Positions 1 to 39,669 of a stretch of DNA of 39,669 bases are shown here, in pieces. The notes under the pieces are model-generated. The model saw only the letters and a list, made by a program, of their open reading frames with translations. It ran no database searches and was not told where the DNA came from. Within the stretch, counting starts at the first letter, position 1. Every line of letters starts with the position of its first letter. The position numbers and the translations under genes are program-made. Origin of the DNA: Bacilli bacterium (lineage in GTDB: Bacteria > Bacillota_I > Bacilli_A > MAG-NZ); assembly GCA_018401215.1 (NCBI GenBank), contig JAGYLA010000004.1, positions 1 through 39,669 of the forward strand, read 5' to 3'.

Positions 1-509
1 CAGACTTTTATTATTTGCCGCAAGCTGTCTACCGTGTTCGCTTACTTGATGTGGACCGAGAGGTGCAAGTCAATGAATACACCGAAGGCAATGAAGCAAT
101 CTTTATCGATTATGAAGGGTTATTTACTAGTACGAAATACGGTGTTGAAGTGACCGTTTCGTTCATTCCTCCAGGTCAAGAAAACCGCGTCGAACTGTTC
201 TTGTTGCAAGAAGAGTTTGTAACGCCTGACCGGTTGAATGTGGTGACCTCTGCCGTCGCCAATCCAACCAGTGCAATGGTTACCGTCACCGCAAATGGTA
301 ACATTGCAGATTATACTTTGTTATACTATGAAATTGATGGGGAACGCATCACCATTCCCTTGCCTCGTCGCACCGCCGATACGGCCTTAGTAACGTTACC
401 ATTTGAATATAAGGACGCTCCATACACTGTCATCTTTGGGTTGACGAACGAAGCGGGCGATCCTGAATACATTATCGGTCCACAAGTGATCGAACGGAGA
501 TCATCATGA
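1..509 (+). CDS. C-terminal part of an exported beta-rich protein (partial)
   Basis: The reading frame is open to the left edge of the window, so this is the 3' end of a longer gene; the TTG at 15 is not needed as a start. About 168 residues are visible. The sequence is rich in alternating hydrophobic and polar residues with Val/Thr/Tyr strands and few Lys, like stacked beta-sandwich (fibronectin type III-like) domains of an extracytoplasmic protein, but I recognise no specific family. No membrane segment or sorting signal is seen at the C-terminus, which ends in IERRSS. The TGA stop at 507-509 overlaps the ATG of the MscS gene (ATGA, 4 nt), so the two are probably translationally coupled in one operon. 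It could be a domain of a large surface protein such as the one encoded at 3913-16471. Function unknown. Confidence 0.7.
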   Translation, partial: DFYYLPQAVYRVRLLDVDREVQVNEYTEGNEAIFIDYEGLFTSTKYGVEVTVSFIPPGQENRVELFLLQEEFVTPDRLNVVTSAVANPTSAMVTVTANGNIADYTLLYYEIDGERITIPLPRRTADTALVTLPFEYKDAPYTVIFGLTNEAGDPEYIIGPQVIERRSS

Positions 510-1600
510 AAGAACGATTAACCCAACTAAAATCTCGATTTAGTAGACCCTCACGAAAAACCGCATTCCGTCTGGGAATCATTGCGATTGTCATTTTCAT
601 TAGTGTGTTTGCCGGGGATTTGTTCCCTGGAACGCAATTTGCGTTAATGGTCGAACGAACCTTCGGTCGATTCTTCAACATCACTAGTGCGGTCGATAAT
701 TTAACCATCTTGATTGTTGAAAGCATCGCGACCCTTGTGTTCATTTGGTCCTTGATTCAATTGTCCAGCTGGTTCTTCTTGTTGTTTACCGATCGTGACA
801 AAGAACCAACGATGGGCATTGCATTAGCGCAAAGCACTGTAAAATACTTGTTTTACGTGATTGGTGCGGTCATGGTTTTGACCACGTGGGGCGTCGACCC
901 AACGGCCATCATTGCCGCTGCCGGTTTGGCCGGGATTGCCATCTCATTTGGTGCACAAGCCGTCATCCAAGACATCATTAGTGGTGTGTTTATCTTAGTC
1001 GATCGACCCTATGTCGTTGGTGACATCGTCTACGTTGAGGGCTTTCGTGGCTTATGTGTCAAGATGACACTACGAACCACTCATTTCAAAGACATGGCGA
1101 CCAATGACATCAAAATCTTCCACAATTCTGACATTCGCGATGTCGTCAATACGACTACTTATGTCTCAACAGCAGTCTCAGAAATTGGCATCAGCTACAA
1201 CCATGACATTCGCGACATTGAAAAAATCATTGAAGAAGCGTTACCAAAAATCAAAGAAGCCATTCCCGATATCATCGAAGGTCCAACATATCTTGGAATC
1301 ACCGGATTTGGTGCTTCCAGTGTCGACTTGAAGTTCATTGCGCGTTGTGATGAAAGTAAGAAATTTTCTGTCCAACGCTTGATGAATCGAGAGTTAAAGA
1401 TTTTGTTTGATGAACGCAAAGTCGAAATTCCATTCCCGCAAGTGGTTTTGACCGAATACAAACTAAACCCTACCAACCAGCCGATTGTCGACTTGACGAA
1501 ATATCAAGAAGAGCAAGAAGCCAAACGCCTGAAAGCGCGTGGCGCAAAACTGCGTAAAAAAGGTACGGTGGACGTGGGCGATGAAGAGGAAGACAAATAA
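506..1600 (+). CDS. MscS-family mechanosensitive ion channel
   Basis: A 364-residue channel of the small-conductance mechanosensitive family, which opens under membrane tension to release solutes on osmotic downshock. Hydrophobic helices are visible at about residues 21-40, 66-94 and 112-130, followed by the pore-lining helix with the typical Ala/Gly pattern (AAAGLAGIAISFGAQ, about 137-151). The MscS beta domain follows (RPYVVGDIVYVEG, then LRTTHFKD and HNSDIRDVVNTT), then a soluble alpha/beta vestibule and a basic tail (KRLKARGAKLRKKG). The usual conserved PN of the beta domain (IPNS) is HNS here. The start ATG overlaps the upstream stop by 4 nt. A strong terminator follows directly at 1601-1622. 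Length fits a medium-size MscS such as those of Firmicutes. Confidence 0.93.
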   Translation: MKERLTQLKSRFSRPSRKTAFRLGIIAIVIFISVFAGDLFPGTQFALMVERTFGRFFNITSAVDNLTILIVESIATLVFIWSLIQLSSWFFLLFTDRDKEPTMGIALAQSTVKYLFYVIGAVMVLTTWGVDPTAIIAAAGLAGIAISFGAQAVIQDIISGVFILVDRPYVVGDIVYVEGFRGLCVKMTLRTTHFKDMATNDIKIFHNSDIRDVVNTTTYVSTAVSEIGISYNHDIRDIEKIIEEALPKIKEAIPDIIEGPTYLGITGFGASSVDLKFIARCDESKKFSVQRLMNRELKILFDERKVEIPFPQVVLTEYKLNPTNQPIVDLTKYQEEQEAKRLKARGAKLRKKGTVDVGDEEEDK

Positions 1601-1622
1601 AACCCGGCAACGGGTTTTTTTC
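1601..1622 (+). terminator. Rho-independent terminator after the MscS gene
   Basis: A 6-bp stem AACCCG/CGGGTT with a GCAA tetraloop (1607-1610), followed by a run of T. It starts one base after the MscS stop codon and separates this operon from the helicase promoter at 1630. Confidence 0.9.
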
Positions 1623-1629
1623 TTGCCTT

Positions 1630-1638
1630 TGATACAAT
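1630..1638 (+). promoter_or_regulatory. Extended -10 promoter of the helicase gene (leaderless)
   Basis: TGATACAAT is an extended -10 (TGn plus TACAAT). Only 6 nt separate TACAAT from the ATG at 1645, and no Shine-Dalgarno sequence is present. The expected transcription start therefore falls on or next to the A of the ATG, which predicts a leaderless message. No clear -35 is seen, as is common with extended -10 promoters. Confidence 0.6.
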
Positions 1639-1644
1639 ACATTT

Positions 1645-3903
1645 ATGATTGAAGTTAGTGTAAAAGACATTGTTCGTTTTGTGTATCAAAGTGGCGACTT
1701 GCAAAGTGAGCTTGCTTTGGGGCGCGATCAACTCGGCAGTAAACTGCACCGACAAATTCAAGCGACGTATCACGAGCACGATCAAGCGGAAGTCGCCGTA
1801 CAAACCATCGTTACGGTCTTGGGGGAACGGTTTTTGATCCGGGGACGCATGGATGGCTTATTGGACAATCAACGAGTTCTTGAAGAGATCAAATCGACCG
1901 GAGAGCCACTTGATTCCTTGTCGTTTGATTCCTTTGCTGTTCATGGTGCGCAAGCAAAAATGTATGCATACATGCATCTGCTTGCCCATCCAAACCCATC
2001 CATGGTGATTCAACTAACATATATTTCAGTCCAAAGTGAACAACTTACTTCGTTTCAGCAAGTGTTCTCGTTTGAGGACCTTGAGAGCTTCTTCTTTGCG
2101 ACGATGGAGACCTTTGCCTCGTGGATGCTTGAACGCCACGCACACCGTGAACTCGTGATGGAACAAACAACGTCTGTCGTCTTTCCATTTGCGCGCCGCG
2201 CATCGCAAGACCGATTTATGAATGGGGTATATCAAACCTTAAAACAGCACGACATTTTATATGCTGTAGCACCAACAGGTACCGGCAAAACCATGGGGGC
2301 GTTGTTCGCTGGATTGAAGGCCAAAGACCCTGAAGATACGTTGTTTTATTTGACGGCAAAAAACTCCCACAAACAACTGGCGATGGAATCGATGGCGACC
2401 TTGTCCGCCCAAGGGTTGCAGGCGATTACGGTTGCCTTGACCGCAAAGGATCATATTTGCTTTTTGGAAGAACGAGACTGTGACCCCAAAGTGTGTCCCT
2501 TTGCCAAAGGGTATTTTGACAAACTTCAAGGAGCGCTGGATGATAGCTTTGCGCTCACCAATCATTTCACCAAAGAGGTCATTGAAGCCATCGCCACCGA
2601 CCATCAAGTGTGTCCCTTTGAATTGTCTCTTGATTTATCAACGTATGCGGATGTCGTGGTTTGTGATTACAATTACGTGTTTGACCCCAAAGCCCGTTTG
2701 GTCCGTTATTTTGAAACCGACCGACCAGTGCGTTTGTTGATTGATGAAGCACATAATATGGTCTCTCGCAGCAAATCCATGTACTCTGCAACATTGGATG
2801 CAGCAGAGCTTCAGCCGTTGTTGGCAACAACAATCAAACGTCCGATTAAAACCGCGATTCAACATGTTTTGAATCAACTGAATCAACCAAGTTATGATGC
2901 GCCTAGCTTACCCATTGGCTTGATTCAAGCGGTCCAACGAGCCTTTGACTTATTGAGTGACATGTTACTCAACGCACCGCAACATCCTGAGCGAAGGCTG
3001 TTGCTCAAAGGAATGTTTCACTTGCTGGATTTTCGCCGTATCGTGAACCTTGTCAATGATGCGTACCATGTCATTCACGATCAAACCACTCAACAAACGC
3101 GCTTGGTTTGTTTGAACGCCAAAGATCATCTGCAGCCGTTATTGATGCCAATCAAAGGAACGATTTTGTTTTCAGCGACGTTGGACCCACTGCCGTACTA
3201 TCAAGCCTTCTTGACCGAACAACAAGGCAAAGTGCTACGTGTTGACAGTCCCTTTGCGGCATCGCAAGTTCAAACGTTACTCATCGACTTTGTCCCGGTT
3301 CGTTATCAACAACGAACGGCAACCATTCAAGCGGTCGCCAGTTACGTTCACGCCCTCAAAGCGACCGGCAAGAACACCATTTGTTTTGCCCCAAGTTATG
3401 ACTATATTGAGTTGCTCGCGCCGCACCTGCCTGCAGACACCTTATTGCAGCAACGTCTAGCAACGCTAGAGGAACGCGATGCGCTAGTAGCACGGTTTCG
3501 TCATGAACAAGGGTTGCTTGGCGTCTTTGTTGTCGGTGGAGTGTTTGCCGAAGGTGTCGATTACTTGGGCACGATGTTAGAGCAATTGTTGATCATTGGT
3601 GTCGGCATGCCTGGCGTTGACATCGAAACCAACAAAACAAAGGAATATTTTGACCAACACGGCGTCAATGGGTTTGATTACGCATACCGGTATCCTGGCA
3701 TCGCCAAAATCATCCAAGCTGCTGGTCGTTTGATTCGTTCCACGCAAGACCAGGGCATCGTGGTGTTTTTGGATGACCGGTTCAAGGACCCGTTTTATCC
3801 GGCGATGATTCCAAGCTTTTATGGAACGCCAAAACGAGTTCGTGATCTAAACGACTTCAAAACAACGATTCAAACATTTTGGCAAAACAAAGGCATGTCG
3901 TAG
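1645..3903 (+). CDS. PD-(D/E)XK nuclease fused to a DinG/XPD-type Fe-S helicase
   Basis: A 752-residue superfamily 2 DNA helicase with an added nuclease domain. Residues about 1-170 carry a RecB/Cas4-type PD-(D/E)XK core: GRMDG (Asp70), EEIKST (Glu81 and Lys83) and Q..Y (AQAKMYAYM, about 102-110). The helicase part has Walker A (PTGTGKT, 210-216), four cysteines spaced as in XPD-like iron-sulphur domains (Cys272, 279, 284 and 323), the DEAH box (367-370), and motif VI (QAAGRLIRS) near the C-terminus. Such proteins unwind DNA 5' to 3' and are placed in repair or in resolving unusual structures; the attached nuclease could cut the unwound strand. The start is the only ATG near the promoter and has no Shine-Dalgarno site. 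The stop lies inside the bidirectional terminator at 3889-3914. Confidence 0.88.
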   Translation: MIEVSVKDIVRFVYQSGDLQSELALGRDQLGSKLHRQIQATYHEHDQAEVAVQTIVTVLGERFLIRGRMDGLLDNQRVLEEIKSTGEPLDSLSFDSFAVHGAQAKMYAYMHLLAHPNPSMVIQLTYISVQSEQLTSFQQVFSFEDLESFFFATMETFASWMLERHAHRELVMEQTTSVVFPFARRASQDRFMNGVYQTLKQHDILYAVAPTGTGKTMGALFAGLKAKDPEDTLFYLTAKNSHKQLAMESMATLSAQGLQAITVALTAKDHICFLEERDCDPKVCPFAKGYFDKLQGALDDSFALTNHFTKEVIEAIATDHQVCPFELSLDLSTYADVVVCDYNYVFDPKARLVRYFETDRPVRLLIDEAHNMVSRSKSMYSATLDAAELQPLLATTIKRPIKTAIQHVLNQLNQPSYDAPSLPIGLIQAVQRAFDLLSDMLLNAPQHPERRLLLKGMFHLLDFRRIVNLVNDAYHVIHDQTTQQTRLVCLNAKDHLQPLLMPIKGTILFSATLDPLPYYQAFLTEQQGKVLRVDSPFAASQVQTLLIDFVPVRYQQRTATIQAVASYVHALKATGKNTICFAPSYDYIELLAPHLPADTLLQQRLATLEERDALVARFRHEQGLLGVFVVGGVFAEGVDYLGTMLEQLLIIGVGMPGVDIETNKTKEYFDQHGVNGFDYAYRYPGIAKIIQAAGRLIRSTQDQGIVVFLDDRFKDPFYPAMIPSFYGTPKRVRDLNDFKTTIQTFWQNKGMS

Positions 3904-3914
3904 ACATGCCTTTT
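3889..3914. terminator. Bidirectional terminator between helicase and giant surface gene
   Basis: A 9-bp perfect stem AGGCATGTC/GACATGCCT (3891-3899 and 3903-3911) with a GTA loop, flanked by A on the left and T on the right. The helicase stop (3901-3903) lies inside it and the stop of the convergent surface gene (3913-3915) touches it, so it can serve both strands. Confidence 0.85.
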
Positions 3915-6900
3915 AGTTTGATTTGGGTTTGATCAAATACGGAGCAATGAGGGTCGTGACAATCAAGACGCCAAGAACTGCTCGTAAGATCATGTTTGGT
4001 TGTGGCGCTAAGAGAATTCCGATGCCGGTTGCAGCACTCGCGATAACAAAGCTTTCAACCACGGGTTCTTGACCTTCGTATCGATATTCGATGTTGAAGT
4101 CCAAGTTGTCACCTTCGCGGATGTAGACACCCATCGATTCACCAGGCTCAATCAAACTTTCTCGCCACGACATCGCGCCCACATTCAAGAAGAGGGATTT
4201 GTTGTGGTCGTTTCCACGATAACGGATAACCACCGCTTCAAGGGTTTCATCAATCCGTGGTTCGACGACAAACAAGTCCACAAACCCATCTTCGTATTCA
4301 ACCTTACTCATGAACGTATGTTGTTGGGTGTTAGTAAGCGACGTTTCACTCTCAGGATCAAGTTGGACAAAGTCTGAGGTTGGAATCTTCTCTGGGTTGG
4401 CGATATAGGTTGCAGGTTTCAAGAAATTCACTTGATGGGTGTTGTTGGCATCTTTGACCATTGTATAAATGCTTTGTCCTGGTCGTGTTGTCAAGAACGG
4501 TTCTCCGGTGTACGATTGCCAGTTTGGTTGATCAAATTCTGGCGGTGTCCCATCGGTAATGACATAAAACACTTCGACAGTTTCAGGGTCCAATCCGGTG
4601 ACATCCAATTCAATCGCTTCTCGTTCATTTGGTAGCGGTATGGATACCGACCCATCTTCACGAACTTGCAATTCCAATCCACCAGGAATGGCGATCGTTT
4701 CAATCACTTCTTCACCAAACAAACTGGTTGACGTAATGTTGTCTGTGCGTGTTGTGAAGTCATTGGTGATTGGTGGTGTCGTAAATGGATTAGTGACGAT
4801 GCGTTCAAAGACGCTACGAGCCGCATCAAGCAAACTCGGTGCTTTTTCAAACAACGGCACCAAGACCACGAAGTCTGGATTGTTGATGACCGTTTCTGGA
4901 GTAATCATCTCTCCAGTAATGGCATTCATCCAGCCTTTGAAATCATAACCACCTAAGTCGGCAGCAGGCAATTGACCTACCGGTTGACCAGGGATAATCG
5001 ATACATCCAGTTCAATGCCATTGACCGTAACACGGGTGACAACAGGGTCTGGATTTGGTGGTAATACCACCTCAGGAATTATAACGCGCGCAGGTCGTCG
5101 ATTCGGAATGCTGACGTTGATCACCGGTGGAGCAGGTGGTTGATTTGGACTCGCTGGTTCGGTTGGTTCCGGTTCCGACGGTTCTTCCACCTCTTCGTCA
5201 GTAGGTTCTTCCTCGTCTTCTTCCTCATCGTCTTCTTCCTCATCCTCTTCTTCAATCTCTTCGTCGAGTTCCTCCTCGTCGAGTTCTTCCTCGAGTTCTT
5301 CTTCGAGCTCTTCCTCTTCGAGTTCCTCTTCCTCAATCGCCTCATAAATCGCCGTAATGGTTACATTACTTGCTGGCATCGGGTTTGGTACATCTTGACT
5401 CCAGCCAACGGGAATAAATCCTTCTCTGGCTGGTGGCAAGCCCAAATTAATCGACGAGGTATTTGCGCCAAACGGAATCGACGAACGAGAGAGTTGTCGT
5501 CCAGCCGCCATAATGATCAGATTGTAACTACGGGCCGTCCAACTCGCGGTAAATGTTCGATCACCAATCGACCCTGCGGCAATGAATCCATTTGGACTCC
5601 AGCCGCCAAAGATCAATCCTGGTTGACTTGGACGAACCAAAGTAATGCTGTCTGATTCAATGGTGTACGTTGCTGGTAAGCCATCTCGGACTCCAACTTC
5701 GTTATAGGTGATGGTGTAAATAATAGCGGTCCATTTCGCATAAATGGTTTGAACTTCTGAAGTCCCGACGACAAGACCGGATGTCGCAGTGGTGAAGGAC
5801 GCGTCAGTAAACCATCCATCAAAGTCATACCCGACTCTTGAAGGGTCGACATACGTGACATCTTCTTCAATATTATAGGTCGCTGGATTCGCTCCATTGA
5901 CGCCACCATTCAAGTTGTAAATAATGTCATATTCTACCGGAATCCATTTGGCATACAGTGTAAAGTCACTATCGGCCATCACGCCATCCCAGTCGTATTC
6001 TTGCGTCAATCCGGAATCGGTAAACCAGGCAATAAAATCATACGCATACCGCGTCGGATCTTCTGGTTTAAACTCCAAGACGGGTTGGGAGATGATTCGA
6101 GTTTGACGGGCAACCGCACTTCCCAAGTTCGATTCAAAGATAATGTCAGCCACATAATAGACCGTGATGACGTGCTGTCTAGAAATCGATGCGCCTTGCG
6201 TATCGGTTGCAGTGAGGGTAATCGGATATGGTTCGATGCTGAGTCCTGACACCAACGTAGGAGCGCCAGAAATTGTTAATGTTGAAGGATCAAACGTCAA
6301 TCCTGGTGGCAGTCCCGTGACGGTATAGCTTAATGTTTCATTGATGTCGGTATCAAGGAATAAATTCGCATCGTAAGTCAAATTGTAGTCAATGAATGCA
6401 ATCGCATCGGTAGGTTCAATCGATACAGCATCGTTGACAATTGGTTGATAGTTTTCAATGTCCAAACGAATCGTTTGGGTTGCTGCATTGCCTGCCGCAT
6501 CGGTCGCGGTGTATTGAACAAAAATCGGAATGCGGTTATTGAGAGCAGTAATTGCTGCCGCATCATTAGCAAAGGTTGCGGTATCATCCAAATAAAACAG
6601 TTCAACATCGGCAACGGCTAGTTGCGAGGCATTGGGGTCTCTAGGTTGCGCAAATACCAATCGATATTGGTTGTAGGCGCGAGTTGCATTGATCGCAATT
6701 CCTAACCCTGCGGCTTGACGTTGCGCTGGAAGGTTGGTTACTCCAGAACGTACAAGTTCATACGTATCAGAACTGATTTGGCCATACAAGTAATACACCA
6801 ACGGGTCTAAGCCAGAGCTCATCGACGAGGTTGTTAGTTGCATCGCGCCAATGATTCGTTCCGTTTCAAAATAGAAGGTGGTTCCGATAATGCCTGACAA

Positions 6901-9900
6901 TGCGGTAAATGTTGCGGTGGTTTCATCGTCTTGGTCAAACAAATTCACCATCGAAGGATTCGACGATGGTGGTAACTCCTCACAGTAGGCTGTTGCTACG
7001 TCACAGTTGACGACCGCCAAAGACGTTTCGATGTTTGAAGCAAGAATCAATCGAGCTGCGGAAGGCGTCAAGCGATCAGCAAAGCCAGGATACGTTTCAT
7101 GTGCAATGACCAACCCTGAAAGGAAATCATCGGTGACCGTTGGTACAGGAATGCTTAACCCAAGGGTCTGATTCGTTGTATATACACTGGATGCAACGTT
7201 GGAAATCACCGGAGCAGCCGAATCAACGCGGACTTGAATGCTCGCAATGAATGAATAACTCACGCCAGTAATCGAAGCCGTGATTGGTACTGAATACGTT
7301 GCTTGCGCACATTCACCAATCGACAAAGTCAACGATGATGCACTCATACAAGCAGGGAGGTCACCAAATTGAATGGTGACATTTGCAGCTGTTTCAAAGC
7401 CTGGAATCGAAGCAAACCATGCTTTATCCACAACATACTCATTATTATCGACATGACGCCAGAATGTTGCACTTGGAACGGGGTTAATAATCAATGTGTA
7501 ATCAGACGCAACCGAGTATTCACCGTCAGTGGCCTCGATTCTCATACTGTACACGGCACTATATTCTTGCGTTAACGCGGCAATGCCACTTAATACCAAT
7601 GAACCACTGGATTGCAATTGCAAGAACGACGGAATGTCTGTACCACTAAAGGTCAAGGACGGACCATCGGCGTCAAGGAAGAATTCATTGAAATCAAAGT
7701 TCACCACCACATCGTCACCGGGAGCCAGCATCACTACGCTTGTGCCTGAGTGTACCGGTGGAGTATTGATTGGTTTGATTGCAAGATTGATGATTCCTGT
7801 TTGCAGGACACTGTCCGCTTCCGAACGCACTGTAAAGGAGTAAATGGTTGATGGATTCGGCGTTTGAACTTCAACCGCAACTTGCGCTAACAAACGGTCA
7901 GCGATCGATTGATTGAGTTGTTGCGCTGATTCTAGTCCAATGTTGTCGACTCTGAATGTCGCACCCAAATATCCGCCACCCGATTGGTCAAAGCTTCCGT
8001 TCACAAACAAGAAGCGCAATTGACTGGATGGTGCTGGAAGTTCTGAGCTATTGAAGACATGCTCATGGCGCCCCGATCGATTGGCGACTGAAGCATTGGT
8101 TAACACTCGTTTGTAGAAAATTGGGATAAGTCGGCCACCTTGTGAGTCATCAATGACAAAGGCATACACATCGGCAGCATCGCCGCCTGGCACTGCTTGC
8201 CAATCAAACGAGATGGTATCACCAGACCCAGCACTAAAGGTTTGAACACTACTAATGGTTGGCCCAAATAACGTACCATAATTTCCAACACTACTTCGTA
8301 GTCTTGTCCAACCCGTACTGGTTAATTCGATCCGAGGATCCCCAGAGATCGTCGTAATTCTGGCATTGAAAGTGAGTGAGTTGTTGATCACCAAATCACT
8401 CCAATTGCCTCGTTGGTGTGAACCTACAGAGTTGCAGGCACTATTGACACAGTTGCGATTTGGATATCTGGAAAAATCAATCGATCCAAATTGAGCGAAG
8501 TCAAAATACCCCTCACGAGTGGGTTGAACACTAAATTCATTGATAATCCACCCATCAAGCTGTTCACTAAAATCTCCGTTATACAACAACGCCGAGACAT
8601 TGATGACCAAGTCGTTGCCGTTACGGCCATTGTTGACACTATCAATGGCACCAATTTTCACTTTCGAAGACCCATTACCAATGTAGACGATTCCTGATTC
8701 TTCAGATATCACACCATCGGCCGTTGCAACGCCAGACTGCTGAATGAACAATCGGTCTTCTTGTTGCAATTGAGACGATGAAATACGAATTTGACCCGCG
8801 GTCGAGACATTGCTATTGAAGGCAAAGGTGTCTTCGATGTTGACTAGACCACTGGAGTTTTCATACACACCGTAGACAAATTCACCATACACACTCACTG
8901 CCCCCGTGGAGACAGTAGCATGAGTAATGGCTGCGGTATCTCGTCCAGTGGTTGGAAACCATACCAAGACGATTTGAGAATCCACTTCTGGAATTCCTTG
9001 GTTCAGGCGGTAATTGCCAAATCCTTCTGGAACCCACTCAGTAAAGATGATGCTGTTATCGGTGAAATGGTAATACACCGGAACAATGCTAAATGAATGT
9101 ATATCATCACTTGGTGTCCCGCCAAAATAAACAGGACGAACCAAGACATCGATGAAGCCTTGATCCAAACTCTCCCAGTATGCGTTCGTAATAGGTTGCG
9201 AATACGTCGTCCAATTCACTCCTGAATCGGTCGAAAACTCCAAACGCAACAATTGATTTGGATTATTTACAGAATCTACAGATGAAAAGCTTGTTCGTAA
9301 TTCACGATTGACTAAGCGTTCAAAGGTATGAGTTGGCTGAGCCAAAATCTCTGCCTCATAGGTGTAGACCGTTTCGTCTTGTCCATAAGACACTTGCGTT
9401 ATCGGGGTTGTTATCGACGCTTCTTCGAACCATCCGACAAAGAACTTGGTTGGACCATAACTTGGATCCACCAAGGAGTAATTAGTATCACTAGGTAGCA
9501 ACAATACATCAAGTGTCGACAAGCCCGAAACCACATAAGTTAACGTATCAAAGGACACATTCACTTGCGCAGAAACCGAATCGTCTTGATACAGTGCACG
9601 CACTGACATGGCTTGCGTCGTTGCTGGAATGACAAAACCTTCGGTGAATGTCGTCCAAACACCGGAATCAAATTGATATTCAAAACGATTGAAGCCAGCC
9701 ATTCCACTGTTTGTTGCATCAATCATAGCGACAACGGATTGATCTGCACGGCGGTCATAAGCAATGACTGGTGTGATAAGTAGTGGTGTACGAACGACTG
9801 CTGTAGTAGCATCACTACTGACGGAGCCATTCAATGCGCGAATCCGAACGGAGTACGCTTGATTGTTGGTTAATCCACCAATCGTCAACGGTGACGTCAC

Positions 9901-12900
9901 AGCCCCAGCTGCGTCCCATTCTCCACCATCGAGTGAATATTCGATACTCGTAATCGTTCCTGTAGGAAGAGTGAAGTCAATCACGATTTCTTCGTCTTTG
10001 GCCGTCACTGAATTCACCACAGGTACATTCGGTTTGGTTTGGAAACTAAACTCGGACCCATAAACGGTATTCTTATTACCACTCACAGTATTTTCAGCAA
10101 ATGCCCTAGCGTAATAGACTGTATTTGGTGAGAGGCCTGTTACGTTAATCGAGTAATCACCGATTGAAGTAGGAGTTCTTGTGACTTTAATGTCATCAAC
10201 ATCTGGATTGGGTGAGGTTGAGACGACGACACCATACTCATCAATCAACGTGTTTCCATCCGACACTAGTGTCGCATTCACGGTTGCTGAGGTTGTTGTT
10301 ACGTTAGACACTGATGAGGTCGCCACAGTAGGAGCCACTGCCGCAAGAACCGAAACCAAAGAGCCCTCCATCGAGAGGGTTTCAGCTTTGATCCATGCAC
10401 TACTTCGTTCAACACTAGCCAAACGAACGTCAGAAATTAAACCATTAAAATGATGGTTAGATTCGTGAGTTCCGATATGTAAATTACGGGGACTATCACT
10501 CATTCCATCCGCTGCAGCAGAGGAAATCAATGCTCCATTGATAAAGGCATTCTTCGCCGCGCCATTGCGATTACTTAGCGCAATCGTTTGGAAGCTACCA
10601 AAGGAGACGTTACCAAACGTTAGGTTGTTAAAGTCGCCATCAATGCCATTGGAGTAAATCCATTGTCCATTTTGCATGAACAACCCATAGCCAGTACTAC
10701 CAGTCCCATGCGTTGAGAGAGGATCTTGACGGCTGCTGATATTGAGCGAGGCAAGTTCTTCTGCGTATTGATACCAATTTGTATCACCATCGGCTTGTGT
10801 AGGGCGTCGCCAGAACAATCGTAAGCCCTCGCCGCCTCCTACTTCTTGTTGACGAACTTGAAAGGTCACAGGTACGCCTGCAGTCAGGGTAATCGTCCCG
10901 GTGTGAGATCCAAGCCTAGCGGTGCCGTGACCTCCATAATGGTGTGCCACGACCGTACCATTCATGATCAAATCTACGGCATCATCACCCTCAATCGTGA
11001 AGGTATAAACACCGGTCTCTTTGGGAATGAAGAACCCTTGTAAACGGACGGCAAAGTTGTCACTTCTTGAGGTGACACTGGGCAAGAAATAATTGAGGTC
11101 TCCGACATTCGTCCAGTTGAGCAAGTTTCGCGTTCCAACAGAGGAAGAACTGTTTGCCTGAGAGAACGTCGTAAAACCAACCGGAGCAACTCCTTGCGCA
11201 TGCAATGGTGCATCATCAATCGCATCAAACTGAGCTGCATTGTTTGGATATCCATTCGTGTTGCCATTCCAATTGTGATTGCTAGGGGGATAATAAATTT
11301 CAAAATTCAGTGACCCAATTTGTCCTAGCGGCATCAAGCGAATGAGTTGGGTGTGGTTTGCGGTTATCGGAACCGTACCCGCAGTAGTAATCACATTGGA
11401 CGCAGAGCGATCAAACGAACGAGCAAGGGAATTTCCCACGCGCTGCGAGGTAGTTCCCGTCGCCGTTAATGTTTGATTGCCCGTTGAATCTAGAAGGGTT
11501 GCTCCCATGTGCGAGACAAATTCATAATTTGAACGCCAAACATTCGTTGCTTGGAATCCACTAGAGAAATTTTGATCACCATCATGTCGCATGGTGAAGT
11601 TGTTATTGACAGTACTAGAGACGTTAGGCAAGCGAACATGGTAAATAGCAAGTTGCTGCGCACCACTAGCATACTCCACTTCAAAGTCCAATAACGTTCC
11701 ATCATTCAAAACAAAATGAACTGAGTTTTTGTAGGCATCAAAGCTTGTGAAATCATAGTTTGAAGCATTTAACACAACGGTTGCTGGAAAGTCTGTTAAG
11801 TCTGCATCAATCAATCCAGAATCCACTCGAAGCGGAACATTCGACCCACTTACGTTGGCCAAATAGGCGGCCGTTGATACTCCTGAAACAGTACTCGCTA
11901 AAACACCACTTGAGAAATCATCGTCAATGCCATAGCGGACCAAGAACGAAGGAGCAGATTCTTCTACGTTGACAAACGGAATCAATACTTCATACACAGC
12001 AACTTCATCTGACGGATTGTAAGAAATTCGGTTGAACGATAGTAATGAATTCAGTCCTGAGGTAAAAAAGATGTCTGAACCGGTTGCACTAAACGTTCCT
12101 GGGAAATTATATTCATCCAGCGTAACACGAACCACTGCTGCACCACTGGTGGCAATGCGTGTCGTATCAATATAAACTAGTCCACTATTGAAACTCGTGT
12201 AATTACGAACCCATTTTGCATAAAGAGTGATGTTGCTTGCTGGCATTACATCAGAGTCAAAGGTGACTGGTTGCGTAAACTCAGCATCATAAAACCAACC
12301 AATAAAGTCATAATTGGCTTGCGAAGGTTGGGTTGGAGCGGTAAGCGTCGTTCCACTGCTGACACTAATCGTATCAAGTGCAATGAAATCACCCGCATAG
12401 GAAATCGTTGGTAAAACAATATTGATATTTAGTGATGCAATGGATTGGTTATCAGCGTCGTCTACTGTAATCAGATACACAGGGTAAGAGCCGAGTGTAT
12501 CATAGTCCACTACCCCACTAAGTGTGGTAACTGGATTAATAAATCCAGCGACTACAAATCCGCTTGTAACATCGGTTTGTGAACTAGTTCCAACGATCAA
12601 GTTCACAGGATCAATCATGTCATTAACAAGTGGTATAACGCCTGAATGGTTTATTAACGTATTGGTTAATGATAAATATTCAGCCTTAATCCAAGCATCA
12701 CTTCGCCCAATATCTGAGATACGAACCTCATCCATTGTTCCTCTAAATGGATTTTCCCCATTGGTTGCATACGCACCAATTACAATCGAAGCTCGATTAG
12801 CAATTCTGCTATTCGAATTGTCTGTAACTGAGAAAGTAGAATTATTGAGCCAAACGTGTGAATCATCATTACTAAAACGGTTAGCGAAGAACGTAAAATT

Positions 12901-14394
12901 AGACACTTGTACTCGTGTTGAAATCAATTGAGTTTCGGGACTAAATCCACCATTATAGGTTGCAATTAATACATTATCTCGAATAAAAAATACAGCATCT
13001 GGAGCAGAAGTCATTAAGTTATACACGCCACCTGTTTGCGATGGAGTGGCAAGAACGATTTTCGTGAATTCATCGGTGTTCAATGAACTAGGTAGTTCAA
13101 TGTAACCGCCATTGAAATTTGCTACATCTCCTAAGAGTCCAGAACCAAACGTGATGCTGTTGATTTGTAGTGCATCTGTAGTTGACGCACTGTTTGGAAT
13201 GCCAGGTCCCATGTGCGAGACAAAGATGTAGTGTTCATCCCATACGTCAGATGGGTTTCGACCATAGGTGTAATCGACTGTGGTTGAATGACGAACCCAA
13301 ATGGTTGTATCAACACCACTAGAAACAAATGGAACTCGTACGTGGAAAACACCACTATTTGGAGAAACCGAATCCACTTCAAAATCAAGCAGTTGATGCG
13401 CCGTATCGGTAAAGTAAATACCAGACATAGTAATGCCAGTAAAGTCAAAATTTGAGTCGTCCAAGACAACAGTCAATGGAAAATCAACCAAATCATCGTC
13501 AACATCAGACGCTGGAATGGTCATGGTTTGATAGATGAAGTCTCGTTCCAATTGAGGCGATGGAAATCCGACACCTTGACCGGCGTAGAAGTTTTGTGAC
13601 ACTTCATTCGCACTTAGTGCACGGTCATACACTCGAAATTGGTTAATTGATCCTGCCAAAAATGATCGATCTGTCATGTATGAGACATCAATCCCAGCAA
13701 ATAACGTCAATCGCTCATCACTACGTGCTGCTTTTACTCTAATTCCTGATGCCTCTAGCACACCGTTTACATACAAATTGAGTGTGTTGTTTGATCCCTC
13801 ATGGGTGTAAACAATATGATTCCAATTGGCACGATCAAAGTCATTGGCCGCTGCAATACCTGCCGGATTCCATATTCGAGCTCCAACAGAGTCATTATTC
13901 TGTACTTCTAGTTTTGAATAGCGCCAACTACCAATCGATGACGCACCATTGGAATCAACATCTGTATAACTTCTTTGAGCTACTAGTACTCCGGTATCAC
14001 TTGGTACATTGACCCACATTTCAATGGTGGTATTGATGGTGTCTTGAATCGTCCCACTGGAGACCAAGTAACCATCAATCCCATTGAAGGAATAAAATCC
14101 AGGGGATTGGTATACTGCGCCACCCTTGACAATAAAGTCATAATCATTGACCAAGTCTTCCCACAAGGCACTTGGATTGCTCCCTGGTGAACTAGCATCC
14201 AGATGAATCATCAATCCACTAGTGACAATTTGAGGCACAGTCCATTTCGCGTAGAGTGTGGAACCACCTACTGGAATAATAAATGGTTCTGCTGCTGGGG
14301 TGGTTAACCCTGAATCTGAACCATCAGCAAAATCAAAACCTGTTCTGTGGCGACTGGAGTTATGCAGACCCAGCTTCTCCAGTGATAGGCAACA
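3913..14394 (-). CDS. Giant modular surface protein, main part (LamG, DUF2341, InlB repeats, PA14, membrane anchor)
   Basis: This open frame continues the gene that starts at 16471; the GTG at 14238 is not a real start, because the frame upstream of it encodes the end of an InlB-type repeat (GGSTLYAKW). Approximate modules by position on the minus strand: LamG 14220-13580; DUF2341 13545-13215; LamG to about 12660; InlB-type repeat 12400-12210; DUF2341-like 12180-11500; PA14 11240-10800 (ends LRLFWRRP); LamG 10690-10360; fibronectin III 10330-9790; InlB-like 9540-9340; carbohydrate-binding-like 8600-7900; cadherin-like 7780-7480 and 6450-6170; discoidin-like 6960-6590; four InlB-type repeats 6110-5345; a Glu/Asp spacer 5340-5150, then Pro-rich; one more InlB-like repeat near 4900; a hydrophobic anchor with a short basic tail (YLIKPKSN) at the end. 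Only six Cys are seen, in three pairs. Likely a long adhesin or glycan-binding fibre. No sortase motif. Confidence 0.88.
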   Translation of the reverse strand, partial: CCLSLEKLGLHNSSRHRTGFDFADGSDSGLTTPAAEPFIIPVGGSTLYAKWTVPQIVTSGLMIHLDASSPGSNPSALWEDLVNDYDFIVKGGAVYQSPGFYSFNGIDGYLVSSGTIQDTINTTIEMWVNVPSDTGVLVAQRSYTDVDSNGASSIGSWRYSKLEVQNNDSVGARIWNPAGIAAANDFDRANWNHIVYTHEGSNNTLNLYVNGVLEASGIRVKAARSDERLTLFAGIDVSYMTDRSFLAGSINQFRVYDRALSANEVSQNFYAGQGVGFPSPQLERDFIYQTMTIPASDVDDDLVDFPLTVVLDDSNFDFTGITMSGIYFTDTAHQLLDFEVDSVSPNSGVFHVRVPFVSSGVDTTIWVRHSTTVDYTYGRNPSDVWDEHYIFVSHMGPGIPNSASTTDALQINSITFGSGLLGDVANFNGGYIELPSSLNTDEFTKIVLATPSQTGGVYNLMTSAPDAVFFIRDNVLIATYNGGFSPETQLISTRVQVSNFTFFANRFSNDDSHVWLNNSTFSVTDNSNSRIANRASIVIGAYATNGENPFRGTMDEVRISDIGRSDAWIKAEYLSLTNTLINHSGVIPLVNDMIDPVNLIVGTSSQTDVTSGFVVAGFINPVTTLSGVVDYDTLGSYPVYLITVDDADNQSIASLNINIVLPTISYAGDFIALDTISVSSGTTLTAPTQPSQANYDFIGWFYDAEFTQPVTFDSDVMPASNITLYAKWVRNYTSFNSGLVYIDTTRIATSGAAVVRVTLDEYNFPGTFSATGSDIFFTSGLNSLLSFNRISYNPSDEVAVYEVLIPFVNVEESAPSFLVRYGIDDDFSSGVLASTVSGVSTAAYLANVSGSNVPLRVDSGLIDADLTDFPATVVLNASNYDFTSFDAYKNSVHFVLNDGTLLDFEVEYASGAQQLAIYHVRLPNVSSTVNNNFTMRHDGDQNFSSGFQATNVWRSNYEFVSHMGATLLDSTGNQTLTATGTTSQRVGNSLARSFDRSASNVITTAGTVPITANHTQLIRLMPLGQIGSLNFEIYYPPSNHNWNGNTNGYPNNAAQFDAIDDAPLHAQGVAPVGFTTFSQANSSSSVGTRNLLNWTNVGDLNYFLPSVTSRSDNFAVRLQGFFIPKETGVYTFTIEGDDAVDLIMNGTVVAHHYGGHGTARLGSHTGTITLTAGVPVTFQVRQQEVGGGEGLRLFWRRPTQADGDTNWYQYAEELASLNISSRQDPLSTHGTGSTGYGLFMQNGQWIYSNGIDGDFNNLTFGNVSFGSFQTIALSNRNGAAKNAFINGALISSAAADGMSDSPRNLHIGTHESNHHFNGLISDVRLASVERSSAWIKAETLSMEGSLVSVLAAVAPTVATSSVSNVTTTSATVNATLVSDGNTLIDEYGVVVSTSPNPDVDDIKVTRTPTSIGDYSINVTGLSPNTVYYARAFAENTVSGNKNTVYGSEFSFQTKPNVPVVNSVTAKDEEIVIDFTLPTGTITSIEYSLDGGEWDAAGAVTSPLTIGGLTNNQAYSVRIRALNGSVSSDATTAVVRTPLLITPVIAYDRRADQSVVAMIDATNSGMAGFNRFEYQFDSGVWTTFTEGFVIPATTQAMSVRALYQDDSVSAQVNVSFDTLTYVVSGLSTLDVLLLPSDTNYSLVDPSYGPTKFFVGWFEEASITTPITQVSYGQDETVYTYEAEILAQPTHTFERLVNRELRTSFSSVDSVNNPNQLLRLEFSTDSGVNWTTYSQPITNAYWESLDQGFIDVLVRPVYFGGTPSDDIHSFSIVPVYYHFTDNSIIFTEWVPEGFGNYRLNQGIPEVDSQIVLVWFPTTGRDTAAITHATVSTGAVSVYGEFVYGVYENSSGLVNIEDTFAFNSNVSTAGQIRISSSQLQQEDRLFIQQSGVATADGVISEESGIVYIGNGSSKVKIGAIDSVNNGRNGNDLVINVSALLYNGDFSEQLDGWIINEFSVQPTREGYFDFAQFGSIDFSRYPNRNCVNSACNSVGSHQRGNWSDLVINNSLTFNARITTISGDPRIELTSTGWTRLRSSVGNYGTLFGPTISSVQTFSAGSGDTISFDWQAVPGGDAADVYAFVIDDSQGGRLIPIFYKRVLTNASVANRSGRHEHVFNSSELPAPSSQLRFLFVNGSFDQSGGGYLGATFRVDNIGLESAQQLNQSIADRLLAQVAVEVQTPNPSTIYSFTVRSEADSVLQTGIINLAIKPINTPPVHSGTSVVMLAPGDDVVVNFDFNEFFLDADGPSLTFSGTDIPSFLQLQSSGSLVLSGIAALTQEYSAVYSMRIEATDGEYSVASDYTLIINPVPSATFWRHVDNNEYVVDKAWFASIPGFETAANVTIQFGDLPACMSASSLTLSIGECAQATYSVPITASITGVSYSFIASIQVRVDSAAPVISNVASSVYTTNQTLGLSIPVPTVTDDFLSGLVIAHETYPGFADRLTPSAARLILASNIETSLAVVNCDVATAYCEELPPSSNPSMVNLFDQDDETTATFTALSGIIGTTFYFETERIIGAMQLTTSSMSSGLDPLVYYLYGQISSDTYELVRSGVTNLPAQRQAAGLGIAINATRAYNQYRLVFAQPRDPNASQLAVADVELFYLDDTATFANDAAAITALNNRIPIFVQYTATDAAGNAATQTIRLDIENYQPIVNDAVSIEPTDAIAFIDYNLTYDANLFLDTDINETLSYTVTGLPPGLTFDPSTLTISGAPTLVSGLSIEPYPITLTATDTQGASISRQHVITVYYVADIIFESNLGSAVARQTRIISQPVLEFKPEDPTRYAYDFIAWFTDSGLTQEYDWDGVMADSDFTLYAKWIPVEYDIIYNLNGGVNGANPATYNIEEDVTYVDPSRVGYDFDGWFTDASFTTATSGLVVGTSEVQTIYAKWTAIIYTITYNEVGVRDGLPATYTIESDSITLVRPSQPGLIFGGWSPNGFIAAGSIGDRTFTASWTARSYNLIIMAAGRQLSRSSIPFGANTSSINLGLPPAREGFIPVGWSQDVPNPMPASNVTITAIYEAIEEEELEEEELEEELEEELDEEELDEEIEEEDEEEDDEEEDEEEPTDEEVEEPSEPEPTEPASPNQPPAPPVINVSIPNRRPARVIIPEVVLPPNPDPVVTRVTVNGIELDVSIIPGQPVGQLPAADLGGYDFKGWMNAITGEMITPETVINNPDFVVLVPLFEKAPSLLDAARSVFERIVTNPFTTPPITNDFTTRTDNITSTSLFGEEVIETIAIPGGLELQVREDGSVSIPLPNEREAIELDVTGLDPETVEVFYVITDGTPPEFDQPNWQSYTGEPFLTTRPGQSIYTMVKDANNTHQVNFLKPATYIANPEKIPTSDFVQLDPESETSLTNTQQHTFMSKVEYEDGFVDLFVVEPRIDETLEAVVIRYRGNDHNKSLFLNVGAMSWRESLIEPGESMGVYIREGDNLDFNIEYRYEGQEPVVESFVIASAATGIGILLAPQPNMILRAVLGVLIVTTLIAPYLIKPKSN

Positions 14395-15424
14395 CTTGTT
14401 CCACCATTTGTCTCAAAGCAGTATAAACAGGTTGTAGCTCAGCTCACCCTGATAACGCATTGTATTCGGCTTTAATCCAACGTCCGGATATTAGAAATTC
14501 GAACTTCGTCGATTTGCCCGTTAAGTGACTCGTTTTTAGCTCTACTATTTAATCCAAGAATTAAGAAACCGCTGTTTGTCAAATTAAATCCTAAATTCGT
14601 TTCAGTATTTAGGACACTTTCATTACGTATGTTCTAGATACGCCACTATCTCGAACAACGCTCAAATAATTGAGATTCCCTGAATTCGTTAATTGTCCTG
14701 AATTCGAGCTTTCAGGAGTCGTTGAATAGGACTGAAATTCAAATGTATTATTTTGATAAATACCTGACATTAAACTGAGGTAAACCTAAATCATCACTAT
14801 CAATTTCCATCTACCATTAATGTCGTAGTTATCCAAAATTTCCACCAGCTGCCCATGGAGTAAACCACGTTTTCGTCACAAGGTCTCTTGGATACGAGAA
14901 TCCCTTGATGAGTAATATTTTTGCTTAGCTAATATGCTAATAGCAAAATACTGATTTGTACCAAAATCTAAGGAATCAGCATCTGGAATTGCAATGTAAT
15001 TACCATTTACTTCGAAAAGACTGCTTTCTCCAACGGAAGATTGAATAATACTGACTCCACTATTTGATGAGCTATTGTTACCTGTACCTGAAGAATCATC
15101 CAGATTCTTCCCATGTGCATAACAAGAACATAATTCTCATCCCAAACATTGGTAGGATTATATCCATCACTGAAATCATAGAAATAATTATCAACCGATA
15201 TATCAATTAAAATATCTTGGTTTTCTAATCCACTGGTAATCACACCAGAATACAGACGTGATATACCTAATCCACTCAGCATGATTAAAGTAATCGACTT
15301 CAAAGGGAAGTAGATTATCATTCGTGTCGGTAAAGAAGACATCCGCTCCACTAGATTGAACCAAATTAAAGTTAAAGTTCCCACTGTTTAAGACAATGGT
15401 TGGGAAAGTTGGTTAAATCTTCTT
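14395..15424 (-). pseudogene. Frameshifted middle of the giant surface gene (DUF2341-LamG-InlB)
   Basis: No single frame stays open, but successive pieces in different frames are all parts of the same protein. From 15424 downwards: a DUF2341 start (IRIDKTKVEEDLTNFP, then SSGADVFFTDTNDNLLPFEV near 15330), the DUF2341 end (NPTNVWDENYVLVMHMG near 15120), a LamG-like stretch (15060-14450), and an InlB-type repeat (FETNGGTSVA, then TGEAGSA, then TRTGFDFADGSDSG) running into the main frame. At least five single-base shifts are needed. The motif order matches other modules of the gene, so I read this as the intact protein disturbed by indels, either sequencing error or genuine decay. Confidence 0.75.
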
Positions 15425-16471
15425 CTACTTTTGTTTTGTCGATGCGAATAACGCCAGATGCATAGTTCTCATAAGAATGCGAGACCACTGGGCATATAAC
15501 ACCGTGTCTTGAAAACTCATTGTGAAGGAATCTTGATTGGAATACGCATTGCCAGAACCGTCTGATTGATCATTCCAACCAGTAAATTCATAACCATCTC
15601 TAGTAAAGCTGTTATCAGGCAACGTGACAGTAGAAAACTCTTCTGCCGTCACAACACTCATTGAACCTTCTCCTTGATTGGAGTTAAAACTTAAATTAAC
15701 GTCAACCAACGGAACAAATGCTTGCTTGGTTGCGTGGAAATTGTTAGAAACCTCTTGGCTATTTAAGGTCTCGTTATAAATGCGAACTTGAGCGATGTTT
15801 CCATCCCAAAAAGAATTTGCAGTAGTTTCATTGTTACCATGAGCACCAACACGCAAGACTTGGGAAGAAAAGGATCTACTTGTAGCAATTTCTTGATCAA
15901 CCTGTATTCCGTCAACATACAATATCATGGACTCGGATGGATGATTAAACGTCAAAACAACATGCTTCCATTCATTTATAGGGAATGACCCACTACTAAC
16001 AAAAGGCCAGTGACCGCCAATTCCACCCCGAAGTTCGCTTCCCGATAAATAGAACGGGCTATCTTGTGTACTAATTATATTTCGAGGACCAGAAACTACA
16101 TCGGTTTTGACCCATGCTTCTTTTGTGTAGCTTGTATTTGCTGCTAGAGGGGTTCCCAAACTGACATAGGTAGAAGTTCCATTAAACACAATGCTTCCAC
16201 TGTTGGTCGCATCAAATAAACCACTTAATATCGCGAAGCCTGACCCATCGACGAGGTTTACCCACTGATCTCCACTACCTGCGTAGCTAGTTGAATCTGA
16301 TGCGTCCAGATGGACAATCAACCCAGATGTTGTTACGGTTGGCACACTAGACGATGAGACGATAGTCTCTTGGGCTGTTGTAACTAAAGCAAAAAACAAC
16401 ACGGTATTGATCAGTGTTGTAGCAAGCAATCCTAGTTTGGTTTTGATTGTGAGTTCCAATCGACGAATCAT
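15425..16471 (-). CDS. N-terminal part of the giant surface protein (signal peptide, LamG, InlB repeat)
   Basis: The ATG at 16471 starts a signal-anchor-like N-terminus (MIRRLELTIKTKLGLLATTL, then a hydrophobic run ending near TTAQET), typical of an exported protein. A GTG eight codons upstream (16495) is an alternative start. Next is a LamG/concanavalin-like domain: GLIVHLDASDSTSYAGSGDQ at the start, FNGTSTYVSLG, the strand EAWVKTD, WKHVVLTFNH, LYVDGIQVDQ, and closing with QVRIYNETLNSQEVSNNF. An InlB/Flg_new repeat follows (YEFTGWNDQSDGSG, ending VLYAQWSR). After about 15430 the frame is lost, but the next expected module continues in another frame. This is the N-terminus of a gene ending at 3913, about 4,190 residues in total. 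Confidence 0.85.
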   Translation of the reverse strand: MIRRLELTIKTKLGLLATTLINTVLFFALVTTAQETIVSSSSVPTVTTSGLIVHLDASDSTSYAGSGDQWVNLVDGSGFAILSGLFDATNSGSIVFNGTSTYVSLGTPLAANTSYTKEAWVKTDVVSGPRNIISTQDSPFYLSGSELRGGIGGHWPFVSSGSFPINEWKHVVLTFNHPSESMILYVDGIQVDQEIATSRSFSSQVLRVGAHGNNETTANSFWDGNIAQVRIYNETLNSQEVSNNFHATKQAFVPLVDVNLSFNSNQGEGSMSVVTAEEFSTVTLPDNSFTRDGYEFTGWNDQSDGSGNAYSNQDSFTMSFQDTVLYAQWSRILMRTMHLALFASTKQK

Positions 16472-16499
16472 CGGGTTATGGTTACCTGTTTGCACATAG

Positions 16500-16568
16500 A
16501 ATACAACTTGTTATGGCGCCATTTTGAACGACTCAGTTCCAAACGCGAACTCCACATAAAGTTGTATT
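16500..16568. repeat. 10-bp spaced inverted repeat upstream of the giant surface gene
   Basis: The arm AATACAACTT (16500-16509) has its exact reverse complement AAGTTGTATT at 16559-16568, 49 nt apart. Between them is a smaller inverted repeat (AGTTC ... GAACT around 16535-16551) and the palindrome GGCGCC (16515-16520). The proximal arm overlaps the probable -10 of the surface gene, so paired operator sites are a reasonable reading; no regulator gene is adjacent. Confidence 0.45.
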
Positions 16569-16722
16569 TTAGTTTATTTGTAAATCCTATAGTAAATATA
16601 TCTTTTTTTTTATCGTTATACAAGTGTTATAAACATACTTATTTGTTGCTCTCAAAAGAAAAACACAACTATCTTGTTTACTACGAGGCTTAAACTATTT
16701 ACATGAATTCATCTTGAATCGT

Positions 16723-16750
16723 TTGCTTCTCAAAATGAATCGGCTACAAT
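16723..16750 (+). promoter_or_regulatory. Promoter of the PAP2 gene
   Basis: TTGCTT (16723-16728), 16-nt spacer, TACAAT (16745-16750). The expected start of transcription is near 16757, giving a leader of about 12 nt that carries the GGAGGT at 16761-16766. Confidence 0.65.
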
Positions 16751-16769
16751 CAATGCAATGGGAGGTCCT

Positions 16770-17639
16770 ATGGACTTGCAATTTGTTGAATTTATTCAGT
16801 CGTTTCGCACCGAATTTTTCGATGTCTTCTTTTCACTCATTACCGAGCTTGGGGACGAGACGGTGTTTATCGTGGTGGTTGGATTGGTCTACTGGACGAT
16901 CTCCAAACCCTATGGATACAAATATGCGATGGTGTTTCTTACTTCAGTGGTGCTCAACGAATCGCTCAAAGAGCTGATTCGTCGACCTCGACCCTTTACC
17001 ACACCAAACGTGACGTCGGTGGTTCCTGAAACCACTGGCTATTCGATGCCCAGTGGTCATGCGCAAAACAGTACGATTCAAGCCTTGTTGCTGAATGAAC
17101 GCTTTGGCGCTCTCAAACGATGGGTTCGTCCCGTATTGATGAGTGTGGTTGTCTTGGTTAGTTTCTCACGGATTTATTTGGGCCAACATTACTTGAGCGA
17201 TGTGATTGCGGGTATTGCCGTTGCGTCCTTGTTGTATGTTCTCTTGCAACGTGCCGGCAGAAAAGTATCAATTAGCGGCCCCAAAGCAATCTTGTTTGCG
17301 TCACCAGTGTTTTTACTTCTGCTACTTCTCTTGCCAGAAAAGAATGTTTGGATTTCGGTGGCTGGGATTGTTGGGGGAACGATTGGTTACGTCTTGGAAG
17401 AACGCTTTGTTCGCTTTGACGTTCGTGCGCCGCTAGCACTTCAAGGCCTCAAGTTCTTAATCGGGATCAGCATTACCTTGGGCCTGCAAGAAGGATTAAA
17501 ACTCGTCTTGCCTTACGCAAATGCGGGCGAGATGGGTACACTTATTTTGGACTTCATTCGTTATGCCTTGCTCGTCATGTGGGTGACCTTAGGGGCTCCC
17601 GCAACCTTCAAACTCTTGTTCCAACGAAAAGCGGCCTAA
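16770..17639 (+). CDS. PAP2-family membrane phosphatase
   Basis: An integral membrane phosphatase of the type 2 phosphatidic acid phosphatase family, acting on lipid or polyprenyl phosphates at the outer face of the membrane. The three family motifs are complete: K67-x6-RP (KELIRRPRP), PSGH (94-97) and SRIYLGQHYLSD (Ser133, Arg134, His140, Asp144). At least six hydrophobic helices are visible, with an extra C-terminal membrane region of about 130 residues beyond the core. I chose the ATG at 16770, which has GGAGGT just upstream; an in-frame ATG at 16758 coincides with the predicted transcription start and has no ribosome site. The stop lies in a terminator shared with the convergent phosphodiesterase gene. 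Substrate (phosphatidic acid, undecaprenyl diphosphate or other) cannot be read from the sequence. Confidence 0.9.
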   Translation: MDLQFVEFIQSFRTEFFDVFFSLITELGDETVFIVVVGLVYWTISKPYGYKYAMVFLTSVVLNESLKELIRRPRPFTTPNVTSVVPETTGYSMPSGHAQNSTIQALLLNERFGALKRWVRPVLMSVVVLVSFSRIYLGQHYLSDVIAGIAVASLLYVLLQRAGRKVSISGPKAILFASPVFLLLLLLLPEKNVWISVAGIVGGTIGYVLEERFVRFDVRAPLALQGLKFLIGISITLGLQEGLKLVLPYANAGEMGTLILDFIRYALLVMWVTLGAPATFKLLFQRKAA

Positions 17640-17652
17640 ATGGCCGCTTTTT
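17627..17652. terminator. Bidirectional terminator between PAP2 and GDPD genes
   Basis: A 10-bp stem AAAAGCGGCC/GGCCGCTTTT (17627-17636 and 17642-17651) with a 5-nt loop, A-rich on one side and T-rich on the other. The PAP2 stop (17637-17639) lies in the loop and the GDPD stop (17651-17653) at its edge. Confidence 0.88.
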
Positions 17653-18592
17653 ATGTTCCAAGTTCTTCAGCGATGATTTGTTGCAAGAGTTCGGGGTAAT
17701 CGGTAATGATGCCGTCGGCACCAATGCGAATCAAGTGACGCATCGTCTCAGGGTCATTGATCGTCCAGTAATGGACGGCAACCCCCAGGCGGTGTAAGCC
17801 ACCGGTCACAAAGCGGTTGTCCAAATGAATCCGGTTGATCACCGGGAACGAATATGACGTTGGAATGCTGATTGCGACAAACCGGTTGTCGCGATGAAAG
17901 ATCGTTGAGAACGCATACGAATGAAGCACCATCGTGCGAGTAGGTCCACTGCCGGCATTTAAATATAATTCTGGGAAGTTCGCCGCAAAGTAGTCCATGA
18001 TGTCATCGTGAAAACTTGCGACAAGGACGTGTTCTTCGAGTCCATACTTGAGAATCAAATCACCAAGCAGTTGTGCGGGACGGGTGCGCGGCGCATTTGC
18101 GTCCGCTTTGATTTCAATCACATACATCGCGTCTTGACCAAAGATTTGAAACAGTTCTTCGACGGTCGGGACATAGACTTCCTCGGCGACCCATTCGTTC
18201 AACGTCAATACTTGATAAGGAAATTGTCCATCGACATTGTATTTATACGCGCCATTGCAATTGGTGTAAATGAAGTCATAGGTAACATCCCAGCTGACCA
18301 CATCACACTGCGTCAATTGTCGTAAATTGCCGGTCACATTTTCGCCGTGACGAGTAATTAACACTTCATCGGCAGTTATTTGAACGTCCATTTCTAAGAT
18401 TGCACCGACTGAGTGCGCGTATCGAAAGGCTTTGAGTGTATTGTCAGGAGCAATGCCTTTGCCACCCGCATGGGCAATGACCAAGGGACGATCAGTTCGC
18501 CACGGGGTCTCACCAATCAACGAATGAGGTACAATACTTAAACTTGCATAGACAGCGACAAGGGCTGCCAAACCCATTAATAGTTTCTTCAT
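17651..18592 (-). CDS. Exported glycerophosphodiester phosphodiesterase
   Basis: A 313-residue enzyme that splits glycerophosphodiesters (deacylated phospholipids) into glycerol-3-phosphate and an alcohol. An N-terminal signal peptide or anchor is visible (MKKLLMGLAALVAVYASLSI). The GDPD TIM-barrel motifs are present: HAGG (His41) and APDNT in place of the usual HRG...PENT, LEMDVQ (Glu67, Asp69), RHGE (His82), YVIEIKAD (about 155-162) and the end WTINDPE with GADGIITDYPELL. The start ATG is supported by the signal peptide; the -10 lies 5 nt upstream and there is no Shine-Dalgarno site, so the message is probably leaderless. The ABC importer at 21557-25842 resembles glycerol-3-phosphate (Ugp) systems, which would suit this enzyme, although they are not in one operon. 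Confidence 0.9.
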   Translation of the reverse strand: MKKLLMGLAALVAVYASLSIVPHSLIGETPWRTDRPLVIAHAGGKGIAPDNTLKAFRYAHSVGAILEMDVQITADEVLITRHGENVTGNLRQLTQCDVVSWDVTYDFIYTNCNGAYKYNVDGQFPYQVLTLNEWVAEEVYVPTVEELFQIFGQDAMYVIEIKADANAPRTRPAQLLGDLILKYGLEEHVLVASFHDDIMDYFAANFPELYLNAGSGPTRTMVLHSYAFSTIFHRDNRFVAISIPTSYSFPVINRIHLDNRFVTGGLHRLGVAVHYWTINDPETMRHLIRIGADGIITDYPELLQQIIAEELGT

Positions 18593-18597
18593 GGCTT

Positions 18598-18625
18598 ATT
18601 ATAATCTATTTTGAGCATCAAACAA
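18598..18625 (-). promoter_or_regulatory. Promoter of the GDPD gene (leaderless)
   Basis: On the minus strand: TTGTTT (18625-18620), 16-nt spacer, consensus TATAAT (18603-18598), then 5 nt (AAGCC) to the ATG at 18592. The -35 lies in the T-tract of the upstream gene's terminator. Confidence 0.75.
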
Positions 18626-18648
18626 AAAACATCCTGATTAGGATGTTT
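18622..18648 (-). terminator. Terminator of the ICMT-like operon
   Basis: A perfect 8-bp stem (AACATCCT at 18628-18635 with AGGATGTT at 18640-18647) and a 4-nt loop, followed on the minus strand by six T. It lies 9 nt after the stop of the ICMT-like gene and overlaps the next promoter. Confidence 0.85.
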
Positions 18649-18656
18649 TAACTCGA

Positions 18657-19214
18657 TTACGGAAAGAGTCTTAGACGCTGTAACTTCCACTGAACATATC
18701 GTTCGCCAATCACTTCTTCCATTTTACGCTCTTCAAAGTTCATTCGCAGACGAATCACGACCATCATCGAGATCAAAGTGATCGGAAGAATCAACCAGTT
18801 TGTAAAAACCATGGGAATCGCAGTGATCAATAGAAACAACCCAAGGTACATGGGGTGTCGAAGATATCGATACACCCCATGTGAGATGAGTGGTTGGTTG
18901 GGTTCAATTTGGATGAACCGAGTATACAACGGCCCAAGTGTAATGCTTCCTGCATAGCGAAGTGACGTACCAAAGGCATAGAGAATCAATCCTACAACTC
19001 GAATTACATCACCCAGTAGTCCTTGAATAACAAATACTTCTTGGTTGTAGAGCAATCTTGACATTACAATGGTTGCAACAATGACTGCCGCAATCCAATC
19101 AAACCCAATGCGTTCTTTGAAAGTATACGCTTGGGTGCGTGGTCGAAAAACAAAAAACTCAAGCACCCAAGCAAAGCTAATCATTGAAAATAACAATTGA
19201 CTAACGAACGACAT
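18657..19214 (-). CDS. ICMT/PEMT-like membrane methyltransferase
   Basis: About 185 residues with four to five membrane helices and the signature of isoprenylcysteine carboxyl methyltransferase-like proteins: GVYRYLRHPMYLGLF (about residues 107-121) and the downstream R...NFEERKMEEVIGERYVQWK, which bind S-adenosylmethionine. Bacterial members methylate lipids or small molecules at the membrane; the substrate is not known here. I chose ATG 19214 because it has an AAGGG ribosome site at a good distance; longer frames to 19244 lie within the upstream gene. The gene overlaps the end of its upstream neighbour by 14 nt, so the two are co-translated. Confidence 0.82.
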   Translation of the reverse strand: MSFVSQLLFSMISFAWVLEFFVFRPRTQAYTFKERIGFDWIAAVIVATIVMSRLLYNQEVFVIQGLLGDVIRVVGLILYAFGTSLRYAGSITLGPLYTRFIQIEPNQPLISHGVYRYLRHPMYLGLFLLITAIPMVFTNWLILPITLISMMVVIRLRMNFEERKMEEVIGERYVQWKLQRLRLFP

Positions 19215-19740
19215 CTTTGAATCCCTTCCAACGTTGGATGACAACTTGAATCCATCCTATGATCATTAACGAGCCACTGAAACTTAAGATCGACCACTTC
19301 AAGAACGTCGACACTGCAGCGATATAGACCACAATGGATACCTCTATAGGATACAATCCCATCGCAAGCGATGCAAATAAATTTTCCATATAATCGAAAA
19401 AAATTGTAATCACCGCTAAATTAGCCAACCATTCCCGGCGTTGTAACCCACCGATTTTGATGCCAGTGTAAAAGAATGCGCCATACGCAAGCGGCCAAAT
19501 CAAATCAAACCCAAACCGAGTTTGGATGTAATGGGATCGCCCTGCTTCGCCGTATTCCAAAGCCCATGCATATAATTGAGCTGGTGTATAAAACAAACTT
19601 GTATCGGGACTGCCACTACCGGACGTCACATTCGCAAACGCAAGGGCTTGCGCGGGCAAGACAACAATAAGAAAGAACACGAAAACAATCAAACTAACGA
19701 CAAAATGAATCCAAGTGACATGTAACAACAATCGTTTCAT
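19201..19740 (-). CDS. Four-helix membrane protein of unknown function
   Basis: About 179 residues. Hydrophobic helices are seen near the N-terminus (VTWIHFVVSLIVFVFFLIVV), around GFDLIWPLAYGAFFYTG, LANLAVITIFFDYMENLF and near the C-terminus (FLKWSILSFSGSLMIIGW). The short extracytoplasmic-looking stretch after helix 1 has PDTSLFYTPAQLYAWALEYG. I do not recognise the family with certainty. ATG 19740 is preferred because GAGGGA lies 7 nt upstream; an in-frame ATG at 19755 falls at the predicted transcription start. It overlaps the methyltransferase gene and shares its operon, so a joint membrane role is likely. The promoter region is shared with the divergent gamma-glutamyltransferase gene. 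Confidence 0.75.
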   Translation of the reverse strand: MKRLLLHVTWIHFVVSLIVFVFFLIVVLPAQALAFANVTSGSGSPDTSLFYTPAQLYAWALEYGEAGRSHYIQTRFGFDLIWPLAYGAFFYTGIKIGGLQRREWLANLAVITIFFDYMENLFASLAMGLYPIEVSIVVYIAAVSTFLKWSILSFSGSLMIIGWIQVVIQRWKGFKDVVR

Positions 19741-19762
19741 CAATGAGTCCCTCATTCTACTG

Positions 19763-19777
19763 ATTGTATGCTATCAT
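19763..19777. promoter_or_regulatory. Overlapping divergent promoters (membrane protein / GGT)
   Basis: Minus strand: TACAAT (19768-19763), 22 nt before the ATG at 19740. Plus strand: extended -10 TGC-TATCAT (19769-19777), followed by AAAGGAG and the ATG at 19798. The two -10 elements nearly touch, so RNA polymerase can probably use only one side at a time. Confidence 0.6.
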
Positions 19778-19797
19778 GTGCGACAAAGGAGTTCCAT

Positions 19798-21392
19798 ATG
19801 AACCTAAAAGTAAGCAATCCCTTTTTATCTCAGCGCCATCCCGTCGTTGCCAAACACGGTGTGGTCGCAACTACGCAACCTTTGGCTGCAACCATTGGGC
19901 TTGATATTTTAAAACAAGGAGGCAATGCGATTGACGCTGCGATTGCAACCGCTGCCGCGATGACGGTGTGTGAACCCACCGCCAACGGCATTGGTGGCGA
20001 TGCGTTTGTGATTGTTTATTCCAAGGGCGAGTTATATGGCTTAAACGCAAGTGGTAAATCCCCCGCATCGATTAGCATTGACGCCATCAAACAAAAAGGC
20101 AACGCGACGATGCCGCAATTTGGTGTCGATTCGATCACCGTCCCCGGTGTACCCAAAGCATGGGCTGATTTGCAAGCTCGCTTTGGTACCAAACCCCTTG
20201 CTGAGTTATTGGAACCAGCGGCAAACCTCGCGCAAACTGGCTACGCCGTCTCGCCGCAATTGTCGGACATGTGGACTCGCTCCAACAAACGATATCAAAC
20301 AATCTTTACCGACAAGATGTTCGAGCCTTGGTTTGACTTGTTTACCACCAATGGTGTTGCGCCTGAAGTGGGGTCTGTCTGGTCGTCCCTAGAGATGGCA
20401 CAAACACTGCGCACCATTGGGGCCACGAATGCGAATGATTTTTATACGGGATCACTTGCCACTCAAATCGCGGACTTTGTTCAGGCACACGGTGGGTATC
20501 TATCAGCTGCTGACTTAGCAAATCACCAAAATGAATGGGTCACCCCAATTAGCGTCAATTACAAGGGCGTTGACGTGTGGGAACTGCCGCCCAATGGTCA
20601 AGGCATCGTCGCCTTGCAAGCATTATCGATGCTGGCAAACGAATCCCATCCTTACGGAGAGGTCGAATCGATTCACCGACAAATCGAAGCAATCAAACTC
20701 TCGTTTGCCGATGGCATGACATGGGTCACCGATCCCGCCATGATGACGCTAAGCCCGAGTGATTTCTTAGCGGCAAGCTATATGAAACAACGTGCCGCGT
20801 TGATCACCGACAAGGCTCAAGTCTTTCCAACCGGACTTCCTTCTTCTGCCGGAACAATTTACTTGTGCACGGCAGATAACGACGGCAACATGGTGAGCTA
20901 CATTCAAAGTAATTTTTATGGGTTTGGCTCAGGCATTGTCATTCCCGGCACGGGGATTAGTATGCAAAACCGTGGCTTTAGTTTTTCGCTTGATGAAACT
21001 CACGCCAATGCCTTGGCGCCAAACAAACGAACGTATCATACAATCATCCCAGGCTTCTTGACCAAAGACGGTCAACCTCTTGGTCCCTTTGGGATCATGG
21101 GGGGATACACGCAACCCCAAGCGCACTTGCAAGTGGTGATGCATTTGGGTGATCGTTACAATGAATCCGCAAGCCGCACTCGATGCGCCTCGCTGGCAAT
21201 GGATGCAGGACTTGACGATTCATGTCGAACCACAGTTTCCACTTGTGCGTTGATGCCGATGCCAAAGGCCGCCGATGGTTGTCTTGGAAGAATCATTGAC
21301 CTTTGGTCGTGGTCAAGTCATTTTACGGCTTAGTGATGCGACATATGTTGCTGGCAGTGAAAGTCGCCGAAGGAATTGCGGCATTTTATTAA
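19798..21392 (+). CDS. Gamma-glutamyltransferase, YwrD-like, frameshifted near the 3' end
   Basis: An Ntn-hydrolase that matures by self-cleavage and transfers or hydrolyses gamma-glutamyl groups (glutathione and related peptides). Motifs: QGGNAIDAAIATAAAM (about 40-55), ANGIGGDAF, SITVPGVPKAW, ELPPNGQG, and the cleavage site with the nucleophile Thr in SSAGTIYLCTADNDGN, then GFGSGIVIPGTGISMQNRG. There is no signal peptide, as in cytosolic YwrD-type members. The start ATG has AAAGGAG upstream; longer alternatives lie before the ribosome site. The first frame stays open to 21335, but after about 21155 the conserved tail continues in other frames (NPQAALDAPRWQWMQD, then GRGQVILRLSDATY and EGIAAFY) to a TAA at 21390-21392. 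About three single-base shifts are needed. Confidence 0.88.
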
Positions 21393-21556
21393 CAACGAAT
21401 TTACGAAAAAAAATATTAATAGTGAATCGTCAAGCAGCTTTGCGAAATATACGAACTCCAAAATTTTGGTAGCACTTTCATTGGTTTTTGTGCCAAAACT
21501 TCTATCTGAATGTTTGTTAGATAAGTTTAATAGAGATAGATAACATTCAGGTCTTC
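21393..21556. promoter_or_regulatory. Region with palindromes upstream of the ABC importer operon
   Basis: 164 nt without a gene. It contains a perfect 12-bp palindrome CCAAAATTTTGG (21458-21469), a further CCAAAA half-site near 21493, and a 9-bp inverted repeat CTGAATGTT/AACATTCAG (21506-21514 and 21542-21550) ending 7 nt before the ATPase ATG. Such symmetric sites suit a LacI-type or similar repressor of a sugar-type importer. No clear consensus -35/-10 pair stands out. Confidence 0.4.
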
Positions 21557-22643
21557 ATGACATCAAATTGTCCAATCTAACGAAAACCTTTCAACAAAAA
21601 AAACAATCAGACGTCGTTGCGGTAAACGCAATGAACCTTACTATCCCCTCAGGCACTTTAGTTGGATTACTTGGACCCTCTGGGTGCGGAAAATCGACGA
21701 CCCTATACATGATTTCTGGTCTTTTGGCACCCACCGAAGGATCGATTTTTTTTGGGGATGAAGATGTAACGGCAGTTCCACTTGTAGCACGGGATTGGCT
21801 TGGTGTTTCAAAATTATGCCTTATATCCACACATGACGGTTCGTCGAAATATCTCGTTTCCGTTAGAAAACTCCAAAGAAATTAAAGCGATGTATCCTAA
21901 CCGCAAAGAACGCAAAGAATACATCGAACAAACCGTGCTAGAAACCGCACGGATTGTTAAAACCGAGGACTTGCTGAATCGTAAACCTGGTCAATTGTCA
22001 GGCGGTCAGCAACAACGTGTCGCAATTGCCCGTGCCTTGGCGAAAAAGAAGCCCTAGTATTATTACTGGATGAACCACTGTCAAATTTAGATGCGCGTTT
22101 GCGCTTAGAAACGCGTGAAGAAATCAAGCGCATTCAACGCGAAACCAATGTCACAACCATCTTTGTGACGCACGATGAAGAAGAGGCGGTAAAGGCATCT
22201 CACAGTTCCATCGTCGTGATGAAAGATGGCGTCATTCAACAAAACGATGCACCCCCAATCCGTAGCCTATGGCGTCAGGCAATGAGTTCGTTGCACGCTT
22301 CTTAGGTAACCCCCAATCAACGTCTTTCTAACCAGGCACCAATGGGAACGATGTTGTGATGATTGGTGACGCTACAGTCAGGACCTGTAGCAAATAGTTC
22401 GATCGATGTCGGAATTCGTCCTGAATCGTTCAAACAAGGTGAAACAGGACTACCCGTGGTGGTGACCATGGTGGAAACGATTGGTCGCGATAAGCTCGTC
22501 CGATTTGTCACCACCGATCGACAAACAGGGCCAGCGTTACTCAGAAGCGGATGTTCAAAGTAACGACTAATGAGACGATTCACTTGCAAGTACGAGACAA
22601 AGGCGTCTTCTTCTTTGATGAACAAGGAGGTCGATTAACCTAA
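21557..22643 (+). pseudogene. ABC importer ATPase, MalK/UgpC type, multiply frameshifted
   Basis: All parts of a MalK/UgpC/MsmK-type ATPase of about 360 residues are present in order but in changing frames: an N-terminus (SNLTKTFQQKK), Walker A (GPSGCGKST near 21680), Q-loop (VFQNYALYPHMTV near 21805), signature (LSGGQQQRVAIARAL near 22000), Walker B (LLLDEPLSNLDARLR near 22065), switch His (FVTHDEEEA near 22165) and the C-terminal regulatory TOBE-like domain (IDVGIRPESF near 22400, ending DEQGGRLT). Shifts lie near 21575, 21797, 22050, 22260-22300, 22345-22390 and 22550-22575. The end TAA overlaps the permease ATG (TAATG). The protein would energise the importer of the next three genes. Confidence 0.85.
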
Positions 22644-23542
22644 TGGTTGGATTGTCAAAACGCAAACAATATACGCAAGCATTTTTGTATTTGTTCCCCG
22701 CCGTCTTTTTGATAGGCTTGTGGGTGATTTATCCTGTCTACGGTTCAATTCGTATGAGTTTCTTTACCGAATGGAATTTGTTCACCCAAGAAGGAACCGG
22801 ATTTGGCTTGGACAATTATATTAAAGTATGGAATGACAGTCAGTTCCAACTCGCCTTATCTAACACACTGGTATATACCTTTTGGGTCGTGCCGGTCTCA
22901 ATTGCCGCGTCACTCATCATCGCTGTCTTATTAAGCAATAAGATGCGCGGGATGAAAGTCTTTGAATCGATCTTCTTCTTACCTTATATTACAAATATCA
23001 TTGCGATTGGCCTTGCGTTTCGTTTTATTTTCCACTCCCGCGTTGGTGCGATTACGGGTGTCTTCAATTTGCTGGGTCTAGAGCCCATCGGTTGGTTGAA
23101 TGACCCTGAATGGGCACTGATCACTTTAATCATTTTTGGTGTTTGGGGTGGTTTGGCCTTTAAGATTGTCATCTTTATGGCGGGACTGCAAAACATTGAC
23201 CCGCAATATTACCAAGCAGCGAAAATTGATGGCGCCGGACGCATGAAGACCTTCTTTCGCATTAGCTTACCGTTACTCGCTCCGATTGTTGCCTACATTA
23301 CCGTCATCTCGTTGATTGGTTCAATCAAAGTCTATGTTGAGATCATCGGAATCTTTGGTGGGGGTAGTTCTGGCGCTGGGCCAGCAAATAGCGCATTGAG
23401 TATTGTCTATTATGTGTATCAAAAATTCTACCAAGAATCCTTACCGACGATTGCGGCGGCCGCAAGTGTCATGATGTTTGGGTTTATCTTAATCATTACG
23501 ATTGTTCAGTTGTGGATCAATCGACGTCGGTTGACGGTGTAA
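22643..23542 (+). CDS. ABC importer permease 1 (MalF/UgpA type)
   Basis: A 299-residue permease of the carbohydrate uptake family 1, with six predicted membrane helices and the EAA loop that docks to the ATPase (QAAKIDGAGRMKTFFRISLP, about residues 193-212). The N-terminus (KRKQYTQAFLYLFPAVFLIG) is typical of MalF/UgpA-like partners without the long extra periplasmic domain of E. coli MalF. The start overlaps the ATPase stop (TAATG) and AAGGAGG lies about 11 nt upstream. It works with the next gene as a heterodimer. The frame is intact, in contrast to the neighbouring ATPase gene. Confidence 0.93.
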   Translation: MVGLSKRKQYTQAFLYLFPAVFLIGLWVIYPVYGSIRMSFFTEWNLFTQEGTGFGLDNYIKVWNDSQFQLALSNTLVYTFWVVPVSIAASLIIAVLLSNKMRGMKVFESIFFLPYITNIIAIGLAFRFIFHSRVGAITGVFNLLGLEPIGWLNDPEWALITLIIFGVWGGLAFKIVIFMAGLQNIDPQYYQAAKIDGAGRMKTFFRISLPLLAPIVAYITVISLIGSIKVYVEIIGIFGGGSSGAGPANSALSIVYYVYQKFYQESLPTIAAAASVMMFGFILIITIVQLWINRRRLTV

Positions 23543-23544
23543 TC

Positions 23545-24450
23545 ATGGCTCAACCATTGACCTTTGCAACATCAAAATCTAATAAAGTACTTCGCCAAGT
23601 GGCCGTCTATCTGTTCTTAAGTCTTGGTGCATTGTTTATGATTTTCCCGTTTTATTGGATGATTTCAGGTAGTTTCAAGACCTATCAAGAAATTGTCACT
23701 TCACCGATTGTATGGATTCCCGCAACCATCTCCTTGGTCAATTACCAAGAAGCACTTAGTGTTGCCCCGTTCATTATTTACCTTCAAAACACCGTAATTG
23801 TTGCGGTCGCGAATTCCATCCTTACATTACTGACGACCATTCTTGCGGCCTTTGCCTTCTCGCAGTTTACCTTCAAGGGACGCGATACGCTCTTTGCCTT
23901 ATTGCTCGCAACCTTAATGATTCCTAGTGAGTTGTTGATCATCACGAACTATTCCACGGTTGTACAACTAGGGCGTTGGAACAAAACACTGACCGAGACG
24001 TTCTCGGTCATTCCCCAAGTCATTGGGATTGATACGTATGGCGCGTTGATCGTTCCGTTCATCGCGAGTATCTTTTATATTTATCTATTGCGCCAATTTT
24101 TCAACCAAATTCCCCGCCAACTCTACTTGGCGGCGAAAGTTGATGGTTGTAGCGATTGGAAATACATGTGGACGATCATGGTGCCCAACAGCATCAATGC
24201 CTTGATCACGATCGGTTTGTTTAACTTTATTGCAAGTTGGAACGCGTACATTTGGCCACTTCTAGTGACCAACAATGTAGAAATGCGCGTCTTAAGCATC
24301 GGGCTCAGATATTTTACCGGCGAAGCCGGCAGTGAGTATCACTTGTTGATGGCAGCAGGAACGTTTGTTGTCATGCCACTGCTAGTGCTGTATTTGTTTA
24401 CTCGCCGCTTCATTATCGCTGGAGTTGCCCGCTCCGGCATCAAAGGGTAG
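23545..24450 (+). CDS. ABC importer permease 2 (MalG/UgpE type)
   Basis: A 301-residue second permease of the same importer, with six membrane helices and the EAA loop LAAKVDGCSDWKYMWTIMVP (about residues 196-215). The N-terminal helix is followed by the family pattern FPFYWMISGSFKT. The ATG at 23545 comes two bases after the MalF-type stop; no good Shine-Dalgarno site is seen, so translation is probably coupled. A longer frame beginning at 23512 would overlap the previous gene and is not preferred. Cysteines and charged residues in the membrane give no hint of substrate. Confidence 0.92.
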   Translation: MAQPLTFATSKSNKVLRQVAVYLFLSLGALFMIFPFYWMISGSFKTYQEIVTSPIVWIPATISLVNYQEALSVAPFIIYLQNTVIVAVANSILTLLTTILAAFAFSQFTFKGRDTLFALLLATLMIPSELLIITNYSTVVQLGRWNKTLTETFSVIPQVIGIDTYGALIVPFIASIFYIYLLRQFFNQIPRQLYLAAKVDGCSDWKYMWTIMVPNSINALITIGLFNFIASWNAYIWPLLVTNNVEMRVLSIGLRYFTGEAGSEYHLLMAAGTFVVMPLLVLYLFTRRFIIAGVARSGIKG

Positions 24451-24479
24451 CAATTCGAGCGTAATGCTCTTATGATTGC
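24450..24479 (+). other. Intercistronic stem-loop before the binding-protein gene
   Basis: GCAAT (24450-24454) can pair with ATTGC (24475-24479), and GAGC with GCTC inside it around a GTAAT loop. It is followed by an A-run, not T, so it is not a terminator. Such stems between permease and binding-protein genes often protect the highly expressed binding-protein message; that role is inference. Confidence 0.4.
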
Positions 24480-24501
24480 AAAAAAAAAAGGAGAACTATC
24501 A

Positions 24502-25842
24502 ATGAAAAAAGTATTGACCTTACTTCTATCGGTTGGATTGGTCTTTGGGTTAGCTGCATGTGCGGAAGAAACTCCAGCACCAACGACACCTTCGACACCT
24601 ACAACTCCAACCACACCAACGACTCCAGCAGAGCCTGCTGGTCGTACTCTACCACGTGGTGTTACGATTGAATTCTGGCACTCCATGAGTGGTCCAAACG
24701 GTGATGCCGTTCAATATTTGGTGGACCGTTTCAATGCGGAAAACGAATATGGAATTACTGTCAACGCAACCTACCAAGGTGGATATAACGATGCCCACCA
24801 AAAGGTAACTGCAGCGTTAGTTGCAGGCGATTATCCTGACATTGGACAAGCGTATGGAAATAACGTTGTGACGTATTTCCCTTCCGGTCAAGTTGTACAA
24901 CTGGATGAATTCATCTTTGACCCAGAATGGGGAATCGAAGACTTTGAAGACATCTTAGTTGGATACCGTAACGAAGCAAGTGCGTTTGAAGATGGAAAAT
25001 ATTACATCTTACCATTCTCCAAATCGACTGAAGTATTATATTACAACCCAGATTTCTTCAACAAAGAAGGATTATGGGCAGACCGCGAAGGCGATGTCTT
25101 TACTCCACCTGAAACTTGGGAAGAGTTAGAAACTACCGCAAAAGCGATCACCGCAATCACAGGAAAACCTGCCTTTGGCTATGACTCACTAGCGAACTTG
25201 TTTATCATCTGGACACAACAAAATGGTGGAACGTATACGGCTGCAGATGGTAGCATCTTGTTCAATAACTTTGAAGCAGTTCAAGCCGTTGAATACTTCG
25301 CTCGCGGTGTTCGTGAAGGATACTTCCGCGTTGCTGGTGATGACCGATACCTCTCTGGACCATTCGTTTCTGGCGATGTCATGATGTACATTGGTTCCAC
25401 ATCAGGTTCGGTATTCAACCGTTCTGATTTGTTCGATTTTGAATCGGCACAAGTCCCAATGGGTAAAGTTCGTCGCGTCATTCAACAAGGAGCTAACTTC
25501 TTCATGTTGGATAATGGAGACGATAGAAAATTAGCAGCATTCACATTCATCAACTTTGTCCTTGCCGCAGAAAATACGGTAGAGTGGGCAATGCGTTCTG
25601 GCTACTTACCAGTACGTGCGAGTGCTCGTGAATTACCTGTATATAAAGAATTCTTAGATTCCAACGTGAACCCAACAAAAGTAACGGGAGCGAGCTACTT
25701 AGCAAGTGATTACACCTTTGACCCGATCTTTGCGGAAAGCTTCTCTGTTCGTCAAGCTGTAGAAGTTGCGGTGGAAGAAGTTCTTGCAGGACAAAAAACA
25801 GCAGCAGCTGCCATCCAAGACGCATACGACGGATTGCAATAA
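24502..25842 (+). CDS. ABC importer substrate-binding lipoprotein (UgpB/MalE type)
   Basis: A 446-residue family 1 extracellular solute-binding protein. It starts with a lipoprotein signal (MKKVLTLLLSVGLVFGLAAC, lipid-modified Cys20) and a flexible Thr/Pro linker (repeats of TTPTTP, about 28-45), then the ligand-binding domain. The opening IEFWHSMSGPNGDA and the pattern LVDRFNAENEYGI resemble UgpB-type (glycerol-3-phosphate or glycerophosphodiester) binding proteins more than maltose-binding ones, but many sugar-binding proteins share this. Start: ATG 24502 with AAAGGAG 8 nt upstream; a longer frame to 24472 includes the ribosome site. A terminator follows at 25860-25889. Confidence 0.92.
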   Translation: MKKVLTLLLSVGLVFGLAACAEETPAPTTPSTPTTPTTPTTPAEPAGRTLPRGVTIEFWHSMSGPNGDAVQYLVDRFNAENEYGITVNATYQGGYNDAHQKVTAALVAGDYPDIGQAYGNNVVTYFPSGQVVQLDEFIFDPEWGIEDFEDILVGYRNEASAFEDGKYYILPFSKSTEVLYYNPDFFNKEGLWADREGDVFTPPETWEELETTAKAITAITGKPAFGYDSLANLFIIWTQQNGGTYTAADGSILFNNFEAVQAVEYFARGVREGYFRVAGDDRYLSGPFVSGDVMMYIGSTSGSVFNRSDLFDFESAQVPMGKVRRVIQQGANFFMLDNGDDRKLAAFTFINFVLAAENTVEWAMRSGYLPVRASARELPVYKEFLDSNVNPTKVTGASYLASDYTFDPIFAESFSVRQAVEVAVEEVLAGQKTAAAAIQDAYDGLQ

Positions 25843-25859
25843 CAAACGAATTGTAGTAC

Positions 25860-25889
25860 GAAAAATGGGGCAATCTGCTCCCGTTTTTC
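25860..25889 (+). terminator. Terminator after the binding-protein gene
   Basis: GAAAAATGGG pairs with CCCGTTTTTC (one G-T pair) around a loop containing CAATCTG. The 3' arm ends in five T. It sits between the importer operon and the nuclease lipoprotein gene, whose ribosome site (AGGAGG at 25892-25897) follows at once, so some read-through is plausible. Confidence 0.7.
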
Positions 25890-25902
25890 ATAGGAGGTTC
25901 TT

Positions 25903-27087
25903 GTGTTAAAACAACGTATGGTACTTGTTCTACTACTGCTTCTTGCTGCCTGCACCGACCCCGTTGAACAACCACCAACGGAGTCACCAATCAGCGTCGA
26001 GACAAGTACAGAATTATCGATGCCCACCTTGCCTGACTTGGACTTTGCCAATTTGAACTTCTTTTATGATGGGTTCACTGAAGTTCGCCTCGTTTCTTGT
26101 ACCGATGGCGACACGGCTCGCTTTCGAGTCAATGGCAGCATTTATCCAACGCGCTTTCTAGCGATCGATACGCCGGAAATTTCCGGTCAACTTGAACCAT
26201 GGGCAATGACGGCGAAAAATTATGCGTGTGATGCGATGGAAGGGGCCACACAAATTGTTTTAGAGCTAGAAAAAGAATCCGACATCTTTGACAACTACAA
26301 CCGCTTGCTCGCTTGGGTTTGGGTAGACGGCGAATTGTTACAATACAAACTCGTCGAAGAAAGTTTGGCCTACGTCAAATATCTATATGGAGATTATGCC
26401 TATAACCCAACCATGATCGCCTTAGAATCACGGGTGCAAAAGGAAGGCAAACGAATTTGGGGTGAAGTCGACCCGACCTTCAATTACGAAGTGAGTGAAT
26501 TAGCACTCTCAATCGATCAATTACGCACCGAAGCTCGTTACGGCGACAAAGTCATTATCGAAGGCATTGTTACTGGCATTGTCGCGAACAACTTCTTCTT
26601 GTATGACAAAGGAGCTGCCGTGTATGTCTATACACGCAATGCCCCGTACCGCGCGATTTTAGCGGGCGGCATTGGGGCCAAAGTTCGAGTGACAGGAGAT
26701 TATATCTTGTTCAATGGACTCGATGAAATTAGTAACATTAGTAATTATGGCACGATTGAATTACTCGATTCTGGATTGACCTTACCCCCATCCAGTGAAC
26801 TTCTTTTGAGTGAATGGGGCGAAGCGTACGAAAGTATGCTGGTTCATTCACTGAATCTTACCATCACTCGGATTGTCGAAAACGACAACGACAATGGATA
26901 TGATGTCTACGTCAGCCAAGAGGGTGTTGAGCAAATGCTGCGCATCGACAAACGCTTGGACCCAATGATTGACCCCTCGTTCTTTGAAGTCGGTCGAGTA
27001 ATCAATGCGTATGGTAATTTAAGCCAATACGTCGATGTGTACCAATTGATGATTCGCAGCGTGGAGGATATTGAATATGTTTCGTGA
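25903..27087 (+). CDS. Surface lipoprotein nuclease (SNase-like domain plus OB-fold)
   Basis: A 394-residue exported lipoprotein: signal MLKQRMVLVLLLLLAAC with Cys17 as lipid site, then a Pro/Thr-rich spacer. Residues about 60-190 match the staphylococcal nuclease (thermonuclease) fold: VSCTDGDTARF, the loop RFLAIDTPE (Arg and Glu/Asp of the active site), KNYACDAM, and YNRLLAWVWVDG with a conserved Arg. Residues about 210-300 look like an OB-fold (VIIEGIVTGIVANNFFLYDKGAAVYVY), as in secreted nucleases of the YhcR type. It probably degrades DNA or RNA at the cell surface. The start is GTG at 25903, placed 5 nt after AGGAGG. It overlaps the downstream NrnA gene by 11 nt, which links it to intracellular breakdown of short oligonucleotides. 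Confidence 0.88.
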   Translation: MLKQRMVLVLLLLLAACTDPVEQPPTESPISVETSTELSMPTLPDLDFANLNFFYDGFTEVRLVSCTDGDTARFRVNGSIYPTRFLAIDTPEISGQLEPWAMTAKNYACDAMEGATQIVLELEKESDIFDNYNRLLAWVWVDGELLQYKLVEESLAYVKYLYGDYAYNPTMIALESRVQKEGKRIWGEVDPTFNYEVSELALSIDQLRTEARYGDKVIIEGIVTGIVANNFFLYDKGAAVYVYTRNAPYRAILAGGIGAKVRVTGDYILFNGLDEISNISNYGTIELLDSGLTLPPSSELLLSEWGEAYESMLVHSLNLTITRIVENDNDNGYDVYVSQEGVEQMLRIDKRLDPMIDPSFFEVGRVINAYGNLSQYVDVYQLMIRSVEDIEYVS

Positions 27088-27989
27088 AATGGATCAATTG
27101 ATTCAGTCTTATCAATCGATCGCGATTTACACTCACGTCTTACCCGATATGGATGCACTTGGTTCACAGTGTGGACTGAAATTATTACTGCAAGAACGTT
27201 ATCCGACCAAAGACATCTATGCACTAGGTGACATCAACGATGTTCCCATTCCGTTCCCCATCGACGAGGAAGCAAGTGTCCCGCTTGCGAGTACCTTGGC
27301 GATTGTCTTGGATACATCCAACGTTGAACGCGTCTCAAATCAATCGTTCTTGCGCTGTGACAAGATCTTAAAGATTGACCATCACATCGATTACACACCA
27401 TACGGTGATGTCTCGTACATTGATACCTCGACCATCTCGACGTGTTCAATCGTTACGAGCATGGCCCGTGAACTGGGGTATACGTTCACCAAAGACATTG
27501 CGAACTTCTTACTCTTTGGCTTGATTACCGACTCAGGACGCTTTCGCTTTCCCAACACCAGAGCCGAAGACTTTGAACATGCGGCGTTCTTACTGAATCA
27601 TGGCGCCGACTTGCAGTTTATTTATGATCAGTTTTACGTCAAACCGCTGAAGAAAAGCCGTGGACGTCTATGCCCACAACAACTTCAAAGTCGAACACAA
27701 TGTCGCGTACGTCAAAACAACGCCCGCCGATGCGATGCATTTAAAGGCCGACTTGATGTACATCAAAGTGGTGCCATCAACGTCTTACAAGACATTCAAG
27801 GCGTCGATGCGTGGGCAACGTTTACGCAGTTGACCGAGAGTGACCCAATTTATGTCAGTGCAGGGCCGCATCCCGGTCATTGAAGTCGCGGTACGCCACG
27901 GCGGCGGCCATGCCCTGGCTTGTGGCTGCAAGGTCACCTCGTGGGATGAAGTCGATCAAATCATCACTGAACTGCATGAATTAGTATAA
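27077..27989 (+). CDS. nrnA: DHH-DHHA1 oligoribonuclease/pAp phosphatase (NrnA type), frameshifted
   Basis: A phosphoesterase that degrades 2-5 nt RNA and dephosphorylates 3'-phosphoadenosine 5'-phosphate. The DHH domain is intact: THVLPDMDALGSQ (about 19-31), VLDTSN, KIDHH (about 97-101) and LITDSGRFRF. The first frame runs to 27885, but the segment 27655-27765 reads correctly only in another frame (VDVYAHNNFKVEHNVAYVKT), and the end reads in a third (RIPVIEVAVRHGGG, HALACGCKV) to TAA 27987-27989. The DHHA1 motif GGGHA is thus preserved. ATG 27077 has GGAGG 10 nt upstream and overlaps the nuclease gene. About three small indels explain all of this. Confidence 0.85.
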
Positions 27990-28016
27990 AAAAAAGGACG
28001 AGATTCGTCCTTTTTC
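27989..28016. terminator. Bidirectional terminator between NrnA and MgtE genes
   Basis: An 11-bp perfect stem AAAAAGGACGA/TCGTCCTTTTT (27991-28001 and 28005-28015) with a 3-nt loop. It abuts the stops of both convergent genes (27989 and 28017). Confidence 0.9.
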
Positions 28017-29367
28017 TTACAAATAAAACAATGTCGCCAACAAGAAGTAAATGCTGATGCCTGTGACGTCAATGATCGTCATAATGATTGGGTCAGCACC
28101 CGCGGCTTGATCAGGCCCAAGCTTCATCAAGCCGTACGGGACAACATAGCCGAGTGTCGAACCAATGATGATCGCACTCAGAGCGCACTCGCAACGACAA
28201 ACGCCAAATTCAAATCCCCTTGCCAGACAAAGATAAACAACCCGCAGGTATCGTTAAACAAGCCAATCGTCACACCAACCCCTAGTTCACGAATAAATGA
28301 CTCATGAACTGTTTGACGTTGATTTGACCAAGGACCAACGCTCGCGTAAAGATCGTCGAGCTTTGCGTTCCGACATTACCACCCATCGCCATGATCATTG
28401 GGATAAAGAACGCGAGCTGGACCATCGCCAAAGCGGATTCAAAGCCTTCAAAATGATTCCAGCGGACAAACCTCCAAGCAGCGTAATGACCAAGAACGGA
28501 ATACGAATTTTCCAAACATCCACAAGTGATCCATGAGGTCAACAAGCGTGAGCGTCGGTTTCCCCGACGACTCAGTTCAATCAACCCCGCTTTGTCTGGA
28601 AGCTTGATCGATGCGTTCTTCTTCAAGACATCCATCGCATCATCGACCGTGACGACACCAATCAATCGGTGTTCGTTATCGACGACAGGAATCGCGAGCA
28701 AATCATACTCCTGAAGCAGTGCAGCAACGTCTTCATCGTCCATCGTCGCTAAGACACTAATTGGGTCTTTGGTCATGATTTGATCGAGTGGTTTCTCCGT
28801 GTCTTCAAAGATCAAATCACGAAGTAAGATTTCCCCGATCAATTGTCGCTTGGATGGTTACGTACAAGTGATAAATCGCTTCGACGTCTTCGTTGGATTA
28901 CGGATCTTTTCCAGTGCCTGACCGACTGTCATTTCCGGAGTGAACCGGTAATACTTGGGAGTCATATGACCGGCCGTTCCATCCTCATAGCCCATCAACA
29001 ACATGACCATGTCATGTTCCTCACGCAGAATACGACTCAATAACAAGCGGGCCACTTTGGCCGGCAATTCATCCATCAACGCGGCTTTGTCATCCGGTTA
29101 AAAACTTAAAGTATTCAGCCGCCTTGTCGATACGAAAACTTTGATCAACCGTTGTTGCACTTCGACTTCGAGTTCTTCAAATACCTCCAGTGCGGTGTCT
29201 TTGGCTAGTAACCGGTACCACCGCTACCGGGGTTCTTCTTTGAGCGTCTCCATCAAGTTCGCAATGACGGCGGGTTCTAATTCCCTCAAATACGCCTTGA
29301 GTGACTTTAAGTCATCGAGCTTGATCCATTCTAAAATTTGTTCAATATTTTCGTTAAATTGTTCCAT
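28017..29367 (-). pseudogene. mgtE: MgtE-type magnesium transporter, multiply frameshifted
   Basis: The pieces add up to a full MgtE of about 450 residues. Minus strand from 29367: N-domain (MEQFNENIEQILEWIKLDDL, then LEPAVIANLMETLKEE), the GYEDGTAGHMTP segment near 28990 leading into the CBS domains (LDQIMTKDPISVLATMDDED near 28780, then VDNEHRLIGVVTVDDAMDVL), and the membrane domain (FFIPMIMAMGGNVGTQSST near 28390, then the end LLATLFYL at 28017). MgtE is a Mg2+ channel gated by cytosolic Mg2+. The frame breaks near 29225, 29100, 28855, 28540, 28280, 28185 and elsewhere, always between recognisable parts. The start ATG 29367 has a GAGG site 5 nt upstream. No M-box riboswitch fits in the short upstream region. 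Confidence 0.85.
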
Positions 29368-29382
29368 CACAACCTCAAAACC

Positions 29383-29466
29383 ATTGTACACGGTTCAACA
29401 AAGGTTCAAAACATTCAACAAAAAGATGAGTTTGATTGAAGCGTACGTAAAACCGTATGATATAAT
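29383..29466. promoter_or_regulatory. Divergent promoters between mgtE and the toxin-antitoxin pair
   Basis: Minus strand: TACAAT (29388-29383), 15 nt before the mgtE ATG. Plus strand: extended -10 TGA-TATAAT (29458-29466), 16 nt before the antitoxin ATG. Between them are three imperfect 11-bp repeats (29392-29424; GGTTCAACAAA, GGTTCAAAACA and a weaker third), one per helix turn, which could be a regulator site. Confidence 0.5.
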
Positions 29467-29482
29467 CAATTGAGGTATCGAT

Positions 29483-29733
29483 ATGAGCTATAACACCAAC
29501 ATCACAACCCTAAGAAAGACCTGTATAAAGTCGCCAAATTGGTCACTGAGAATGGTGTCCAAGTCACGGTGAATACAAAAGAAGGCAACTTTGTCATGCT
29601 GTCTGAAGACGAGTATCGCGGCATTCTTGAGACGTTATACTTATCCAGTAATCCGAAGATTAAAAACGAGATCATCAAAGGGTTACAAACACCGCTTGAG
29701 GACACGATTCCTGAAGAAGATATCAAGTGGTGA
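29483..29733 (+). CDS. YefM/Phd-type antitoxin, one frameshift near the start
   Basis: About 83 residues. Read across one indel near 29510, it gives MSYNTNITTLRKDLYKVAKL followed by VTENGVQVTVNTKEGNFVMLSEDEYRGILETLYLSSNPK, the classical YefM/Phd_YefM pattern (DNA-binding N-domain with VMLSEDEY, then a toxin-binding tail). The antitoxin would bind its own promoter and neutralise the toxin encoded 4 nt downstream. ATG 29483 lies behind a GAGGT ribosome site. As printed, the start frame is stopped early and the rest is open only from about 29539. Confidence 0.82.
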
Positions 29734-29737
29734 TCGA

Positions 29738-29997
29738 ATGTATCACGTTCGACTCACCAAGCATGCAGTCAAGGATTATGAATTGATCAAAGCAGCTAAG
29801 TTAAGTGTAACAGTTCGTAATCTTCTAGAAATTATGAAACAAAACCCGTTTCAATCCCTCCGCCATTTGAAAAACTAATCGGCGATTTAGCTGGAGCAAC
29901 CTCCAGGAGAATCAATCTTCAACATCGATTGGTCTATCGCATCGAACCAGAACTCAAAGAAATCATCGTACTTAAAATGTGGACACATTACGAATAA
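29738..29997 (+). CDS. YoeB/Txe-type mRNA interferase toxin, one frameshift
   Basis: About 86 residues of the RelE superfamily. The beginning (MYHVRLTKHAVKDYELIKAA) and the tail (DLAGATSRRINLQHRLVYRI, then KMWTHYE) are typical of YoeB/Txe, which cut mRNA at the ribosome; the catalytic Glu/Arg/His/Tyr set is represented by RRIN, HRLVY and the final HYE. A single-base loss near 29862 splits it after MKQNPFQS; reading on in the next frame restores PPFEKLIGDL to TAA 29995-29997. It starts 4 nt after the antitoxin stop, so the two are one operon. If the frameshift is real, the toxin is dead. Confidence 0.83.
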
Positions 29998-30034
29998 TGA
30001 GCAATAAATCAGATTTTTTATTATTGGTTCTCAT

Positions 30035-30061
30035 AAAAAAACACCCATTTGGGTGTTTTTA
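30035..30061. terminator. Bidirectional terminator between toxin and gnd
   Basis: Stem CACCC/GGGTG (30042-30046 and 30051-30055) with an ATTT loop, extended by an A-run on the left pairing with T on the right. It lies between the toxin stop (29997) and the gnd stop (30066). Confidence 0.85.
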
Positions 30062-30065
30062 TACG

Positions 30066-31514
30066 TTATAAGTGAGTTGACGCCGTATCGCCGCCGCGAC
30101 CCGTCCAGTTGGTGTGAAAGAACTCACCGCGTGGTTGGTCAATGCGTTCGTACGTATGAGCGCCAAAGAAGTCGCGTTGTGCTTGAAGCAAGTTGGCGGG
30201 CAAACGATTCGTCGTATACCCATCAAAGTAACTCAAGGCACTCGATAAGGTTGGAACTGCGATGCCGTGTAAACTTGCGGTTGCGACGACTTGTCGCCAT
30301 GCCGGTAACAATTTTTGAAGTTCTTTGACAAAGAACGAATCCAACAGTAAGTTTGGAATGTTTGCGTCTTTGACAAAGGCTTGTTTGATGTCATCGAGGA
30401 ATCGACTACGGATGATGCAACCACCGCGCCACATTAATGCGACACTTCCGTAATTGATCGTCCATTGTTCGGCTTGGGCTTGCAAACGCATCAAGGAGAA
30501 TCCTTGGGCATAACTGATCATTTTTGCGGCATACAAGGCTTGACGAATTTGTTCAATCAACACTTTCTTATCGCCATTAAAGGCGGGGATTTCTTTACGA
30601 TATGTCTTCGATGCTTCGACGCGTTCGTCTTTCATCGCGGCAAGCAATCGAGCAAAGACCGCTTCACTGATTAAGGTCAACGGCGAATTCACGCCAAGGG
30701 CACTTTCAATCGTCCACTTGCCGGTTCCTTTTTGCATGGCGGTATCTAAGATCTTATCAACAAGCGGTGAGCCGTCCGTGTCTTTGACACGAAAGATTTG
30801 CGCGGTGATATCAATCAAGTAACTATCGAGTTCGGTCTTGTTCCATTCTGAATAAATGTCAGCCAGTTCACTCGCATTGACCCCAAGCAAATCTTTGAGC
30901 AATTGATAACTTTCGGAAATCAACTGCATGTCGCCGTACTCGATGCCGTTGTGAACCATTTTGACGAAGTGTCCTGCGCCTGCGTCACCGACCCAGTCGC
31001 AACAAATGCTCCCGTCATCGGTTTTTGCGGCAATCGCTTGTAAGATTGGTTGAACAAGAGGCCATGCAGCATTGCTTCCACCTGGCATGATTGACGGTCC
31101 AGTTAATGCCCCTTCTTCGCCGCCTGAGACGCCCGTTCCAACAAAGAGGAAGCCTTGGGCTTCAAGTTCTTTCATCCGGCGTGAGGTGTCTGTATATAAG
31201 CTGTTTCCGCCATCGATGATCACGTCACCTGGTTCTAAGAACGGAATCAATTGTTTGATCACTTGGTCGACCGGGTTGCCGGCTTTGACCATCAACATGA
31301 CTTTGCGAGGTTTGCTTAGTGAAGCAACTAATTCTCCAACGTCGGTTGTCCCACGAATGTTTTTTCCTTTCGCGCGACCTTGTAAGAAACTATCGACCGT
31401 TTCTTGGTTGCGAGAGGAAACGGTAATGGTAAATCCTCTTGATTCGATGTTCAGTGCGAGGTTTTCCCCCATCACCGCGATGCCGATAAGTCCGATGTCT
31501 GATTGTGGTTTCAT
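30066..31514 (-). CDS. gnd: 6-phosphogluconate dehydrogenase (decarboxylating)
   Basis: A 482-residue enzyme of the oxidative pentose phosphate pathway: 6-phosphogluconate plus NADP to ribulose-5-phosphate, CO2 and NADPH. The coordinates and motifs are intact: the Rossmann start GLIGIAVMGENLALNI, the cofactor-binding SSRNQE (Arg fits NADP), VIIDGGNSLYTDT, GVSGGEEGALTGPSIMPGG, the catalytic Lys in KMVHNGIEYGDMQ, GGCIIRS, and the family C-terminus (QAQRDFFGAHTYER, then FHTNWTG). Length is typical. ATG 31514 has CGGAG upstream and a TGATACAAT promoter. It is the best-preserved gene between two frameshifted blocks. Confidence 0.97.
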   Translation of the reverse strand: MKPQSDIGLIGIAVMGENLALNIESRGFTITVSSRNQETVDSFLQGRAKGKNIRGTTDVGELVASLSKPRKVMLMVKAGNPVDQVIKQLIPFLEPGDVIIDGGNSLYTDTSRRMKELEAQGFLFVGTGVSGGEEGALTGPSIMPGGSNAAWPLVQPILQAIAAKTDDGSICCDWVGDAGAGHFVKMVHNGIEYGDMQLISESYQLLKDLLGVNASELADIYSEWNKTELDSYLIDITAQIFRVKDTDGSPLVDKILDTAMQKGTGKWTIESALGVNSPLTLISEAVFARLLAAMKDERVEASKTYRKEIPAFNGDKKVLIEQIRQALYAAKMISYAQGFSLMRLQAQAEQWTINYGSVALMWRGGCIIRSRFLDDIKQAFVKDANIPNLLLDSFFVKELQKLLPAWRQVVATASLHGIAVPTLSSALSYFDGYTTNRLPANLLQAQRDFFGAHTYERIDQPRGEFFHTNWTGRGGDTASTHL

Positions 31515-31532
31515 AGTTTATTCTCCGTTCCT

Positions 31533-31541
31533 ATTGTATCA
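31533..31541 (-). promoter_or_regulatory. Extended -10 promoter of gnd
   Basis: Minus-strand TGATACAAT (31541-31533), identical to the helicase promoter core at 1630-1638, 18 nt before the gnd ATG. The predicted leader is about 12 nt, with the ribosome site at its very 5' end. Confidence 0.6.
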
Positions 31542-31547
31542 AACAAG

Positions 31548-31572
31548 TAAAAGAACACTCAAGAGAGTGTTC
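31548..31572 (-). terminator. Terminator of the ZIP-DtxR operon
   Basis: Perfect 8-bp stem GAACACTC/GAGTGTTC (31553-31560 and 31565-31572) with a 4-nt loop, followed by TTTT on the minus strand. The regulator's stop codon (31559-31561) is within the stem. Confidence 0.82.
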
Positions 31573-32212
31573 CATAGATCATCGAAGCAATTTTCTTACT
31601 AATGATGACGACACGGTCATTGAGCGTAACATGAAGTAACTCTTGAAAGGGATTCACTTGAACCACATCCAAGGTTTGATGGAGTTCAATGCCTTCGTCT
31701 TGCAAATACGAGAGCAACTCATAGTCATCAATCACGCGGCGCAAGACAAAACTTTGTCCCACAGTTGCTTCCCATAAACTGGGATACTTGACGCGCTTGA
31801 CTTGACCCTTAAAATTGGGAATCGGATTGCCGTGTTGACACTCTTTGGGTTGCCCCAAAAAGTCATACAAGCGTTCGAGTAACAATTCACTGGACGCATG
31901 TTCAAGTTGTTCGGCTTCTTGATGAACGTCTTGCCAAGAAAAGCCGAGCGTTTCGGTCAAAAAGACTTCCCAAATCCGGTGAGCACGAACCAAACGAATC
32001 GCTTCGGCTTCTCCTTCTTTGGTCAATTCGATGCCTTTGTAGGGCGTATATATGACAAACGAGAGTTCTTGCAACCGGCGAATCATTTCATACACCGATT
32101 GTTCGCTGTAACCAAACGTTTGAGCGATCTCTGAGACTTTGACAAACGGTTCTGGTGTCAATGTCTGCAGTTCAAGAATTGTTTTAATATAATCTTCTTC
32201 AGACTTTTTCAT
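31559..32212 (-). CDS. DtxR/MntR-family metal-dependent repressor
   Basis: A 217-residue metal-sensing repressor. The N-terminal winged helix is at about residues 1-65 (VSEIAQTFGYSEQSVYEMIRRL is the recognition helix region). The dimerisation/metal domain has RAHRIWEVFL, VHQEAEQLEHASSE and CQHGNPIP, with the expected His and Glu ligands (the Cys of DtxR's ACRWEH is Glu-Gln here). A C-terminal SH3-like FeoA-type domain follows (about 145-217). It lies 9 nt after the stop of the ZIP gene on the minus strand and is probably co-transcribed with it. The palindromic sites in the ZIP promoter (33036-33064) are good candidates for its operator, which would make it autoregulated. Mn2+, Fe2+ or Zn2+ as co-repressor cannot be decided. 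Confidence 0.92.
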   Translation of the reverse strand: MKKSEEDYIKTILELQTLTPEPFVKVSEIAQTFGYSEQSVYEMIRRLQELSFVIYTPYKGIELTKEGEAEAIRLVRAHRIWEVFLTETLGFSWQDVHQEAEQLEHASSELLLERLYDFLGQPKECQHGNPIPNFKGQVKRVKYPSLWEATVGQSFVLRRVIDDYELLSYLQDEGIELHQTLDVVQVNPFQELLHVTLNDRVVIISKKIASMIYGTLS

Positions 32213-32220
32213 AATGACCC

Positions 32221-33019
32221 TTAAATGAATAGAATCAAGCTTAACGCCATGATTCCCATCCCCATCATCATCCCAATGATCGAGATGTGATGTTTTCCAT
32301 ATTTTTCGGCACTCGGTAACAGTTCATCCAAACTGATGTATACCATGATCCCTCCGACCGCGGAGAACAAAAAGCCAAAGAACAATTCGCCACTGAACGC
32401 TTGGAGTAAGAAAATCCCAACAATCGCGCCGAGAGGTTCGGCAAGTCCTGAACCCAGTGCATACCACAACGCTTTCGCCTTGTTGCCAGTCGCATGATAG
32501 ATTGGCATCGCGACAGCAATCCCTTCGGGAATGTTATGGATCGCAATCGCAACCCCAACACTAATACCTAACGCCGTACTTTCGGTCGCCGCAATGAAGG
32601 TCGCTAGACCTTCAGGGAAGTTATGAATCGCAATGGCTAAAGCTGTAAACAACCCCGTACGAAGTAACCGCGAACGTTCCATCAATACTTCATTGTCGAC
32701 GTCCCCGTTATCCGGTAACGTATGCGGATTCATCATGTCGGGAATCGCATAATCAATCAATCCAATCAACAACATCCCCGCAAAGAACGCAACGGTTGTC
32801 GTTAGGATGTACGCGTTTTCGAATCTGATACTTCGGTCAAACTCTCCAGTGCTTTGGGAAAAATTTCTATAAAGGAAACATAGATCATTACCCCTGCAGA
32901 TAAAAGCTAAATGCCAAGAACCCCTTCTTGTTCGCAAGCGGTGTAAACGCGAGAAGGCCACCAATTCCGGTGCTTAACCCCGCAAACAATGTAATTAAAA
33001 ACGCAACTAATATATTCAT
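32221..33019 (-). CDS. ZIP-family divalent metal transporter (ZupT-like), frameshifted near the N-terminus
   Basis: About 266 residues with eight membrane helices; imports Zn2+, Fe2+ or Mn2+. The metal-binding helices carry HNFPEGLATF and HNIPEGIAVA, with GSGLAEPLGA after them, as in ZupT/GufA-type ZIPs. The frame open from 32964 lacks a proper first helix. Upstream in another frame, ATG 33019 (with GAGG 9 nt before) begins MNILVAFLITLFAGLSTGIGGLL..., then VMIYVSFIEIFPKALE near 32880, which is the missing N-terminus. Two or three single-base shifts between 32960 and 32820 join them. It is followed by the DtxR-type regulator. Confidence 0.88.
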
Positions 33020-33035
33020 CTGAAATATCCTCAAA

Positions 33036-33073
33036 TTAAGGATACCCTTAACTTATCATTAAGGCAAGTATAA
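33036..33073 (-). promoter_or_regulatory. ZIP promoter with overlapping DtxR-type operator
   Basis: Minus strand: TTGCCT (33067-33062), 17-nt spacer, TATCCT (33044-33039). Three half-sites overlap it: TTAAGG (33036-33041), CCTTAA (33046-33051) and TTAAGG (33059-33064), forming inverted repeats with 4- and 7-nt spacing. Binding here would block both -35 and -10. The TTAAGG/CCTTAA core resembles MntR/DtxR-type boxes, and the regulator is the second gene of this operon. Confidence 0.6.
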
Positions 33074-33075
33074 AT

Positions 33076-33109
33076 AAAAAAACACTCCAAGTCACTGGAG
33101 TGTTTTTTT
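33076..33109. terminator. Terminator after the M6-like protease gene
   Basis: Stem CACTCCA/TGGAGTG (33083-33089 and 33096-33102) with a 6-nt loop, flanked by seven A and seven T that can extend the stem. It abuts the protease stop (33111) and would serve the minus-strand gene. Confidence 0.88.
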
Positions 33110-33110
33110 A

Positions 33111-34560
33111 CTATGCAACTGATCGTTTGACTTCTACAACGTTATCTTCTAAGACCGTAATAACAATGTCTTCAAAATAAATCACAGCCCCTGGTTGATG
33201 AACAAACGCTGGTTGATTACAAAAACGTCGATTCAAATCACCATACACAGGATGCATCTCACCCTGAATACAAGGGTGATTGGTGGTGGGGTCTTTGAGA
33301 TATCGCCAGAAGTTTTTGGCATCGTATTCCTCAACCGTTAAATTTTCACATCCTTGATCACATCGAAATTGTGGTTTGTTGACATTGATGTGATATGCAG
33401 TAATGCCTTGATACTCCAAAGGCAATGTACTAAATGGTCCATCGGTTCGATATTCAATGACAATGATTTCTTCCTGATTCAACCGAATCATTAAGTTTTT
33501 TGGTCCTTCAACAACAATTCCGTTGCGGTCCAAGGAATCAATTTCAAAGACCAAAGGTTCGTCCAAGTCATCAATATCAACACACGCCAAATGGTCTTCG
33601 TTCCACCAATCAAGCAAGAACGCTTCCCACGACATCAACATCTTGGAATAACCGTGTTGATTTTGCATCACCGAATAATTGGCGCCATTGTATGGACCAT
33701 GACCCATCAATCCTTGTTCGTGAAGAATTTCATGGGCGGCAAAGTCCCACATCGTATAATCCGTGAATTCTGGAAATCTCCAACCTAGAAATCCACCAAA
33801 CACAGGAACAAACACATTTCCTGCTTTCGGCGTTCGATTGTTTCCGCCGTGAGAGTACAAGCGAACCCAATGAGGTTCCGCTTCGGCGCGCGTTGGAAAC
33901 ATGATTTGCGCAAAATCCATCTCGGACCAATCATAATAATCGTCAGACGCTGTAAAGACTTGATTGATCGCTTCCATTTCTGGTTGAAGTCGGTAGACAA
34001 CAGGTTCGTTGTAATCTCCAGTAATCACACGCATGCATGCTTCGCATCCATACCATTTGGCTTCTTTGGGGGCGGTAATCCATTGTGGTTCAAAATGGAC
34101 TTTGTACTCCATGATGCCACTGGCCACAAAGAAGCTCCACGCTTCCAAGTTATAAATTTCAGCAAGCCATTGATCGATCATTGCAGGATCTCCAAGGACA
34201 TCCGGGAAATCGATTGCAAGAAAGGCAACATTGACAACCCCTTTGGTGGGTACCACATTATAGCGAAGGGGAAATCCCTTGCTTTGCGGTGGATCGCCAT
34301 CGAACGTTTTGGTTTGTTGAATCTTGCATACATCAATCGGTTGTAAGCGCGACAAATCACGCTGTGGCACATAAGGTTCAACAACTTCTTCAATGACTTC
34401 TTCCTCAATGAGTTCTGGTTCCGGGATCGGTTCCACAATCTCAGGAGGAACAATCACAGCAGGTTCCTCAACCACGGTTTCATTGGGTGGAGTGGATTCT
34501 TGTTCGTTGATCTCACAAGCACTCATGAAGACCAAAAGAATGAATAATACAATTTTTCAT
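33111..34560 (-). CDS. M6-like zinc metallopeptidase lipoprotein
   Basis: About 480 residues. The zinc motif is HEILHEQGLMGH (HEXXHxxGxxGH), followed by a Met-containing segment (YSVMQNQHGYSKMLMSWEAFLLDWW), the pattern of M6/immune-inhibitor-A-like peptidases, in which the position after the second Gly is usually Asp. The C-terminal part (IIVIEYR, then GITAYHIN) also fits M6. N-terminal residues are an acidic Pro/Glu/Val spacer. The printed frame opens at 34535, but ATG 34560 with AGAGGT upstream would give MK(K)IVLFILLVFMSAC, a clear lipoprotein signal, if the five-A run at 34553-34557 had one base fewer or two more. A protease tethered to the cell surface is expected. Four Cys pairs in the C-terminal part may form disulphides. 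Confidence 0.85.
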
Positions 34561-34667
34561 ACAAACCTCTATATAAATAAAGAGTAGCAAAAAGTTTGAT
34601 GCTCAAAACGAAAAGTTAAAATTTGTTACCACTGTTTATTTCATAGTATAGTGGGTATGGAGAACTT
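34561..34667. promoter_or_regulatory. Divergent promoter region (protease / exporter)
   Basis: 107 nt. Plus strand: TATAGT (about 34646-34651), 15-16 nt before the exporter ATG, which has a GGAG site. Minus strand: a weak AT-rich -10 close to AGAGGT. Otherwise I see no structure. Confidence 0.4.
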
Positions 34668-35630
34668 ATGAGCCGTTCACAACAAGTAACCATCAAAATT
34701 CTGTTTGCCTTTACGGTGCCATTCTCCTTGCTTGGCTCTTAGAGTTACCTGGAACTGTCACTACAGGAATCCTCGCGATCATTAGCATTCAACCGACCAA
34801 AACCGATGCAGTGTTGATCATGATTCGTCAGCGATTTTCTGCGGTCATCGGCTTTTGCCTTTGCCTTGCTGGTCTTTGAAGTGTTTGGATATACCCTTCT
34901 AATGTATACCCTCGTTAGCATTGTCTTTACGATCTTCTCTTACGTAGCGACACTTGGGGTCGGTGTGGTTCCAACATTAGTGCTCCTTGGTACGTTAATG
35001 GCTCATGGGTCCTATGACCCATTGGTCCTATTACAAACCTCACTGATGTTGATCTGTTTCAATCATCGTCAGTGCGTTAGTCACCTTCTTGTATCCATCC
35101 AGTGCAACAAAAGCGGCAGAATTTGTCTTAGCAAAAACCGATGACGTGCTCAAACAAATGCTCACACTCTTATCAAATCCTTAAAGGAACCAAACAATCA
35201 AGTCCGTATCAAGATTCGTTCGCTCAACTAGATAGCACCGGCAAAGACTTGATTGTCGAAGCCGAAAGCACCAACAAAGACTTCTTGTTTTAGCCAAGAC
35301 AATTCACTCTATGCCTATTTAAAATGCGCCAATCCCAAATGAACCGAGTGCGTCGTTGTTTCGCTTGCTACAATCAATCGATCAACCGACGCCATTTTAT
35401 GAACCGCTTCGCCATCCTTTGTTGAGGAATTGATTCCTGCGATTGGTGCAGTGGATCAGCCACTCCCCTTACGATCGCGTTACTACACCTCACAAACGAC
35501 TATAGAAGCCCTCCCCAAAACCAGGGAGGTTTGAGACTTCGTGCCATCTTGTTTCAAATGCTCTTTGAACTCGATTACTTCCTCAGCGTCCAAAATTCAA
35601 TACCACCAACAATCAACGAATTAATTGTTG
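34668..35630 (+). pseudogene. Aromatic-acid-exporter-like (FUSC/DUF939) membrane protein, frameshifted
   Basis: Pieces in several frames make up a protein of about 320 residues resembling ArAE_1/DUF939 inner-membrane proteins, which are related to aromatic acid efflux. Recognised: GAILLAWLLELPGTVTTGIL, then AIISIQPTKTDAVLIMIRQR near 34780, FALLVFEVFGYTLLMYTLVS near 34870, VGVVPTLVLLGTLMAHGS near 34960, a soluble linker (AAEFVLAKTDDVLKQML near 35120), and LRAILFQMLFELDYFLSV near 35540. ATG 34668 has GGAG before it. Frames break near 34715, 34855, 35065, 35170, 35290, 35330 and later. The 3' end overlaps the convergent amidase end; the exact stop is uncertain. Confidence 0.65.
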
Positions 35631-36940
35631 ATACTGATGCTTTAAGGCCAGCAGGAATCATCGCGCCAAGTTTACCGCCGATAAAGGTCACCCCGCGTGG
35701 ATGCTTGTCCCACGATGCTTCAGGGACGTTTACACTGGGATTGCCATGAATTGCCCCAAAATCAGTCAACCAACCGTCACAATCGCCCAAGTAGCCCTCA
35801 TCGAGCATCGTTTCCGCCACGTGAGAAGCCATCTCAATTGGGCTTTTTTAAGGCCAAATATTCTGGATCATCCAGAGCTTTCGCGTGGGTTAGGACTGCT
35901 CCAGTAAAGTAATTCCATATTTCATTGCTCGTTCAGGATTCACTTTATATTCTTTGATCAAATCTTCCATCGACTGTAGAGGAAAGTCAGGACTAAGGTT
36001 TGTAAGAGAATGCGTTCATCGCTGGTGCGAATTCCGCAAGTAGTATTTGATTGTTCGGAATGTAACTGGGTGATGGTTGTTCTTCGACCTCTCAGCCAAT
36101 CGCTTTCAAACGAGGAATTGCGAGTGCTTTCATCGGTGTCGACCCATTCACTGGGTAAATAATCACCGAGTAATCCCGGCATGGTTAACCAAAAGGACCT
36201 TGCCTTTTGGTGGTTGCGACAAGCGGGTGTCGCCACCGGGTTTGCCACTGATGACATCCATCATCAAAGCGACGTCTTTGACGGTTTTCGCCATCGGTCC
36301 GGCCGTATCTTGACTTGGTGAAATCGGAATGATTCCGTGTTGCGGGACCACGCCTTGTGTCGGTTTTAAGGTGACAACCCGATTGTACTAACGCCGGGGC
36401 CATTAACGACCCATTGGTTTCACTACCAATCGAGACTGGCACAATGTCCAAGGCCACCGCAACCGCACTGCCGGTACTAGACCCCAGCGGGTCGACCGAT
36501 TCATCATACGGATGTTTGACTTGACCGTACATCGAACCATAGCCATTGGGCATTCCTTCGGTCGTTAAAAAGTTCGCTAATTCTGACAAGTTCGCTTTGG
36601 CGACAATGATCGCGCCTGCGGCAATCATCCGCTCAACAATCAAGGCATTATAGGGCGGCATCAAGTCACGCAGCGCGTACGAATTCGCCGTCGTTGGTGT
36701 ACCGTCTTGGTATAAAATATTGTCTTTGATCACCACGGGAATGCCGTGGAGTGGACCGCGCAAGCGGCCAATCGAGCGTTCTTCGTCGAGTTGCTTTGCT
36801 AGTTCTAGTGCTTTCGGACTTGTCACGCCAATCGCGTTAAACTCTTTGGTTTCGTCAATCCGCTTGAACGCGGCTTTGACCAAATCGACACTGGTGGTTT
36901 TGCGTGCGGCTAAGGCCGCACTGAGTTCTTGAATGTTCAT
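35613..36940 (-). CDS. Amidase-signature-family amidase, frameshifted in its 3' half
   Basis: An amidase-signature hydrolase of about 450-480 residues, releasing ammonia from carboxamides (peptide amides, glutamine-like substrates). The first 250 residues are open: the Lys of the catalytic triad in VIKDNI, the Ser cluster [12 protein letters not shown], and SIGSETNGS (the cis-Ser strand). After about 36370 the frame changes repeatedly: [20 protein letters not shown] near 36330, a middle piece near 36050, then [12 protein letters not shown] near 35765 and the end [13 protein letters not shown] at 35613. The start ATG 36940 overlaps the S9 peptidase stop (ATGA), with GAGGT upstream, so they form an operon. 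Two Gly/Ser-rich positions differ from the usual GGSSGGS. Confidence 0.82.
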
Positions 36941-38898
36941 ACATACCTCGCAAACCAGTTTTGGATTTCTGATAACCGTTTGATTCTTGCATGCGGTTTG
37001 CCACTTCGCGACAATTCATGCGTTTCGTCTTTGAACCAGATGAAGCGTGTTTCGACGCCATTGGTTTTTAACACACTGTGAAATTGTTCGGCTTGTTCCA
37101 TCGGACAACGATGGTCTTTGTCGGAATGAATAAACAACAAGGGGGTTTTGACGTTCATCGCATATTTGAGCGGTGACTGATGCCATAGTTGTTCCATGTC
37201 ACGCACGGGGTGTCCCCCTGCTTGATCGACCCCAAAGGTGTGACCGATGTCCGAGGTGCCGCAAAAGCTCACCCAGTTGGAAATGCTGCGCTGCGTCACG
37301 CCCGCTTTGAAGCGATTCGTATGACCAACCATCCAGTTGGTCATAAAACCACCATAGGACCCACCCGTGACAAACAAGCGTTTCTTATCGACCGCATAGT
37401 CGTTGACGACTTGATCGGTAAACGCCATCAAATCCAAGTAATCAATGTCGCCGTATAATCCGCGGATGTCCGCAAACGCATCACCATAACCATCAGAGCC
37501 TCGCAGGGTTGGCAAACATGACAATATACCCCGCATTCGCCCACACTTGCATCTCATGGTAATAGACATACGAATAAATTGTTTTTGGTCCACCGTGAAT
37601 GTTCAAAATCGCCGGATACGTTTTTCGTTTGTCGTAGCCTTGCTGGCAATAAGACCCAACCAGAAACACTCCGGACTTGTCCTTGGACATCAACCACTTG
37701 CGGTGTTGCAACATAATACCCCTTCAAGGCTGCTTGGTTGATGGAGTGACTTTCGTAAAGGTTTTCTGTTTTGTAGGGCATACACTTCCTGGAAGTGCTT
37801 GATCAAACAAGCCAATCGTCAAAAAGCCGCTTGGTATTGAATCAAACCATCAATGGAACCAGGAGCCTCCACAAGTCGCTTGATGCCCTTGAGGGACACT
37901 GATGTCGGTGTGATCGTGATGCGTTGAAACAGAGTACGAAGGGGTCCCTTGGACGGCTTTGCGCACTTCCCACCGTAACGAACATCACTACCGACACTAC
38001 TATAGACCGAGTATCCAAAGTCCATCATCTTCGATAATTGATTTTGTTTGACCAGATAATAACGGAGTTTGATTGAGGCCATACGTCAACATGTCTGAGG
38101 CAAAGACCACAATCTCACTGCCTTGAACAAAGAATCGGTCAATCTTATACTTGCCCTGAAATGAGTGCTTCAACGATGCTTTTTGGCCGTCACATCGAGT
38201 GAATAGATGCAGAGTAAGGCGTGCGTACAGGCTCCGAGTAGCTTCCCGTGAGAAGTCAATTCGTTCTTCTCACGGCCGCGTTCGACTTGACTCGCGCCAA
38301 AGTCTTTTGGGGTGAGTAAGGTGAGTTTGAAGGAGGATAAATCCAACACAAACAACTGTTTGCGTTTGCCATGGACAAAGTTTGCGCCATTGAACAAGAA
38401 CGGAAGTTCTTCGATGTCTTCACTAAAGGACGATTCCTTGACGTGCTTCAAGTACGCGCTGCGCTCTTTCGCACTGCCTTCATACAAAATGTGATCGGCT
38501 TCTTTTAACACACTAGAGACAATCACTTTGGTTTTGCTTAAACGCAGTTCAAACGCAACAGGAATGTTGAGTGTCGTGAGATACTCAAGTTTTTTTGTAA
38601 TGACATTAAAGCGTGAGATTCTCGTGCGACGTTCTTTTTGATTGGTTTCTCGGCGCTTCTTGTTTGAATCAGCACTGATTAAAACTTCTTCCTCACTAAC
38701 AAACAAGTAATCGGCTTGAGTCCCAAGCTTGAACACTTCTTTGGGTGTGGTTTCTCCGACATATAACGCGTGATCATACTCGTTGGTCTTCTTGTTGGCG
38801 GTTGCAACAACAAGTCCGTAACGTGATTCTTTGGGTGACGCTTGCAAGCGTGACAGGTACGAAAAACGATAAAAGGTCTCATTGACAATTGGTTTCAT
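36937..38898 (-). CDS. S9-family (acylaminoacyl/prolyl oligopeptidase-like) serine peptidase, frameshifted in the middle
   Basis: About 650 residues. N-terminal half (MKPIVNETFYRFSYLSRLQA..., open from 38898 to 38170) is a beta-propeller-like domain with no clear motifs. The C-terminal half (37593-36937) is the alpha/beta-hydrolase domain: RGSDGYGDAFADIRG, GGSYGG with the nucleophile Ser, SDKDHRCPMEQA with the Asp, and DETHELSRSGKP with the His. It removes blocked N-terminal residues or cleaves peptides in the cytosol. Between about 38170 and 37590 the frame changes at least four times (ASIKLRYYLVKQNQL, LKGYYVATPQVVDVQG, IHGGPKTIYSYVYYHEMQVW all belong to it). Start: ATG 38898 with AAGGGGG upstream and TACAAT at 38925-38920. 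It overlaps the amidase start by 4 nt. Confidence 0.83.
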
Positions 38899-38919
38899 AC
38901 AACCCCCTTTAATTGGTTC

Positions 38920-38925
38920 ATTGTA
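38920..38925 (-). promoter_or_regulatory. -10 element of the S9 peptidase gene
   Basis: TACAAT on the minus strand, 21 nt before the ATG at 38898, giving a leader of about 14 nt with the AAGGGGG ribosome site. No good -35 is seen. Confidence 0.5.
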
Positions 38926-38943
38926 ACGTAGATTCAGTGAAAA

Positions 38944-38967
38944 AGAAAACAGCACGACCGTGCTGTT
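38944..38967 (-). terminator. Terminator of the acetyltransferase gene
   Basis: Perfect 8-bp stem AACAGCAC/GTGCTGTT (38948-38955 and 38960-38967), 4-nt loop, followed on the minus strand by a T-rich run. It separates this gene from the S9 promoter. Confidence 0.8.
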
Positions 38968-39007
38968 CCATTAAGAATGAATCCCAATTTTTAAGTCAAT
39001 TCAACAT

Positions 39008-39669
39008 TCAAGAGCGATGTTGACGCAAGTAGTCGACCGCAAAGGCATCGAGTGCCGGTGCGTCAATGACGCGAATGGTTGCAAGCCCTACCGTACGAAT
39101 TTGCAATGTATGAACTTGTTCAAAGGCGTCACCAAGAGTTTGAAACGAATCGTTAGGGTCATAATCAAAATCTTGATAGGTGGTCCACTCGCGTTGCCCA
39201 CCCTGAAGCATTGCTGTTTGATAGTTTTTGGTTGGATAGCCGGGTACTTTCGTTTCCGCGTGATGGAGTAGCGTACAGGAATCGTATCCGACCCCAATCA
39301 ATAGCACTTTTCCTTGATTGGCAATCAAATACCCCAAGGGGCTTGAATCACCTAACGACGGAGTTAATTCTTGCGCACTGGCGATCTGCTTGGCATGCTT
39401 TCCCCATACCGCAAAGGAATCGATCGGATGATTACTTCGAACCACTGAAGGCATGGACCGAAAGGTTTCAGGAATCACCCCCATGTCCCTTGTTGGGGTG
39501 ACCAACGGGTCAAAGGCTGGCGTATGGTCTTTGATCAATGAAAACCAGCTCGACGGCACGGCAGGATCGCTCCATTCTTCAGGATTGCTATTGTCTCCCG
39601 TTTGGGTGGGCATGATGATCGTCCCCTCTGACAAGACTTCTTGCAGTGCTTGGATCACGGTCACCGCAC
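39008..39669 (-). CDS. Aminoglycoside 3-N-acetyltransferase-like (AAC(3)/YokD type), 5' end cut by the window
   Basis: About 220 residues are visible; the frame is open to the right edge, so the true start lies outside. Family features: GTIIMPTQTGDNSNPEEW, DPLVTPTRDMGVIPETFRSM, the strand VVRSNHPIDSFAVWG with the catalytic His, and LLIGVGYDSCTLLHHAE. These match the antibiotic N-acetyltransferase family, to which AAC(3) and Bacillus YokD belong; many chromosomal members have no proven resistance role. Acetyl-CoA is the expected donor. It ends before a strong terminator and is not in the peptidase operon. Confidence 0.87.
   Translation of the reverse strand, partial: AVTVIQALQEVLSEGTIIMPTQTGDNSNPEEWSDPAVPSSWFSLIKDHTPAFDPLVTPTRDMGVIPETFRSMPSVVRSNHPIDSFAVWGKHAKQIASAQELTPSLGDSSPLGYLIANQGKVLLIGVGYDSCTLLHHAETKVPGYPTKNYQTAMLQGGQREWTTYQDFDYDPNDSFQTLGDAFEQVHTLQIRTVGLATIRVIDAPALDAFAVDYLRQHRS

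What the first reader, a model, noticed from the sequence alone, without database searches (positions are those of the whole stretch)
3913..16471. One giant surface protein gene of about 4,190 residues, hidden by a frameshifted segment
The open frame ending at 3913 appears to start with GTG at 14238, but that codon lies inside an InlB-type repeat that begins upstream. The N-terminus with its export signal is at 16471, and the damaged stretch 14395-15424 contains DUF2341, LamG and InlB pieces in the expected order. Joined, the gene spans about 12.6 kb, a third of the window.
Basis: partly seen in the sequence, partly recalled or inferred. Interest (0 to 1): 0.72.

Follow-up and report, generated by a model that had tools for sequence, protein, structure and literature searches.

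The report
Giant surface protein, assembly-damaged gene
A roughly 4,200-residue, membrane-anchored, probably sticky surface protein is encoded by one 12.6 kb gene that only looks broken because this draft genome carries bursts of single-base sequencing errors, so the protein is large but of an ordinary kind.

Summary
On the minus strand, an export-signal N-terminus (16471), a scrambled ~1.1 kb stretch (about 15.47-14.34 kb) and a 3,441-codon frame (14238-3913) form one coding unit of about 4,186 codons. The scrambled stretch aligns to the gene's own intact downstream block only if the frame may change 7-11 times. It then shows 38% identity and, at the laxer setting, no in-frame stop. GTG 14238 is not a start: it lies in an InlB repeat, with no ribosome site or signal.

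The damage is an assembly artefact, not pseudogenization or phase variation. The same bursts occur across this fragmentary MAG: 172 frame changes in 147 kb aligned, against 8 in 138 kb of a same-family genome. They hit dnaE, leuS, metK and, in this window, mgtE, an ABC ATPase and an amidase. Identity inside bursts (43%) equals that outside (42%).

The protein is a LamG/InlB-repeat/PA14/fn3/He_PIG surface protein with an N-terminal signal and a C-terminal transmembrane anchor. There is no sortase motif and no sortase gene was found. Open frames of 2,000-7,000 aa occur in the same class. The 'DUF2341' label is not supported by Pfam. Most likely role: a fibrillar adhesin-like carbohydrate-binding protein (inferred). 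New member of a known kind; low interest.

The parts
3913..16471 (-). whole giant gene, about 4,186 codons
15478..16471 (-). intact N-terminal part: hydrophobic export signal (residues ~12-33), LamG_3 (16183-15746), first InlB/Flg_new repeat
   Evidence: Pfam LamG_3 1.4e-21, Flg_new 1.1e-12; hydropathy
14340..15470 (-). damaged stretch: burst of frame changes over a DUF2341-like block, a LamG-like block and the start of an InlB repeat
   Evidence: frame-aware alignment, 7-11 changes over 15443-14450 plus probably at least one in the InlB repeat
3913..14238 (-). frame that looks like a separate gene but is the rest of the giant gene
13597..14076 (-). LamG_3 domain
   Evidence: 1.4e-18
13180..13548 (-). 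DUF2341-like block, copy 1 of the intact copies
   Evidence: 40% identical to 11823-11479; alignment A1; not recognised by PF10102
12688..13107 (-). LamG_3 domain
   Evidence: 3.6e-7
12214..12372 (-). InlB/Flg_new repeat
   Evidence: 5.4e-17
11509..12162 (-). two further DUF2341-like blocks (12162-11854 and 11850-11509)
   Evidence: alignment A1, 32% and 37% identity to the first copy
10792..11064 (-). PA14 domain (GLEYA overlaps)
   Evidence: Pfam 4.1e-11, 6.4e-12 on the piece
10390..10707 (-). LamG_3-like domain, below cut-off
   Evidence: 4e-6, 26.2 bits against a cut-off of 27.6
9811..10317 (-). fibronectin type III-like domains
6160..6387 (-). He_PIG (Ig-like) domain
   Evidence: 4.4e-12
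5480..6150 (-). tandem InlB/Flg_new repeats (approximate limits)
5030..5340 (-). Glu/Asp-rich then Pro-rich linker
   Evidence: read directly from the translation
3916..4593 (-). C-terminal module with one transmembrane segment (about 3999-3925) and a short Lys-containing tail; shared with a 568-aa protein of a same-family genome
   Evidence: 23% identity over 242 aa, E 7e-9; hydropathy

Best explanation
One intact gene in the organism encodes a giant (~4,200 aa) exported surface protein. It is exported through its N-terminal signal and held in the membrane by a C-terminal transmembrane segment. It projects a rod of Ig-like, fn3 and InlB repeats that carries several lectin-like LamG domains and a PA14 domain, and so probably binds carbohydrate or host/community surfaces as a fibrillar adhesin. 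The apparent break at 15.47-14.34 kb is a burst of single-base insertion and deletion errors in the assembly. The likely cause is a stretch taken from unpolished long reads inside an otherwise accurate contig. Shown: continuity of the coding unit, the burst pattern genome-wide, and the domain content. Inferred: the sequencing method, the membrane topology and the adhesive function.
For: Frame-aware alignment of the damaged stretch to the gene's own intact block: 7-11 frame changes, 38% identity, no in-frame stop at the laxer setting; controls far lower. Other stretches of the gene aligned with the same tool: no frame change at 10300-12150, one at 15425-16471. Genome census: 155 genes, 172 changes in 147 kb, 119 genes with none and up to 20 in one gene; the same-family control genome has 8 in 138 kb. 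Broken genes include dnaE (14), leuS (8), metK (9), priA (20) and fmt (6), with gene names read from the relatives' proteins. The single metK hit holds only the C-terminal domain in frame, and the only dnaE-type hits all carry stops. In the window mgtE has 6-8 changes, the ABC ATPase 3 and the amidase 2. Identity inside bursts is 43% and outside 42%; median spacing between changes is 80 nt against 857 expected if uniform; homopolymers of 4 or more lie near 25% of changes against 13% background. Domains. C-terminal anchor module shared with a same-family membrane protein. No sortase motif and no sortase found. Indels are described as the most abundant nanopore error, and frame correction raises MAG completeness (PMC8103633). 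Hybrid assemblies are sometimes used unpolished (PMC10928208).
Against: No reads are available, so the error source is not seen directly. No close relative carries the same gene intact: the DUF2341-like block has no full-length match in 395 genomes of the class. Frame-change counts at ~38% identity are uncertain by several. The damaged stretch is lower in G+C (0.37) than the rest of the gene (0.44), which bursts elsewhere are not. The adhesive role is by domain analogy only, and the single-sequence structure model was unusable (pLDDT 35).
Confidence: 0.93

Rival explanations
1. A real pseudogene: the giant gene was broken by mutation in this strain and only fragments are made.
For: Many frame changes and stops in 1.1 kb of the sequence as given; giant surface genes evolve fast.
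Against: No excess of amino-acid change inside bursts (43% against 42% identity) and almost no in-frame nonsense codons. Essential genes carry the same bursts. About 10.4 kb downstream and 1 kb upstream form open frames.
Confidence: 0.04
2. Two separate genes: a short secreted LamG-InlB protein (16471-15425) and a 3,441-aa protein starting at GTG 14238, with decayed DNA between.
For: This is what a gene caller would report.
Against: GTG 14238 is inside an InlB repeat, with no Shine-Dalgarno (3/6) and no signal peptide; the stretch between encodes blocks homologous to the next ones in the same gene.
Confidence: 0.02
3. Programmed frameshifting or phase variation of a surface antigen.
For: Surface proteins of such bacteria are often phase variable (general knowledge).
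Against: Seven or more changes in 1 kb, not at one repeat tract; the same bursts occur in dnaE, leuS, metK and mgtE.
Confidence: 0.01

Closest known systems
Fibrillar adhesins / FA-like proteins (PMC9210967)
   Same: Large, exported, repeat stalk (Flg_new is listed there among stalk domains), Ig-like domains, putative binding domains, surface anchor
   Different: No sortase motif; a membrane segment anchors the C-terminus; binding domains (LamG, PA14) are interspersed along the rod rather than only at the tip
InlB/Listeria-Bacteroides repeat (Flg_new, PF09479) surface proteins of the same class
   Same: Tandem Flg_new repeats in long open frames, up to 3,069 aa among the hits listed
   Different: This one adds DUF2341-like blocks, LamG and PA14 and lacks detectable relatives of the DUF2341-LamG block at full length
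Giant1-5 extracellular proteins of Apilactobacillus kunkeei (PMC12863079)
   Same: 3,000-8,000 aa, signal peptide, long repeat region, in a small genome
   Different: Those have beta-solenoid heads and helical repeats, and lie in a cluster of five; no sequence relation was tested

Membership tests
Fibrillar adhesin-like proteins | Large length | tested here: met
   about 4,186 codons
Fibrillar adhesin-like proteins | Repeated stalk domains | tested here: met
   several Flg_new repeats, He_PIG, fn3
Fibrillar adhesin-like proteins | Adhesive domain | tested here: inconclusive
   LamG_3 and PA14 are present, but binding is not testable here
Fibrillar adhesin-like proteins | Cell-surface anchor | tested here: inconclusive
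   C-terminal hydrophobic segment shared with a same-family protein; none of nine sortase motifs; no sortase in the own genome or two same-family genomes
DUF2341 (PF10102) | Match to the Pfam model | tested here: not met
   no match at E<=1 in any piece; none in the own genome; no BLAST similarity to a true PF10102 member
Laminin_G_3 (PF13385) | Match over curated cut-off | tested here: met
   three stretches over the cut-off
InlB B-repeat / Flg_new (PF09479) | Match over curated cut-off | tested here: met
   147 bits summed over the main frame; 48 bits in the N-terminal part
PA14 (PF07691) | Match over curated cut-off | tested here: met
   43.3 bits, cut-off 24

The most novel reading that the evidence does not exclude
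A single, lineage-restricted giant membrane-anchored adhesin in a reduced genome that may lack a cell wall (no PBP transpeptidase, FtsW/RodA or sortase found), using an anchor module of its own family instead of a sortase.
Probability: 0.25. Interest if true: 0.35.

Novelty: new member of a known kind. Interest (0 to 1): 0.17.

Why it matters
It corrects a likely mis-annotation (two genes, or a pseudogene) and shows that this draft genome has local bursts of indel errors breaking essential genes. Gene counts, pseudogene calls and completeness for this organism should therefore be treated with care. The biology itself, a giant lectin-like surface protein, is of a known kind.

Tried and rejected
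A codon-usage Viterbi scan for frame changes was too insensitive: it called the burst non-coding and counted gene overlaps as shifts. A single-sequence structure prediction of the DUF2341-like plus LamG block gave pLDDT 35 and was not used. No phage or viral relatives of that block were found. No solved-structure relatives by sequence were found. Low G+C as a general cause of bursts was rejected: inside 0.431, flank 0.432 over 17 bursts. Pseudogenization, two genes and programmed frameshifting were considered and rejected (see rivals).

Full report
Observation. The minus strand carries an open frame 3913-14238 (GTG, 3,441 aa) and, upstream, a frame 15425-16495 whose ATG at 16471 starts a protein with a hydrophobic export signal. 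Between them, from about 15.47 to 14.34 kb, all three minus frames hold many stops (30, 18 and 21) with no open run over 126 codons, yet coherent protein pieces hop from frame to frame.

Is it one gene? I wrote a protein-to-DNA aligner that allows frame changes at a cost and aligned the gene's own intact block (13.56-12.13 kb) to the damaged stretch. It aligns over 15443-14450 with a score of 194-210, 7-11 frame changes depending on the penalty, 105-107 of 279 residues identical, and one or no in-frame stop. At a still stricter penalty only the first half (15443-14927) aligns, with 3 changes and a score of 181. Twenty shuffled templates reach at most 66, the other strand 36, and the alignment without frame changes 91. 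Part of the remaining InlB repeat aligns over 14417-14239, with one or more further changes when the penalty is low. GTG 14238 lies straight after the end of that InlB repeat, with no ribosome site or signal peptide. So there is one coding unit.

Error or biology? The window is contig 34 of a 796 kb, 61-contig genome, 78.6% complete. Within the window the same damage hits mgtE (6-8 frame changes in 1.1 kb, no in-frame stop; intact copies in relatives), an ABC-transporter ATPase, the end of a gamma-glutamyltransferase, a zinc-transporter-like gene and an amidase. A census of sampled contigs against proteins of a same-family, one-contig genome (G002) and other fetched loci gave 172 frame changes in 147 kb: 119 of 155 genes had none, and 29 had two to twenty. 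The reverse census on G002 gave 8 changes in 138 kb. Genes hit include dnaE, leuS, metK, priA, fmt and mnmA (names read from the relatives' proteins). MetK is found once, with only its C-terminal domain in one frame. The only DNA polymerase III alpha matches in the assembly carry five or more stops each. Identity to relatives is the same inside and outside bursts (43% and 42%), changes cluster (median spacing 80 nt against 857 expected), and homopolymers are enriched near them (25% against 13%). Decaying genes would lose identity and gain nonsense codons, and a living cell cannot lose these genes. The damage is therefore sequence error. Indels are reported as the most abundant nanopore error type (PMC8103633), and hybrid assemblies are sometimes left unpolished (PMC10928208). 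Unpolished long-read patches inside an accurate contig would give this pattern; this last step is inference.

What the protein is. The order of parts is: export signal; LamG; InlB repeat; [damaged: DUF2341-like block, LamG-like block, start of InlB repeat]; LamG; DUF2341-like block; LamG; InlB repeat; two DUF2341-like blocks; PA14; LamG-like; fn3; a long stretch without family matches; He_PIG; InlB repeats; an acid- and proline-rich linker; a C-terminal module with one membrane segment. The C-terminal module matches a 568-aa membrane-anchored protein in G002 (23% over 242 aa, E 7e-9). There is no sortase motif, and no sortase was found in this genome or in two same-family genomes. The 'DUF2341' name is a resemblance by eye only: Pfam's model does not match.

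How it works, most likely. Exported through the N-terminal signal and held by the C-terminal membrane segment, the Ig-like, fn3 and InlB repeats form a rod that presents lectin-like LamG and PA14 domains; an adhesin or glycan-binding role follows by analogy with fibrillar adhesins (PMC9210967). This is inferred, not shown.

Novelty. Flg_new surface proteins are common in this class (42 of 60 relatives), with open frames such as 2,591, 2,572 and 3,069 aa, and one repeat protein frame of 7,266 aa in another. The giant protein is a new member of a known kind, and the break is an artefact.

Noticed in passing
window 28020-29208 (-): mgtE-type magnesium transporter gene broken by 6-8 frame changes without in-frame stops; intact in relatives.
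   Followed up: yes
window 21140-22330 (+), 32820-32900 (-), 34900-36400 (-): Further burst-like frame changes: end of a gamma-glutamyltransferase, an ABC ATPase of a UgpABE-like operon, a zinc-transporter-like gene, and an amidase whose second half is unreadable.
   Followed up: partly
own genome G000: No match to sortase, PBP transpeptidase or FtsW/RodA families, although two same-family genomes have PBPs and FtsW/RodA: possible secondary loss of the cell wall, but the assembly is 79% complete and error-ridden.
   Followed up: partly
L042, L043, L045, L046, L048, L049, L061, L063, L064 (short contigs of G000): Contigs of 1-3 kb have no stretch that looks coding under the genome's own codon model: error-rich or wrongly binned.
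   Followed up: no
window 14340-15470: The damaged stretch has lower G+C (0.37) than the rest of the gene (0.44), unlike other bursts in the genome.
   Followed up: partly
G052 contig 1 near 1630369 (L170): A 7,266-aa open frame of near-identical tandem Ig-like repeats in a genome of the same class.
   Followed up: no
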